58,388 nt of DNA from Brachyspira innocens ATCC 29796 (lineage in GTDB: Bacteria; Spirochaetota; Brachyspiria; Brachyspirales; Brachyspiraceae), in assembly GCF_000384655.1 (NCBI RefSeq), contig NZ_ARQI01000112.1, positions 1 through 58,388 on the forward strand. Direction: 5' to 3'. Position numbers and translations under genes: made by a program. This document shows, piece after piece, positions 1-58,388 of the stretch. Position 1 is the first letter of the stretch, and every line of letters starts with the position of its first letter. The notes under the pieces were generated by a model. That model had not been told where the DNA came from and did no database searches. It saw only the letters and a program-made list of their open reading frames with translations.

Positions 1-132
1 AAATATTTTTAAATTTAATAAACACTTGGGTGGGTGCCTTAATTTGTAATTAGACTATAAAAATAATAAAAATTAAAATGTGAAAATAAAACAATAAAAT
101 ATAAAGGGTGGGAATGTAATTAAAGCCAAATA

Positions 133-168
133 AAAAAGAGTACAGATTTTTAAGTCCATACTCTTTTT
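133..168 (-). terminator. Intrinsic terminator of leuS
   Basis: A 10-bp inverted repeat (133-142 with 159-168) lies about 20 bases past the leuS stop codon. On the minus strand it is followed by a run of T. The rest of the stretch from 1 to 187 is AT-rich with no gene visible. Confidence 0.75.
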
Positions 169-187
169 ATGTTATTTTAATTATATA

Positions 188-2749
188 TTATTTTACAACT
201 ATATTTACAAGTTTACCTTTAACATAAACTACTTTAACAATGTTTTTGCCGTCTGTAAACTGTTTTACTTTTTCGCTTGATAGTGCCTGAGTTTTAGCAT
301 CATCTTCGCTTATATTAACATCTGCTTCTACTCTGTCTCTTATCTTTCCATTTACTTGAAATACTAATTCAAATACATCATCTTTACAGTACTCTTCATT
401 ATGTTCAACCCAGCTTTCTTCAAGTATCATCTTACCAAAGTTTAATATCTGATAAATCTCTTCTGTTATATGAGGAGCTATAGGATTAAGAAGTATTAAA
501 TATCCTCTTATAACTTCTTTAAACATAGCATATTCATCATCACCATTTAATTTTATTGATGACATATCATTTAAAAGCTCCATCAAAGCAGCAATTGCAG
601 TATTAAAATGGAATCTGTCTTTAATATCTATTGTAACTTTTTTTATAGTCTTATGATATTTTTTATAAAGACTTTTAGCTTCTTTTGATAAGTTATTATA
701 ATCAAATGATTTATTATTTTTGAACGCTTCTTCATCTTTATATTTTAGAAATAAGTTCCAAATTCTGTTCAAAAATCTAGCAGAACCTTTAACACCTTCA
801 TCAGACCATTCTTTATCTTTTTCAGGAGGAGCAACGAACATAACAAATATTCTAACAGCATCAGCACCGAAAAGCTCTATAATCTCAGCAGGGTCTACTC
901 CATTAGCTTTTGATTTAGACATCTTTTCCATTTTTACTATTATATCTTCTTTTTTTATACCGTCTTTCTCGTAGGCTTTATTATTCATCTCTTCCTGAGT
1001 ATAGAATTTTTTTAGCTCTCTTGATTCATAGCTGTTTGACAAAACCATACCTTGAGTTAAAAGTTTGTTGAAAGGTTCATCTCCTTTGATAAGTCCAATA
1101 TCTCTCATAAACTTGTACCAGAATCTTGAATATAAAAGGTGCATACAAGCATGTTCAATACCTCCTATATACTGGTCAACTCCAAGCCAAGCATTAGATA
1201 TAGCAGGGTCAAAAGGCATTTTATCATTATGAGCATCAGTGTATCTTGCATAATACCAAGAACTGCATGTAAATGTATCCATAGTGTCAGTTTCTCTTTT
1301 TGCTTTGCCACCGCATTTAGGACAAGTTGTATTAACAAATGATTCAGATTTTTTAAGCGGGTTATCTCCAACTGTAAACTCAATATCCATAGGAAGAGTT
1401 ATAGGAAGCTCGCTTTCAGGCACAGGTACAATTCCGCATTTCTCACAATGTACAAAAGGAAGAGGATTGCCCCAATATCTTTGTCTTGATATAAGCCAAT
1501 CTCTAAGTTTGTATTGTACTTTCTCGCTTCCGAAACCTTTTTCTGATGCATAGCTAATTGCTTTTTTAATAGCCTCTCTTGTAGAAAGTCCGTTTAAAAT
1601 ATCTGAATTAACTACAATACCATCTTCAGTATATGCTTCAGTCATGTTTTCAGCTTTCAAAGAATTATCAGCATTCTGTATAACTACTTTTACAGGGATA
1701 TTATATTTTTTAGCAAATTCAAAGTCCCTTTGGTCATGAGCGGGAACCGCCATTACAGCACCGCTTCCGTATTCAGCCAAAACGAAATTGGCAGCATACA
1801 AAGGAGCTTTTTCTTTATTGAAAGGATTAATAACATATCTTCCAGTAAATACGCCTTCTTTTTCATAATCAGTTTTTTGATCTATTTTAGCAGATTTCTT
1901 GATGAACTCTTCTACAGCACTTCTTTGTTCATCTGTACACATATCTAAAAGTCCGTCATAGTTCCAAGCTATAGCCATATAAGTAACACCGTAAATAGTG
2001 TCTGGACGAGTTGTGAATATAGGAAAATCTTTACCGTCATCTAAAGTAAAATTAACATAGGCACCAACACTTCTTCCTATCCAGTTTTTCTGCATAGCTA
2101 TAACATTATCAGGCCAATATCCTTCAAGTAGTTTTAAATCTGCATCTAATTGTTCTGCATAATCAGTAACTTTTATATACCATTGTTCAAGTTTCTTTTT
2201 AGTAACCTCTCCGTCACATCTCCAGCAAGTTCCTTCTGGAGTAACCTGTTCATTAGCAAGTACAGTATTACAATGGTCACACCAGTTAACATCTCCGCCT
2301 TTTCTATATAAAAGTCCTTTTTCATACATTTTTAATATAAACCATTGTCCCCATTTATAGTAATCAGGTAAACAAGTAGTAACTTCTCTATCCCAGTCAT
2401 AAGAATATCCAAGCAAATTTAACTGCTCTTTCATATTAGCAATATTTTTTAAAGTCCATTCAGCAGGGTGAGTTTTATGTTCTATAGCAGCATTTTCTGC
2501 AGGCATACCAAAAGCGTCCCAGCCCATTGGATGCAATATATCATATCCTAAAAGCCTATAGTATCTAGCTATAGAGTCAGCTATAGTATAGTTAGAAACA
2601 TGCCCCATATGCATTTTACCAGACGGATAAGGAAACATCTCTAGTACATAATATTTTTTGTCTGTAGGTTTAGATACTGTTTTGAAAGAATTATTATCTT
2701 TCCAGAATTTCTGCCATTTCTTTTCAATGGTAGTAAAATTATATTCCAT
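188..2749 (-). CDS. leuS: Leucyl-tRNA synthetase
   Basis: Cytoplasmic class I enzyme that attaches leucine to tRNA-Leu. The 853-residue protein has the family's usual length. It shows the HIGH-type motif (HMGH, residues 47-50), the KMSKS loop near residue 615, a large editing insert containing a T-rich stretch (FTTRPDT), paired Cys motifs (CDHC, CWRC) of a zinc module, and a C-terminal anticodon-binding domain. An in-frame GTG lies three codons upstream, but the ATG at 2749 has GGAG eight bases before it and is the better start. The gene is monocistronic. I saw no T-box in the upstream region. Confidence 0.97.
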   Translation of the reverse strand: MEYNFTTIEKKWQKFWKDNNSFKTVSKPTDKKYYVLEMFPYPSGKMHMGHVSNYTIADSIARYYRLLGYDILHPMGWDAFGMPAENAAIEHKTHPAEWTLKNIANMKEQLNLLGYSYDWDREVTTCLPDYYKWGQWFILKMYEKGLLYRKGGDVNWCDHCNTVLANEQVTPEGTCWRCDGEVTKKKLEQWYIKVTDYAEQLDADLKLLEGYWPDNVIAMQKNWIGRSVGAYVNFTLDDGKDFPIFTTRPDTIYGVTYMAIAWNYDGLLDMCTDEQRSAVEEFIKKSAKIDQKTDYEKEGVFTGRYVINPFNKEKAPLYAANFVLAEYGSGAVMAVPAHDQRDFEFAKKYNIPVKVVIQNADNSLKAENMTEAYTEDGIVVNSDILNGLSTREAIKKAISYASEKGFGSEKVQYKLRDWLISRQRYWGNPLPFVHCEKCGIVPVPESELPITLPMDIEFTVGDNPLKKSESFVNTTCPKCGGKAKRETDTMDTFTCSSWYYARYTDAHNDKMPFDPAISNAWLGVDQYIGGIEHACMHLLYSRFWYKFMRDIGLIKGDEPFNKLLTQGMVLSNSYESRELKKFYTQEEMNNKAYEKDGIKKEDIIVKMEKMSKSKANGVDPAEIIELFGADAVRIFVMFVAPPEKDKEWSDEGVKGSARFLNRIWNLFLKYKDEEAFKNNKSFDYNNLSKEAKSLYKKYHKTIKKVTIDIKDRFHFNTAIAALMELLNDMSSIKLNGDDEYAMFKEVIRGYLILLNPIAPHITEEIYQILNFGKMILEESWVEHNEEYCKDDVFELVFQVNGKIRDRVEADVNISEDDAKTQALSSEKVKQFTDGKNIVKVVYVKGKLVNIVVK

Positions 2750-2957
2750 AATATACACTCCGTAGTTTGATACTATTTATCAATAAAAAAATTAATTTAT
2801 TATTTACATATTTTTATGACAAAAATTATATTGCAAAATATTATATTTTTCAAGTGATAATATTATTTTAAATATTTAGCAGTATAAGTTTTCGGACATT
2901 TTTTAACATAAAAAAGAGGTATATTTGTCATAATATTTTTTAATGAAAATAAAAGAG

Positions 2958-2999
2958 TTGTTGTAATTTTGTATTTCTATACGGTTAATATTACAACAA
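2958..2999. repeat. 10-bp inverted repeat, possible hairpin
   Basis: TTGTTGTAAT (2958-2967) is exactly complementary to ATTACAACAA (2990-2999) across a 22-base loop, with T-rich sequence after it. It lies in the gene-free stretch between leuS and potA (2750-3598). That stretch also holds a tandem repeat, a degraded dispersed element and the pot leader. Function unknown. Confidence 0.45.
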
Positions 3000-3050
3000 T
3001 ATCATTGTTTTTATTTATAATGATTTTTTATATATTATTTTGTTTTAAAT

Positions 3051-3088
3051 TTGTAAGATAATATTATATTTGTAAGATAATATTATAT
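3051..3088. repeat. Two tandem copies of a 19-bp unit
   Basis: The unit TTGTAAGATAATATTATAT occurs twice head to tail (3051-3069 and 3070-3088) without mismatch. It is AT-rich and non-coding, in the leuS-potA gap. Confidence 0.8.
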
Positions 3089-3105
3089 AAGTTAGATATA
3101 AATAT

Positions 3106-3253
3106 TCAGTCATTCTTGTCTTTTGGTATATCAATGGTGCAAAGCGTAACAAAAGAAGTTGGGCAGATCAATCTATGTACTTTGTAATAGCAAAGCTCCA
3201 GATATAAAAATATAATTATATTTTTGACAAAATATAATTGTCTATGTATATAC
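3106..3253 (-). repeat. Dispersed intergenic element, degraded copy 1
   Basis: This stretch keeps pieces of the family described at 22728-23050: the GCAAAGC..CCAGATAT core edge and a right terminal repeat (TTGACAAAATATAATTG followed by TATATAC, 3224-3252). It runs in the opposite orientation to the best copy. The left end is not recognisable. Confidence 0.6.
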
Positions 3254-3362
3254 TATAAAAGTTTTATAAAAATAATGGGTCTGTAAAAATCCTCTTTTTT
3301 ATTTTAATTAAAATTATGATTATTGAAGATTTAAAAAATTACTAAAAATATTTTTTATACTA

Positions 3363-3390
3363 TTGACATTATTTATATTTGTATTATATT
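3363..3390 (+). promoter_or_regulatory. Predicted sigma-70 promoter of potABCD
   Basis: TTGACA at 3363-3368 and TATATT at 3385-3390 with a 16-bp spacer. Transcription from here would give a leader of about 200 nt before the potA start codon. Confidence 0.55.
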
Positions 3391-3518
3391 GATTAATTAA
3401 TAATAAATGATTTATGCAATAGCTTGAGTAATGGATATTCTTAAGTAAGTGTATCTGTTGACTAAGAAAGGCTGTTTATATTTTTTATTTATACAATAAA
3501 TAGCTAGAACGAAAAAAA

Positions 3519-3591
3519 CCCTATGCGGGTAAGCGACATGTTATATACATGTAAATTTTACGGAGGCTGTTGCAAATATACGCATAGGGGG
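3519..3591 (+). promoter_or_regulatory. Structured leader hiding the potA ribosome binding site
   Basis: CCCTATGCG (3519-3527) pairs perfectly with CGCATAGGG (3581-3589) to close a compact domain. An inner hairpin can form from two copies of ACATGT. The 3' strand of the closing stem runs into the G-rich ribosome binding site (3587-3591) of potA at 3599, so folding would block translation. Upstream at 3423-3510 two weaker hairpins (CTTGAG/CTTAAG, and GGCTGTTTAT with ATAAATAGCT) suggest a larger leader. It matches no riboswitch class I can recall. A chance short reading frame (ATG at 3538, 23 codons) overlaps it. Confidence 0.6.
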
Positions 3592-3598
3592 TCATTTT

Positions 3599-4657
3599 AT
3601 GAGCGATAATATTATCGTGTCTTTAAAAAATATCAATGTTTCATACGATGAAAACTCCATTTTAGAAAATCTCAGTCTCGATATAAAAGATAAAGAATTT
3701 TTAACTCTTTTAGGTCCCTCAGGCTGCGGAAAAACTACCATACTAAGAACTATAGCAGGTTTTATAAAGCCCGATTCTGGAGAGGTTCTTTTTGACGGCA
3801 AAGTTATAAATGATACTCCTCCATATAAAAGAGAAGTTAATACTGTATTTCAGCGTTATGCATTATTTCCTCATCTTAATGTATTTGAAAATATAGCATT
3901 CGGACTTAATCTTAAAAAAGTTCCTAAATCAGAAATTAAAGAGAGAGTTCATCAAATGCTTAAAATGGTAAACTTAGAAAATTACGGAAACAGAAATATA
4001 GCAAGACTTTCGGGCGGTCAGCAGCAGAGAGTGGCTATTGCAAGGGCATTAATTAATAAGCCTAGAGTTTTGCTTCTTGATGAACCTTTAGGGGCATTGG
4101 ATTTAAAACTTAGAAAAGAAATGCAGATAGAGTTAAAAAAGATTCAGCAGTCATTAGAGATTACTTTTGTATATGTAACTCATGACCAAGAAGAGGCTCT
4201 CACTATGAGCGATACAGTGGCTGTTATGAAAGACGGAGAAATACTTCAGATTGGCACTCCAGAAGATATATATAATGAGCCTAAAAATGCATTTATAGCA
4301 GACTTTATAGGTGAGAGTAATATTATAGATGGTATTATGCATGATGATTATATTGTAGAGTTTGCTGGGTATGTATTTGACTGTGTAGATAAGGGTTTTG
4401 AAAAGTTAGAAAAAGTTGATGTTGTTATACGACCTGAAGATATAATAGTGGTACCTCCTGAAAGTGCTAATATATCTGGTTTGGTGGAATCTGCTATATT
4501 TAAGGGTGTGCATTTTGAAATGATACTCGATGCTCATGGTTATAAATGGATAATACATTCCACAGAAAAATGGGAGGCTGGTACTGAAATAGGAATTGAT
4601 GTTGCAAAAGAAAATATTCATATAATGAAAAAGACAGTTGAAGAGGTAATAATATGA
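3599..4657 (+). CDS. potA: Spermidine/putrescine import ATP-binding protein PotA
   Basis: Cytoplasmic ATPase subunit of a polyamine ABC importer, 352 residues. Walker A GPSGCGKT lies at residues 39-46, followed by the ABC signature LSGGQQQR, Walker B LLLDEP and the H-loop THD. A C-terminal TOBE-like domain is typical of the PotA/MalK class. It is the first gene of potABCD, and its stop overlaps the potB start (ATGA, 4654-4657). Translation is probably controlled by the structured leader that contains its ribosome binding site. Confidence 0.95.
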
Positions 4658-5463
4658 AAACAAAAATACCTGCAGTACCTTATTTAATTTGGACATTAGT
4701 TTTTGTATTAGTTCCTCTTTTTCTTGTGATATATTTTGCTTTTACAAATCAGAAAGGCGATTTTACATTAGACAATTTTGCTAGTGCTGCATCTTTTACT
4801 CCAGTTATAGTGCGTTCTGTTATACTTGCAGCTGTTTCTACTTTAATATGCTTAATACTTGCATATCCTCTATCATATTATATATCAAGACAGGAGAAAA
4901 CTATTCAGCATGCACTTATAATGCTTGTAATGCTTCCTATGTGGATGAACTTTCTTCTTAGAACTTATGCTTGGATGACTATACTTGAAAATAATGGACT
5001 TATCAATAGGGCTTTGATTTTTATGGGGCTTTCTCCAGTAAAACTTATTAATACTCAGGCAGCAGTTTTAATAGGTATGGTTTATAACTATCTTCCTTTT
5101 ATGATACTTCCTCTTTATTCTGTGATGACAAAGATACATAGCAGTTTGATAGAGGCTTCTCAGGATTTGGGTGCCAATTCTTTTAATGTATTTACTAAAA
5201 TAATTTTTCCTTTAAGTATTCCTGGTATGGCAGCAGGCGTTACAATGGTATTTGTGGCAGCTGTTAGTACATTTGTTATTTCACGTATGCTTGGAGGAGG
5301 CTCTAATATACTTATAGGCGATTTGATAGAGATGCAGTTTTTAGGAATGTCTTATAATCCTAATTTGGGTTCGGCTGTAAGTTTGGTATTAATAGTAATA
5401 TCTTTATGTGCTATTGCTCTTATGCAGCAGATAGATGAAGATGACGATGGTATGTTTTTATAA
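4654..5463 (+). CDS. potB: Polyamine ABC transporter permease PotB
   Basis: Inner-membrane permease of 269 residues with about six hydrophobic segments. The EAA loop that docks on the ATPase is visible ([14 protein letters not shown] near residue 167). It is translationally coupled to potA by a 4-base overlap. It pairs with PotC to form the channel. Confidence 0.93.
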
Positions 5464-5475
5464 GGATATGCTGTT

Positions 5476-6282
5476 ATGATAAAGAAAATTCTCTCAAGAG
5501 GCTATATTGCTTTTATATTTCTATTTTTATATGCTCCTATAGCAATACTCATTTTCTTTTCATTCAATAAAGCTAGAGGAAGAGGTGTATTTACTGGATT
5601 TACTTTGAATTGGTATAAAGAGCTTTTTTCTAATGACTTGATATTAAGTTCATTTGTTAATACTTTAATAGTAGCTTCTGTATCTTCTATTTTAGCTACT
5701 ATACTTGGTACCATGGCAGCTATTGGAATAAACAGTTTTAATAAAAAAATGAAAAGTGCTGTTATGGGTATTACCTATATATCTATAATAAATCCTGAAA
5801 TAGTAACTGGTATATCTTTAATGCTTCTATTTGTTATAATGAAGTTAAAATTTGGTTTTACAACTTTGATACTTGCTCATATAACTTTTAATGTTCCTTA
5901 TGTCATACTAAATGTACTTCCAAAATTAAGACAGCAGGATAATAGTTTGTATGAGGCGGCTTTAGATTTGGGCTGTACTCCTTCTCAGGCATTTTGGAAA
6001 GTAGTGATACCAGATATACTACCCGGTATACTTGCTGGTTTTTTAATGGCTTTAACTTATTCATTAGATGATTTTGTTGTAAGCTATTTTACTTCTGGAA
6101 TTACTTCGCAGACTTTGCCTATAACTATTTATTCTATGACTAGAAAACGTGTAAGTCCAGAGATTAATGCTATATCTACTGTTATATTTATAGTTGTGCT
6201 TGTAAGTTTGGTTATAATGAATCTAAAAGAGATAAAAAAAGAAAAATATTTAATTCAGCTAAAAAGAAAAAGAAATAAATAA
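5476..6282 (+). CDS. potC: Polyamine ABC transporter permease PotC
   Basis: Second inner-membrane permease, 268 residues. It begins with a basic N-terminus and a hydrophobic helix, and its EAA loop reads EAALDLGCTPSQAFWKV. It starts 12 bases after potB with AAGGA upstream. The C-terminal tail is strongly basic and probably cytoplasmic. Confidence 0.93.
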   Translation: MIKKILSRGYIAFIFLFLYAPIAILIFFSFNKARGRGVFTGFTLNWYKELFSNDLILSSFVNTLIVASVSSILATILGTMAAIGINSFNKKMKSAVMGITYISIINPEIVTGISLMLLFVIMKLKFGFTTLILAHITFNVPYVILNVLPKLRQQDNSLYEAALDLGCTPSQAFWKVVIPDILPGILAGFLMALTYSLDDFVVSYFTSGITSQTLPITIYSMTRKRVSPEINAISTVIFIVVLVSLVIMNLKEIKKEKYLIQLKRKRNK

Positions 6283-6338
6283 TAGAAGAAATAAATAAAA
6301 AAGATAATAAAAATTATATTTTGAAGGAGAAAATAAAA

Positions 6339-7541
6339 ATGAAAAAAAAAGTTTTTGCTGTTTTAATGTTAATTGCCTTATCAGCAAGTGCTCAAACTGT
6401 TGACCTTAGCGTCTTTGATACTAATTATTATCATAAGTTTAAAGGACAAAATCTATCTGTTAATGTTTATAACTGGGGCGAGTATATATCCGATGGTTCT
6501 GACGGATCTCTTGATGTAAATAAAACTTTTGAGGAGCTTACTGGAATAAAAGTTAACTATTCAACTTTTGCCTCTAATGAAGAGATGTATGTAAAATTAA
6601 AAGTAGGCGGTATTCAGTATGATGTTATTATACCTTCAGACTATATGATAGAAAGACTTATCAATGAAAAATTGATTCAGAAATTAAATTATAATAATAT
6701 ACCAGCTCATACCAATATAGCTAACAGATTTAAAAAACTTCCTTTTGATCCTACAGGTGAGTATTCTTTAGCCTATACTTGGGGTGTAACTGGAATAGTT
6801 TATAACAGACAAATGGTAACTGAAAATGAAACTGATATAGATTGGGATATACTTTTTGATAAAAAATATAAAGGTCAGATACTTATGTATTATAATCCTA
6901 GAGATGCTTTTTCAATAGCTCAGGCTTATCTAGGTTATTCCTTAAATACTACTAATGAAACAGAATTAAGAGAATGTGCAAGACTATTAAAAGAACAAAA
7001 ACCTTTAGTTCAGTCTTATGTAATGGACGAAATATACGATAAAATGGAAGCAGGTGAGGCAGCTCTCGGTGTTTATTATGCAGGAGATTCTCTTTCTATG
7101 ATGGCAAGCAATCATGATTTAAATTTTGTTATACCTAAAAAAGGTGCTAATTTATTCGTAGATTCTATATGCATACCTTCAAATTCAGGTTCTCCAGAAT
7201 TGGCTGAAATGTATATTAATTTCCTTTGCGAACCTCAAATAGCTTTGGCTAATATAGAATATATTAATTATGCATCTCCTAATGACGGAGCTATCGCTAT
7301 AATGAGCAGCGAAACTAAAAATAATAAAATAATATATCCAAATCAGGAAACTTTAGATAACTGCGAAGTTTATATAACATTGCCTGATGAAACTAATATC
7401 TTAATGGAAGATTTATGGAATGAAATACTTTCTAATGATAATGCTTATAAAGGCTGGGTAATACCTGTTGCTTTGGGTGTTATAGTAGTTCTTTGTGCTG
7501 TTATAATAATACTTCGTAAAATGAAAAAAAGAGAAAATTAA
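6339..7541 (+). CDS. potD: Periplasmic polyamine-binding protein PotD, membrane-tethered
   Basis: Substrate-binding protein of the pot importer, 400 residues. The typical VYNWGEYI motif lies near the mature N-terminus. A signal peptide (MKKKVFAVLM..SASA) is present with no lipobox cysteine. Unusually, the C-terminus has a hydrophobic helix (residues ~373-392) followed by a basic tail (RKMKKREN), so the protein should be held to the inner membrane by its C-terminus. An in-frame TTG lies six codons upstream, but the ATG at 6339 has AAGGAG nine bases before it. Confidence 0.92.
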   Translation: MKKKVFAVLMLIALSASAQTVDLSVFDTNYYHKFKGQNLSVNVYNWGEYISDGSDGSLDVNKTFEELTGIKVNYSTFASNEEMYVKLKVGGIQYDVIIPSDYMIERLINEKLIQKLNYNNIPAHTNIANRFKKLPFDPTGEYSLAYTWGVTGIVYNRQMVTENETDIDWDILFDKKYKGQILMYYNPRDAFSIAQAYLGYSLNTTNETELRECARLLKEQKPLVQSYVMDEIYDKMEAGEAALGVYYAGDSLSMMASNHDLNFVIPKKGANLFVDSICIPSNSGSPELAEMYINFLCEPQIALANIEYINYASPNDGAIAIMSSETKNNKIIYPNQETLDNCEVYITLPDETNILMEDLWNEILSNDNAYKGWVIPVALGVIVVLCAVIIILRKMKKREN

Positions 7542-7566
7542 ATATTAATAAATAAATAGTTTTTAT

Positions 7567-7600
7567 AAATCCAAGTATATTTTTATATGTGCTTGGATTT
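7567..7600 (+). terminator. Intrinsic terminator of potABCD
   Basis: A perfect 9-bp stem (AAATCCAAG at 7567-7575 with CTTGGATTT at 7592-7600) is followed by T-rich sequence, 26 bases after the potD stop. Confidence 0.85.
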
Positions 7601-7641
7601 TATTATTTATAAAAAAAAACAAAATTAATTTTCTTTTTATG

Positions 7642-7669
7642 TTGACAAAAAATAATAATTAATTAAAAT
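7642..7669 (+). promoter_or_regulatory. Predicted promoter of the TetR-ABC exporter locus
   Basis: TTGACA (7642-7647) and TAAAAT (7664-7669) with a 16-bp spacer. A short hairpin (7700-7707 with 7718-7725, including G-U pairs) followed by T residues lies in the leader and could attenuate transcription. Confidence 0.45.
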
Positions 7670-7735
7670 ATAGTCAAGTTTAAAATAAATGAAGGTTATA
7701 AAAGTCTAATTTTTATTGGGCTTTTATTTTTGAAT

Positions 7736-7758
7736 CAAAATGAACATTGTTCACTTTG
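7736..7758. promoter_or_regulatory. 23-bp palindromic operator before the TetR gene
   Basis: The core TGAAC-ATT-GTTCA is a perfect palindrome, and the flanks CAAAA and CTTTG extend the symmetry to 23 bp with a single mismatch. It ends 17 bases before the preferred start codon at 7776. This is the usual size and form of TetR-family operators, so autoregulation is likely. An in-frame ATG lies inside the palindrome, which argues against that start. Confidence 0.7.
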
Positions 7759-7775
7759 ATTTGTTTGGGGGTATA

Positions 7776-8333
7776 ATGAATAATATTGTAACTTCAAAAG
7801 AAGATATACTAAAAGCAAGCAGAGAATTGATAAGAAAAAAAGGACTAAATTCTATTAACATGCGTTCTGTTGCTGATGAGGCTAATATTGCTGTAGGCTC
7901 TATTTATAATTATTTTAAGTCAAAAGAGGAATTAACTATTGCTGTTATTGTAAGTGTGTGGGCTGATATATTTCATTCTTCGGATATTTCTTTGGAGTCT
8001 GAAAGTTTTATTAACAGTATAGATTCTATTTTTAAAATTTTAGAAAAAGGGGATAAAAAATACCCTCATTTTTTTGCTTTGCATTCTACTATAATATTTG
8101 GAAAAAATAAGGATAAAAGTATAGATATAATGATGAATATGATAAAACATATTAAAGATAGTATGCACAAAACTCTTATTAATGATAAAAATATAAGAAA
8201 AGATGCTTTTAATGATAATCTTAATGCAGATAAATTTATAGATATAATATTTTCATTTATAATGGATTCTATGATGAAAGGAAATTATGATAGTTCTTCT
8301 ATAAAAGAGATTATTAAAAGAACTATTTATTAA
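7776..8333 (+). CDS. TetR/AcrR-family transcriptional regulator
   Basis: Predicted DNA-binding repressor of 185 residues. The N-terminal helix-turn-helix is typical (ILKASRELIRKKGLNSINMRSVADEANIAVGSIYNYFKSKEEL, split over residues ~10-52). The C-terminal ligand domain is divergent. I chose the ATG at 7776, which has GGGGG just upstream, over the ATG at 7740, which falls inside the operator palindrome. The following gene encodes half of an ABC exporter, so the regulator probably controls both itself and the exporter. Ligand unknown. Confidence 0.9.
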   Translation: MNNIVTSKEDILKASRELIRKKGLNSINMRSVADEANIAVGSIYNYFKSKEELTIAVIVSVWADIFHSSDISLESESFINSIDSIFKILEKGDKKYPHFFALHSTIIFGKNKDKSIDIMMNMIKHIKDSMHKTLINDKNIRKDAFNDNLNADKFIDIIFSFIMDSMMKGNYDSSSIKEIIKRTIY

Positions 8334-8370
8334 TATATTTGATAAAATTAAATAAATAAAGGAAAAGTTT

Positions 8371-10119
8371 ATGATTAATAAAAGGCTTATTGCTTTGATG
8401 GGATATGCCAAAAAATATATAGCTTGGCATGTTATAATACAGCTTGTTAATCTGGCACTTAATATAACAGCCGTATTTTTTATGGCTGATATTATACAAA
8501 AGGCTTCTAATGGAAATATAACAAAAGAAGATATTATAAAGTTATGCGTTGCTATTTTTGTAATAATAGTATTAAGATTCAGATTTACTGTTTTAATGTC
8601 AAAAATGTCATACTATGCTTCTGGCAGAGTGAAGCAGACTTTAAGAGAGAAAATATATTCAAAACTGCTCACACTTGGAAGCAGATATAAAGAAAAATTT
8701 TCTACAAGCGAAATAGTGCAAATTTCTATGGAGGGAGTTGATCAGTTAGAAACTTATTTCGGCAGATACTTGCCTCAATTTTTTTATAGTATGATAGCTC
8801 CTATAGTGCTTTTTGCTGTGCTTTCTACTATAAGTATAAAATCGGCTGTTATACTTTTAATATGTGTTCCTCTAATACCTATATCAATTATTGCTATAGT
8901 GAAAATTGCTAAAAGAATATTAAAAAAATATTGGGGAAGCTACAGCGATTTGGGAGAGATATTTTTAGAAGATGTACAAGGTCTTACCACTTTAAAAATA
9001 TATAAAGCTGATGAAAAAAAGAATGAAGAGATGAATATAGAAGCTGAAAAGTTTAGAATTGCTACTATGAATCTTTTATTTATGCAGCTTAATTCTACAA
9101 CTATAATGGATATAATAGCATACGGCGGTGCTGCTTTGGGAGTTATAATTTCTGTGCTTGAATATATGAAAGGAAATATTAATATTGCTGGCACATTTAC
9201 TATAATAATGCTTTCTGCTGAGTTTTTTATTCCATTAAGACTTTTGGGTTCATTCTTTCACATTGCTATGAATGGTATATCTGCAAGCGATAAGATGTTT
9301 GAAATACTTGATATGAAAGATGATGATAAAAGAGTAAATAAAATAAATAAAAATAATGAAGAGATTACTTTTAAAGATGTTAGTTTTGCATACAATGAAG
9401 ATAAAACTATATTAAAAGATATTAATATGACTATAAAGGAAAAATCATTTGTTTCTATAGTAGGTGTTTCAGGCTCTGGAAAAAGCACTATTGCTGGGCT
9501 TATATCATTAAGAAATGAAAATTATAAAGGATCTATTAAAATTGGAGATATAGAAATTTCTACGATAGATAAAGACGATTTATATAAAAAAATAGTTGTA
9601 GTTGATCATAACAGTTATTTATTTGAAGGCAGTGTGTATGATAATTTAAAAATGGCTGGAGATAATATAACAGAAAATCAGATGAATGAGGTATTAAAAA
9701 AAGTTGAGCTTTATGACTTTTTACAGTCTGAAGAAGGACTTAATACTAAGATAATGGAGAAGGCTTCCAATTTATCAGGAGGACAGAAACAGAGATTGGC
9801 ATTAGCAAGGGCTATACTTCTTAAAGGAGACATATATATATTTGATGAGGCTACTTCTAATGTTTATGTCGAAAGCGAAGAGAGTATTATGAAAGTAATA
9901 AGAGATATTGCCAAAGAAAAAACTGTTATATTAATATCTCATAGGCTTTATAACTCTATGCTTTCAGATAAAATATACTTCTTAAAAGACGGAGTTATAA
10001 AAGAAGAAGGCACACATAATGAGTTAATGAATATAAACGGAGAGTATGCTAAAGTTTTTAATGAGCAGACTAATTTAGAGAGCATAACAAAAGGAGATAG
10101 TTTAAGAATAGCTATATAA
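8371..10119 (+). CDS. ABC exporter half-transporter, CydD-like
   Basis: Fused membrane/ATPase protein of 582 residues. Six membrane helices (residues ~15-310) are followed by a nucleotide-binding domain with Walker A GVSGSGKST (~365), signature LSGGQKQR (~467) and Walker B IYIFDEATS. The stretch AEFFIPLRLLGSFFH before the ATPase is characteristic of CydD-type proteins, which export thiols in cytochrome bd maturation. The D-loop reads SNVYVE rather than SALD. No cydAB is in the window, so the substrate is open. Its partner is the next gene, beyond a repeat element. Confidence 0.85.
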   Translation: MINKRLIALMGYAKKYIAWHVIIQLVNLALNITAVFFMADIIQKASNGNITKEDIIKLCVAIFVIIVLRFRFTVLMSKMSYYASGRVKQTLREKIYSKLLTLGSRYKEKFSTSEIVQISMEGVDQLETYFGRYLPQFFYSMIAPIVLFAVLSTISIKSAVILLICVPLIPISIIAIVKIAKRILKKYWGSYSDLGEIFLEDVQGLTTLKIYKADEKKNEEMNIEAEKFRIATMNLLFMQLNSTTIMDIIAYGGAALGVIISVLEYMKGNINIAGTFTIIMLSAEFFIPLRLLGSFFHIAMNGISASDKMFEILDMKDDDKRVNKINKNNEEITFKDVSFAYNEDKTILKDINMTIKEKSFVSIVGVSGSGKSTIAGLISLRNENYKGSIKIGDIEISTIDKDDLYKKIVVVDHNSYLFEGSVYDNLKMAGDNITENQMNEVLKKVELYDFLQSEEGLNTKIMEKASNLSGGQKQRLALARAILLKGDIYIFDEATSNVYVESEESIMKVIRDIAKEKTVILISHRLYNSMLSDKIYFLKDGVIKEEGTHNELMNINGEYAKVFNEQTNLESITKGDSLRIAI

Positions 10120-10125
10120 AATAGA

Positions 10126-10371
10126 TATATACTAAAAATTTTTAAATTTGTAATTTTTTTTATTGTTCTTTTTCCCGCCGCAAAAAGAACCAAAAAGTGC
10201 AAGTATAAAAATAATACTAAATAGTACTAATTTATGTTTTACATGCTGTATAAATTGTATGTTTAATCTAGAAAATGCAGTCCTTTTGCTTCTTTGGGTC
10301 ACCAAAAGAAGTGGGGGTGTGGGGGCTAGTCCCCACAAATATAAATAAAATTAATTTTTAAACAAGTCTAG
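10126..10371 (-). repeat. Dispersed intergenic element, copy 2 (inside exporter operon)
   Basis: Begins with TATATACTAAAAATTTTTAA, then the hairpin TTCTTTTTCCCGCCGCAAAAAGAA, split here as TTCTTTTTCCCG and CCGCAAAAAGAAC, then a middle AT-rich arm, the GC-rich core (GTGGGGGTGTGGGGG) and a variant right end (AAACAAGTCTAG). It is the reverse complement of the arrangement at 22728-23050. It fills nearly all of the gap between the two exporter halves. Short reading frames inside it are not credible genes. Confidence 0.75.
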
Positions 10372-10433
10372 TAATTATAAAAATAAAAACAACTTTAAAA
10401 TTTTATATAACTATATAAATAAAGGAGTTCATA

Positions 10434-12092
10434 ATGAGAAGAAGCGGTATAAGAATTATGGCGGAATTAATCGGATTAATAACTCCGCTTATACATGTTA
10501 TGATACTTGCAATAACTACAGGAGTTTTAGGTTTTTTATGTGCAATATCAATAACTATATTCGGCGGATATGCCATATTAACATATTTAGGATTAAATAA
10601 TTTATTTACGATAAAAACAATATTTATAATAGTTTTAGTGCTTGCTGTTTTAAGAGGAGTACTTCACTATATAGAACAGCTTAGCAATCACTTTATAGCT
10701 TTTAAACTACTTGCTTTAATAAGAGATAAAGTTTTTAAGGCTTTAAGAAAATTATCTCCTGCTAAACTTGAAGGAAGAGATAAAGGAAATTTAATAGCAT
10801 TAATCACAAGCGATATTGAGCTTCTTGAAGTGTTTTATGCACATACTATTTCACCTATAGCAATAGGAGTATTAACTTCAATTATTATGACGATTTTTAT
10901 AGGAAGTTTTAATATTGTATTGGGAGTTATAGCATTGTTTGGATATATTACTATAGGTTTTATAATACCTTATTTTTCATCAAAGTTTGGTAAAAATGAT
11001 GGAATGGCTTATAGAGATGATTTCGGTAAATTGAACAGTTATTTTCTTGACAGTTTATGGGGTATAAAAGAGATTCTTCAATTTGGATATGGAGAGAAAA
11101 GAGCTAAAAATATAGAAACAAAAACTGATAATTTAATGCATATTAATGAAAAGCTAAAAAATTATGAAGGTTTTATATCAGCTCTTACTACTTCTGCTGT
11201 AACATTATTTACATTTGCTGTACTTGTTGTAAGCATTATACTTTCAAAAGACATAAAAAATAATTTTGCTGATATTATAATACCTACTATAGCAATGGCT
11301 AGTTCATTCGGACCTGTTATAGCACTCAGTAATTTATCAAATAATTTGTTTATGACTTTGGCAAGCGGTGAGAGAGTATTAAACTTGCTTAAAGAAAAAC
11401 CTATTATTGAAGAAGTTTATAATGGAGAGAAAGATTTAGAGTTTAAGGGATTAGAATGTAAAGATATATATTTTGACTATGAAGGCGAAGAGATATTAAA
11501 TGATTACAATTTGCAAATAGAGCCTAATAAAATAATAGGTATAAGCGGAAAAAGCGGAAGCGGAAAGTCTACGCTTTTAAAACTATTTATGCGTTTTTGG
11601 GATATAAAAAAAGGAAGCCTTCAAATATCATCTAAAGATATAAAAGAAATAAATACAAATTCGCTTCGTGATATGGAAAGCTATGTAACACAGGAGACTT
11701 CTATTTTTAAAGACACAATAGAAAATAATATAAAAATAGCAAATCAAAATGCTTCAAGAGAAGATGTTATAGAAGCATGCAAAAAAGCCTCGCTTCATGA
11801 TTTTATTATGACTTTGCCTAATGGATACGATACTAATGTAGGCGAACTTGGAGATACTTTATCAGGCGGAGAAAAACAGCGTATAGGAATAGCCAGAAGT
11901 TTTTTACATAATGCTCCTTTTATACTTCTTGATGAGCCTACAAGTAATTTAGACAGTTTGAATGAGGCTGTTATATTAAAATCAATAAGAGAAAACAGCG
12001 TTAACAGAACAGTTGTTTTAGTTTCACATAGGCTTTCTACGCTTAATATAGCCGACAAAGTTTATAAGATGAAGGCAGACAGAGTTAGTTAA
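10434..12092 (+). CDS. ABC exporter half-transporter, CydC-like
   Basis: Second fused half-transporter, 552 residues. The membrane domain starts with a hydrophobic segment (IGLITPLIHVMILAITTG), and the ATPase has Walker A SGKSGSGKST (~369), signature LSGGEKQR (~476) and a canonical LLDEPTSNLDS. The start ATG has AAGGAG six to seven bases upstream. Together with the CydD-like protein at 8371 it should form a heterodimeric exporter in the inner membrane. The two genes are now 314 bases apart because of the inserted repeat. Confidence 0.85.
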   Translation: MRRSGIRIMAELIGLITPLIHVMILAITTGVLGFLCAISITIFGGYAILTYLGLNNLFTIKTIFIIVLVLAVLRGVLHYIEQLSNHFIAFKLLALIRDKVFKALRKLSPAKLEGRDKGNLIALITSDIELLEVFYAHTISPIAIGVLTSIIMTIFIGSFNIVLGVIALFGYITIGFIIPYFSSKFGKNDGMAYRDDFGKLNSYFLDSLWGIKEILQFGYGEKRAKNIETKTDNLMHINEKLKNYEGFISALTTSAVTLFTFAVLVVSIILSKDIKNNFADIIIPTIAMASSFGPVIALSNLSNNLFMTLASGERVLNLLKEKPIIEEVYNGEKDLEFKGLECKDIYFDYEGEEILNDYNLQIEPNKIIGISGKSGSGKSTLLKLFMRFWDIKKGSLQISSKDIKEINTNSLRDMESYVTQETSIFKDTIENNIKIANQNASREDVIEACKKASLHDFIMTLPNGYDTNVGELGDTLSGGEKQRIGIARSFLHNAPFILLDEPTSNLDSLNEAVILKSIRENSVNRTVVLVSHRLSTLNIADKVYKMKADRVS

Positions 12093-12105
12093 AAAATTAT
12101 AGATA

Positions 12106-12490
12106 ATAATAGACTTGCTTCAAAAGTACTTTAAAATATTAACTTTAAAATTATTTAATCTTAAATTATAAAATACAATGTTTTATAATTTATTATTTTA
12201 GTATATACCTAAACAATTATAATTTGTCAAAAATTAATTTTTTAAATTTTGATATTTGCAGGGCTTTGCCCACCACTCTGTGTGCTATGCAGCACCACAG
12301 TTCTTTTGTGACGCTGTCCACCTTCGGTGTGGCACAGGCACAGCCCGCCTGCGGCGAGAACCAAAAAGACTGCATATTTATATACTAAAATGATAGTTTG
12401 TACAACATGTAAAACATCATATTTATAATTTTAAACATTAAATAATTTTATATTTAATGTTGTCAAGTAGTTTTGAAACAAGTATATTAT
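12106..12490 (+). repeat. Dispersed intergenic element, copy 3 with flanking partial copy
   Basis: A short partial element with a variant end (AGACTTGCTTCAAAAGTAC) precedes a fuller copy that begins at about 12203 (TATATACCTAAACAATTATA). The copy continues through the core (GGGCTTTGCCCACC, ATGCAGCACC, a GC-rich TTCGGTGTGGCACAGGC arm) to a right end near 12490 (TTGAAACAAGTATATT). This accounts for the gene-free interval 12093-12536. Confidence 0.75.
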
Positions 12491-12505
12491 AAAAATTATA
12501 ATAAA

Positions 12506-12521
12506 AAATACTGCAGTATTT
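12506..12521 (-). terminator. Weak terminator of the amidohydrolase gene
   Basis: Stem AAATAC/GTATTT with loop TGCA, followed by T-rich sequence on the minus strand, about 16 bases past the amidohydrolase stop. It is short and AT-rich, so uncertain. Confidence 0.4.
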
Positions 12522-12536
12522 ATTTATTTTAATAAA

Positions 12537-13916
12537 TCACATATTTAAATATTTTTTTTCTGTTTCATAAGCAAGTTTATACATTTTCTCTTCATCAATA
12601 GAAGTAAGTTTTCCTTTTTCTGCTGCAACTTTTCCATTGACTATAGTATAATCAACAGTATTTTTCCAACCTATAGTACATAATATAGATTTAGGATCAA
12701 AATCAGCACCTACCATTTCTAAACGCCTCATATCTATCATAAATAAATCTCCAGCTTTTCCTACTTCCAAACTTCCTATATCATCACGTCCTAAAACTTC
12801 TGCCCCTCCTTTTGTTGCCATTTTTAATATATCATAAGCACTAGGAGCATTATTACTTGAGTTAAGTCTGTGAAGAAGATAGCATACTCTCATCTCTTCT
12901 AACATATTAGATCCGTCATTACTTGCACTACCATCAACAGCCAAACCTACAGGCACACCTAGTTTTAACATCTCTGGTATATTGCATACTCCAGAACTTA
13001 ATTTCATGTTGGATATAGGGCAATGTGCTACTCCAGTTTTTGTATCAGCTAAAAATTTTAATTCCTTTTCATTAAAATGAATACCATGTGCATACCAAAC
13101 ATCATTACCCACCCAGCCTAGAGATTCCATATATTCCAAAGGACGCATATTAAATTTTTCTTTTACATACACTTCTTCATCTTTAGTTTCGCATAAATGA
13201 GTATGGAGCCTTACTTTCAAATCTCTTGCTAGAATTGCAGATTGTTTTAATAATTCTTCGCTTACATTAAAAGGTGCACAAGGAGCTAATGCTACCATAT
13301 TCATAGAGTATTTTGAATTGTCATGATACTTTTCAACTACTCTTTGGCAGTCTTTTAAAATTACATCTAATGGCTGTACTACAGAGTCTGGCGGAAGCCC
13401 GCCGTCTTTTTTACTCAAATCCATACTTCCTCTTGAAGAATACATTCTTATACCCAAATCTTTAGCTGCTCTAAACTGAGAATCTATTATTCCTTCAGCA
13501 TTATTATTTGGAAATAAGTAATGATGGTCAAAACAAGTTGTGCATCCTGTTTTTAAAAGCTCTCCCATAGCAGTAATAGAACTGTAATATACTACTTCAC
13601 TATTTAAATTTTTCCAAATTTCATACAGATTGGTAAGCCATTCAAATAATTCCATATTCTGAACCTGAGGTAAATTTCTGCTGAATATTTGAAATAAATG
13701 ATGATGAGTATTAATAAGCCCCGGATATACAAAATAGCCTGAAGCATCAATTACCATGTCAGCATTTTTTTCTTTTATTAATATTTCCTTTTCTCCCATT
13801 TCTCCTATATATGTTATAACTCCGTTTTCTATTAGTATATTAGCTGAGTTATAAACAGTATCATTTTCTGAACAGGTAACTATAGAAGAAGCGTTTTTGA
13901 TAAAAATACTAGACAT
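12537..13916 (-). CDS. Amidohydrolase, 8-oxoguanine deaminase-like
   Basis: Cytoplasmic metal-dependent deaminase of the ATZ/TRZ-like amidohydrolase group, 459 residues. Metal ligands are visible: HHH at 71-73, HTHLCET (H240, E243), YAHGIH (H277) and VDGS (D328). The NTHHHLFQ motif and length resemble 8-oxoguanine deaminases, which convert 8-oxoguanine to urate; hydroxyatrazine-type hydrolases are the alternative. A strong GGAGGT precedes the ATG. A guanine-class riboswitch directly upstream supports a purine substrate. Confidence 0.82.
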   Translation of the reverse strand: MSSIFIKNASSIVTCSENDTVYNSANILIENGVITYIGEMGEKEILIKEKNADMVIDASGYFVYPGLINTHHHLFQIFSRNLPQVQNMELFEWLTNLYEIWKNLNSEVVYYSSITAMGELLKTGCTTCFDHHYLFPNNNAEGIIDSQFRAAKDLGIRMYSSRGSMDLSKKDGGLPPDSVVQPLDVILKDCQRVVEKYHDNSKYSMNMVALAPCAPFNVSEELLKQSAILARDLKVRLHTHLCETKDEEVYVKEKFNMRPLEYMESLGWVGNDVWYAHGIHFNEKELKFLADTKTGVAHCPISNMKLSSGVCNIPEMLKLGVPVGLAVDGSASNDGSNMLEEMRVCYLLHRLNSSNNAPSAYDILKMATKGGAEVLGRDDIGSLEVGKAGDLFMIDMRRLEMVGADFDPKSILCTIGWKNTVDYTIVNGKVAAEKGKLTSIDEEKMYKLAYETEKKYLNM

Positions 13917-13953
13917 ATATTATACCTCCGTTAACTAAAAAATAAGGCAAAAA

Positions 13954-14016
13954 ACTTATAGTCAATTATTGAGGTAATTGGTAGAAACGTTCAGCCTATT
14001 ATGAACTTATATAAGT
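13954..14016 (-). promoter_or_regulatory. Purine riboswitch, guanine class
   Basis: On the minus strand P1 is ACTTATA/TATAAGT, followed by TAA and P2 GTTCA/TGAAC. The invariant junction is GTTTCTACC, P3 is CAATT/AATTG, and the final junction is GACTATAAGT. The loops hold AGG and CCT for the kissing contact. The specificity base is C (position 74 in the usual numbering), which indicates guanine-type recognition. It lies 38 bases upstream of the deaminase gene. After P1, ATAAG can pair with CTTAT before six T residues, so ligand binding could prevent a weak terminator. Confidence 0.9.
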
Positions 14017-14096
14017 AAATAAATCGCCTAAAAGAAATTATAAAGTATTTTAATTTTATGTCAATTTATATAGAAGATATTATTTATATAATAAAA

Positions 14097-14134
14097 AATC
14101 ATTGCCTATTTATAATTTTAAATAAGCAATGATT
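14097..14134 (-). terminator. Intrinsic terminator after the beta-barrel gene
   Basis: AATCATTGC (14097-14105) pairs with GCAATGATT (14126-14134), with extra TATTT/AAATA pairing inside. On the minus strand a T run follows. It sits between the gene at 14208 and the riboswitch of the next minus-strand gene. Confidence 0.8.
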
Positions 14135-14207
14135 AAATTAATTAATTATAGGAGAAATAAAACATTTTTATATAATTTGTATTAATACTTCATTAAAAAT
14201 AATATTT

Positions 14208-14831
14208 TTAAAAATAATATCTTCCGCCCACACTTATTCTTCCAAAACCAGCCTTATTTATTTTTTCAGGATATCCTAGCTCCTTTCCATTATGCACCAT
14301 ATGAAGACCTCCTCCGAACTCTAAAACTATACCAACATGTTTGCTTACATTTATATTAAATCCAGCCCCTCCTCCTACCTCCCAATAGTACGGTTTGGCA
14401 AATAAAAACTTCCCGCTTCTGTCAGCATCAAAAGATAAAAATCCGAAACTTGCAAAAGCAAAACCATATCTTGCTATAGTTACTTTTCCTACATACTCAT
14501 CATCATTCCCAAATGTAAATTTCTGCATAAGTCCTAATTCATACATGTGAGGACTGTCATCATATATTTTAGAGCCTGTTACAGCCGTGTAGCTTTTTAT
14601 TTGAAAATTATTATATTTCATTATCTTAAATCCAAACTCTATATTAACAGTTGTCTTTATAGAATCTGCACTGCTAAATAATCCTATAGAGAAAAATCTG
14701 TTATCCAACACAGACTGAAATCCTTTTTTTTCTTCATTATTATTTTCTTCTTCATTTTCTTCTGCTTTAAGTATAGCGAATGAAGATAAAAGTATAATAT
14801 TTATTATAAAAATATATTTTAATATTTTCAT
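14208..14831 (-). CDS. Predicted outer-membrane beta-barrel protein
   Basis: 207 residues with an N-terminal signal peptide (hydrophobic to ILKAEE), then an acidic linker (EENEEENNNEEKK). After that come alternating hydrophobic strands ending in GGRYYF, the C-terminal aromatic residue recognised by the BAM machinery. Small OmpA/OprF-like barrels have this size. AAAGGA precedes the start. It is the last gene before a terminator, downstream of the DUF454 gene. Exact role unknown. Confidence 0.7.
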   Translation of the reverse strand: MKILKYIFIINIILLSSFAILKAEENEEENNNEEKKGFQSVLDNRFFSIGLFSSADSIKTTVNIEFGFKIMKYNNFQIKSYTAVTGSKIYDDSPHMYELGLMQKFTFGNDDEYVGKVTIARYGFAFASFGFLSFDADRSGKFLFAKPYYWEVGGGAGFNINVSKHVGIVLEFGGGLHMVHNGKELGYPEKINKAGFGRISVGGRYYF

Positions 14832-14895
14832 TGACTTTCCTTTAATAAAATATAACTACTATTTTTAAGAATGTTATTTATTTGAGATTAAAAAA

Positions 14896-15303
14896 TTATT
14901 CTATATTATCTAAATTATCTAATGTATTTTTATTTATTTTATCTTCTTTTATAGTTTTTATCTGAGTAAAGAAGTATAAATATTTTGAAATAAAAAGTAT
15001 TACAAGTGTTATTCTAGCATAAATATTGTTTACAAAAATAAATGTTATTATAAGCATTGTACTTACTGGCAAAAGTATTGTAAGTTTAGATTTTAAAGTC
15101 ATAGCCCTTGATTTTACAAAACTCTCTAAATGTTTTTTATATAGTTTTGTAGACACAAACCAATTATGAAACTTTTTAGAACCTTTTGCAAAAAAGAAAG
15201 AGGCAAGCAAAAGAAAAGGCGTAGTAGGTAAAATAGGAACAACTATTCCCACAACACCAATACCTACAAAAATAAAACCTAAAATTATAAATAATACTCT
15301 CAT
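14896..15303 (-). CDS. DUF454 (YbaN-like) inner-membrane protein
   Basis: 135 residues with three to four hydrophobic segments. The N-terminal stretch GIVVPILPTTPFLLLASFFFAKGS is, in two parts (GIVVPILPTTPF and LLLASFFFAKGS), the hallmark of the DUF454 family, whose function is not established. Its start overlaps the stop of the upstream YgbA-like gene by 4 bases (15300-15303), so the two are translationally coupled. Confidence 0.88.
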   Translation of the reverse strand: MRVLFIILGFIFVGIGVVGIVVPILPTTPFLLLASFFFAKGSKKFHNWFVSTKLYKKHLESFVKSRAMTLKSKLTILLPVSTMLIITFIFVNNIYARITLVILFISKYLYFFTQIKTIKEDKINKNTLDNLDNIE

Positions 15304-15731
15304 ATTATACCTTTAAAATTAATTTTCTTATTTTTATTAAAATTATGCTTTATCATAACAATAACATGTTTTAATGCTATTATAGGATTATAAAAAATCA
15401 TTCTCTTACCAGAGAAACGCATTATATTTTTTACTTTTTCTTTCATATATTTATTATAGCACTGAGATTTACAAGCACTGCAGAAAGTTTTTGTCTCCAT
15501 AAATCTGCATTTATCAGTTCTTATGCTGGCGTAATTATATATGTTTTCACATTCCTTGCAAATATTTTTACTGCCGAAAGTTTTATTATAAGATTTATGG
15601 TATTGTTTATGATTATTTCTGCAGTAAATTTCTATCATACAAAGTATAGTTTTTTTCTCGTTTTCTCTTTTTTTGTATATTTTGTATTCTTCATCGCTAT
15701 AACATAAAAAACTGTAATAATCTTTTATCAT
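15300..15731 (-). CDS. YgbA-type protein (nitrous oxide-stimulated promoter family)
   Basis: 143-residue cysteine-rich cytoplasmic protein. It carries the family pattern EKKTI..MI.IYCRNNH, then CKECENIYNYA, the DKCRF..TFCSACKSQC cysteines and IMRFSGKRM followed by ALKHV. This matches E. coli YgbA, a protein linked to the nitric-oxide response. The six conserved cysteines suggest metal or FeS binding. It is coupled to the DUF454 gene. A long hairpin lies upstream at 15753-15785. Confidence 0.85.
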   Translation of the reverse strand: MIKDYYSFLCYSDEEYKIYKKRENEKKTILCMIEIYCRNNHKQYHKSYNKTFGSKNICKECENIYNYASIRTDKCRFMETKTFCSACKSQCYNKYMKEKVKNIMRFSGKRMIFYNPIIALKHVIVMIKHNFNKNKKINFKGII

Positions 15732-15752
15732 TTTTATAAGCCTTATTTTTTG

Positions 15753-15785
15753 TATTGGGCATCTTTTTTATAAAGACACCCAATA
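15753..15785 (-). terminator. Hairpin between the Vsp-like gene and ygbA-like gene
   Basis: TATTGGGCATCTTT (15753-15766) and AAAGACACCCAATA (15772-15785) form a 14-bp stem with two G-U pairs. It follows the Vsp-like gene on the minus strand but lacks a T tail there, so it may be an mRNA-stabilising or weakly terminating hairpin. Confidence 0.5.
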
Positions 15786-15827
15786 AATATATTTTCCCAA
15801 AGATCTATAAATCAATAATTTAGCAAA

Positions 15828-17135
15828 TTAAAATTTCCAAGTGATACCAGTACTTCCATTAAATGCAAGCGAACTGTCTGCACTATTCCCAATACCATTT
15901 ACAGTGGTGGCTCCTCCAATCTGAGCTTCAAAATACCATTCCAAATTAGGTTTAGGAGTGATATATAATTCTCCGTATACTAAATATCCAACAGAGTAGA
16001 ATAATGGAGGTATTCTTACAGGTTTAGAACTGCTTGCATAAGCATTAACTCCCCCAGTAAGCATAGAAAATGAAATAGCAGGTTCTAAATATACACTTAT
16101 AAACTCACTTTCAGCAGTAAATCCTACAGGCATAGACACACCTATAAACTGAGGTTTTGTAAGATAATATTCTGTTCCTCCAATATTTATTGAAGCTCCT
16201 TCTCCAGTAAACATTATATTATGAGCTGTAAAGTCATAATACGGAGCAGCTGGTATTGTACCAGAACTTCCCAATTCAAAAGCACCTATAGGATTTGAAG
16301 CATCTATATTATAAAGTCCGAATTTAGCTCCGCCTTCTTTAGCATCCATGTTTGGAGGAGTTACTTTATATGAAGTTCCAGTAAAATCGGCTATTGAACC
16401 TTGATATACTACTCTTATTTGAGGTTCTATCAATATGGGGTCAGTTGCTGCTATAAAATATCCTCTGACATCTATACCTATGGATTGTCCTATAGTATCT
16501 TTTATAAATCCGTATTGACCATTTTCACCAACTGTTCCCATATTCATAGGTAAATTTCCGCCGCCTGTTAAAGTACCGCTTCTGCTTGAATTGGCTTTTA
16601 ATCTGTACATACCATATTTAAGATTAACCCTTATTCTGCTGAAAATATCATTTCCAGTGTAGTATTCTACTCTTATATCTGTTGAAACGGCTATGTCTCC
16701 TTCATTAACGTTTCCGTTTCCAACTCCTATTGTAACAGGTATATTAATTCTCAAATTATCGTTTAAAGCAGCTGCAGTGATTATAGGAGTATGTGCCTGC
16801 CAAGAACCTGATACATATTTGAATTGATAGCCTAAACCTATACCGAAACTTTCTGTTTTATACCCAAATCCTGCTATAGCTGCGGGCTTAAAAGTATTTA
16901 TTCCTCCTTTTGAACCATTATTCAAATTATCAAGTAATACTCCTGCTGTTTCTCCTTCAACACCTACCATAAATCTTAAATTCTCTGTACCTGCTAATAC
17001 TCCTAATCTGTCAAGTCTTATAGTAAGCTGATTCTCATCAATTAAAAAATCATTAAAATCTTCTAAAATAGTATAACCAAATATACTATAAACACTTGTT
17101 ATTAAAGCTGTTAAAATTAAACATAAACGTTTCAT
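15828..17135 (-). CDS. Vsp-like outer-membrane surface protein
   Basis: 435 residues with a signal peptide (MKRLCLILTALITS) and a mature part starting YTILEDFNDF. Glycine-rich amphipathic strands run throughout and the protein ends in ITWKF, as in outer-membrane barrels. The segment HTPIITAAALNDNLRINIPV resembles, from memory, the variable surface proteins of Brachyspira (Serpulina). An in-frame start lies 12 codons upstream, but the ATG at 17135 has AAGGA at good spacing. A single gene rather than a tandem vsp array is seen here. The likely role is surface exposure; function otherwise unknown. Confidence 0.7.
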   Translation of the reverse strand: MKRLCLILTALITSVYSIFGYTILEDFNDFLIDENQLTIRLDRLGVLAGTENLRFMVGVEGETAGVLLDNLNNGSKGGINTFKPAAIAGFGYKTESFGIGLGYQFKYVSGSWQAHTPIITAAALNDNLRINIPVTIGVGNGNVNEGDIAVSTDIRVEYYTGNDIFSRIRVNLKYGMYRLKANSSRSGTLTGGGNLPMNMGTVGENGQYGFIKDTIGQSIGIDVRGYFIAATDPILIEPQIRVVYQGSIADFTGTSYKVTPPNMDAKEGGAKFGLYNIDASNPIGAFELGSSGTIPAAPYYDFTAHNIMFTGEGASINIGGTEYYLTKPQFIGVSMPVGFTAESEFISVYLEPAISFSMLTGGVNAYASSSKPVRIPPLFYSVGYLVYGELYITPKPNLEWYFEAQIGGATTVNGIGNSADSSLAFNGSTGITWKF

Positions 17136-17245
17136 AATATTATCCTTGATTTTGTTTATAATTTTTAACAACTCTGTATTTTATTAATACAATATTTTTT
17201 ATTATAAAACCCTATCACTATTAAATCTGTTTTTATTTTTTACTC

Positions 17246-17926
17246 TTATAATGGTTTGTTTTTGGTATTGTTTCTTTCTATTGCCTCCTTTAATAATTTT
17301 CCGTTTTTGTATATACGTTCACTCATTTCAATGTACTTATTATAATTTTTATCATCTTTTACTTTGAAGTAGTATTGAGAAAGCCATACATATGATAAAT
17401 ATTTTTGGTATTTTTCTTTTGCATTATCTAATGCCTTATTAAAATATTCAAAAGCCTTTTTATTACTTCCGCCTGCTATGGCTGGAGCATGCATATATCC
17501 TACAGCTGTACCAAGAAGTGCAAAAAAATTTGAATTATCTTTATCTAAAATCTTCTTATATATTTTTTTACTGCTTGAACCAAAAGAAATTTTTTCTGGT
17601 ACTTTGCAGTAATAAACTATATAATTCATAAGTTCTGATACGCTTATTAAATAATCAATATCATCTGACTTTATATAATCTGTATTTGTTTCAATTATTT
17701 CTTTTAAGTAATTATATTTTTCTTCTTCATCTTCTATTGTTTTTGATTTTACAAGAGCGTATACATTTTGAAATGTTTTTGAATTATTATTTTCTACCAC
17801 TTTTATATCATAATCTGAAGAGTAATAATCATTATAAAAATTATTAATTTCTTTTGAATTATATGAATATGCTTTATTTGTTATAGCAGTTATTATGATT
17901 AAATATATTATAGTTTTTATTTTCAT
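17246..17926 (-). CDS. Secreted helical-repeat protein, TatT-like
   Basis: 226 residues with a signal peptide (MKIKTIIYLIIITAITNKAYS). The remainder is alpha-helical and TPR-like. The C-terminal half (NFFALLGTAVGYMHAP, AIAGGSNKKAFEYFNKA, YVWLSQYYF) is clearly paralogous to the protein at 53425-54147. The P..GG..KA...F.KA pattern recalls TatT (T-component) proteins of spirochaetes, which are periplasmic and TRAP-associated. No transporter is adjacent, so the partner is unknown. Confidence 0.7.
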   Translation of the reverse strand: MKIKTIIYLIIITAITNKAYSYNSKEINNFYNDYYSSDYDIKVVENNNSKTFQNVYALVKSKTIEDEEEKYNYLKEIIETNTDYIKSDDIDYLISVSELMNYIVYYCKVPEKISFGSSSKKIYKKILDKDNSNFFALLGTAVGYMHAPAIAGGSNKKAFEYFNKALDNAKEKYQKYLSYVWLSQYYFKVKDDKNYNKYIEMSERIYKNGKLLKEAIERNNTKNKPL

Positions 17927-18183
17927 TAAAAAATCCTATTTAGAATTGTTAGTATAATCATTTAATTTGTTAGTATATTCTAACATTTAAAAGAAAAAAA
18001 TCAATACATCAAAATATAATTTCATTAATTTTTTTAAATATTAATTGTGTTTAAATATTAAAATTAAGTTCGTCAAAAAAATAATAAAAAGTAAAAAAAA
18101 ATATACATATGATATGTATAATAATTGAAAAAAAAACTATATTAGTATATCATTACTGTAAATAAAAATTCATTGGAGGAAAC

Positions 18184-19584
18184 ATGGCTGTATCTAAAAA
18201 AAAGTCAGCAGAAAAAGCTTCGTCAAAATCTAGTAAGAAAACTGCAGCAGTAAAGAAAACTGCAGCGAGTAAAAAAGCAGTAAAAACAGCAGAGAAAAAA
18301 GTATCTGCTCCAAAATATTATGTATCAGAAGTTCCATTAAAAACAGCTGATAGAGAGATATTTGCTGCGATGAAAAATGAGTATAAAAGGGAAGTTAATG
18401 GTTTTGAGTTAATAGCTAGTGAAAATATAGTTTCACGTGCTGTTATGGAAGCTCAGGGCTCAATATTCACAAATAAATATGCTGAAGGCTATCCGTCAAA
18501 AAGATATTACGGCGGATGCAGTGAAGTTGATATTGTTGAAAACTTAGCTAGAGAAAGAGCAAAAAAGCTATTTAAAGCACCATTTATAAATGTGCAGCCT
18601 CATTCTGGCTCTCAGGCTAATATGGGAGTTTATATGGCTATACTTCAGCCGGGAGATACTTGTTTAGGTTTATCTCTTGATGCAGGCGGACATTTGACTC
18701 ATGGAAAAAATGTAAACTTTTCTGGTAAGATATATAAGTTTGAACATTACAATGTAAGAAAAGATACTATGCAAATTGACTATGATGAAGTAAGAGATAT
18801 AGCCAAAAGAGTTAATCCTAAATTAATAGTAGCAGGCGGAAGTGCTTATCCTAGAGTAATTGATTTCAAAAAGTTCAGAGAGATAGCTGATGAAGTTGGG
18901 GCTATGTTAATGGTAGACATGGCACATATTTCTGGATTGGTTGCTGCTGGACTTCACCCAAATCCTGTTGAATATGCACATTTTGTTACTGGTACTACTC
19001 ATAAAACTTTGAGAGGACCTAGAGGCGGATATATAATTTCTACTGAAGAAGAATTGGCTAAAAAAGTTGATAAAACAATATTCCCTGGTATACAAGGCGG
19101 ACCTTTAATGCATGTTATAGCTGCTAAAGCTGTGTGTTTTAAAGAGGCATTAGATCCTAAATTTGTTAAATATCAGGAACAGGTTTTGAAAAATGCTGAA
19201 GCTATGTCTAATATGTTTTTATCAAAAGGATATGAATTAGTTTCTGGAGGAACTGATACTCATTTAATATTAGTTGATGTAAAAAAATCAAAAGGTATAA
19301 CTGGACAAGTTGCTGAAACAGTTTTAGATAAAGCACATATCACTACAAATAAAAACGGCATACCTTATGATACAGAATCTCCAATGGTTACAAGCGGTAT
19401 AAGACTTGGTACTCCTGCCATAACTACAAGAGGTTTAAAAGAAAAAGATGTTATGGAATTAACTCAGTATATTGATGAGGTATTAAGCAATAGTGATGAT
19501 GAAAAAGTGATAAACGCTGTTGCAAAAAAAGTTGCTGCTTTATGTAAAAAATTCCCAATGTATAAATATATATCTGAGATGTAA
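18184..19584 (+). CDS. glyA: Serine hydroxymethyltransferase with lysine-rich N-terminal tail
   Basis: PLP enzyme interconverting serine and glycine and producing 5,10-methylene-THF; 466 residues against a usual 410-420. The conserved core begins near residue 50. ELIASEN is at 75-81 and the PLP lysine is K274 in TTHKT. Residues 1-44 form an extra tail with 15 Lys, 10 Ala and 8 Ser, like the tails of histone H1-like proteins. GGAGGA stands directly before the ATG at 18184, so the tail is very probably translated. It supplies one-carbon units alongside fhs. Confidence 0.96.
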
Positions 19585-19612
19585 TTTTTATATATTGTAG
19601 GTTTATTAATAA

Positions 19613-19640
19613 AAGGGAGTGCTTTTTTTAAGCCTCCCTT
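19613..19640. terminator. Bidirectional terminator between glyA and the HAD gene
   Basis: AAGGGAG (19613-19619) with CTCCCTT (19634-19640), and inner GCTT/AAGC pairs, followed by ATTTTTTATT on the plus strand. On the minus strand CTTTTATT follows. It separates two convergent genes. Confidence 0.88.
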
Positions 19641-19670
19641 ATTTTTTATTAAACTGTTTTTACATAATTT

Positions 19671-20330
19671 TTATATAATTTCTATATATTCGAGTACCTT
19701 ATCTATTCTATCTACGGCAATATCCGCTCCGTTTTTTAATAACTCTTCTTTGCTGTAAGTATTTGTAATTGCAGCTGTTTTTATGCCAGTTTTTTTAGCT
19801 CCTATTACTCCTGCAATACTGTCTTCAAATATTATTACATTTTCTTTTTGTATATTATTGTTATATTTTTTTAAAATTTCAAAAGCATTAATAAATAAAT
19901 CTGCTTCAGGTTTTGCCCTTAGTTTTTCATTATGACATGAATAGCCTTTTATATATTTTGCTATAGATTTTTTTTCAGCCATTCTTTTTACATAATCTAT
20001 ATTACTGTTTGAAGCTATAACAATATCAATACTTTTTAATCTTTCTAATGTTTCAATAACACCGTCAAATGTTTCTAAATCTGTTTCTATTATTTTGTGA
20101 AAATAAATTTCTGCTTCTTTGAAAAAATTATCAGGCACATAGTACCCATTATTTTTTAGAAAATCATATATATCATCAGTTTGATATCCAGCCAATGATT
20201 TAAAATCAAAATCTTTAAGTGCATTCATTTCGGATGCAGTATGAATTAGTGCTTTTGTATAGAGGCTCTCACTATCAACTAAGGTACCGTCAAAATCAAA
20301 TATAGCTCCTCTTATTTTTATAGTATTCAT
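19671..20330 (-). CDS. HAD-superfamily hydrolase, beta-phosphoglucomutase-like
   Basis: 219-residue cytoplasmic phosphatase or phosphomutase. Motif I is FDFDGTLVDSE (residues ~11-21), motif II is IVIASNSN, motif III is the K of RAKPEADLF, and motif IV is IFEDSIAG. The cap domain after motif I places it in subfamily IA with beta-PGM/Gph-like enzymes. The substrate (sugar phosphate or phosphoglycolate) cannot be read from sequence. It is convergent with glyA. Confidence 0.88.
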   Translation of the reverse strand: MNTIKIRGAIFDFDGTLVDSESLYTKALIHTASEMNALKDFDFKSLAGYQTDDIYDFLKNNGYYVPDNFFKEAEIYFHKIIETDLETFDGVIETLERLKSIDIVIASNSNIDYVKRMAEKKSIAKYIKGYSCHNEKLRAKPEADLFINAFEILKKYNNNIQKENVIIFEDSIAGVIGAKKTGIKTAAITNTYSKEELLKNGADIAVDRIDKVLEYIEII

Positions 20331-20509
20331 AGAATTTCCTTAAGCAATTTTTATTATCAAGAATTGTATATTTATTTATATCAAAATCAATAGAAAAAAT
20401 TAATAAAAAATTTGTATTGTTTGATAATAAATTACATATGTGTTATAATTTTTTTACAGGCTATTTTATGAAAAATATGATAATCCAATTTTTAAAGGAG
20501 TATTTTACT

Positions 20510-21271
20510 ATGGGTTTAAAATTAATTATTGCAAAAGATGCTAATGGAGTAGGAAAAAAAACAGCTTTAGAGATTATTAATTTGTTAAAGGTGAAAAAAG
20601 ATGCAGTTTTGGGTCTTGCCACAGGAGGTACTGCTGAGGCTGTATATCCGCACTTAATAAAGGCGTATGAAAAAAAAGAAATAGATTTTAAAAATGTTAA
20701 ATCTGTTAACTTAGATGAGTATAAAGGATTAGACCCAAAAAATGAACAAAGCTACAGATATTTTATGAATAAAAATTTATTTGACCATGTAAATATCGAT
20801 AAGAAAAATACTTTTGTTCCAAGCGGTATAGGTGAAAAAGAAAAAATACTAGATGATTTCAATAAAAAAATAGAAAAACTCCCTAGAGATATACAATTAT
20901 TAGGAGTAGGTCCTAATGGTCATATAGCATTTAATGAGCCTGATGAAGTTTTGCATGCAAATGCTTTGTGTGTTAAACTTAATGAAAAAACTATTAAAGC
21001 CAATTCAAGATTCTTTGCCTCAGAAAAAGATGTTCCTAGAGAAGCATTCAGTATGGGTATGGGCGGAATATTAAAAGCTAAAAAAATAGTTATAGCGGCT
21101 ATCGGTAAAGGAAAAGCCGCTGCTATGAAAGAGCTTTTAACTAATGATAAAATTACTACTAAATGTCCTGTTACATTCTTAAAACTTCATAATGATGTAG
21201 TTGTTGTTATAGATCAGGAGTTATATGATGCTATACCAGAACTTAAAGAGAAAAAAGCTAATAAGAAATAA
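20510..21271 (+). CDS. nagB: Glucosamine-6-phosphate deaminase
   Basis: Converts glucosamine 6-phosphate to fructose 6-phosphate plus ammonia; 253 residues. Visible motifs are LGLATGGTAEAVY (phosphate binding), VNLDEYKGL with the catalytic Asp, and GVGPNGHIAFNEP with the catalytic His. An open frame extends 31 codons further upstream, but the ATG at 20510 has AAAGGAG at good spacing and the upstream residues do not look like NagB. It completes amino-sugar use with nanA/nanQ at 48 kb, although nagA is not in this window. Confidence 0.95.
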   Translation: MGLKLIIAKDANGVGKKTALEIINLLKVKKDAVLGLATGGTAEAVYPHLIKAYEKKEIDFKNVKSVNLDEYKGLDPKNEQSYRYFMNKNLFDHVNIDKKNTFVPSGIGEKEKILDDFNKKIEKLPRDIQLLGVGPNGHIAFNEPDEVLHANALCVKLNEKTIKANSRFFASEKDVPREAFSMGMGGILKAKKIVIAAIGKGKAAAMKELLTNDKITTKCPVTFLKLHNDVVVVIDQELYDAIPELKEKKANKK

Positions 21272-21295
21272 TTAAAAAAATAATGCTTGTAATTT

Positions 21296-21317
21296 AGGGC
21301 AGCTTATGAGCTGTCCT
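21296..21317 (+). terminator. Intrinsic terminator of nagB
   Basis: AGGGCAGCT (21296-21304) pairs with AGCTGTCCT (21309-21317), one G-U pair, loop TATG, then TTTTTATTTTATT. Confidence 0.9.
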
Positions 21318-21387
21318 TTTTATTTTATTCTTTGAAAATGGTTATATTTAAAGACGATATAAATTTAATAAATATAGGATTTTGTAT

Positions 21388-22545
21388 ATGAAAAAGAAAG
21401 CTGTTTTAATAGTGGTAGATAGCTGCGGAGTGGGGGCATTACCTGATGCAGCTCTATTTGGTGATGAGGGAGTTAATACTCTTGCTCATTTAGCTGAAGC
21501 TGAAGGGGGAATAAGCCTTCCGAATATGGAGAAAATGGGGATTGGAAATATTATAGATATAAAGGGAGTTGCCAAAAATAATAACGCTTTAGGATATTAC
21601 GGAAAAGCTATGGAAACTTCTAAGGCAAAAGATACAACTACTGGACATTGGGAAATAGCGGGGCTTGTTTCAGAAAAACCTTTTAATACATATCCTAATG
21701 GTTTTCCAGAAATTACTTTAAAAAAAATAGAAGAGTTTTCTAAAAGAAGAATAGTATGTAATAAACCTTATTCTGGTACTGAAGTAATAGATGATTATGC
21801 AGATGAACAGTTAAAAGACGGTGCTTTGATAGTATATACTTCTGCCGATTCTGTACTTCAAATTGCAGCTCATGAAGATATAATACCTATAGATGAACTT
21901 TACAGCATATGCAAAAAAGCTCTTGAAATATGTAATGAATATTCACCTGTAGCTAGAGTTATAGCCCGTCCTTATATAGGAACTAAAGGCAATTATAAAA
22001 GAACAGAAAGAAGACATGATTATTCTGTGCCTCCAAGCGGAGAAACTATGCTTGACAGATTAAAAAATCATAATTTGCCAGTTGTGGGAATAGGAAAAAC
22101 AAGCGATATATTTGCAGGGGTAGGCATTACAGAAAACAGACTTACAAATAAAAACAATCTTGATGGTATAGAAAAAACTATAAAAGCTATTAAGGAAATT
22201 GATGAAGGATTAATATTTACAAATTTGGTTGATTTTGATATGCTTTATGGTCATAGAAGAGATCCTAAAGGATATAAAAATGCTTTGGAAGAGTTTGATA
22301 AATATATACCAGAGATGACTAATAATTTGAATGATGATGATTTATTCATTATAACAGCAGATCATGGATGCGATCCTACATACAAAGGAAGCGATCATAC
22401 AAGAGAGTATATTCCTATATTGGCATATGGAAAAAATTTAAAAAAGAATATTAATATAGGAGTAAAGGAATCATTTGTATCAATAGCTGCTTCAATAGAA
22501 AAACATCTTCTAGGCGATACAAAATTAGAGGGCTGTTTCCTATAA
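21388..22545 (+). CDS. deoB: Phosphopentomutase
   Basis: Interconverts ribose (or deoxyribose) 1- and 5-phosphates in nucleoside salvage; 385 residues. Metal-binding motifs of the alkaline-phosphatase fold are present: VVDSCGVGALPDA near the start, KDTTTGHWE, and near the C-terminus NLVDFDMLYGHRRDP, ITADHGCDP and SDHTREYIP. The ATG at 21388 is preferred to a TTG two codons earlier, with AGGA upstream. It fits with the purine salvage theme of guaA and the riboswitch-linked deaminase. Confidence 0.95.
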   Translation: MKKKAVLIVVDSCGVGALPDAALFGDEGVNTLAHLAEAEGGISLPNMEKMGIGNIIDIKGVAKNNNALGYYGKAMETSKAKDTTTGHWEIAGLVSEKPFNTYPNGFPEITLKKIEEFSKRRIVCNKPYSGTEVIDDYADEQLKDGALIVYTSADSVLQIAAHEDIIPIDELYSICKKALEICNEYSPVARVIARPYIGTKGNYKRTERRHDYSVPPSGETMLDRLKNHNLPVVGIGKTSDIFAGVGITENRLTNKNNLDGIEKTIKAIKEIDEGLIFTNLVDFDMLYGHRRDPKGYKNALEEFDKYIPEMTNNLNDDDLFIITADHGCDPTYKGSDHTREYIPILAYGKNLKKNINIGVKESFVSIAASIEKHLLGDTKLEGCFL

Positions 22546-22560
22546 TTTTTTAATATCATT

Positions 22561-22592
22561 TAATAACTGGGGTAAACTATCTCCAGTTATTA
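22561..22592 (+). terminator. Intrinsic terminator of deoB
   Basis: Perfect 10-bp stem TAATAACTGG (22561-22570) with CCAGTTATTA (22583-22592), followed by AATATATTTTTT. Confidence 0.88.
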
Positions 22593-22727
22593 AATATATT
22601 TTTTCTTTACTTCCAGTCATTTATATTTAATGCTTAATTTTATTTATTTTTATCGCTTTAATAATTATACCCGACACAATAGTATTATTTAAATTTAATG
22701 TGCTAATTAACGCACGATTGACCTTTT

Positions 22728-23050
22728 ATACCTAAACAATTATAATTTGTCAAAAATTAATTTTTTAAATTTAAAATATTTGCGGGGATTCACAGTCGTG
22801 CCCGCTCTGCGTGCCTTCGGCAACCCCACTTCTTTTGTGACGCTGTCCGCCTTCAGTGTGCCACAAAGAAGTAGGCACAGCCCGCAGTCGTGAAAGGCTA
22901 CATTTTATGCTGAATTTAGCAATTTATCCTACATATAAAACATAATTAGTACTATTTAATAATAATTTCAACGCTTGCACTTTTTGGTTCTTTTTGCGGC
23001 GGGAAAAAGAACAATTAAAAATTGACAAACTTAAAAATTTTTAGTATATA
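22728..23050 (+). repeat. Dispersed intergenic element, best complete copy (copy 4)
   Basis: Left terminal repeat TATACCTAAACAATTATA then TTTGTCAAAAATTAATTTTT. Right end is AATTGACAAACTTAAAAA then TTTTTAGTATATA, the imperfect inverse of the left. Between them are the core (GCGGGGATTCACAG, CTGCGTGCCTTCGGC, TTCTTTTGTGACGCTG with its partner CACAAAGAAG), a central AT-rich arm, and a hairpin built on GGTTCTTTTTGCGG and CGGGAAAAAGAAC. No gene is inside. With the deoB terminator it fills the gap 22546-23221. ACGCACGAT (22710-22718) and its inverse ATCGTGCGT (23103-23111) flank it. Confidence 0.82.
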
Positions 23051-23221
23051 CAAAATAAGCCTTATTAAGGAAAACAATTTTTATTATACAAAAAATCATC
23101 TTATCGTGCGTAGCTAAAAATTTTAATGTATATTTTATATTATGATAACTATTAATTGAAATTTTATTATTTTGATATAATATTATTCAATTAATCGCAT
23201 TTCATAATTAAAGAGGAATAT

Positions 23222-24766
23222 ATGCAAAACAATATAGATAAGGTTTTAATATTAGATTTCGGCTCACAATTTACTCAGCTTATTACAAGAAGAATAAGGG
23301 AATTGAATGTTTATTCAGAGATACACCCTTTTCATGTTTCAATAGATTTTATAAAAGAATTTAGTCCTAAAGCAATAATACTTTCAGGAGGTCCTTCAAG
23401 CGTATATGAAGAAGATGCTCCAAAAGTTGATAAAGCATTATTTGAATTAGGCATTCCGATATTAGGTATATGCTACGGTATGCAGATAATAGTTTATTCT
23501 ATGGGCGGAAAAGTTGAAAGTGCTTCAAAAAGAGAATATGGAAAAGCAGAAATTGAAATAACTAATCATGAAAGCATATTCAAATCATTTGATAAAAAAA
23601 ATATAGTATGGATGAGCCATGGAGATAGTATCAAATCTATACCAGAAGGTTTTGAACTTATAGCAAAAACACCGAATACAGAACTTGCTGCTATAGAAAA
23701 TAAACAAAAAAATATTTATGCTATACAGTTTCACCCTGAAGTAGTTCACACTGAAAACGGTATAAAAATTATAGAAAACTTTTTATTTAATATTTGTAAA
23801 TGCGAGAAAAATTGGAATATGGGCTCTTTTATAGAGTATGAGATAAAGAGAATAAAAGAGAGAGTAGGGGATAAAAATGTAATACTTGGGCTTTCTGGAG
23901 GAGTTGATTCTTCAGTGGCTGCTGTATTAATAGAAAAAGCTATAGGAAAACAGCTAAAATGTATATTCGTTAATAACGGTCTTTTAAGAAAAGATGAAGC
24001 CAAAAAAGTAGTAGAAGTATTCAGAGATAATTTTAATATTGATTTGATATATGTTGATGCTTCAAAGAGATTTTTGGATAAGTTAGCAGGTATTACAGAT
24101 CCAGAACAAAAAAGAAAAATAATAGGTCATGAATTTGTAAGTGTATTTAATGATGAAGCTAAAAAGATAGAGAATGTAGGATTTTTAGCACAGGGTACAC
24201 TTTATCCTGATGTTATAGAGAGTGTATCATTAAGAGGAAGTTCTGCAGTTATAAAAAGCCATCATAATGTAGGCGGACTTCCAAAAGATATGAAATTCGA
24301 ACTTTTAGAGCCTTTCAGAGAATTATTCAAAGATGAAGTTAGAGAAATTGGGCTTGAATTAAAATTACCAGAAGATATTGTATATAGACAGCCTTTCCCC
24401 GGACCTGGTCTTGCCGTTAGAATACTTGGAGACATTACAGAAGAAAGAGTAAAAATACTTCAGGAAGCTGATGATATAGTTGTAGCTGAAATAAAAAAGG
24501 CAGGGCTTTACAGAAAATTATGGCAGTCATTTGCTGTACTTCTTCCAGTAAAAAGTGTTGGCGTTATGGGAGACGGCAGAACTTATGAACAGGTTTGTGC
24601 TGTAAGGGCAGTAGAAAGTGTTGATGCTATGACTGCAGATTGGGCTAAAATCGATTATAATGTATTAGGTATAATATCAAACAGAATAATAAATGAAGTA
24701 AAAGGTATTAACCGTGTTGTTTACGATATATCTTCAAAACCGCCTGCTACAATAGAATGGGAATAA
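23222..24766 (+). CDS. guaA: GMP synthase (glutamine-hydrolysing)
   Basis: Converts XMP to GMP; 514 residues, the family's usual length. An N-terminal class I glutamine amidotransferase has C84 in GICYG and the H-P-E pair in QFHPEV. The ATP-pyrophosphatase domain has the P-loop LSGGVDSS (~223-230). The C-terminal dimerisation domain ends [13 protein letters not shown]. The start has AGAGGAA upstream. No purine riboswitch is visible before it; instead a dispersed element occupies the upstream gap. Confidence 0.97.
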
Positions 24767-24791
24767 GAAATAAGATTAATATGAATGTATA

Positions 24792-24816
24792 GGAGCTGTT
24801 ATTTTTCAATAGCTCC
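24792..24816 (+). terminator. Intrinsic terminator of guaA
   Basis: GGAGCT (24792-24797) with AGCTCC (24811-24816), extra inner pairs, then GTTTTTT. Confidence 0.88.
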
Positions 24817-24852
24817 GTTTTTTATATAGATTTATAAAATTAATGTTAAAAT

Positions 24853-24912
24853 AAAAATAGCTGTATTCAATTTTTATATTATAATTTTTATATATTGAAA
24901 ACAGCTATTTTT
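24853..24912. terminator. Long hairpin, terminator of fhs
   Basis: AAAAATAGCTGT (24853-24864) is perfectly complementary to ACAGCTATTTTT (24901-24912), with TTCAAT/ATTGAA pairing inside. It lies just past the fhs stop codon on the minus strand and can also back up guaA termination on the plus strand. Confidence 0.8.
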
Positions 24913-24931
24913 CGTAATTCAGTATTTATTA

Positions 24932-26593
24932 TTAGAATAATCCGCTTATTTTTCCGTTTTCATCTATATCTATATTGCATGCAGCTGGTATTTTAGGAAG
25001 TCCCGGCATATCTATGATACCTCCAGCCATAGCAATAATAAATCCTGCACCTGAAGCAAGTTTTACTTCATCAATATTTAGAGTATATCCTTTAGGAGCA
25101 TTAAGAAGTGCTGGATTATCGGATATTGATTTTTGAGTTTTTGACATACATATAGGCAGATTTCCAAATCCTATACTCTCTATTTTTTTTATCATTTTAT
25201 TTGCTTTTGCTGAGAATTTAACATCACCAGCACCATATATTTCTTTGCATATAAGTTCTATTTTTTCTTTTATGCCTTTTTCTAAATCATATAAAGGTTT
25301 ATAATTAGATTCTTCAGAAGCGGCTTTTACAACTTTTTGCGCTAAATCTTTTCCGCCTTCTCCTCCTTTTTCCCATACTTCGCAGAGTGATATTTCAGCA
25401 CCAATGTCTTGGCAGTGTTTTGTTATGCATTCTATTTCTTTTTGAGTATCGGAAGAGAATTTGTTAATAGCAACTACAACTGGAACATTATATTTTCTCA
25501 TATTTTCTATATGTTTATCCAAATTTTCAAAACCTTTATTTAAAGCATTCAAATCTTCTTTATTAAGCTCCAAAGCTCCTCCATGATGTTTTAATGCCCT
25601 TATAGTAGCAACCAAAACTATGCAGTTTGGCTTCAAATCAGCAGCACGGCATTTAATATCAAGAAACTTTTCAGCCCCCAAATCAGCAGCAAATCCAGCC
25701 TCTGTGATAGTATAATCAGAAAGTTTTAAAGCTAATTTTGTGGCAAGTATAGAATTACAGCCATGAGCAATATTAGCAAAAGGTCCTCCATGAACTATAG
25801 CAGGAGTGTTTTCTAGTGTCTGTACCAAATTAGGTTTTATAGCATCTTTAAGTAAAGCACAGGCGGCACCTTCAACTTTCAAATCTTTTACTTTTAAAGG
25901 ATTATCATTAACATCATAAGCAAATACAATATTTCCTATTCTCTCTTTCAAATCCATTAAAGAGTTTGAAAGACAAAGTATAGCCATAATCTCAGAAGCA
26001 ACAGTTATTTGAAATGATGACTGTCTAGTAACTCCGTTCTCACTTCCTCCAAGACCTATAACTATATCGCGTAATGCTCTGTCATTCATATCAACAACTC
26101 TTTTAAATACTATTTTATTAGTATCTATTTTTAATTCATTTCCTTGTTTTATATGATTATCAATACATGCAGATATTAGATTATGAGCAGAACCTATAGC
26201 ATGAAAATCTCCGTTGAAGTGCAAATTAATATCTTCCATAGGTACTATTTGAGCATATCCGCCTCCGCATGCTCCGCCTTTTATTCCAAATACAGGACCT
26301 AAAGATGGTTCTCTTAAAGCAGCTACTGCATTTTTACCTATTTTATTTAAGCCTTGTGTTAATCCTATTGTAACAGTGGATTTTCCTTCTCCAGCAGGGG
26401 TTGGAGTGATAGCTGTTACCAAAACCAATTTTCCGTTTTTTTTGTCTTTTAATTTATTTAATAATGATAATTCTATTTTAGCCTTATACTTACCGTACGC
26501 TTCATAATCATCATCTGTAAGATTAAGCATTTTAGCTATTTCATCTATTCTTTTTAATTTACATTCTTGTGCTATTTCTATATCTGTTTTCAT
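24932..26593 (-). CDS. fhs: Formate-tetrahydrofolate ligase
   Basis: ATP-dependent synthesis of 10-formyl-THF from formate and THF; 553 residues, normal length. The P-loop TPAGEGKST is at ~65-73, followed by the family motifs [16 protein letters not shown] (in parts), HAIGSAHNL and the C-terminal [12 protein letters not shown] region. GGAG lies five to six bases before the ATG. The enzyme supplies formyl groups for purine synthesis and connects with glyA through the folate pool. Confidence 0.97.
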
Positions 26594-26843
26594 AATGTCT
26601 CCAATAAATTATTTGTAATATTTTATAATTTTTATTAGTAATTCTAATATAGTAAATATATAGCATTTTTTAATTATTTGATAGTGTTTTTTTCATTAAT
26701 TACTCAAATTACTTTAAAAAATACTATTGAATTTTGTATAATTATTATTATAATTTTCTAAAAGAGGTTTAAATATATTTATTTTTTATTATATAAATTA
26801 TTATAGAAAATTACTTCTTAATTTTTAATAAAGGATTCGTTTA

Positions 26844-27806
26844 ATGGATAAAGTTAATATTAGTCTTATAGGTGTAGGAAGAATGGGGCAATTTCATTTA
26901 AATGTTATAAGCCAAATAAATCATATAAATTTATCTGGAATATATGATGCCGATGAAAATCATCTTAATGAAATATCTCAAAAGTATAATATAAAAAAAT
27001 TTAATAGTATCGATGAAGCTATAGATAATGCAGATGCTGTAATAATAGCAAGCCCTACAACTTTTCATTTTGAAATAGCTAAAAAAGCCGTAGAAAAAGG
27101 AAAACATGTTTTGGTAGAAAAACCTATGACAGAAACTTATGCTCAGGCTTTAGAATTGGAAGAGATTGTAAAACAAAAAAATGTTATACTTCAGGTAGGA
27201 CATGTGGAGAGATTTAACGGTGCTGTTCAGGAACTTCATCATATAATAGAAAAGCCTTATTTAATAGAGGCTAGAAGATTGGCTCCTTTTACTCCGCGTA
27301 TTACAGATGTAGGCGTTGTATTTGATATTATGATACATGATTTGGATATTGTAACTTCATTAGTAAAAAAGCCAGTCATAAAATTTTCTGCAAGCGGAAA
27401 GAGAATAAGAACAAAAAATGAAGATATAGCCAGTGCATTATTAGAGTTTGAAGATGAGACTATAGCTACAGTAAGTGCAAGCAGAGTTACTCAGGAAAAA
27501 ATCAGAACATTGGCTATAAGTACAGAAGAAGCATACTTTTTATTAGATTATGCCACTCAGGATATAACAATACATAGACAGGCAGCAAGTCAGAGCAATA
27601 TAAAAACTTCTATAGGTATAAATTATAAACAGGAATCTATTATAGAAAGAGTATTTATTCACAGAGATAATCCTTTAAAATTAGAAGATGAGCATTTTGC
27701 AAATTGTATATTAGGTAAGGATAAAAGATTTGTTTCTATAGAAGATGATGTTAATACTATAAAATTAACAGAATCTATTTTAAAAGAGATAAAAAAGACT
27801 TGGTAA
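26844..27806 (+). CDS. Gfo/Idh/MocA-family NAD(P)-dependent oxidoreductase
   Basis: 320 residues. The Rossmann fold shows GVGRMGQFHLNVI (residues ~9-21) and the acidic strand end YDAD. The family motif EKPMTET (~93-99) holds the active-site Lys. Sugar or inositol dehydrogenases of this family act on secondary alcohols or 2-keto sugars. Members close to UDP-GlcNAc oxidoreductases are possible, but the substrate cannot be assigned. AAAGGA precedes the start. It is monocistronic with its own terminator. Confidence 0.88.
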   Translation: MDKVNISLIGVGRMGQFHLNVISQINHINLSGIYDADENHLNEISQKYNIKKFNSIDEAIDNADAVIIASPTTFHFEIAKKAVEKGKHVLVEKPMTETYAQALELEEIVKQKNVILQVGHVERFNGAVQELHHIIEKPYLIEARRLAPFTPRITDVGVVFDIMIHDLDIVTSLVKKPVIKFSASGKRIRTKNEDIASALLEFEDETIATVSASRVTQEKIRTLAISTEEAYFLLDYATQDITIHRQAASQSNIKTSIGINYKQESIIERVFIHRDNPLKLEDEHFANCILGKDKRFVSIEDDVNTIKLTESILKEIKKTW

Positions 27807-27823
27807 CAACTTTTGTATATGAT

Positions 27824-27847
27824 AGCGGGGGCTTTTATGTTCCCGCT
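27824..27847 (+). terminator. Intrinsic terminator of the oxidoreductase gene
   Basis: AGCGGG (27824-27829) with CCCGCT (27842-27847), followed by TTTTTTATAAT. Confidence 0.85.
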
Positions 27848-27890
27848 TTTTTATAATATATCGTATTTTGATAAACTTTAATTTTGTCAG

Positions 27891-27924
27891 TAACTTATTT
27901 ATATTTCTCAAACTAAATAAGTTA
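27891..27924. repeat. 10-bp inverted repeat beside dispersed element
   Basis: TAACTTATTT (27891-27900) and AAATAAGTTA (27915-27924) are perfect complements across a 14-base loop, immediately left of dispersed element copy 5. Confidence 0.6.
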
Positions 27925-27928
27925 TTCA

Positions 27929-28204
27929 GTATATACTGCAAATTTTTAAGTTTGTCAAAAAATAAATTTTTTAATTTAAAATATCGCAGGGCTTTGCCCC
28001 ACACCCCAGTTCTTTTGTTGGCACAAAGAACCAAAAAGACTGCATTTTTAGCCTAAATTTCAGGATTACTATACATTTAATACATATATGTAAAATATAA
28101 AGTTCTAGCAATTGAATTTTTTTAAACTTTTTTGTGCTGCAAAAAAGTCGATAATTATGTATAATGTCCATCAATTGACAAAATAAAATTGTTCCAGTAT
28201 ATAT
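27929..28204 (+). repeat. Dispersed intergenic element, copy 5
   Basis: Left end GTATATACTGCAAATTTTTA then TTTGTCAAAAAATAA. Core GCAGGGCTTTGCCCCACACC, hairpin AGTTCTTTTGTTGG/CACAAAGAACC, AT-rich arm, hairpin AACTTTTTTGTGC/TGCAAAAAAGT, and right end AATTGACAAAATAAAATTG then GTATATATT. It lies between the oxidoreductase terminator and the rpoD terminator, in the gap 27807-28267. Confidence 0.82.
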
Positions 28205-28207
28205 TAA

Positions 28208-28234
28208 AAAGGAGACATAAAAAATGCCCCCTTT
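28208..28234 (-). terminator. Intrinsic terminator of dnaG-rpoD
   Basis: AAAGGAGACAT (28208-28218) and ATGCCCCCTTT (28224-28234) pair over 11 bp with two G-U pairs when transcribed from the minus strand, followed by T residues. The right end of dispersed element copy 5 stops four bases away. Confidence 0.8.
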
Positions 28235-28267
28235 AAAATTAAATTCTTAATTTATATAATTTAGATA

Positions 28268-30031
28268 TTAAGAGTCAAGAAAATCTTTTAACTCTTTTTT
28301 CTTTGACTGAGCTCTTAAACGTCTTATAGCCTTAGCCTCTATCTGACGTATACGCTCTCTTGTAACCTTGAATACATATCCAACTTCTTCAAGAGTATGA
28401 GAATATCCGTCAACAAGTCCGAAACGCATTCTTATAACTTTTTGTTCTCTATCTGGCAAACTATCAAGTATAGAGTCAATTTGCTTTCTTAAGATTTTGA
28501 AAGTAGTAATATTTTGAGGACTTTCAAATTCTTTGTCTTCTATAAGCTCTCCTAATATAGTGTCCTCTTCATCACCTATAGGAGCATTTAAAGATACAGG
28601 GTCTTTAGCTACATTTCTTACGCTTTTTACTCTGCTTTCAGGCCAGCCTAATGCTTTTGCTATCTCCTGAATAGAAGGCTCTCTTCCATGCTGCTGCATA
28701 TACTGTCTTAATACTCTTTGAACTTTATTGATCTGCTCTATCATATGAACAGGTACTCTTATAGTTCTAGCCTGATCGCTTATAGAACGCGTAATAGCCT
28801 GACGTATCCACCAAGTGGCATATGTAGAAAATTTATATCCTTTTTTGTATTCAAATTTATCTACGGCCTTTATAAGACCGATATTTCCTTCCTGAACCAA
28901 ATCAAAGAAATGAAGACCTCTATTAACGTATTTTTTTGCTATAGCAATAACAAGTCTTAAATTTGCTTTAACTATATGATCTTTAGCCTGAGCTATTTTT
29001 CTTCTGGCAGAATCTATTTTACGTACCCATTCTACCAAAGTTTCTTTATCAATACGTACTTCATCATAAATATCAGCCATACGCACCTGAGCCTTATGAA
29101 AACTAGTTATAACAGCTTCTATAGCTTCCGGAGTAATATTAAACTCATCTACAAGTCTTATATATATATCCTTATTGCCAGATTCTATTTCTTTATAGTA
29201 GTTTTCAAAGTCGGATATTTCTTTATAGTATCTTTTTTTAAGTTTTTCAAAATATTCTTCTATTTGATTTATTCTATGAAGATAGAACTTTAGCTTTTCA
29301 GCTATTCTGTCTATTTCCATTCTGTTTAATCTTACTTTTGTTAGAAGTTTAACAATATTTTCTTTAACCTCTTCCTGTTCTTTGGTAAGAGCTTTAATAG
29401 TTTTCTGAGTTGTAATCTTTTTAATTCTCTTATCCAAAGCAAGATACTTTTCAGCTAATGCCGTATACTCTTTTTCAAAGTTTTTGTATTTTCTTTCTAA
29501 TTTTCTTTTTTCCTGAGTAGAAACATTGTAAATTCTAGGCGGCTCTAATATTTCATGTATAGAAACCTTTCCAGTCTGCACATTTTTAATAGTTGTTAGA
29601 ACTTCTCCTACAACAAGATGAGTATTAAGTATAATATTTTCAATCTCAGATTCTCCTGATTCTATTTTTTTGGAGTAATCTACTTCATCATCATGAGTAA
29701 GAAGGCTCACCTTTCCTATTTCTTTAAGATAAAGTCTGATAGGATCATCATTATTACCCACTTTATCTTCTACATGTATAAATTTAGCAGCATCGTCAAT
29801 TTTATTCTGATTTTTGGAAAGGCTTTCAAATTCCCTTTTGTCTTCAACAATTACAATCTTTCTTGCATTTAATAATTGAAAAAGTATATCCATTACATCA
29901 GTATCCATATTGTCTATGGCACCATTAATCTCTTTGAAAGTAAGATATTTGTTGGCATTACCTTTTTCAAGTAATTTTCTAATCTTTTCATTATTTTTAA
30001 TCAAAAGATCGCAATCTTCTTCTGTCATCAT
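28268..30031 (-). CDS. rpoD: RNA polymerase sigma factor RpoD (sigma-70)
   Basis: Primary sigma factor, 587 residues. Region 1.2 begins DPIRLYLKEIG; a non-conserved charged insert follows. Region 2 carries NLRLVIAIAKKY and DLVQEGNIGLIKAVDKFEY with the -10-recognising stretch FSTYATWWIRQAI. Region 3 is PVHMIE. Region 4.2 has the helix-turn-helix TLEEVGYVFKVTRERIRQIE. The start overlaps the dnaG stop (ATGA), so the genes are coupled. This is the conserved macromolecular-synthesis arrangement without rpsU. Confidence 0.96.
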   Translation of the reverse strand: MMTEEDCDLLIKNNEKIRKLLEKGNANKYLTFKEINGAIDNMDTDVMDILFQLLNARKIVIVEDKREFESLSKNQNKIDDAAKFIHVEDKVGNNDDPIRLYLKEIGKVSLLTHDDEVDYSKKIESGESEIENIILNTHLVVGEVLTTIKNVQTGKVSIHEILEPPRIYNVSTQEKRKLERKYKNFEKEYTALAEKYLALDKRIKKITTQKTIKALTKEQEEVKENIVKLLTKVRLNRMEIDRIAEKLKFYLHRINQIEEYFEKLKKRYYKEISDFENYYKEIESGNKDIYIRLVDEFNITPEAIEAVITSFHKAQVRMADIYDEVRIDKETLVEWVRKIDSARRKIAQAKDHIVKANLRLVIAIAKKYVNRGLHFFDLVQEGNIGLIKAVDKFEYKKGYKFSTYATWWIRQAITRSISDQARTIRVPVHMIEQINKVQRVLRQYMQQHGREPSIQEIAKALGWPESRVKSVRNVAKDPVSLNAPIGDEEDTILGELIEDKEFESPQNITTFKILRKQIDSILDSLPDREQKVIRMRFGLVDGYSHTLEEVGYVFKVTRERIRQIEAKAIRRLRAQSKKKELKDFLDS

Positions 30032-31848
30032 AAATCACTTCCTTGATGTAATTTTTCTTTTTGCTTATTAAGTAAATGTATTTCGCGTGCTTTTTCACAA
30101 ATAGCCTCAAATCCATCATTTAATGAATGATTATTTATTATTTCCATTCTTTTAGAGTCTATGTCGCCGCTTTTAATTTTAATAATAAGCTCCTCCAATT
30201 TTTCATATATGTTTTCGCTGTATAATTTCTTCTTGCTTAAAATCTGATTGGCTATATGCTCATTTCCAAGTATATTAAGAGCATCTTCTACGCTTGCTTC
30301 TTTATTAAGAGTTAAGAGCCTTATATAAAATTCCCTTGTTATATCTTTCTTAATAAGATCTACACTAATTTCTCTTTCAGCCTCTTTAATTAAAGAAGGA
30401 TTCAAAGCAAGTAAGTATATTAAACTATTTTCATAGTAAAATTTATTGTCTGTATTATTTTTTGTTATTTTTCTGCTATTATTATAGGAAACATTCTGAT
30501 TTGTTTTCTGCGTACGTAAATAATCCTTGTTAAAAGCCTCCCTATCTATAGAAAGTTTAGAAGCAACATGTGAAATTATCATCTGCTTCTCTGTTTCGCT
30601 TTTTACAACGTCCAAATACCTATAAAAGCCGTTAATAATCATTAGCTTTTCTTCTATAGAAAGAGAAGAAATTTCCTTTTTTACTTCTGTTTCTATAATA
30701 TAATCATACCAGTGCAATCTATTATTATATAGTATATCAAACCGCTTTTTGTCATAAACTGTAAAAAATTCATCTAAATCTTTGGTTTCTTTTATAGAAA
30801 GTATAGTCAATTTTAGATCAAACTTCAATAGTGTAAGTATAGCGGCTTTGGCCGCCTTTATACCAGCTTCATCACTGTCTAAAGCTAGTACTACATTACT
30901 AGTATATCTTTTTATTTCTTTGGCATGCTCTTCTGTTATAGCCGTTCCAAGTGTTCCAACCACATTTTTTATACCCATTTTGTGGCAGGCTATAGTATCC
31001 ATATACCCTTCTACAAGTATAATTTCGTCCTGTTTCATTATATAGGATTTTGCTATATTTATACCGTACAGAGAGGATTTCTTCTTGAATATTAAACTTT
31101 CCTTTGAGTTTAGGTATTTTGGTTCTTTTCCGTCTATGCTTCTTCCTCCAAAACCTATTACTTCTTCTCTTTCATTTATAATAGGAAACATTATTCTATT
31201 AACAAATGTATCATAATAGTGATTAGGATTATTTTTGCTTACACTGGCAAGACCTAATATATGCATATTGTTAATAGTAATTTTATTTTCAGCTAATGCA
31301 TCAATAAGGGCATTCCAGCTTGGAGGGGCATATCCTATTTTAAACTCTTTTATAATGCTGAATGGTATTTTTCTTTTTTTAAGATATTTTTCAGCTTCTT
31401 TATAGAAATAACCGCCGTTTTTGTCTTTTAAAAGCAGAGTTTTACCAAAGAAATTGCAGGCTATTCTATTAATTCTTCTGCTTTCTAAGTATATTTTGTC
31501 CTTTTTTGAGGATTTAGCAGAGAAGAAATCGGTAACATCTACAGAGAATCTCTTTCCAAGATATTCTATAGCCTCTTTAAAAGACATATTTTCTTTTTCT
31601 TTTAGGTATGTTATAACATTACCCTTAGCTCCGCAGGTGAAGCATTTATATACACCTTTATCATCATCAACAGACATGGAAGGATTAGTTTCCTGTCCGT
31701 CTTTATGAAATGGACATTGAACTGTATATTTGTTTCCGCCTCTTGAAACTACTTTATATTTATCTCTCAAAATATCAATAAGAGATACCCTAGACAATAG
31801 ATTATTTAATTTTCCTATAAATAAATTATCCACAGCACATAAACTCAA
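30028..31848 (-). CDS. dnaG: DNA primase
   Basis: Synthesises RNA primers at the replication fork; 606 residues. The zinc-binding domain has C45, H48, C69 and C72 (CPFH, CFTCGAKG). The TOPRIM core has ILVEGYMD and LALDSDEAG. The C-terminal part would contact the DnaB helicase. The start is uncertain: TTG at 31848 gives this length and GTG at 31833 is close to the usual family N-terminus; neither has a strong ribosome binding site. Confidence 0.94.
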   Translation of the reverse strand: MSLCAVDNLFIGKLNNLLSRVSLIDILRDKYKVVSRGGNKYTVQCPFHKDGQETNPSMSVDDDKGVYKCFTCGAKGNVITYLKEKENMSFKEAIEYLGKRFSVDVTDFFSAKSSKKDKIYLESRRINRIACNFFGKTLLLKDKNGGYFYKEAEKYLKKRKIPFSIIKEFKIGYAPPSWNALIDALAENKITINNMHILGLASVSKNNPNHYYDTFVNRIMFPIINEREEVIGFGGRSIDGKEPKYLNSKESLIFKKKSSLYGINIAKSYIMKQDEIILVEGYMDTIACHKMGIKNVVGTLGTAITEEHAKEIKRYTSNVVLALDSDEAGIKAAKAAILTLLKFDLKLTILSIKETKDLDEFFTVYDKKRFDILYNNRLHWYDYIIETEVKKEISSLSIEEKLMIINGFYRYLDVVKSETEKQMIISHVASKLSIDREAFNKDYLRTQKTNQNVSYNNSRKITKNNTDNKFYYENSLIYLLALNPSLIKEAEREISVDLIKKDITREFYIRLLTLNKEASVEDALNILGNEHIANQILSKKKLYSENIYEKLEELIIKIKSGDIDSKRMEIINNHSLNDGFEAICEKAREIHLLNKQKEKLHQGSDL

Positions 31849-32013
31849 AATATTATCTATATATTAATCGGATATAGATATCAAAAAATACATGTTATAC
31901 CCATAAATAAATATAGACAAATATAAAAATATTTTAAAAAAAGTCAAGCAATTATGGTTTAAAAAAATAAAAAAAATGTAATTACAATTCAATTTATTTT
32001 ACATATTTATTGC

Positions 32014-32044
32014 TTGACAAAATTATTTTTTTTATTATTATAAT
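32014..32044 (+). promoter_or_regulatory. Predicted sigma-70 promoter
   Basis: TTGACA (32014-32019) and TATAAT (32039-32044) are perfect consensus boxes, with a long 19-bp spacer. The start codon of the next gene follows about 20 bases beyond the expected transcription start. Confidence 0.6.
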
Positions 32045-32070
32045 GAGAACATCTTTTTTGGGGAAATATT

Positions 32071-33117
32071 GTGATTAATTATTTTGAAAAGAGCGAGAGA
32101 AGAAGAAGGATCTTAAACAATATAAAATCAAAGAGGATTATTATAGATAAATTTCATATACCTCTTGGCATAGTTCCAAGTGAATATGCTTACCCCATGG
32201 AAGGGACAAAGATAGAATTAAAAAATACTAATAATGGAGATATCTATACATATAGAATATCAGTATCGGCAGAGAAAATATATTCTCTTTATTTAAAGCT
32301 TCTGAAACTTTTTCCATCATACGGAACCATTGTTATAGAACGTATAAGCGAGGATATAAACAGAAGTTTTGATGTTCTTATGAGTGATCCTGATGTTTCA
32401 TTAAATGAGATAAGAAAGGTATTTAAAAAATATAATGAACTTTGGGTTGAATGCGGTTTTGTAGGGTTTGGTGTTATAGATGAGCTTACCGAATTTGAAA
32501 TTTTTATAAATTTGGATAAAGAAATAGAGATTAACACTACATATAAAAATATGAGAAAAATTAACCGCATACTTGATTCTTATAAACTTCTTAATGATGA
32601 TGTTTCATTTATGAGCGATTATGAGCATCTTAATTATTCATTATCTTCTATAGCAGCAGATTACGGCTGTTCTGAGACTGATGAATATATATTTGATTAC
32701 TATGATATTATAAATAATCTTAAGTCAATATATGGTTTTACAACTATTAACTTAAATGAGAATGATAAAATGATTAAAGCTCCTAAATGGTGGAATGTTA
32801 CTGTTAAGGGACTTGGTAAATGTCAGAAAAGAACTTTTATATCTACTTATTATATAGTTGCAGATACTATAGAAGAGATGGAAACTTTAATAGATGAAAA
32901 GATGAAAGATATGAATGTGGATTATTATTATATTTATGATTTTTATAATGTTGATCCTAATAATTATAATTATGAAAGTGTAAATGTTACAAATATACAT
33001 AATATATCTTTTGAGAAAGCTCCGTTTGGAATATGGGCTCAGTCTGATGTATTTATATGTAAGGTAAAAAATATAGCGTCATATTATATTAATAAGAATT
33101 ATGCAAGAACATATTGA
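32071..33117 (+). CDS. Conserved hypothetical protein, function unknown
   Basis: 348 residues starting at GTG with GGGG seven to eight bases upstream. No signal peptide or membrane segment is seen. The protein is rich in Tyr, Asn and acidic residues, with a basic N-terminus (KSERRRRILNNIKSKR). I recognise no domain. It has a strong promoter and overlaps the following Nudix gene by 17 bases, so it is expressed with it and the signal peptidase gene. Confidence 0.75.
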   Translation: MINYFEKSERRRRILNNIKSKRIIIDKFHIPLGIVPSEYAYPMEGTKIELKNTNNGDIYTYRISVSAEKIYSLYLKLLKLFPSYGTIVIERISEDINRSFDVLMSDPDVSLNEIRKVFKKYNELWVECGFVGFGVIDELTEFEIFINLDKEIEINTTYKNMRKINRILDSYKLLNDDVSFMSDYEHLNYSLSSIAADYGCSETDEYIFDYYDIINNLKSIYGFTTINLNENDKMIKAPKWWNVTVKGLGKCQKRTFISTYYIVADTIEEMETLIDEKMKDMNVDYYYIYDFYNVDPNNYNYESVNVTNIHNISFEKAPFGIWAQSDVFICKVKNIASYYINKNYARTY

Positions 33118-33667
33118 TAATGATTTTCAAAAAGCGTTAAAATTAAAAGAACATATTAAATATCAATTTAAATATTGTCCTTACTGCGGAGAAAAAGATT
33201 CTTTTATTTTTAATGATATAAAGATTTTTAAATGCTCAAAATGTAAAAGAACTTACTTTGTTAATCCTGCATCTGCTGTAGGGGTTATAATAGAAACTCC
33301 TATAGGAATAGTGTTTGTTGAAAGAGGTATTGAACCTAAAAAGGGATATATAGATATGCCGGGCGGATTCTGTGAGCCTTATGAAAGAGTGGAAGATACT
33401 GCTGTACGAGAGGTTTTGGAAGAAACGAATATAAAGATCGATAATATACATTTTCTTATAAGCGGCTCAAATGAGTATATATACGAAGGTATTATGTATG
33501 TTACATCTGATTTATTTTTTTATTCAAAATTAGATTATGTACCTGATGTTAAAGCAGATGATGATGCTGTTAATGTTATATTTATTAAGAGAGGGGATAT
33601 AGATATGAAAAATATAGCATTTGAATCAGCTAAAGAGGCATTACGCTATTATATAAAAAATTATTAA
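33101..33667 (+). CDS. Nudix hydrolase with N-terminal zinc ribbon
   Basis: 188 residues. Two CxxC pairs (CPYCGEKD, CSKCKRTYF) form a zinc ribbon, followed by a complete Nudix box GGFCEPYERVEDTAVREV then LEETNI, matching Gx5Ex7REUxEExGU. The layout resembles NADH pyrophosphatase-like and ADP-ribose hydrolases, but the substrate is not defined. The start lies inside the end of the preceding gene. Confidence 0.9.
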   Translation: MQEHIDNDFQKALKLKEHIKYQFKYCPYCGEKDSFIFNDIKIFKCSKCKRTYFVNPASAVGVIIETPIGIVFVERGIEPKKGYIDMPGGFCEPYERVEDTAVREVLEETNIKIDNIHFLISGSNEYIYEGIMYVTSDLFFYSKLDYVPDVKADDDAVNVIFIKRGDIDMKNIAFESAKEALRYYIKNY

Positions 33668-33758
33668 ATATTAAAAAATAGTTTTTATTATAAAATATTA
33701 AAATTATCTTTGTATATAAAGTTTTTTGATTATAAAAATTGATAAATATTATAAAAAT

Positions 33759-34280
33759 ATGATAAATAAGAAACAGATTTTAGAATTAATACTCGCTTCA
33801 TTTACAGCTGTTTTTTTGGCAGCATTTATTAGAATATTCTTTTTTGATACTTATATAGTTACAAATAAATCTATGGAGCCTACTTTTTTTGAAGGGGATC
33901 AGATACTGCTTTTAAAAAAGAATTTTATATTTAATAAAGTGAAAAATTTTGATGTAATTGTATTTGAATATGATAACAGCAATTTAGTAAAAAGGGTTAT
34001 AGGAAAAGAAGGCGATAAAGTAGAAATTAGAGACGGCGGGCTTTATTTGAACGATAATTTAATAGAGCATGAATATTATATATTTTCAGATGAAGATAAT
34101 GCTGTTTATATTGTAGGAAGTAATCAGTATTTTGTTTTGGGGGATAATATAAGTTTAAGCGAAGACAGCAGATATTTCGGGCTTATAGATGAAAAAGATA
34201 TAAAAGGTCAGGTTATATTAATATTCAGCCCTAAAAGCAGATTTCAATTATTCAGTAATATATTTCATAAATATAATTAG
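33759..34280 (+). CDS. lepB: Signal peptidase I
   Basis: Inner-membrane serine protease that removes signal peptides from secreted proteins; 173 residues from this start, a short form like those of Gram-positive bacteria. One membrane helix (ILASFTAVFLAAFIRIFFF) is followed by the catalytic Ser in NKSMEPTF, the catalytic Lys in LVKRVIGKEGD, and the GDNISLSEDSRYFG box. A TTG at 33726 could add 11 residues; neither start has a clear ribosome binding site. Confidence 0.92.
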   Translation: MINKKQILELILASFTAVFLAAFIRIFFFDTYIVTNKSMEPTFFEGDQILLLKKNFIFNKVKNFDVIVFEYDNSNLVKRVIGKEGDKVEIRDGGLYLNDNLIEHEYYIFSDEDNAVYIVGSNQYFVLGDNISLSEDSRYFGLIDEKDIKGQVILIFSPKSRFQLFSNIFHKYN

Positions 34281-34301
34281 ATTTATTCAAAAATATTTTG
34301 T

Positions 34302-34334
34302 AAATACAATATTGATAATCTTCAATATGTATTT
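34302..34334. terminator. Hairpin between lepB and patatin gene
   Basis: AAATACAATATTGA (34302-34315) and TCAATATGTATTT (34322-34334) form a stem with one bulged A, followed by T and A residues. It lies between convergent genes. Confidence 0.65.
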
Positions 34335-35420
34335 TTAAAAATACCCGCAGTAACAGCACTTAGCCGTTTCATAGCCATGTCTTAATATTATATCAAAATA
34401 TTTTCTTGTTGGGCTGAATAATGTAGTCTTATAATTTTTTACTTTCATGCAATTTTCTTTTGTATCACATGATTTTATCATTTTCTCTTTTTCTAATTTA
34501 TCAATTTTTGATTTTTTTAATATTACTGAGGCATGATTTCCTATATTTATATATAATCCGTTTTTATTTCTATTAATAAAATCTATATAACTTCTTATTC
34601 TTAAAATATTAACCTGACTCATTGATATATCTAAAATTCTTTTTATATCAAATCTTTTCATTTTATAGTTAAAATTAAAAGGAAGTGCAGCATTTGCCAC
34701 AATTAAAAAATTTAAATCATCTTTGCAGTATCCGCCTTTATCCATTTTATATATAGCTTCAAGCCCTAAATTATCATATACTCCTCCGTCCCATAAATGT
34801 ATAGATTTTGGAATATTTTTTATAGGATTATCCTCATGATCTACCCATTCTTTACACTCTATTTTAAAATACTGATTTCCTATAAGAAAAGGAAAAGCGG
34901 CAGATATAGCTACAGCCATAGATATATCATAGTTTAAGTCTTTTATATATCCTAGTTTATAGTCGCCTATATGTTTTTGAGAAAAAGCAAATCTTTTTCC
35001 AGTTTCTATTGTAGTGGCATTTACTGACCATCTTGGTATTTTTTCCAAATCTGAAAATTTTCCTGTTATTTTCCAATATTTTTTCATTATATCTGATAAA
35101 ATTTTAGGTTTATTAAAAAAATTGTGTATCTGTTTTGATAGGGTGGTATATATAAGTTTTTTTTGTATATCATTTTTTATTATGGTTTCTTTTATTTTTT
35201 CCAATACTTTATTATATTCTTTACTGCTTGGGAATTTGTTATTATTAAAAGAATAGAGTAAAGCTATGCATATACTAGCACCTGATACAGTTGATATATG
35301 CTCTATATTTTCTAAAGCATTTTCTTCTGCAAGCCATTTTAATACACCGAAATGAAATATAGCAGCTCTTATTCCGCCTCCTGATAAAGCTATACCTATT
35401 TTTTTATCGTTTAAAAGCAT
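34335..35420 (-). CDS. Patatin-like phospholipase family protein
   Basis: 361 residues, no signal peptide. The oxyanion motif SGGGIRAA lies at 13-20. The nucleophile Ser is in STVSGAS (S46, the GxSGGS-type variant rather than GxSxG), and the catalytic Asp is in LWDGGVYDN. This predicts lipid acyl hydrolase activity. The C-terminus is Cys-rich (KCCYCGYF). AGGAG lies seven bases before the start, and cutC ends 18 bases upstream, so they form an operon. Confidence 0.87.
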   Translation of the reverse strand: MLLNDKKIGIALSGGGIRAAIFHFGVLKWLAEENALENIEHISTVSGASICIALLYSFNNNKFPSSKEYNKVLEKIKETIIKNDIQKKLIYTTLSKQIHNFFNKPKILSDIMKKYWKITGKFSDLEKIPRWSVNATTIETGKRFAFSQKHIGDYKLGYIKDLNYDISMAVAISAAFPFLIGNQYFKIECKEWVDHEDNPIKNIPKSIHLWDGGVYDNLGLEAIYKMDKGGYCKDDLNFLIVANAALPFNFNYKMKRFDIKRILDISMSQVNILRIRSYIDFINRNKNGLYINIGNHASVILKKSKIDKLEKEKMIKSCDTKENCMKVKNYKTTLFSPTRKYFDIILRHGYETAKCCYCGYF

Positions 35421-35438
35421 GAAATTACTCCTAAATTA

Positions 35439-36182
35439 TTATATTTTCGATTTTATATTTTTTACCTTTTCTTCATCAGTATATTTTACACTAAACTCTG
35501 AAGCTCTTAAGGCAGCCCCCATAAATACATTTTCATTTCTGTATTCCATTAAACTATTAACCGTTTTATTTGCAGTCATATGATATTCATTAGCTTTTAG
35601 AGTGTCTTTTATATATTCAATATTTCTTTCATTTATTCCGCTTCCGGGCATTATTGTTATTTTATCATTATATTTTGAAACTAATTCTTTTAATTTTATT
35701 ATGCCGTTCATAACATTAGCCTCGCCTCCAGAAGTGAGTATTCTCTCAAAACCTAATGATATTATGTCTTCACATGCTTTATTCAAATCACAGCTTACAT
35801 CTATTGCCCTATGAAAAGTAGATTTACTGCTTCCCCATAACTCTAATAATGTAGAACATCTTTCTTTATCAACTCTGCCCTCTTTTGTAAGTATGCCGAA
35901 TACTATGCCGTCTATTTTTAATTCTTTCATGAGTTTTATTTCTCTTTTCATTATTTCAAACTCTGTGTCATCATAGCAGAAATCTCCGCCCCTAGGACGC
36001 ACCATTGCATATATTGGTATATTAACTTTTTCTCTTGCCAATTCCAAAACTCCATAACTAGGAGTTGTGCCACCTTCAAACATATTTCCGCAAAGCTCAA
36101 GTCTGTCAGCTCCGCCTTTTTCAGCATTTATACATGACTCTACAGAATCAACGCATATTTCAATTTTTATATTTTTATTCAT
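35439..36182 (-). CDS. cutC: CutC family protein
   Basis: 247-residue cytoplasmic TIM-barrel protein. Typical motifs are EICVDSVESCINAEKGGADR (near the start), GGTTPSYG, VRPRGGDF and FHRAIDV, with LTSGGE near the middle. The family was named for copper homeostasis, but its biochemical activity is unsettled. It is first in an operon with the patatin-like gene. Confidence 0.92.
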   Translation of the reverse strand: MNKNIKIEICVDSVESCINAEKGGADRLELCGNMFEGGTTPSYGVLELAREKVNIPIYAMVRPRGGDFCYDDTEFEIMKREIKLMKELKIDGIVFGILTKEGRVDKERCSTLLELWGSSKSTFHRAIDVSCDLNKACEDIISLGFERILTSGGEANVMNGIIKLKELVSKYNDKITIMPGSGINERNIEYIKDTLKANEYHMTANKTVNSLMEYRNENVFMGAALRASEFSVKYTDEEKVKNIKSKI

Positions 36183-36234
36183 ATCTATAACTCTTTTATA
36201 ACTATTTAAATTACAAAACTAATTAAAATATAAA

Positions 36235-36530
36235 TTATACCTAAACAACTATACTTTGTCAAAAAATAAAGTTATATTTTGTTTTTAATATCTGGGGCTT
36301 TGCCCCCGCTCTGCGTGCCTTCGGCAACCCCAGTTCTTTTATTGGTATAAAAGAACCAAAAAAACTGCATTTTTAGTCTAAATTTAGGTTATACCATACA
36401 TTTAATACATATATTTTTAATATAAAGTTCTAACAATTGCATTTTTTGCAACTTTTTTGTGCGGCAAAAAAGTTGATAATAATTATATAATGTGTAATAG
36501 TCGGCAAAATGAAATCGTTTCAGTATATAC
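36235..36530 (+). repeat. Dispersed intergenic element, copy 6
   Basis: Left end TTATACCTAAACAACTATAC then TTTGTCAAAAAATAA. Core GGGGCTTTGCCCCCGCTCTG, CTTCGGCAACCCC, hairpin AGTTCTTTTATTGG/ATAAAAGAACC, hairpin AACTTTTTTGTGC/GGCAAAAAAGTT, and right end GGCAAAATGAAATCG then TTTCAGTATATAC. Another partial end (CCAATTGTCAAAATATA) follows. Together with the remnant at 36603 it accounts for the gap 36183-36859. Confidence 0.82.
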
Positions 36531-36602
36531 TAGAAATTTGCCAATTGTCAAAATATATTATATAATACCTGCCGCATCTATTTTATAATAAGGACTAGGT
36601 TT

Positions 36603-36789
36603 ATGAAAAAAATTATTTATAATGTTACTGCTCAATATAATTTATATATCTGCTTTTGCTGATACTACCGATATAACAAAGCATTTATTTTTTACTCTTG
36701 AAGGAAGTATTGACAAATACCCTATTACAATAAACATACATATTACAAATCCTGATAATATTACTAGAAATAATATGTTTAACTACTAA
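36603..36789 (+). pseudogene. Frameshifted remnant of a small secreted protein
   Basis: An ATG at 36603, with AAGGA upstream, opens a signal-peptide-like reading that stops after 19 codons. A second frame from 36622 continues MLLLNIIYISAFADTTDITK and runs to a stop at 36789. Removing one A from the seven-A run at 36606-36612 joins the frames into a good signal peptide followed by about 40 residues. I recognise no family. It may be a decayed gene, a phase-variable tract or a sequencing error. Confidence 0.55.
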
Positions 36790-36859
36790 CTTATTTTATA
36801 ATAAAATATATGATAGTCTTAAACTTTACTTTTATAGTTATTTTTTGTATAATAATATT

Positions 36860-37804
36860 ATGAAAGATTTAGATAGACTAAGACATATATTAAATGAACC
36901 TGTTACAATTAATAATTTAAATAGAATTAATGATTATTTTATACGCTATTTGTTTTCACATGTGGGTAATGAAAATATAGCTTTGAACTTTATTAATGCA
37001 GTATTTAAAGATTTAAACTTTGAAACTTTCAATAAAATAGATATACTTAATCCTTTTAACATAGCAGAAAACTATGATGAAAAAGAAAGTATTGTCGATA
37101 TAAAAGCTACTACAGAGACAGGTATAACTGTTTTAATAGAGATACAGTCAAGAGGAAATGAAGATTTTATAAAAAGAGCTTTATATTATTGGTCTTATAA
37201 TTATAGCTCTAGTTTAAATAGAGGCTCTTTTTATGATGAATTAAAGCCAACTGTAAGTATAAATATTACAAATTTTATATTAACTGATGAAGATAATGTT
37301 CATAGCTGCTATGTATTAAAAGAGTTAAATAATAATAAGATTCTAACTGATCATTGTCAATTACATTTCCTAGAGCTTCCAAAATTTAATTCAAAAAATA
37401 TTAATGAGATAGAAGGCTTTCATAAAGAGTTTATTTCTTGGGTAAAATTTTTTAAGGGGGAAGATATGTCTATTTTAATGAAAGAAAATACTATATTTGA
37501 AGAAGTAGAAAAGAAATGCCTAACTTTTGTTAATGATAGTCCAGTAATGGATAAATATAAAAAACGCGAAGTAGATACTTATTTTTTTGATAAGAGTATA
37601 GAATTAGACATGAAGAAGGCTAAAGAAGAAGGTATAAAAGAAGGTATAGAGAAAGGCATGGAACAAGGTATAGAGAAAGGCATAGAACAAGGTAAAAAAG
37701 AACAGCAAATATCTATAGCTAAAAGCTTCAAAAATGCAGGCATAGATATAAAAATTATAAGTGAAAATACAGGATTAAGTATAGAAGAAATAGAAAAATT
37801 ATAA
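36860..37804 (+). CDS. Rpn-family recombination-promoting nuclease
   Basis: 314-residue PD-(D/E)XK nuclease/transposase-like protein. The catalytic region shows SIVDIKATTETGITVLIEIQ (about residues 80-99; D, then E-x-Q). The C-terminal third holds a charged repeat of EGI-K/E-GIEKGMEQ type units and then a helix-turn-helix-like end (IISENTGLSIEEIEKL). The family promotes RecA-independent recombination. The ATG at 36860 is taken over a TTG five codons upstream. It lies next to a dispersed element and a gene remnant. Confidence 0.88.
   Translation: MKDLDRLRHILNEPVTINNLNRINDYFIRYLFSHVGNENIALNFINAVFKDLNFETFNKIDILNPFNIAENYDEKESIVDIKATTETGITVLIEIQSRGNEDFIKRALYYWSYNYSSSLNRGSFYDELKPTVSINITNFILTDEDNVHSCYVLKELNNNKILTDHCQLHFLELPKFNSKNINEIEGFHKEFISWVKFFKGEDMSILMKENTIFEEVEKKCLTFVNDSPVMDKYKKREVDTYFFDKSIELDMKKAKEEGIKEGIEKGMEQGIEKGIEQGKKEQQISIAKSFKNAGIDIKIISENTGLSIEEIEKL
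37627..37699 (+). repeat. Short in-frame tandem repeats in the Rpn gene
   Basis: Imperfect 12-base units of the type GGTATAGAGAAA and GGCATGGAACAA repeat about six times, encoding EGI/KGM/QGI repeats. Repeat number could change by slippage without shifting the frame. Confidence 0.75.
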
Positions 37805-37923
37805 TAAAAAATTTGTGAGTGCTTGATATTCGTAAGAATGTTAGTGTCTTTAACAAACAAGTTTTTTATAATTAAATAAATAATTTTTTATAAATCAAAA
37901 ACTTTTAACTATTAAAAATAAAG

Positions 37924-37957
37924 AGAGCTTTTATATACAACAATATATAAAAGCTCT
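37924..37957 (-). terminator. Intrinsic terminator of the glutathione peroxidase gene
   Basis: A perfect 14-bp stem (AGAGCTTTTATATA at 37924-37937 with its complement at 37944-37957) just past the stop codon at 37971. It can also end transcription from the Rpn gene on the plus strand, where AATTTTTATT follows. Confidence 0.8.
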
Positions 37958-37970
37958 TAATTTTTATTTA

Positions 37971-38453
37971 TTATTTTTTAAGAAGTTCGCCTACTATCTC
38001 ATCAAGCTCTTCAGGCTTTACCCTAGGATCATATCGTCCTACTATATTTCCTTGTCTGTCTATCAAAAATTTACCGAAGTTCCATCTTATTTTTTCAACG
38101 CCTTCTTCTGTTGGTTTTTCTGCTTTCAAATAAACAAATAAAGGATCCGCATTTTTACTATTCACTTTTACTTTATCAAATAGTTTGAAAGTAATACCAA
38201 ATTTTTCTTTTCTAAACTCGGCAATCTCTTCAATAGGTTCCTTTGCCTGACCTCCGAATTGATTGCAAGGAAAATCTAATATTTCAAAACCTTCTTTTTT
38301 ATATTTTTTATATAAGTCTTGCAATGCAGGGTATTGTTTTGTAAATCCGCATTTTGTGGCAGTATTTACTATTAATAAAACTTTGCCTTCGTATTTTTTT
38401 AATTTAACGTCCTTTCCTTCAGCATCTTTTACTGTGTAATCATATATACTCAT
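37971..38453 (-). CDS. Glutathione peroxidase family thiol peroxidase
   Basis: 160-residue cytoplasmic peroxidase. Active-site residues are C35 (NTATKCGFT, cysteine rather than selenocysteine), Q69 in FGGQ and the Trp of IRWNF. C63 in FPCNQF is conserved. It reduces hydroperoxides, in bacteria usually with thioredoxin. GGAGGA stands directly before the start. The neighbouring tpx gives two peroxidases side by side, useful for an anaerobe at the gut mucosa. Confidence 0.94.
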   Translation of the reverse strand: MSIYDYTVKDAEGKDVKLKKYEGKVLLIVNTATKCGFTKQYPALQDLYKKYKKEGFEILDFPCNQFGGQAKEPIEEIAEFRKEKFGITFKLFDKVKVNSKNADPLFVYLKAEKPTEEGVEKIRWNFGKFLIDRQGNIVGRYDPRVKPEELDEIVGELLKK

Positions 38454-38527
38454 AATTCCTCCGTATTTTATAAGTATTAATTTATATTATGAAATTATAA
38501 ATTAGTTTTTCTATATATGCAAATAAA

Positions 38528-38561
38528 AAGGCATACCCTATATAAAAATAGAATATGCCTT
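38528..38561 (-). terminator. Intrinsic terminator of tpx
   Basis: AAGGCATA (38528-38535) with TATGCCTT (38554-38561), followed on the minus strand by TTTTTATTT. It lies about 20 bases past the tpx stop. Confidence 0.82.
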
Positions 38562-38580
38562 GAAATACTCTAATTATAAA

Positions 38581-39078
38581 TTATAAAAGAGCTTTAGCAG
38601 CATTTAAAGCAGCATCATAATCTGGTTCATTAGTGATTTCTGGAACATATTGTACATATTTAACAACATTGTCTTTGTCAAGTACAAATACAGCACGAGT
38701 TAAAAGTTGTAATTCTTTTAATAAAGTACCGAATTTTCTTCCGAAATCTTTTTGATTGTAGTCAGAAGCTACGATATGAGAAGAAACATTAGCAGCACCG
38801 CACCATCTAGCTTGAGCAAATGGTAAGTCAACAGAAATTGTTACAACTGTTACTCCTTTAAGATTAGCAGCTTCTTTGTTGAATCTTTTAGTTTGCATAT
38901 CGCATACTGGTGTATCTAAAGATGGTACAGATGAAATGATTTTTACTGTATCACCAGCATCTTTTAAAGACCATGGGCTTAAATCTGTTTTTACTACTGT
39001 AAAGTCTAATGCTTTTGCTCCAACTGATAATTGAGCACCTTCTAAAGTTTGTGTAGCACCTTGAAATGTAACTGTCAT
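38581..39078 (-). CDS. tpx: Thiol peroxidase (Tpx, atypical 2-Cys peroxiredoxin)
   Basis: 165 residues, normal for Tpx. The peroxidatic cysteine is C59 in SLDTPVCDMQT and the resolving cysteine is C93 in ARWCGA. Thioredoxin is the expected reductant. AAGGAG precedes the ATG by seven bases. It is monocistronic with its own terminator. I could not recognise a convincing PerR box upstream. Confidence 0.96.
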   Translation of the reverse strand: MTVTFQGATQTLEGAQLSVGAKALDFTVVKTDLSPWSLKDAGDTVKIISSVPSLDTPVCDMQTKRFNKEAANLKGVTVVTISVDLPFAQARWCGAANVSSHIVASDYNQKDFGRKFGTLLKELQLLTRAVFVLDKDNVVKYVQYVPEITNEPDYDAALNAAKALL

Positions 39079-39187
39079 TTTTTACTCCTTCTATTATTAA
39101 TTTATCTTTGATAATAAAAATCAAATATAATTATTTAAGAAACTATATAATTATTAAAAAAAAAGTCAATAAAAAAAATGAATAATT

Positions 39188-39838
39188 TTATTTTTTAGGC
39201 ATTTCTAGGAGTTTAAGCCTAATTAAAAACTCTTTATTGTATTTTATTTTTATTTCAATGTTTTTTTTTGTGATAGGGTGAACAAAATTAATCTCTTTTG
39301 CTATCAATGCAAAGCCTTTCATTTTGTAAATACCTGCATTTTTTGAGTATATTTTATCGCCTATTATTGGGTGTCCTATGTATGAAAGATGTACACGTAT
39401 TTGATGGGTTCTGCCTGTTACTGGTTTAAGCTCAAGTAAAGTGTGTTCATTAAGTTTTTTTAATACTTTATAATAAGTGATGGCACTCTCTCCGCCTTCT
39501 TTTACTGAAAGAGGTATCCTTTTATTAGGATTTTTTTTGTCAATTCCTATGGATATATCTATTACTCCGCTATTATTTTTTAAATATCCTTCTACTATAG
39601 CATGATAAACTTTACTTATAGTTTTGTTTTTAAAAGATTCTTCAAAGTATTTTTTTGTCTCTTCATCTCTTGCAAGTATTACTATTCCAGAAGTGAATTT
39701 ATCTATTCTATGAACTAAATACAGATTATTAATATGATTATGTTCTTCTTTTATTTTTTTTATTAAATTATCGTCAACTTCTATTCCAGCCTCTTTATTT
39801 ACAGCAATAAAATAATCATCTTCATAAATAATATTCAT
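39188..39838 (-). CDS. RluA-family RNA pseudouridine synthase
   Basis: 216 residues. The catalytic motif HRIDKFTSG holds D46, and GRTHQIRVHLSYIGHPIIGD is split here as GRTHQIRVH and IGHPIIGD. There is no N-terminal S4 domain, so it is a short form like RluA or TruC. The target (rRNA or tRNA uridine) cannot be read from sequence. It lies 38 bases after the Maf gene on the same strand. Confidence 0.9.
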   Translation of the reverse strand: MNIIYEDDYFIAVNKEAGIEVDDNLIKKIKEEHNHINNLYLVHRIDKFTSGIVILARDEETKKYFEESFKNKTISKVYHAIVEGYLKNNSGVIDISIGIDKKNPNKRIPLSVKEGGESAITYYKVLKKLNEHTLLELKPVTGRTHQIRVHLSYIGHPIIGDKIYSKNAGIYKMKGFALIAKEINFVHPITKKNIEIKIKYNKEFLIRLKLLEMPKK

Positions 39839-39876
39839 TTTTGTTTCGCTTATAGTTTTTATTTATTGTAGTTAGT

Positions 39877-41607
39877 TTATCCTAATTTATTTATTATCAA
39901 AGATATTCTAGTCAAGAAATAATTAACATTTCTTAAACTCTCCATAAGAAGAAATATTAATTTTTCTTTTTTTTCTCTTTCGCCTCTTTCACACATTATA
40001 ATAGTAGTAGATAATATAGTTTTTAATATGCTTGCTTTATTTTGGTATTCTTTTATTGTATTTATAGTTTCATCGTATATACTGTCTATATTTTCTAAAT
40101 TTATATTATTGTATGTATCTGTGAGAATATTTCTAAACTCTTCTAATGTATTTTTTAATTTTTCATATGCTTTTTTTATATTTTCATTACTATCTTTTTT
40201 ATATATATTATTAGCTATATTTAATGCTTTTTGTCTTAAATTATTTTCAGAGAAATTATTTATATTTCCTTCTTCTATAGATTCTATTTTTACAGCTTCT
40301 TTGGTTATTCTTTTTATTTTCATTTTTTTATATTTATTTTTAAACTCATTAAAATATTCTATTTGGCTTTCAAATACAAACTCAGTAGGAGGATAATTAT
40401 CTATATTGGTATTATTTTTTATAGCATTAAAATAATATGATTCATAAGTTTTTAATTTATTTGTTTTATTGACCATATATTCATAAGATAAAGCATGTTT
40501 AATATGTCTTTCATAAAAAGGATAGCTGTTGTCAAAACCTATTAAAAGCACTTCATCTAAACCTATATAATATGCAAAATCTATCATAGCAGTAGCTACA
40601 GTATTTGAAGCCTTAAGAGATGATAATTTAGTAAAGTCTTGTATATATTCAATAAGTCCTAAATTTTCTATAGAAGTAAATCTTATAAGATTAGTTTTGC
40701 AGCATGTATTTTTAGGTATAATTTTATTGCAGGACATATCCATAACTAAATATGGAAAATGTGAGTTTTCATAAACAAAATCAAGAGAATTAAAAAAACC
40801 TCCGTCAACAGTAATAACAAAATCAGGTATTACGCCATGTTTACATAATACACTATAACTTGTATCAACACATATTATAAATAGATTTTCTCTATTTTCT
40901 TTTATATATTGTATGCTATGTTTTAATGTGGGACCTGGGCATATTAATAATGCTTTTAATCCTTTAAATGAATCTTTAAAAATTGAAATGTCTGAGGAAT
41001 CTTTTATATATTCGCTATTGAATATGATATTTTTTGTCCATATATTTTCAAAATACATATTAGTGAATATATTAGATACTTCTTTTTCCATTATATTAAG
41101 TATTTGAGTATATAGAGTATTGGCATTATCTTTTTCTTCTTTTGTTAGAGAAGGCAGAATCACTAGATTAACACCGTTTATACTTTTATAGTCTATAAGT
41201 TCATTAATATAATTTATAGAATCATCTTTGTGAATAAAAAATATATTTTCACTGTCTGGGCTATATATATTATAGTACGAATATTTAAATAATACAGTAT
41301 CTTCAACTACAGCAATAATTTTTAAAGTTTTGATAGTATTTTTATTGAAATAGTTATCAATATTTTCCATTAAGTATTTTAATATATATCCCAAACCGTA
41401 GCCGTACATTATAAGAAGGTTTTTATTTTTATTTATATTTTCCAAAGCTCTTTTACATTCATTATTAATATTATATTTACTGTGTACTAATCTTGAATTT
41501 TTTGATGCGGTTATAATGCCGTCTTTATTTTTTTCTATTTTGTATGAAGCGTCTGGATCGCCTGATATTTCTTTCATTAAAGCATGTAGTTTTAAAGATA
41601 TTTTCAT
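39877..41607 (-). CDS. Motility-associated Maf glycosyltransferase-like protein
   Basis: 576 residues with the MAF_flag10/DUF115 core: GLKALLICPGPTLKHSI, VDTSYSVLCKHGVIPD and FVITVDGG, followed by VLLIGFDNSYP. In flagellated bacteria Maf proteins add nonulosonic acids to flagellin, which fits a spirochaete with periplasmic flagella. The N- and C-terminal parts are helical and divergent. It is upstream of an RluA-type gene on the same strand and divergent from a CheY-like gene. The sugar donor is unknown. Confidence 0.82.
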   Translation of the reverse strand: MKISLKLHALMKEISGDPDASYKIEKNKDGIITASKNSRLVHSKYNINNECKRALENINKNKNLLIMYGYGLGYILKYLMENIDNYFNKNTIKTLKIIAVVEDTVLFKYSYYNIYSPDSENIFFIHKDDSINYINELIDYKSINGVNLVILPSLTKEEKDNANTLYTQILNIMEKEVSNIFTNMYFENIWTKNIIFNSEYIKDSSDISIFKDSFKGLKALLICPGPTLKHSIQYIKENRENLFIICVDTSYSVLCKHGVIPDFVITVDGGFFNSLDFVYENSHFPYLVMDMSCNKIIPKNTCCKTNLIRFTSIENLGLIEYIQDFTKLSSLKASNTVATAMIDFAYYIGLDEVLLIGFDNSYPFYERHIKHALSYEYMVNKTNKLKTYESYYFNAIKNNTNIDNYPPTEFVFESQIEYFNEFKNKYKKMKIKRITKEAVKIESIEEGNINNFSENNLRQKALNIANNIYKKDSNENIKKAYEKLKNTLEEFRNILTDTYNNINLENIDSIYDETINTIKEYQNKASILKTILSTTIIMCERGEREKKEKLIFLLMESLRNVNYFLTRISLIINKLG

Positions 41608-41738
41608 TTATCTATGATAACAAAAAAAATATAAAAATCAAATACATAATAATTTTTTTCTTTTTTTACAAAAAATTATTGACATTATTCATAATTTTTA
41701 TAAATTTACAATTATTAAATATTTAGGGGTATATGATT

Positions 41739-42164
41739 ATGAGCAGTTTGCCATTAGGAGTTAATAATAAAACAGGTAAGTCCTACAAAGTTATGGTTAT
41801 AGATGACTCTAGTACGATTCGCATAGCAGAGAAAAAAATTTTATTATCAGAACAGTTTGAAGTAGCAATGGAATCAGACGGGGCAATGGATGCATTAAAT
41901 AAATTGAGAGATGCCGCAGATAAACCAGATATAATAATGATAGATTTTGAAATGCCGCAGATGAATGGAATAGATTTACTTAAAAGAATAAGAGCTTTAA
42001 ATATAGATTCTAAAATAATTGTAGTAACATCTTATGCTAATAAGGGAGTATTAATGGAATTTTTAAAGCTTAAAGTAGATGGATATGTAGTAAAGCCTGT
42101 ACAGCGTCAGACAGTTATTGAACATTTAGCCAAAGTACTAGGAAGAGAAGATTATATAAAATAA
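41739..42164 (+). CDS. CheY-like single-domain response regulator
   Basis: 141 residues, receiver domain only. Acidic pocket D22-D23, phospho-acceptor D69 (MIDFEMPQMNG), switch Thr in VVTSY and the conserved Lys in VVKPVQ. I chose the ATG at 41739, eight bases after AGGGGT, over one two codons upstream. With no output domain it probably signals by protein contact. No histidine kinase is nearby. TTGACA at 41679 may be part of its promoter. Confidence 0.92.
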   Translation: MSSLPLGVNNKTGKSYKVMVIDDSSTIRIAEKKILLSEQFEVAMESDGAMDALNKLRDAADKPDIIMIDFEMPQMNGIDLLKRIRALNIDSKIIVVTSYANKGVLMEFLKLKVDGYVVKPVQRQTVIEHLAKVLGREDYIK

Positions 42165-42231
42165 ATTCATTTTATAATACATTTTGAACTAATTTTTCTA
42201 TAATTTAATAATTTTCTTCTATTATTATGGT

Positions 42232-42260
42232 TTGATTTTTATGTATTAAAATGGTATAAT
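42232..42260 (+). promoter_or_regulatory. Predicted promoter of gyrA with extended -10
   Basis: TTGATT (42232-42237), 17-bp spacer, and TATAAT (42255-42260) preceded by TGG, an extended -10 element. Confidence 0.6.
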
Positions 42261-42289
42261 ATACGATATTTTTTTAAGGATAGTAATAT

Positions 42290-44794
42290 ATGGCAGTAAA
42301 AAAAAATAAAACTGATAATTCTGAAGAAAGACAATATTCCACACTGACAAAAGATATATTAAAAAGAGTAGATCATATTTCAATAGAAAATGAGCTAAGA
42401 GAATCTTATTTAACTTATGCCATGAGCGTTATAGTATCCAGAGCATTGCCTGATGTAAGAGACGGACTTAAGCCAGTTCATAGAAGAATACTATATGCTA
42501 TGTATGATGCTAATCTTACTCATGACAAACCATATAAGAAGTCAGCAGCGACAGTAGGTGAAGTTTTGGCACGTTATCACCCGCATGGAGATGCTGCAGT
42601 TTACGGCACTATGGTAAGAATGGCACAGGATTTTTCTATGCGTTATTTACTTGTAGACGGACAGGGTAACTTCGGTTCTATAGATGATGACCCGCCTGCT
42701 GCTATGCGTTATACTGAAGCTAGAATGACTCGTTTTGCAGAAGAAATGCTCAATGATATAGAAAAAGAAACTGTTAAATTTGTTCCGAACTTTGATGATT
42801 CCAGAACTGAGCCTTCTGTACTTCCAGCTACAGTTCCTCAGCTTCTTGTAAATGGAAGTATGGGTATTGCTATTGGTATGGCCACTAATATGCCTACTCA
42901 CAATTTAAGAGAAGTAGTTAATGCTGTTGTTTATTATATAGATCATCAGGACGCTGAAATTAAAGACCTTATGCGTTATATACAAGGTCCTGATTTCCCT
43001 ACTGCTGGTATTATATACGGTAAAGAGGGTATTAAAGAGGCTTATACTACTGGTAAGGGAAGAATCAAATTAAGAGCAAGACTTGAAATAGAAGAAACAA
43101 AAAAAGACAGAGAGGCTATAGTAGTTAAAGAGCTTCCTTATGGAGTTGTAAAAACTACTCTTCATGAAAAAATAGCTGAATTAGTAAAACAAGGCAAAAT
43201 TGAAGGTGTAGCAGATATTAGAGATGAGTCTAGTAACAGAGCTGGTATTCGTCTTATAATAGAACTTAAAAAAGGCGTTGCTACTCAGATAGTATTAAAT
43301 CAGTTATTTAAGCATACTGATTTGGAAACTACTTTTGGTATAATAAATCTTGCTTTAGTTAATGGTGAGCCTAAAGTTTTAAACTTAAAAGAACTTATAA
43401 AATATTTTGTTGACCATAGGGTTGAAGTTATAACCAAAAGAACAGAATATGATTTGAATCAGGCTAGGGCTAAAGCTCATATATTAGAAGGTTTACTCAT
43501 AGCACAGGCTAATATTGAAGAGGTTATAAGAATAATAAGAGAAAGCGAAAATACTGATGCTGCAAGAACAACTCTTATGAACAGATTCAAACTTTCAGAA
43601 AAACAAGCTCAGGCCATACTTGACATGCCGCTTAAAAGATTAACTGCTTTAGAAAAATTAAAAATAGAACAGGAATTACAGCAGTTAAGAGAGTTTATAG
43701 CTTATTGTGAGGACTTGCTTGCACATCCAGAAAAGATACTTGCAGTTATTAAAGATGAGCTTAAAAAAATAGCAGAAAAATACGGCGATGACAGAAGAAG
43801 CGAAATAATAGGAAAAACTAATGATACAGAGATAGATGAAGAAGATTTGATACATGATGAAGATGTGGCTGTATCAATCACTACTCAGGGCTTTATTAAG
43901 AGAGTACCTGCTTCAAGCTATCGTACACAGGGCAGAGGTGGAGTAGGAGTTCAAGGCGGTAAATCGCAGGGCGAGCATTATATAGAACATTTATTCGTTG
44001 CTTCTACTAAAGATTATTTATTTATATTTACAGATAGAGGTAAGGCTTTCTGGATGAAAGTTCATGAAATACCTGCCTTAACTAAAATTTCTCAGGGAAA
44101 AAGTATTAAATTTATTCTTAATTTGGCACCAGAAGAGAAAATAACAAGCTACTTTACAGTATCCGAGTTTGACCCTAAACAGTCTATTATTATGGTTACA
44201 AAAATGGGTACTATAAAGAAAATGGAGTTAAAACATCTTGAAAATGCTAAAAAAAGAGGTGTGCTTGCTTTAACATTAGAAAATAATGATGAGCTTGTGG
44301 CTGTTTCTGCTGTTCAGACTGGAGATGACTTTATTATGACTACAGCTACTGGTCTTGCTTTGAGAATAACTGAAGAGAAAATCAGAAAGATGGGAAGGTC
44401 TGCTGCTGGAGTTAAAGGTATTTCTTTAGATGATGATGACATTTGTGTATCTGGAAATGCTATACATAAAGGTGAATCATTAATAGTTATTACAGAAAAT
44501 GGTATAGGTAAAAGACTTTCTTCTAAACAGTTTAATGTTAAAGGAAGAGGAGGCAAGGGTCAGATTTATATTAAACCAGATAATAAAACTGGTAAGGTTG
44601 TAAGCGTAAAAACAGTAGGCGATAAAGATGAGATAATGGTTGTTACTACTGATGATATGACTATAAAAATAAAGGCTGATTCTATACCAGAACTTGGAAG
44701 AAATGCTAAGGGTGTAAAAATTGTTAATATTTCTGACGGTGCTAAGGTTAGCGATTTAGCTGTTGTACCTTGTGATAATGAGGAGAAAAAGTAA
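42290..44794 (+). CDS. gyrA: DNA gyrase subunit A
   Basis: Breakage-reunion subunit that introduces negative supercoils; 834 residues. The catalytic Tyr is Y141 in AMRYTEARM. The quinolone-determining region reads [12 protein letters not shown]102 and G106 occupy the places of E. coli Ser83 and Asp87. The C-terminal beta-pinwheel contains the GyrA-box in the form QGRGGVG, with a variant second and sixth residue. AAGGA precedes the start. gyrB is not in this window. Confidence 0.96.
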
Positions 44795-44806
44795 GTAGTA
44801 AAAAAT

Positions 44807-44838
44807 AAAGCCTGTATTCATATAAGAATGCAGGCTTT
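44807..44838 (+). terminator. Intrinsic terminator of gyrA
   Basis: AAAGCCTGTATTC (44807-44819) with GAATGCAGGCTTT (44826-44838), one G-U pair, then TTTTATT. Confidence 0.92.
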
Positions 44839-45062
44839 TTTATTAAAAAAATTAATTATTTTTTATGAAGTTTTGTTATATTAAACATATAAAAGATATA
44901 TTGTTTAGAAATATTTGAAATAAGAGTTTTTTATTTTTTAATCTTCAATTTTATTATTATATTTTTTTCTGTATCTTTTTTCTTTTATTAGAAATGCAGA
45001 AAAATTACTTATTAAAAATATAAAAATATAGATAATGTTAATATAATATTAGAGGTTGTATT

Positions 45063-45413
45063 ATGGATAGAAAATTAGAATTACCTTATAAGGCGGAAAT
45101 ATTTATAAAGAGTAAATTTCTTAAAGCAGAAATAGTAGAATTAGAAAAAACTGATAATATTTTTAAAGTAGAACTTGATAATGAAATATTTATCACATTT
45201 GATGAAGATGGCAATTGGCTTTCTATAAACAGTGAAAAAAGACTTCCAGAGCATATTATTCCAGAAGTTGTAAAAGAAAAAATTGATAAATTAAAAAGAC
45301 TAGAAATAGAATATAAAAATGAAAATTTAGATATTAATGAGATAAGGCGAATCATTAATTCATATAGAGTAATACTAGATCATTATTTAGAGATGCATAT
45401 ATACAGCAGATAA
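45063..45413 (+). CDS. Small conserved hypothetical protein, PepSY-like
   Basis: 116 residues with no signal peptide. Its middle (ITFDEDGNWLSINSEKRLPE followed by HIIPEVVKEKI) resembles PepSY-like domains, in which a DGNW turn precedes an LP..I helix, but those are usually secreted. The remainder is charged and helical. It ends two bases from the stop of the convergent ABC gene with no visible terminator between. Confidence 0.7.
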   Translation: MDRKLELPYKAEIFIKSKFLKAEIVELEKTDNIFKVELDNEIFITFDEDGNWLSINSEKRLPEHIIPEVVKEKIDKLKRLEIEYKNENLDINEIRRIINSYRVILDHYLEMHIYSR

Positions 45414-45415
45414 TT

Positions 45416-46090
45416 TTATTTTAAGCATCTTACAATTTTACCATTAGACATTTCATAAACATTATTTGCATAAGCCGCAATATTATGAGCATGGGTAACC
45501 ATAATGATACTTGTTCCTTGTTTATTTATGGTTGTAAGTATTTCCATTAATGTTTTTGTAGTAGCAGGATCCAAGTCGCTTGTAGGTTCATCGGCTATTA
45601 GACATTTACATCCGTAGGCTAATGCTCTTAATATAGCTACCTTTTTCATTTCGCCGCCTGATAAATTAGCAGCTTTAGAGTTCATTTTATCTTTAAGAGA
45701 AAATAGTTCTATATTTTCTTTTGTCTGCTTAATTTTCTCTTCAGTAATTTTATGTTTAAAAGCTAGAGGCATTAATATATTATCTATAACACTTATAGTT
45801 GGTATGATAACAGGATATTGAAATATATATGAAAAATATTCTCTTCTAAAGCTGGCAAGCACATCTTCAGAAGCACCATTTAATTTGAAGGAGTCATAAT
45901 ATATAGTTCCGCTTGTAGGTTTGAGTATAGCACCTATAATGCTTAGTAATGTACTTTTACCGCTTCCAGTATGTCCCACAAAGCTGATAAAATCTCCCTG
46001 ATTAATGTCTAAACTAATATCTTCGCATGCATTAAATTGTGTAACGCCCAAAGGAAAAACTTTTGATATACTGATTATTTTTATGTTCAT
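45416..46090 (-). CDS. ABC transporter ATP-binding protein, LolD/MacB-like
   Basis: 224 residues. Walker A GHTGSGKST (~39-47), signature LSGGEMKK, Walker B CLIADEPTSDLD and the H-loop VTHAH. Its size and the FtsX-type partner upstream (4-base ATGA overlap) place it in the lipoprotein-release or peptide-export class. The signature has MKK in place of the usual QQR. Confidence 0.9.
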   Translation of the reverse strand: MNIKIISISKVFPLGVTQFNACEDISLDINQGDFISFVGHTGSGKSTLLSIIGAILKPTSGTIYYDSFKLNGASEDVLASFRREYFSYIFQYPVIIPTISVIDNILMPLAFKHKITEEKIKQTKENIELFSLKDKMNSKAANLSGGEMKKVAILRALAYGCKCLIADEPTSDLDPATTKTLMEILTTINKQGTSIIMVTHAHNIAAYANNVYEMSNGKIVRCLK

Positions 46091-46650
46091 AGTGTTCCTC
46101 TTAAATCCTCATAAGGATCTTTATGCAAAAGTATTGAATTTGATATAAATGCTCCTATCATAAAGGCTATTATTAAAACGGCATTGGCTAAAAGCATCAT
46201 ATATGCTCCGTTAATAACATCAGCAAATTCTATTAAAGTTAATATATAAGAACTGTATCTTAAATATAAAATTCCTACTTCTATTATACATATACCAAAA
46301 GATATAAGAGGGTATAATAAACTTATAAGCATTGCTAGTTTTTTTATTGCTAATTTAGTAGCTCCGAATATACGCAAAGTAGAAAACATTCTGCTGTTTT
46401 TTGCAAATATATAAGAACTTGTTATTGCCGAATAAAGCACTCCTACAATAAATATTCCTATAAATAGTGAGTATATAGAAAACTCTCTGAAAAAAGGTAT
46501 ATTTTCATTTAATAAAATCTCATATTTCCATACCAAACTAAATATTGAAGTTATAGTCATAATCTGTGATAATGAAATAAATATCACTATAGAAAAAACC
46601 ATACTTCCTTTAATAAGTTTGGAAGCGTATCCAATAGTAGAATTATACAC
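46087..46650 (-). CDS. Small FtsX-like ABC permease
   Basis: 187 residues starting at GTG, with AAGG upstream. Four hydrophobic segments are present, the middle cytoplasmic loop having the FtsX-type pattern SRMFSTLRIFGATKLAIKKL. Typical LolC/MacB permeases are 400 residues or more with a large periplasmic domain, which is missing here. Either it functions as a minimal homodimeric permease with the coupled ATPase, or it is a shortened gene. There is no sign of an interrupted frame upstream. Confidence 0.75.
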   Translation of the reverse strand: MYNSTIGYASKLIKGSMVFSIVIFISLSQIMTITSIFSLVWKYEILLNENIPFFREFSIYSLFIGIFIVGVLYSAITSSYIFAKNSRMFSTLRIFGATKLAIKKLAMLISLLYPLISFGICIIEVGILYLRYSSYILTLIEFADVINGAYMMLLANAVLIIAFMIGAFISNSILLHKDPYEDLRGTL

Positions 46651-46771
46651 GGCAAACCTTCTATTAATAATAATATTTAAACTATTTACAAATACCTTTG
46701 TAAAATAAAAATATATACACTATGCTATATATAGTATCGATATTATTGTATATTACTTAAATAATAATTTT

Positions 46772-47860
46772 TTATTTTAATTTGAATGCTGCAATAGTAA
46801 AGTCATCATCAGGAGCCATATAAGAAAGGTATTCATAAAAATCTTTTTCAATACTTTCCATTATTTTTTCTATTTTATCATTTCTATTATCATAAAGTAC
46901 TTTTTTTAATCTGTCTATGCCGTATAAATCGTATTTATTCTTTGATTTTGAAGCCTCTGTTACGCCGTCAGTATAAAAAAATAATATATCATTTGTTTCT
47001 ATATCAATAGTTTCTTCCTCATATTTTGCTTTTGGAAAGAGCCCTATTATAGTGCCGCCTTTGCTGAATTCCTTTATACTATTTTCTCTTACTAAAAGCA
47101 TTGGGGTATGAGAAGCATTTGAATATGTGAGCTTTTTATTTTTTAAGTCTATTTCTGCTATAATCATAGTAAGATAATAGTTGATTGGGAGTATCTGTAG
47201 TAGATAATTATTTATATCGTACAAAAAAGAACTTACAGATTTGAAAGAAGAAGCTAAATTTCTAAAAGCTGTTTTAAACATAGCTGTGATAATTGCTGCC
47301 TCTACTCCATGACCGCTTATATCAGACATAATAAAAAGTATTCTATTATTATCTATATTTACATAGTCAAAAAAATCACCGCCTATTACCTCAAAAGGTT
47401 TATACAATGATGCTGAAGTAATATAATTATTATTAGGCATTTTATTAGGAATCATATATTGCTGCAGTTTTCTCGCTTTTTTCATATCTCTTTTATATTG
47501 TTTTTTTATATTATCAAGTACATCGTATCTTCCTAAAATATAGCTGTTTTTCTCTTTTAAGTCTATTATCGCCTTTTGATAATCATTTATTGTGGAACTG
47601 TTTATTTTTGAAAATCTGTATATTTTACCGTCTGATGTTTTTTCTTCTATTTCTTTATAATCTTTAATTAGATACGTTTTTGTTAAATATTTGTAAAGTA
47701 TAAATGAAGGAATGAAAAATAATATAAATAATATAAATAATAGTATAAATATAAATTTATTTTCATAATATGAAATAGAAGCTATATTAAGAAGTATAAA
47801 TAGCACTAGAAATACTATAGAAATAAATTTTAAAAACATTAAAATACGTTCATCTTTCAT
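46772..47860 (-). CDS. Membrane-anchored PP2C/SpoIIE-type phosphatase
   Basis: 362 residues. Two N-terminal membrane helices (residues ~7-55) are followed by a coiled-coil linker (KKQYKRDMKKARKLQQYMIP) and an RsbU-type phosphatase domain. Metal-binding Asp residues lie in IGGDFFDY, MSDISGHG, YTDGVTEA and APDDDFT. Such enzymes dephosphorylate anti-sigma antagonists in partner-switching systems; no partner genes are adjacent. ATG at 47860 is taken over a TTG four codons upstream. Confidence 0.88.
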   Translation of the reverse strand: MKDERILMFLKFISIVFLVLFILLNIASISYYENKFIFILLFILFILFFIPSFILYKYLTKTYLIKDYKEIEEKTSDGKIYRFSKINSSTINDYQKAIIDLKEKNSYILGRYDVLDNIKKQYKRDMKKARKLQQYMIPNKMPNNNYITSASLYKPFEVIGGDFFDYVNIDNNRILFIMSDISGHGVEAAIITAMFKTAFRNLASSFKSVSSFLYDINNYLLQILPINYYLTMIIAEIDLKNKKLTYSNASHTPMLLVRENSIKEFSKGGTIIGLFPKAKYEEETIDIETNDILFFYTDGVTEASKSKNKYDLYGIDRLKKVLYDNRNDKIEKIMESIEKDFYEYLSYMAPDDDFTIAAFKLK

Positions 47861-47914
47861 TATTATATACAAAATTTTATATTACAATAATGAATTATAA
47901 CAAAAAGATTATAG

Positions 47915-47935
47915 TTTGCAAATATTTTTTGCAAA
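47915..47935. promoter_or_regulatory. Paired TTTGCAAA palindromes upstream of nanA
   Basis: The 8-bp palindrome TTTGCAAA occurs at 47915-47922 and 47928-47935, 13 bp apart. A related ATTGCAAA at 47951 overlaps the predicted -35 box. The arrangement suggests binding sites for a regulator of the nan genes. Confidence 0.45.
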
Positions 47936-47951
47936 ATAAAGAGTATAGATA

Positions 47952-47980
47952 TTGCAAAAATTACACTTACTTTATACAAT
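47952..47980 (+). promoter_or_regulatory. Predicted promoter of nanA
   Basis: TTGCAA (47952-47957) and TACAAT (47975-47980) with a 17-bp spacer. Confidence 0.5.
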
Positions 47981-48035
47981 ATAGATATATTAAGCATACA
48001 TAAACGCTTAATAAATTTTTTTAAGGAGAAGTAAT

Positions 48036-48932
48036 ATGAATAGATGCGAAGGTATATTATCAGCTCTAATGACTCCATTTACAAAAGAAGGTAAATTGGA
48101 CGAAAACGTTTTAAGAAAATACGTAAGACATAATATAGACCGCATGAAAGTAGACGGTTTATATGTAGGAGGTTCTACTGGAGAAGGACTTCTTATGTCC
48201 AAAGAAGAAAGAATGGCAGTTTTTGAAATAACAAAAGAAGAGGTGGCTGGTAAAATTCCTCTTATTGCCCATGTAGGTACTTTAAATCTTAATGAAGCAT
48301 GCGAAATGGCAAATAAAGCTGAAGAATTAGGTTATGATTTGATTTCTGCTGTTACTCCATACTATTATCCATTCTCTTTTGCTGATATTAGTAAATATTA
48401 TAACACTATATTGAACTCTACAAGCAAAACACCTATTGTTATATATTTCTTGCCTACACTTTCAAATAACAGTATATCTTTAGATGATTTTGGAAAACTA
48501 TTTGAAAATGACAGAGTAATGGGTATAAAATACACTTCATCTGATTTGTTCTTACTTGAAAGATTAAAACAAAAATTCCCTACAAAAATGATGTGGGCTG
48601 GTTTTGATGAATTATTAATAGCTTATGCTTCTTACGGTTTAAGATCTGGTATTGGTTCTACTTATAATATTCAAGCTCCATTGGCTAAAAAAGTTATAGA
48701 AGCTGTTGAAAAAAAAGATCTTGAAGAAGCTTTAAAAATTCAGCATGATATGAATGATGTAATATCAACTTTATTAAAAGTAGGTATATATCCAGCTCTT
48801 AAAGAATGTATTACTTTCTACGATCCTTCCGCTGTTTCTTACTGCAGAGCTCCTATGGGTTCAAAACCACTTGGCGACACTGAAAAATCTTTATTAAAAG
48901 ATATGTTTGATAAATATTTATCTAAACTATAA
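48036..48932 (+). CDS. nanA: N-acetylneuraminate lyase
   Basis: Class I aldolase splitting sialic acid into N-acetylmannosamine and pyruvate; 298 residues. The GGSTGEGLLMS motif (45-55) binds the pyruvate carboxylate. Y137 (IVIYFLP) and Schiff-base K165 (GIKYTSS) fall at the same numbers as in E. coli NanA. YYYPFSF also fits NanA better than dihydrodipicolinate synthase. AAGGAG precedes the ATG. It forms an operon with the sialic-acid anomerase gene nanQ. Confidence 0.94.
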   Translation: MNRCEGILSALMTPFTKEGKLDENVLRKYVRHNIDRMKVDGLYVGGSTGEGLLMSKEERMAVFEITKEEVAGKIPLIAHVGTLNLNEACEMANKAEELGYDLISAVTPYYYPFSFADISKYYNTILNSTSKTPIVIYFLPTLSNNSISLDDFGKLFENDRVMGIKYTSSDLFLLERLKQKFPTKMMWAGFDELLIAYASYGLRSGIGSTYNIQAPLAKKVIEAVEKKDLEEALKIQHDMNDVISTLLKVGIYPALKECITFYDPSAVSYCRAPMGSKPLGDTEKSLLKDMFDKYLSKL

Positions 48933-48950
48933 TTAAAAAGTATTATTTTT

Positions 48951-48997
48951 TGCTGTTATGCTTATTAAGTATAGTTGTTCACGTGTGCATAACAGCA
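48951..48997 (+). promoter_or_regulatory. 11-bp inverted repeat between nanA and nanQ
   Basis: TGCTGTTATGC (48951-48961) and GCATAACAGCA (48987-48997) are perfect complements across a 25-base loop. No T run follows, so it may be an mRNA-stabilising hairpin, an internal operator or a leaky terminator. Confidence 0.55.
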
Positions 48998-49022
48998 TTA
49001 TAATTTATTAAAGGATTTATTT

Positions 49023-49487
49023 ATGATATTAAAACCAATAAAAAGTGAATTTAATCAGGATTTCCATGATACTATATGGAAAGCAAAAAACTATATTAGA
49101 GATCATTATGATGAATTAAAAAAACTTCCTAACGGAAAACATTTACTAGACAAAGAAATTTGCGATGGTGCTTTTATTAATGTTACAGAATATGATAACA
49201 AAGATAATCCGCCTTGGGAATCACATTTAAAATTTGTTGATGTTCAGATTATCTTTGAAGGAGCGGAAGATTTTATAATAGCAAATACTTCTACCTTAAA
49301 ACCTAAAACTTATGATGAAAAAACAGATTATCATGATTGGGAAGGTGAGGGAACAGTACGTTTAACTTTATCTCAAGGAGAAATTTTGATACTTCTTCCT
49401 TATGATGCCCATAGAGTAGGACTTCCTCCAAAAACAGGAAAAACTCATGTAAAAAAAGCTATAGTAAAAGTTCCTTATAAAGCTTAA
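49023..49487 (+). CDS. nanQ: YhcH/YjgK/YiaL family protein, sialic acid anomerase NanQ
   Basis: 154-residue cupin-like cytoplasmic protein. Conserved features are ESHLKFVDVQIIFEGAED (E, H, D and Q residues), an internal TDYHDWEGEG loop and the C-terminal LLPYDAHRVGL. The family member NanQ speeds opening of cyclic sialic acid for NanA, and the position right after nanA supports that role. AAAGGA precedes the start. Confidence 0.9.
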   Translation: MILKPIKSEFNQDFHDTIWKAKNYIRDHYDELKKLPNGKHLLDKEICDGAFINVTEYDNKDNPPWESHLKFVDVQIIFEGAEDFIIANTSTLKPKTYDEKTDYHDWEGEGTVRLTLSQGEILILLPYDAHRVGLPPKTGKTHVKKAIVKVPYKA

Positions 49488-49508
49488 GTAAGAATTAATA
49501 ATAAAATT

Positions 49509-49542
49509 AAAGACTGATACTTTCTTTTAAGTGTCAGTCTTT
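49509..49542 (+). terminator. Intrinsic terminator of nanA-nanQ
   Basis: AAAGACTGATACT (49509-49521) with AGTGTCAGTCTTT (49530-49542), one G-U pair, then TTTTTAT. Confidence 0.92.
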
Positions 49543-49546
49543 TTTT

Positions 49547-49857
49547 ATATATACATAAACAACTATGATATGCTTGTTTCAAAACTATTTGACAAGGTTA
49601 TGTATTAAATTATCTAATTTTTTAAATTATGTTTTACATTTTGTATAATTTATCATTTTAATATATTAGGACCTTATCAACTGTGGTCTGTACCTGCTTC
49701 TTTGTGGAAACCCATACCTAACGGTACTTCCTACGGTCGCAAAAGAAGTTGGGTTTGGCACGACTGTGTGATTAGCAGCAAAGCCCAAACTATAATTAAA
49801 AAAATATTAAATTAAAAAACTATAAATATTAACAAATTGAGTTTTTAAACAAGTTAA
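49547..49857 (-). repeat. Dispersed intergenic element, copy 7
   Basis: Left end TATATACATAAACAACTATG begins directly on the T tail of the nan terminator. A second end-like sequence (CTTGTTTCAAAACTATTTGA) follows. The core has CTTCTTTGTGGAAACCC, a GGTACTTCC/TACGG arm, AAAAGAAGTTGGG and AGCAAAGCCC, and the right end is GAGTTTTTAAACAAGTTA. It is more divergent than copies 4-6. With the terminator it fills the gap 49488-49932. Confidence 0.7.
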
Positions 49858-49932
49858 TGAAGCTATTGACAAATTTATACATTTACTTTACTTTTATTTA
49901 TAATTATTAATTGAATGAGGATTTAGAATATA

Positions 49933-50262
49933 ATGTATATAGAAAGCGATATTATAAGAGGTCATATTGATGCTGTCGTTTTGCATTTTTTAAAAGATAA
50001 TGATTCTTATGGTTATGAGCTTTCTAAATTGATAACTGATAAAACTAATGGAGAATATGAGATTAATGGTCAGACTTTATACAGTGCTATAAGAAGGCTT
50101 GAAAATAAAAAACTTATAGAAGGCTATTGGGGTGATGAAAGTCAGGGCGGAAGAAGAAAATATTATAGAATTACAGAAGAAGGCAAAAAGTTTTTAAAAG
50201 AAGAGAGAGATATATGGCTTTTTACCAAAAAAATAATAGATAAACTCCTTGATATTGAATAG
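49933..50262 (+). CDS. PadR-family transcriptional regulator
   Basis: 109 residues, a winged-helix protein of the short PadR class: [20 protein letters not shown] near the start, then [20 protein letters not shown] as recognition helix and [17 protein letters not shown] as wing. GAGGA lies upstream. The next two genes encode membrane proteins with HAAS-like N-terminal domains, the standard partners of this regulator class. Confidence 0.94.
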
Positions 50263-50298
50263 ATATTTATACAATAGAAAATATTATGAGAAAGTATT

Positions 50299-50943
50299 AT
50301 GATAGATGATTTTTGTAATGAATTAAAAAAGAAATACCCTAATACTCAAAAAGTTAGGGATCAGATTGAAGAGCTTAGAAATTATTTATATATGAAAACT
50401 GAAGAATATATTAATAATGGAAAAGATGAAAAAGAAGCTTTTAACAATGCTATTAAATCTTTAGGTGATATAGATTCTATACTTGAAGAATTATCAAAGG
50501 ATGCAAAAATAATTAATAAATATAAATTATATCTATTTTCAGGTATTATTGATATTTTTATTATGGTTTTTTTAAGTTTATTATTATGCTTTATTTCTTT
50601 AAAAAATAATAATATACTGTTTTTTTCTTATATAAATAATTCATTAGTTCCAAGTATATTTTTTATTATTTCTGGAATAATTGCTATTTTATTAGCTACA
50701 GTTATACCATTTATTAATATGCGTAATAGATATGAAGTGGTTGAATATACTTGTAATGATTATAAGATAAACTTAAAATATTCTATAATAGGTTTTTTTA
50801 TTATAGCAATATCTGTATTTATATTTAATATTATTTTTAGCCCGCATCATATTTGGTTTTTATTTGTTATTATATATGCTTCATCTTGGCCTTTGACTGT
50901 ATTTTTCTTTTATAGTTTTTTTAGATATTCAAAAAGGAACTGA
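50299..50943 (+). CDS. HAAS-domain (DUF1700-like) membrane protein 1
   Basis: 214 residues. The N-terminal helical domain (ELKKKYPNTQKVRDQIEEL, then YINNGKDEKEAFNNAIKSLGD) is the HAAS/DUF1700 pattern. Four hydrophobic segments follow. It is encoded 36 bases after PadR and is paralogous to the next protein. Such proteins often act with PadR in envelope stress or permease regulation; the exact role here is unknown. Confidence 0.8.
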   Translation: MIDDFCNELKKKYPNTQKVRDQIEELRNYLYMKTEEYINNGKDEKEAFNNAIKSLGDIDSILEELSKDAKIINKYKLYLFSGIIDIFIMVFLSLLLCFISLKNNNILFFSYINNSLVPSIFFIISGIIAILLATVIPFINMRNRYEVVEYTCNDYKINLKYSIIGFFIIAISVFIFNIIFSPHHIWFLFVIIYASSWPLTVFFFYSFFRYSKRN

Positions 50944-50946
50944 TTT

Positions 50947-51603
50947 ATGAATATTAATGAGTTTTATAAAAATATAAAAAAGAAATATCCAAATACTAAA
51001 GAAGTACTTGAACAGTTAGATGAAATAAAAGACATGCTAAATTCTAAAGTAAAAGATTATGTAAAAAATGGAATGAAGTATGAAGAAGCATGCACTAAAG
51101 CTATAGAGAATCTCGGAAATATTGATGAAGTTTTTGAGGATATAAGTAAAGATGCTAAAATTGTTTATAATGTTTATATAAAAATATTAACAGCTTTAAT
51201 ATCTTCTTTTTCTACAGCTTTTTTGGTTTTTATTTTGGGTTTGATTATAGAGAATGTAAGTATTTTTAATGAAACTACTAAAATCGGATATAAACTTACT
51301 ATGCCTTATTTTTATTTGATGTTATTTATTTATATAGTTATTTATTCGCTTTGGAATTTTTCTGATAATATCAAACCTAAAATAAGAAAGTATAGTTATG
51401 ATATTTATAAAATTAATTTAAAAAACTCTATTATTGCGGTTATAATTTATTCAGCAGTAATGCTTGTTATAAATATTGTTACTATTAAATATAATCATTA
51501 TTTATGGTTTACTTGGGCTTTTATTGGAATATTAAATTGGACTATTTCTATAATTGCAGATTATTATTTATTTAGGAGTAAGATATTTGAATATAAAAAA
51601 TAA
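50947..51603 (+). CDS. HAAS-domain (DUF1700-like) membrane protein 2
   Basis: 218 residues, starting three bases after the previous stop, with AAGGA upstream. Same layout: EFYKNIKKKYPNTKEVLEQL, KNGMKYEEACTKAIENLGNI, then four membrane helices. Its similarity to the preceding protein indicates local duplication. Confidence 0.8.
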   Translation: MNINEFYKNIKKKYPNTKEVLEQLDEIKDMLNSKVKDYVKNGMKYEEACTKAIENLGNIDEVFEDISKDAKIVYNVYIKILTALISSFSTAFLVFILGLIIENVSIFNETTKIGYKLTMPYFYLMLFIYIVIYSLWNFSDNIKPKIRKYSYDIYKINLKNSIIAVIIYSAVMLVINIVTIKYNHYLWFTWAFIGILNWTISIIADYYLFRSKIFEYKK

Positions 51604-51693
51604 ATTTGTAATATTTTATACAAAGTATATTGACAGACATAATACTTATGTTATAATAGTAATATAAGATAAATAGTAGGTGATTTATATTTT

Positions 51694-52704
51694 ATGAAAA
51701 TATTTAGAATATTAATTTTGTTCAGCATATTATCAAGTTTCCTTTTTGCACAGAATGATTTTGTAAAATCAGGTTTTCATTATAGTTATAATTATTTTGG
51801 ATTTCCATTTTCTGTTGATTTAGGATATGCATATAAAAAGAATTCACATTTTGTATATGTACCTCGTGTAGGAATAAGTTTTGATTACGGCTCTGAGTCA
51901 TCATTTGGAATATTTGCTAATATTGGAATGGAGTATAGATACAGAAGATTTTTTATAGATTTGAATTACAAACAAGGAATAACGCCTCCTTTTTCTACAT
52001 TTAATTATAAAGATTTGGAATATTACGGACAATTAAAATTAGGATATTCTTTTGATAATGTAATGATTTATTATGGAATGAATATAGGAAAGATACTTTC
52101 TTCTGAGAGGGAGGTTTACAGATTAAGTTCTATTTTTAAGATTAATCAAAGTGTCGGTTTAAGTTCTACATTTGTTGATGACGGAGTTAATAAATTAAAA
52201 TTCAATGCTGGAGTAGGTGCAAGTATTATACCTAATGAAAATCAGTATTCATATAATGTTTCAGCTAGTATGCCTTATTCATTCTTTCATTATTGGGGAG
52301 AGCTTGGGATTATGCCTTATATAGGATACAGTGCTTATTTTGATAAAAGTAATAAAAAATATTCTATAGGGTTTAAATATTTATATTCTCTTATGATGAT
52401 GCCTTTAAGTAATTTAGAAGCTCATCTTAAAAATATGGATTTTCTTACATTTGTTCATTTTGAATATAAACTTTTTATGAGATTTCTTCCATCTGGTTTT
52501 AATGATATATACTTAGTTGCTTTTGGGAATGTGGGATACGGAAAATATTTTGAAACGAGTATTGATAAAGGAAATTTATTGTACGTAGTAGGCGGAGGAA
52601 TAGGATATAACCTTTACGGCTCAACACCTTTGCAATTAACTTTCGGTGTTGATAATAATAAAAGTTTGGTTATGAACTTGATAATAAGCACTATAGTGTT
52701 TTAA
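51694..52704 (+). CDS. Predicted outer-membrane beta-barrel protein
   Basis: 336 residues with a signal peptide ending SFLFAQ. The rest is made of aromatic- and glycine-rich amphipathic strands such as GYAYKKNSHFVYVPRVGISF and FHYWGELGIMPYIGYSAYF. The last residues are ISTIVF, a C-terminal Phe typical of barrels. It begins a same-strand run of envelope genes to 58 kb. No family recognised. Confidence 0.72.
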   Translation: MKIFRILILFSILSSFLFAQNDFVKSGFHYSYNYFGFPFSVDLGYAYKKNSHFVYVPRVGISFDYGSESSFGIFANIGMEYRYRRFFIDLNYKQGITPPFSTFNYKDLEYYGQLKLGYSFDNVMIYYGMNIGKILSSEREVYRLSSIFKINQSVGLSSTFVDDGVNKLKFNAGVGASIIPNENQYSYNVSASMPYSFFHYWGELGIMPYIGYSAYFDKSNKKYSIGFKYLYSLMMMPLSNLEAHLKNMDFLTFVHFEYKLFMRFLPSGFNDIYLVAFGNVGYGKYFETSIDKGNLLYVVGGGIGYNLYGSTPLQLTFGVDNNKSLVMNLIISTIVF

Positions 52705-52724
52705 TATTTTGGAGTTTATTATTT

Positions 52725-53390
52725 ATGGTAAATGTTAAAAACAAAATTATATTTTCTTTTGTATGCTTAATCTTTTATACAGCATTGAGTTTATCATTTT
52801 ATTTAATACCTTTTAATTCAGAAGTATTGGGTATGATTGCTATATTTTGTACTACTATATTTAGTGTATTTTTTATACTTCCTGCTTTTTTATATTTTCC
52901 TATTTATTCAATAGTGATTGGTATTTTATATTATATGTTTTTTAGATTGTTTGAAATTATAAGAGTGTTTACTACTTTGGATTCTACACCTGTAACTTTG
53001 ATTTATATGATATTTCAAAGTATTTTTGGTATTATTATTAATATAGCTGGTATTATATTAACTTGCTTGACTATTTATTTTATCAAAAATTATATTAAAA
53101 ATAAAGGTATTGATTTTAATATTAGTATGGCTTTAATAACTGCTTTGATAATTGCATTTATAAGATTTGTTATAAACGGATTAAATTTTTCATCATTCTT
53201 TTTTAGCTTTATTAAAAATAATATAACTATTAATAATGATATAATAATTCAGCAGATTGTTACTTATGTTGTTTCTGTTGTATGTACTTTTATAGCTGTT
53301 ATGATTTCTTATTTTATTTATATTAAGATAAAAGACAAAGCATTTTTTGCTAATACGAATAATTTGAATAATGATGTTAATAATGAGTAG
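52725..53390 (+). CDS. Hypothetical polytopic membrane protein
   Basis: 221 residues with about five hydrophobic helices, no soluble domain, and an Asn-rich tail (ANTNNLNNDVNNE). GGAG lies ten bases before the ATG, 20 bases after the preceding stop, so it is likely cotranscribed with the barrel gene. The helix packing resembles ECF S-components or VanZ-like proteins only in general character. Function unknown. Confidence 0.7.
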   Translation: MVNVKNKIIFSFVCLIFYTALSLSFYLIPFNSEVLGMIAIFCTTIFSVFFILPAFLYFPIYSIVIGILYYMFFRLFEIIRVFTTLDSTPVTLIYMIFQSIFGIIINIAGIILTCLTIYFIKNYIKNKGIDFNISMALITALIIAFIRFVINGLNFSSFFFSFIKNNITINNDIIIQQIVTYVVSVVCTFIAVMISYFIYIKIKDKAFFANTNNLNNDVNNE

Positions 53391-53424
53391 TTTTTATTGT
53401 ATTTTGCTTTAAGGAGGATTTAAT

Positions 53425-54147
53425 ATGATAAAAAAAATTTTAACAGTTTTATTTTTATCTTTTGTTTTGACTATTTCAGCTTTTTCATACAGCAAAGAAT
53501 TTAATGAACTTTATAATCTTTATTATATGATTAATACAAATAAAGAAGGGGATTTAAATGCTGTTATAGAAAAAATAAAGAATGGTAATTATGGAAAAAT
53601 AGAAAAACAAACCTATGAAAATCTTATTTTGCTTATGGATATATATATGAATCCTAAAAGTAAAAGAGAGGCTTATAAATTATTAAATGATAATATTAAT
53701 AAAAATACTCCGTTACTTTCAGAAAAAGATGCTGATTATATGTCTTCTGTTGCTGATGTGATGAGCGGTGCTATTAATTATTCTTCATTTAATGATGTTA
53801 TAAAACTTTCAGCAAAAGCAGGAGAGATTTATGATAATGCTTTAAAAATCAATGCGAATCATTTTCCTTCACTTTTGGGCAAGGCAATACTTACAGCATA
53901 CAGTCCTGAGTTTGTAGGAGGCGGAATAGATAAAGCAATTCCAATATTTAAAAAGGCTGAAAGCAATGCCAAAGAGAAATGGGAAAAACATATAGTTTAT
54001 TTATGGACTTCTCAGGCATATTTTAAAAATAATGATAAAGCCAATTATGACAAGTACATGAAAATGGCAAAAGATATATTTCCAGAGGGGGCTTTTATAA
54101 AAAATGTTATTGATATGAATGCTAAAGGAAAAGGAATGTTTAATTAA
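53425..54147 (+). CDS. Secreted helical-repeat protein, TatT-like paralogue
   Basis: 240 residues with a signal peptide (MIKKILTVLFLSFVLTISAF) and a TPR-like helical remainder. The C-terminal half (HFPSLLGKAILTAYSPEFVG, GIDKAIPIFKKAESNAKEKW, YLWTSQAYFKNNDKANYDKY) matches the protein at 17246-17926 position by position. AAGGAGG directly precedes the start. A role as a periplasmic scaffold or TRAP-type T-component is possible but not shown. Confidence 0.75.
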   Translation: MIKKILTVLFLSFVLTISAFSYSKEFNELYNLYYMINTNKEGDLNAVIEKIKNGNYGKIEKQTYENLILLMDIYMNPKSKREAYKLLNDNINKNTPLLSEKDADYMSSVADVMSGAINYSSFNDVIKLSAKAGEIYDNALKINANHFPSLLGKAILTAYSPEFVGGGIDKAIPIFKKAESNAKEKWEKHIVYLWTSQAYFKNNDKANYDKYMKMAKDIFPEGAFIKNVIDMNAKGKGMFN

Positions 54148-54184
54148 TATATTTAAGAATTATTAAATATAGTGATATGTATTG

Positions 54185-54592
54185 CAATTATATAAAGCTA
54201 TGATTTGCTCTTTCGCCTCAGGCGTACTTTGTATGGTTCTTTGACGAAGTCCGCAGAGAGTATGCGACAGGAAAAATAACAACAAATTGAAAAATTTTAA
54301 GTATATACTAAAAATTCTTAAGTTTGTCAATTTTTTTTATTCAACTTTTTCCCGCCGCAAAAAGTTGCAAAAAGTGCAAGTTTTTTAACTTTATATATTT
54401 TGAATATGTATAAAATACAAGGTAACATCCATATTTTGTCTATACCTAAATGTGGGTTTATAAGATGCAGTTTTTTCGCCACAGGCGTACTTCGTATGGT
54501 TCTTTTATATTACGCCACGGGCGGACAGACGTCATAAAAGAACTAGGGTGCTGCATAGCACACAGCGTGGTGGGCAAAGCCCTGCAAATGTT
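54185..54592 (-). repeat. Dispersed intergenic element, copy 8, two nested partial copies
   Basis: A fragment (CGCCTCAGGCGTACTT, GTATGGTTCTTTGACG) ends near 54300. A fuller copy follows: TATATACTAAAAATTCTTAA then TTTGTCAA, hairpin CAACTTTTTCCCG/CCGCAAAAAGTTG, AT-rich arm, a second CGCCACAGGCGTACTTCG module, and the core GGGTGCTGCATAGCACAC then GGTGGGCAAAGCCC. The expected right end is missing. It fills most of the gap 54148-54631, and a spurious frame from it runs into the next gene. Confidence 0.75.
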
Positions 54593-54631
54593 AGAATAAA
54601 AAATTGTAATTACTATAATAAGGAAATTAAA

Positions 54632-55414
54632 ATGTTTAGAGTGATTGTTTTGATTTTTATTAATACTTTCTTTTTATGCGGATTATACGCTGAAATTTCA
54701 AGCGAAGCTAATAATATATTAAAAGAGATAGATAATAAAAATAATGAATATCATTCAGGTGAGAGACTTGTAAGAACGAGCGAGGCTAAAGATATTTTAA
54801 ACAGAATAAAAAACAGTAATTTAAGCGAAGAAGAGAAAATGTATTTAAGTATAGAATGCTATACTCTATGGGCTAATGTATCTATAGCAAGCGGAACTTT
54901 TGAAGAGGATTATAAAATATTAGGGGATATATATAAAAATCTTAAAAAAGATAAGGTTTTTAAAAAAGGCTCTTCTGATATTTACGGAGCTTATGCTAAT
55001 TTTGCTAACTCTTTTACTTCTCTTGCTTTTTTCAATAAAAAATATCCTTACAGTGTGATTGTTGATATGTATACTTATTCTCGTTTGGCTTTATTAAAGA
55101 ATAAAAATAATATAAGAGCAAAGCAGGTTTATGGAATGTGGCAGATAGCTACTTTGAGTTTTTATAATAATGCTGCATACTATTCTGTGATGACATCATT
55201 AAATGATACAAGCAGTTTACCAGATTATATGATTTACAGAGCTTATATTTACAGGTCTATGGCATATATGAAAGTAAATGAAACAGATAAGGCATTTGAA
55301 GAATTGGATAATGCTTTGAAAATGTATCCTAAAGGTTTTTACGGGTATTTATTAAAAAACTCTTACGATAAAGGTAATGACGGATTTTTAAGTGCGGAGG
55401 GTTCTGAGTTTTAA
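54632..55414 (+). CDS. Secreted helical-repeat protein, unknown function
   Basis: 260 residues from the ATG at 54632, which has AAGGAAATT upstream and starts a clear signal peptide (MFRVIVLIFINTFFLCGLYA). The frame is open 28 codons further, but that part lies in the dispersed repeat and is not credible. The mature protein is helical, with TPR-like features near the C-terminus (AYMKVNETDKAFEELDNALK). It ends two bases before the LolD-like gene, so a link to that transporter is likely. Confidence 0.78.
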   Translation: MFRVIVLIFINTFFLCGLYAEISSEANNILKEIDNKNNEYHSGERLVRTSEAKDILNRIKNSNLSEEEKMYLSIECYTLWANVSIASGTFEEDYKILGDIYKNLKKDKVFKKGSSDIYGAYANFANSFTSLAFFNKKYPYSVIVDMYTYSRLALLKNKNNIRAKQVYGMWQIATLSFYNNAAYYSVMTSLNDTSSLPDYMIYRAYIYRSMAYMKVNETDKAFEELDNALKMYPKGFYGYLLKNSYDKGNDGFLSAEGSEF

Positions 55415-55416
55415 TT

Positions 55417-56091
55417 ATGATAAGATGCAAAAATATATCAAAAATATATAAGACTAAAGATTATAATATAGCTGCAAATAAAAATATTAGTTTGGAGATA
55501 AAAGACGGAGAAATTGTTTGGGTTGCTGGAGTTTCTGGAGCTGGTAAAAGTACACTTCTTCACATACTATCAAGTATAGATATTCCTACAGAGGGGGCAG
55601 TTTATTGGAATGATAAAGAGGTTTCAAGATTGAGTGATAGAGAAAGAAGCAGTTTCAGACTTTTAAACATTGGGCTTATTTTACAGTCGCTTGAGCTATT
55701 AAAAACTCAGAGCGTATTTGATAATGTGGCACTTCCTCTTAAATTTTTAAATGAAAGTTCTTCTAATATAAATAAAAAAGTTAATGAAATATTAGAAAAC
55801 TTAAAAATAGATAATTTAAAAAAGAAAAAACCAGAACAGCTTTCAGGGGGACAGAAACAGAGAGTAGCCATAGCTAGAGCATTAGTAAGCGAAGCCCCTT
55901 ATATATTCGGCGATGAGATAAGTGCGAATTTAGATACTGATACGAGCAAGTTTATTTATGAATATATAAGAAACACTATAAAGAGAAGAAACGGCATAGG
56001 CTTTTTTATTTCGCATGATGAATTGATAGAGAATTATGCTGATACAAAATACATTATGAGAGATGGAGAGGTAACACTTAATATATACTGA
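55417..56091 (+). CDS. ABC transporter ATP-binding protein, LolD-like
   Basis: 224 residues. Walker A GVSGAGKST (~38-46), Q-loop LILQSLEL, signature LSGGQKQR, Walker B YIFGDEISANLD (GDE in place of ADE) and H-loop ISHDE. It belongs to the lipoprotein-release/MacB ATPase class. It starts two bases after the preceding gene. The matching permease is the next gene, but a dispersed element of about 270 bp separates them. Confidence 0.92.
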   Translation: MIRCKNISKIYKTKDYNIAANKNISLEIKDGEIVWVAGVSGAGKSTLLHILSSIDIPTEGAVYWNDKEVSRLSDRERSSFRLLNIGLILQSLELLKTQSVFDNVALPLKFLNESSSNINKKVNEILENLKIDNLKKKKPEQLSGGQKQRVAIARALVSEAPYIFGDEISANLDTDTSKFIYEYIRNTIKRRNGIGFFISHDELIENYADTKYIMRDGEVTLNIY

Positions 56092-56103
56092 AATGATTTT
56101 AGT

Positions 56104-56370
56104 TTATAAACATTAATGTTTTAATTTAAAATATTTGCATGGCTTTGCCCACCACGCTGTGTGCTATGCAGCACTCCAGTTCTTTTATTGATATAAAAGA
56201 ACCAAAAGAACTGCATTTTATAAAGTTGATATTTATGTTTTTATATATTCTTAATATATAAGGCTGCAGTACTTGCGTTTTTTGCAACTTTTTTGAGCGA
56301 CAAAAAAGTTGATGATACTTTGTATAAACATAATAGAAATTGATAAAATATAATTATTTATGTGTATATT
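56104..56370 (+). repeat. Dispersed intergenic element, copy 9 (between ATPase and permease)
   Basis: Degenerate left end, then AAAATATTTGCATGGCTTTG, CCACCACGCTGTGTGC, ATGCAGCACTCC, hairpin AGTTCTTTTATTG/ATAAAAGAACC, hairpin AACTTTTTTGAGC/GACAAAAAAGTT, and right end AATTGATAAAATATAATTA then TGTGTATATT. It occupies nearly the whole gap 56092-56400. Confidence 0.78.
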
Positions 56371-56400
56371 AAAAATTAAATATATATTTTGGATGTATAA

Positions 56401-57618
56401 ATGAATATAATAAAATTAGCTTTTGATAATCTCTGGTATAATAAAACCAGAACAATTTTAAATATGATACTTATTATAGTGTCTTTCGTATCTCTTATGA
56501 TGATAAGCGGATATAATAATTTTACTAAAGAAGGCATTATTACAAGTATAAATACAAGCGGAGGCTCCATTGTAATAGCCGATAAATCATATTGGGATAA
56601 AAAAAGCGAAAAAATTAATATGCTTAAAGATAATGATTTTGAAATAATTTATAAAAAACTTGAAACTATAAATGAAGTTAATGATTATCAGAAAAAACTA
56701 GATATAAGCGGACTTATTGGAAATGAAAGTAAAAGTAAATTCTTTTCAGGATATGCTTATGAAAAACCTTCAAAAATCATGTCATCAGTTTCTTTAAAGT
56801 CTGGCACCCCTATATTTGATGATGATATTAATACTATGGTGCTAGGTAAAGATTTAGGAGAGTTTTTTAATCTCAATTATGATGAAGAGCCTTATTTAAA
56901 TTTGATGACTGATTTTGGAGAGGGTATAAGTTTAGGTTCTTTAATGGCTGTCGGTTTGATATCATTAAATAATAGTGCTTCAGATGCAATTACTATTTAC
57001 TGTCCTCTTAATGCTGTATATGAAGTATTTGGTCTTGAATATGGTGATGCTCATAATTTACTTATATATTTAAAAGATTATAAAAAGGCTGAAGAAATAA
57101 AAAATAACCTTAACAAATATTTTAATGAAAACAATTTGAATTATGAGGCTAAAGATTGGAAGGATTTGAATGCATTTTTGCTTTCTGTAATTGATATGAA
57201 TACTAATAATTATTTAATAGCTTTGGGAGTATTAAGCATATTAGTATTTGTTTCAGTTATGCAGATGCTTACTACAAATTTTTTGGAGCGTTTAAATGAG
57301 TTTGGTACTATGCGGGCATTGGGGATAAATATAAAAAATGTAACTTTGCTTTTATTTTTGGAAATTATCATAATGGCAGTATTAAGTTCAGTTATTTCAA
57401 TAATTATTTCTTACGGTGCTTCTGGAATACTTAATGCTTCAAACTTTATAATGAAATTTCCGGGGGCTACTGACGGATATGCTTTAAGTTTATTACTAAC
57501 ATTTAAAGATACTGTTTTAATATTTGCATGGGTATTATCTGTATCAATTTTAGCAGGTATTTATCCAATAATAAAGGTTATAAAAATGCCTATAATAGAG
57601 GTTATAAAATATGTTTAG
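56401..57618 (+). CDS. FtsX-family ABC permease, LolC/LolE-like
   Basis: 405 residues with the LolCE/MacB layout: one N-terminal membrane helix (LNMILIIVSFVSLMMISGY), a periplasmic domain of about 220 residues, then three C-terminal helices. The FtsX loop is FLERLNEFGTMRALGINIKN. It ends EVIKYV, a typical cytoplasmic tail. It is the partner of the ATPase at 55417 and overlaps the LolA-like gene by 8 bases. Confidence 0.92.
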   Translation: MNIIKLAFDNLWYNKTRTILNMILIIVSFVSLMMISGYNNFTKEGIITSINTSGGSIVIADKSYWDKKSEKINMLKDNDFEIIYKKLETINEVNDYQKKLDISGLIGNESKSKFFSGYAYEKPSKIMSSVSLKSGTPIFDDDINTMVLGKDLGEFFNLNYDEEPYLNLMTDFGEGISLGSLMAVGLISLNNSASDAITIYCPLNAVYEVFGLEYGDAHNLLIYLKDYKKAEEIKNNLNKYFNENNLNYEAKDWKDLNAFLLSVIDMNTNNYLIALGVLSILVFVSVMQMLTTNFLERLNEFGTMRALGINIKNVTLLLFLEIIIMAVLSSVISIIISYGASGILNASNFIMKFPGATDGYALSLLLTFKDTVLIFAWVLSVSILAGIYPIIKVIKMPIIEVIKYV

Positions 57619-58291
57619 AATATTTTTAAAAGTTTTATTTATAATAAGTATTTTATCTTTTAATTTGTATAGTGAGAATATATTTAATGATTTTGTCAAT
57701 ATTTATAATAGAGGCGGCAAAAGTTATAAACTATCAGGTACATTTACTGATATAAAGGACGGCAGAAAAACTATTAATAATTTTGATATGATAGTTGGAA
57801 AAGATTATAAATTAATGTACTTAAAAGATAATAAAACTTTATTTTTAGCTAATAATCAGGGATTTTTTGTTCAGGGAGATAAGCAGGTTTCGCCTTTAAA
57901 AATTTCAGGTAGCTATGTTGTAACAGGTGCTGCCAATATGAATGATTTGATGTCTATCAACTTTACTGATGATTATAAAATTGAAAAAGAGATAAGCTCA
58001 GAAGAGATAAATTTAGTAAAGAAAAATAGAAGCGTACCTTATGCTAAGGCGGTATTAAAAAAAACTTCTAATGGCTATAGTATAGATTTTTTTGATAACA
58101 GTGGTAAATCATTAAAAAGAGGAATATATAAAATTAGTAATAATGCTTTTAATGATATGGAGTTTTATAATTTGATTATTAATACTAATTTAAGTACAGT
58201 ATGCACTATAGAAAGTGCAGTACCTTCAAATTATTCAAGCTCATATTTTAGAAGTGAAAACATGAAAATGCTTTTTAGTTTGTTTAAGTAG
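57611..58291 (+). CDS. LolA-like outer-membrane lipoprotein-sorting protein
   Basis: 226 residues with a signal peptide ending FNLYSE. The body is beta-rich (SYKLSGTFTDIKDGRKTINN, MIVGKDYKLMYLKDNKTLFL, GIYKISNNAFNDMEFY), like LolA-related sorting proteins found next to LolCDE-type transporters. Overlap with the permease gene supports a shared job in moving lipoproteins or lipids across the periplasm. Homology to true LolA is by context and pattern only. Confidence 0.72.
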   Translation: MFRIFLKVLFIISILSFNLYSENIFNDFVNIYNRGGKSYKLSGTFTDIKDGRKTINNFDMIVGKDYKLMYLKDNKTLFLANNQGFFVQGDKQVSPLKISGSYVVTGAANMNDLMSINFTDDYKIEKEISSEEINLVKKNRSVPYAKAVLKKTSNGYSIDFFDNSGKSLKRGIYKISNNAFNDMEFYNLIINTNLSTVCTIESAVPSNYSSSYFRSENMKMLFSLFK

Positions 58292-58340
58292 TTTTATTTT
58301 TATAATTTGTTATAATATTTGGCGGTAGGATTTAAAAGTT

Positions 58341-58388
58341 ATGAGTTTGCTAGAAGAATTAATAACTACGAGCTGTAGCACCTTCCCG
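58341..58388 (+). CDS. Start of a gene cut by the window edge
   Basis: An ATG at 58341 with AGGA ten bases upstream opens 16 codons (MSLLEELITTSCSTFP) without a stop to the last base. TATAAT at 58311-58316 could be its -10 box. Too short to identify. Confidence 0.5.
   Translation, partial: MSLLEELITTSCSTFP

Follow-up and report, generated by a model that had tools for sequence, protein, structure and literature searches.

Many of the dispersed intergenic repeats of Brachyspira are accounted for by a MITE, and they very probably represent two nested layers of parasitic DNA, the IS630-derived MITE itself and a population of far smaller double-hairpin elements (DHEs). The window analyzed here, a stretch of 58,388 nucleotides from Brachyspira innocens ATCC 29796, has a GC content of 28% and belongs to a genome of 3.28 Mb in 130 contigs. 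The relatives retrieved for comparison via one gene of the window include B. hampsonii 30446, B. alvinipulli and Brachyspira sp. G79 (G024).

A preliminary description of the window had listed nine related, dispersed blocks that form a repeat family with inverted ends. Related DNA is present at all nine places, and the family is genus-wide, with elements of 250–380 bp whose ends of ~27 bp read TATACCTAAACAA..TTTGTCAA and TATACTGAAAATTTTTAAGTTTGTCAA. The elements are non-coding, small, multicopy, and present or absent between relatives. A profile of the ends yielded 129 matches of at least 8 bits in 904 kb of Brachyspira DNA versus 6 in a Markov control. Inward-facing matches form 46 pairs, 45 of which are spaced by 186–411 bp; the remaining pair, 1056 bp apart, is the IS described below. 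The copy at 22727 has at least 62 matches within its own genome and is matched in 23 of 25 Brachyspira genomes (its own counted, and G006 weakly), in a census that was drawn from genome stretches and searches yielding lower bounds. The search of Brachyspira genomes did not find this MITE in the basal species G010 and G021. Outside Brachyspira, other genera of spirochaetes gave short AT-rich matches to the end region, which were discarded as noise. The MITE ends can also be read outward, e.g., at 23022–23050 of the window, where TTGACA is followed by 17 bp and TATATA, a possible outward promoter carried by each insertion.

The block limits originally proposed hold in part. The best copy (TATAC...GTATA), recognized by its end pair, spans 22727–23048 (+) and measures 322 bp including the TA duplications at 22727–22728 and 23047–23048. 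Further copies lie at 36236–36527 (+, 292 bp), at 56083–56368 (+, with a degenerate left end) and at 27932–28201 (-, 270 bp), the latter in a basal form whose hairpin loops contain no DHE. The stretch 54185–54600 consists of two elements, namely part of a MITE copy at 54185–54304 (+) in tandem with a copy that abuts it at 54304–54600 (-, right limit approximate). The copy at 10128–10350 (-) is an older one, common to G017 and G022, with a degenerate right end and an approximate limit, and that at 3106–3252 (-) is truncated, with one recognizable end near 3250 when read on the - strand. The block at 12106–12490 (+) is composite: its outer ends (GACTTGCTTC..) are of another type, and a TATACC end lies inside it at 12204. 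A related copy with the second end type occupies 49551–49800 (-, approximate limits). The different end pair (GACTTGCTTC.. / ..GAAACAAGT) bounds some composite copies, as in the window at 12106–12165, 12431–12490 and 49551–49600 and at L067:10500, and is possibly a third mobile family. Other MITE-like elements, with unrelated interiors rich in longer hairpins and in some cases with TATAC ends, were observed at L217, L218, L059:14808–15081 and L256/L273.

A comparison of related genomes reveals presence/absence of the blocks. Those at 12106, 22728, 36235 and 54185 are each empty in some related species, and a TA duplication is demonstrated at two of these four sites. In G019, a complete genome that is 95% identical in the neighbouring gene, the empty site reads CCTTT-TA-TACAAAATAA; the corresponding sequence of the window is CCTTT-TA-[TACCTAAAC...TTTTTAGTA]-TA-TACAAAATAA. 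At 36236, G016 and G003 lack the copy and have the sequence AAAT-TA-TACTAG. Taking the element ends as symmetric (TAC..GTA), the target duplication at both sites is TA; a TATA duplication with an element of the form C..G predicts two extra bases in the empty site and is contradicted by the empty sites. The stretch 12106–12490 is absent from G017, and 54185–54600 from G022. Some loci consist of two or three elements arranged end to end, one within the terminal TATATA of another, and G017 holds a second end-to-end copy at the 22727 site. New copies would thus often insert in the TATATA that ends an older copy, with end-to-end chains as the outcome.

An IS630-family element with the ends of the MITE exists in Brachyspira. 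A search for a transposase gene bounded by these ends, as had been suggested, found one that is full-length though decayed in G024. The IS630 model detected it below the model cut-off; nothing above the cut-off was found in any Brachyspira genome searched, and NF033545 exceeded its cut-off only in G038, a genome of another family, which was set aside. The decayed gene sits in a unit of ~1.06 kb (L101:1047–2106) that is bounded by the two MITE ends, TATACTGAAAATTTTTAAGTTTATCAA on the left and TATACCTAAACAACTATGATTTATCAA on the right, and a fragment of the broken gene matches DDE_3 with an E-value of 2.6e-7. A DNA search with this unit revealed matches of 85–89% identity to its first or last ~65–190 bases in G014, G011, G020 and G002. 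Where checked, these matches lie at contig ends, with differing flanks, TATATAC junctions and the open ORF start ATGGATTTTAATTTAACAGACGAAG. An IS present in many copies would show this pattern if a short-read assembler had merged the copies. The element is thus probably intact in some Brachyspira species, as judged from the assembled sequences, although none of the Brachyspira assemblies searched contains an intact IS630 gene. The interior of the MITE is unrelated to the IS past the first ~40–50 bp. Together, the shared ends, the TA duplication and the empty sites identify the blocks as an IS630-derived MITE, and they bear out the original reading of a non-autonomous, MITE-like family. The blocks were probably mobilised by an IS630-type transposase, and the MITE family thereby gains a probable parent IS. 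The transposase of this Tc1/mariner-like IS would cut the MITE and paste it into TA targets, a cut-and-paste chemistry taken from the IS630 family.

Two other readings of the blocks were considered. That the ends belong to another, unseen transposase, with the match to the IS630 relic reflecting capture, agrees with the lack of an intact IS in any assembly. This is highly improbable: in the relic and at the contig ends of four other genomes alike, each end of the IS agrees with its MITE counterpart over ~27 bp and in the correct orientation, and a TA target is a hallmark of the IS630 family. A structured RNA or regulatory element retained for the host had been named as an alternative from the outset. 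The strand does fold better than its shuffles (z of -2.94) and the stems covary, but the blocks are present or absent between close relatives, form tandem chains, are absent from basal species and have no conserved position beside the same genes across most species in the regions compared. In an Rfam search of the window the blocks had no match; the sole family above its gathering cut-off lies elsewhere, a purine riboswitch aptamer (RF00167, 50.4 bits) at 13939–14034 (-), upstream of the gene at 12537–13916. With no Rfam match and with empty sites among relatives, retention for the host is very unlikely.

The IS630-derived MITE varies from copy to copy by discrete GC-rich inserts within or beside its hairpins. 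The GC-rich core and the modular differences first described are both present, and most of these differences turn out to be a second class of tiny inserts that had been overlooked; the core itself is a GGGCTTTGCCC-type hairpin with variable inserted double hairpins. Each DHE is composed of two adjacent mini-hairpins, a stem-loop-stem directly followed by another, with stems of 3–4 bp and loops of 3–4 nt, for a total length of 18–22 nt; forms of ~24 and ~31 nt also occur. Examples are GAC(GAA)GTC CGC(AGA)GCG, CGC(TCT)GCG TGCC(GTA)GGCA and GAC(GCT)GTC CACC(TTC)GGTG. At four fixed places of the MITE, the spacer either has its basal length (2–3, 7 or 8 nt) or exceeds it by approximately 17–20, 24 or 31 nt; a few half inserts of 9 nt and some larger, nested insertions were also seen. 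Within the MITE, DHEs occupy the loops of hairpins and their flanks; one DHE can sit inside another, and both orientations are found. DHE targets are mostly beside A/T runs or at hairpin tips, where a few target bases are lost or gained, and no regular target duplication was found at the insertion sites.

In the 22727 copy, the GC core contains the DHE CGC(TCT)GCG TGCC(TTC)GGCA (22803–22822, +), the loop of hairpin 1 (TTCTTTT..AAAGAA) holds one beginning GAC(GCT)GTC with an imperfect second stem (22839–22860, +), and a third, beginning GGC(ACA)GCC, lies beside hairpin 1 (22874–22893, +). CGC(TCT)GCG TGCC(TTC)GGCA recurs at 36307–36326 (+). The composite element at 12106 carries CAC(TCT)GTG TGCT..AGCA (12274–12294, +), GAC(GCT)GTC CACC(TTC)GGTG (12310–12329, +) and GGC(ACA)GCC CGCC(TGC)GGCG (12337–12356, +). 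Further cases are a double-hairpin insert of ~25 nt at 49714–49739, GAC(GAA)GTC.. at 54243, and the DHEs at 54552–54569 and 56153–56173.

A scan for strict double hairpins with a GC content of at least 0.55 gave 57 in 904 kb versus 4 in the Markov control. Other controls gave 41 (direct repeats, GC 0.55) and 9 (complement), and the shuffle comparison by itself would therefore overstate the case. Selection by the loop alone provides a cleaner test, and it reveals covarying stems: at NNC-GAA-GNN, both outer pairs are formed in 74 of 151 non-coding occurrences (49%) versus 20 of 437 coding ones (4.6%), the five main stem types being CGC, TAC, GGC, GAC and TGC. With 14 loops, pairing amounts to 30.2% in non-coding and 6.3% in coding DNA. 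Applied with ten loops to 0.4 Mb of G021, a genome that lacks the element, the test gave 6.1%, which corresponds to chance. One DHE type has 43 matches (22+21) in the genome of the window (G000) and 41 in G013. A search for the same type found none in G010, G021, G012 and G018 and 0–3 in other genera, and its backward-pattern control had no match in any Brachyspira genome.

DHEs are also present or absent by themselves, both inside and outside the MITE. In the 10126 MITE copy, common to the window and G022, the window reads GCAGTCCTT-TT-GCTTCTTTGGG and a DHE of ~20 nt replaces TT in G022. A second dispersed palindromic family of ~105 bp has GACGCTGTCCGCCTTTGGCG at its apex in G023 versus GA in G003, G022 and G024. 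Because G003 is the sister of G023 and G022 lies outside in the tree, this reads as a gain in G023; the tree is built from one gene and many of its forks are weak, but these two are supported. The core of this second family is ATATAGCAAAT..ATTTGCTATAT, e.g., at L072:6573–6688, and close-packed copies occur in G017 and G023. Neither G017 nor the genome of the window has the ~105 bp repeat at the orthologous site.

Prophage genes harbor DHEs as well. One prophage gene of G017 contains an in-frame nested DHE of 39 nt and an in-frame DHE of 21 nt, both of which are missing from the IMG/VR ortholog. Among the large terminase genes of 13 Brachyspira prophages, three read AAATC-TAA[CGCCAAAGGCGGACTTCGTC]AAAATAATG, with a 21-nt in-frame insert, and the other ten, including the most divergent, read AAATC-AA-AAAATAATG or a close variant. 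One prophage terminase (L416 / L495) has a further in-frame insertion of ~81 nt with a CTGCCGATT..AATCGGCAG hairpin. An all-against-all comparison of 13 prophage segments revealed 43 distinct insertion sites of 12–30 nt. Strict double hairpins make up 15 of the 20 insertions with a GC content of at least 0.5, against 0.49 expected from shuffled inserts, and none of the 23 AT-rich ones; 12 of the 20 GC-rich insertions are exactly 21 nt long. With carriers left unmerged, the counts are 18/24 for GC-rich and 1/46 for AT-rich insertions. Other phage contigs, taken as a control with little data, gave 0/3. Matches to the DHE pattern in GC-rich, unrelated phage contigs (L398–L407) were attributed to chance. 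When compared with the DHEs of the data set, prophage DHEs are rarely exact copies, their best matches having a mean of 3.6 mismatches versus 5.4 for structure-matched random sequences.

How these inserts spread can be read in several ways. If the modules were immobile, old MITE parts would have been swapped between copies by gene conversion and the basal forms would be deletions. In many copies a DHE does occupy an identical place in the MITE, and the G017 copy at 10126 resembles a conversion patch. However, similar inserts with clean flanks occur in a different repeat, others lie inside prophage genes that lack homology to the MITE, and the DHE type CGCTCTGCG TGCC is found in several unrelated contexts. 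Gene conversion is contradicted at the prophage sites, and we regard it as improbable overall, although part of the variation inside the MITE could still be explained by it. A somewhat better case, though still an unlikely one, can be made for DHEs produced locally, e.g., by template switching or snap-back synthesis at A/T runs, and not copied from elsewhere. The lack of a regular target duplication agrees with this, as do stems that differ among most inserts and prophage inserts that are seldom close to known DHEs; given the rarity of exact copies, some DHEs may indeed arise in this way. Against local generation, the inserts have fewer mismatches to existing DHEs than do random sequences of matched structure; in some species, such as that of the window (22+21), one DHE type has been amplified, and it has no match in G021, G010, G012 and G018; and sizes cluster at 21 nt, though in genes the reading frame may select that length.

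We consider it reasonably likely that a live population of ~21-nt DHEs exists in Brachyspira and its phages, spread by a structure-recognizing process and rewriting protein genes in frame. These elements would insert in MITE hairpins, in other DHEs, in the second palindromic repeat and in prophage genes. As the stem sequence varies while the structure is kept, the copying process would recognize or regenerate the hairpin structure rather than the sequence, with stems drifting under compensation.

The MITE is new for Brachyspira, though of a known type. IS630/Tc1-mariner-derived MITEs known to us, such as Nezha of cyanobacteria, are likewise short and non-coding, with IS630-family ends and a TA duplication. 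The present family differs from these in its host genus, an interior unlike that of the IS, the DHE inserts in its hairpins and the frequent end-to-end chains.

For the DHEs, the closest parallels come from organelles. The mitochondrial double-hairpin or repetitive hairpin-forming elements described in PMC2800124 and the references in it also comprise two adjacent hairpins, lack a regular target duplication and insert in tandem or in clusters, in genes and spacers. DHEs differ from them in their bacterial and prophage hosts and their small size (18–22 nt), and their stems vary while loops recur, whereas the sponge mitochondrial elements are presented in that source with conserved stems and variable loops. 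The same paper, on sponge mitochondrial hairpins, reports that others have proposed an RNA intermediate for the fungal double hairpins on account of the missing duplications (PMC2800124), and by analogy such an intermediate may apply to DHEs too. DHEs are analogous to these elements; neither membership nor common descent is claimed. The small dispersed repeats (SDR) of cyanobacteria (Elhai 2008, as cited in PMC3116915) are very small mobile repeats of bacterial genomes and resemble DHEs in size, a likeness by description that does not imply relatedness. REP and REPIN sequences with their RAYT transposases, also treated there (PMC3116915), are small palindromic bacterial mobile DNA as well, but DHE stems measure 3–4 bp only, and no GTAG/CGTC tag was seen in the inserts read. 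Like DHEs, the Rickettsia palindromic elements place palindromic DNA in frame in protein genes; DHEs are far smaller (7–13 codons) and follow a double-hairpin formula. The preliminary description knew of no published account, and the open-licence literature yielded none of such elements in Brachyspira.

To our knowledge, mobile double hairpins were until now an oddity of organelle genomes without an explanation, and their mechanism is difficult to study there. The DHE layer matters more than the MITE layer. DHEs reside in bacteria that can be cultured and can be traced at many sites, where closely related phages and host genomes have both empty and filled versions. The way in which hairpins this small move thereby becomes open to direct testing. 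DHEs also extend phage proteins by in-frame peptide segments and leave their mark on the indel pattern of AT-rich genomes, and few mobile DNA units known in bacteria would be smaller.
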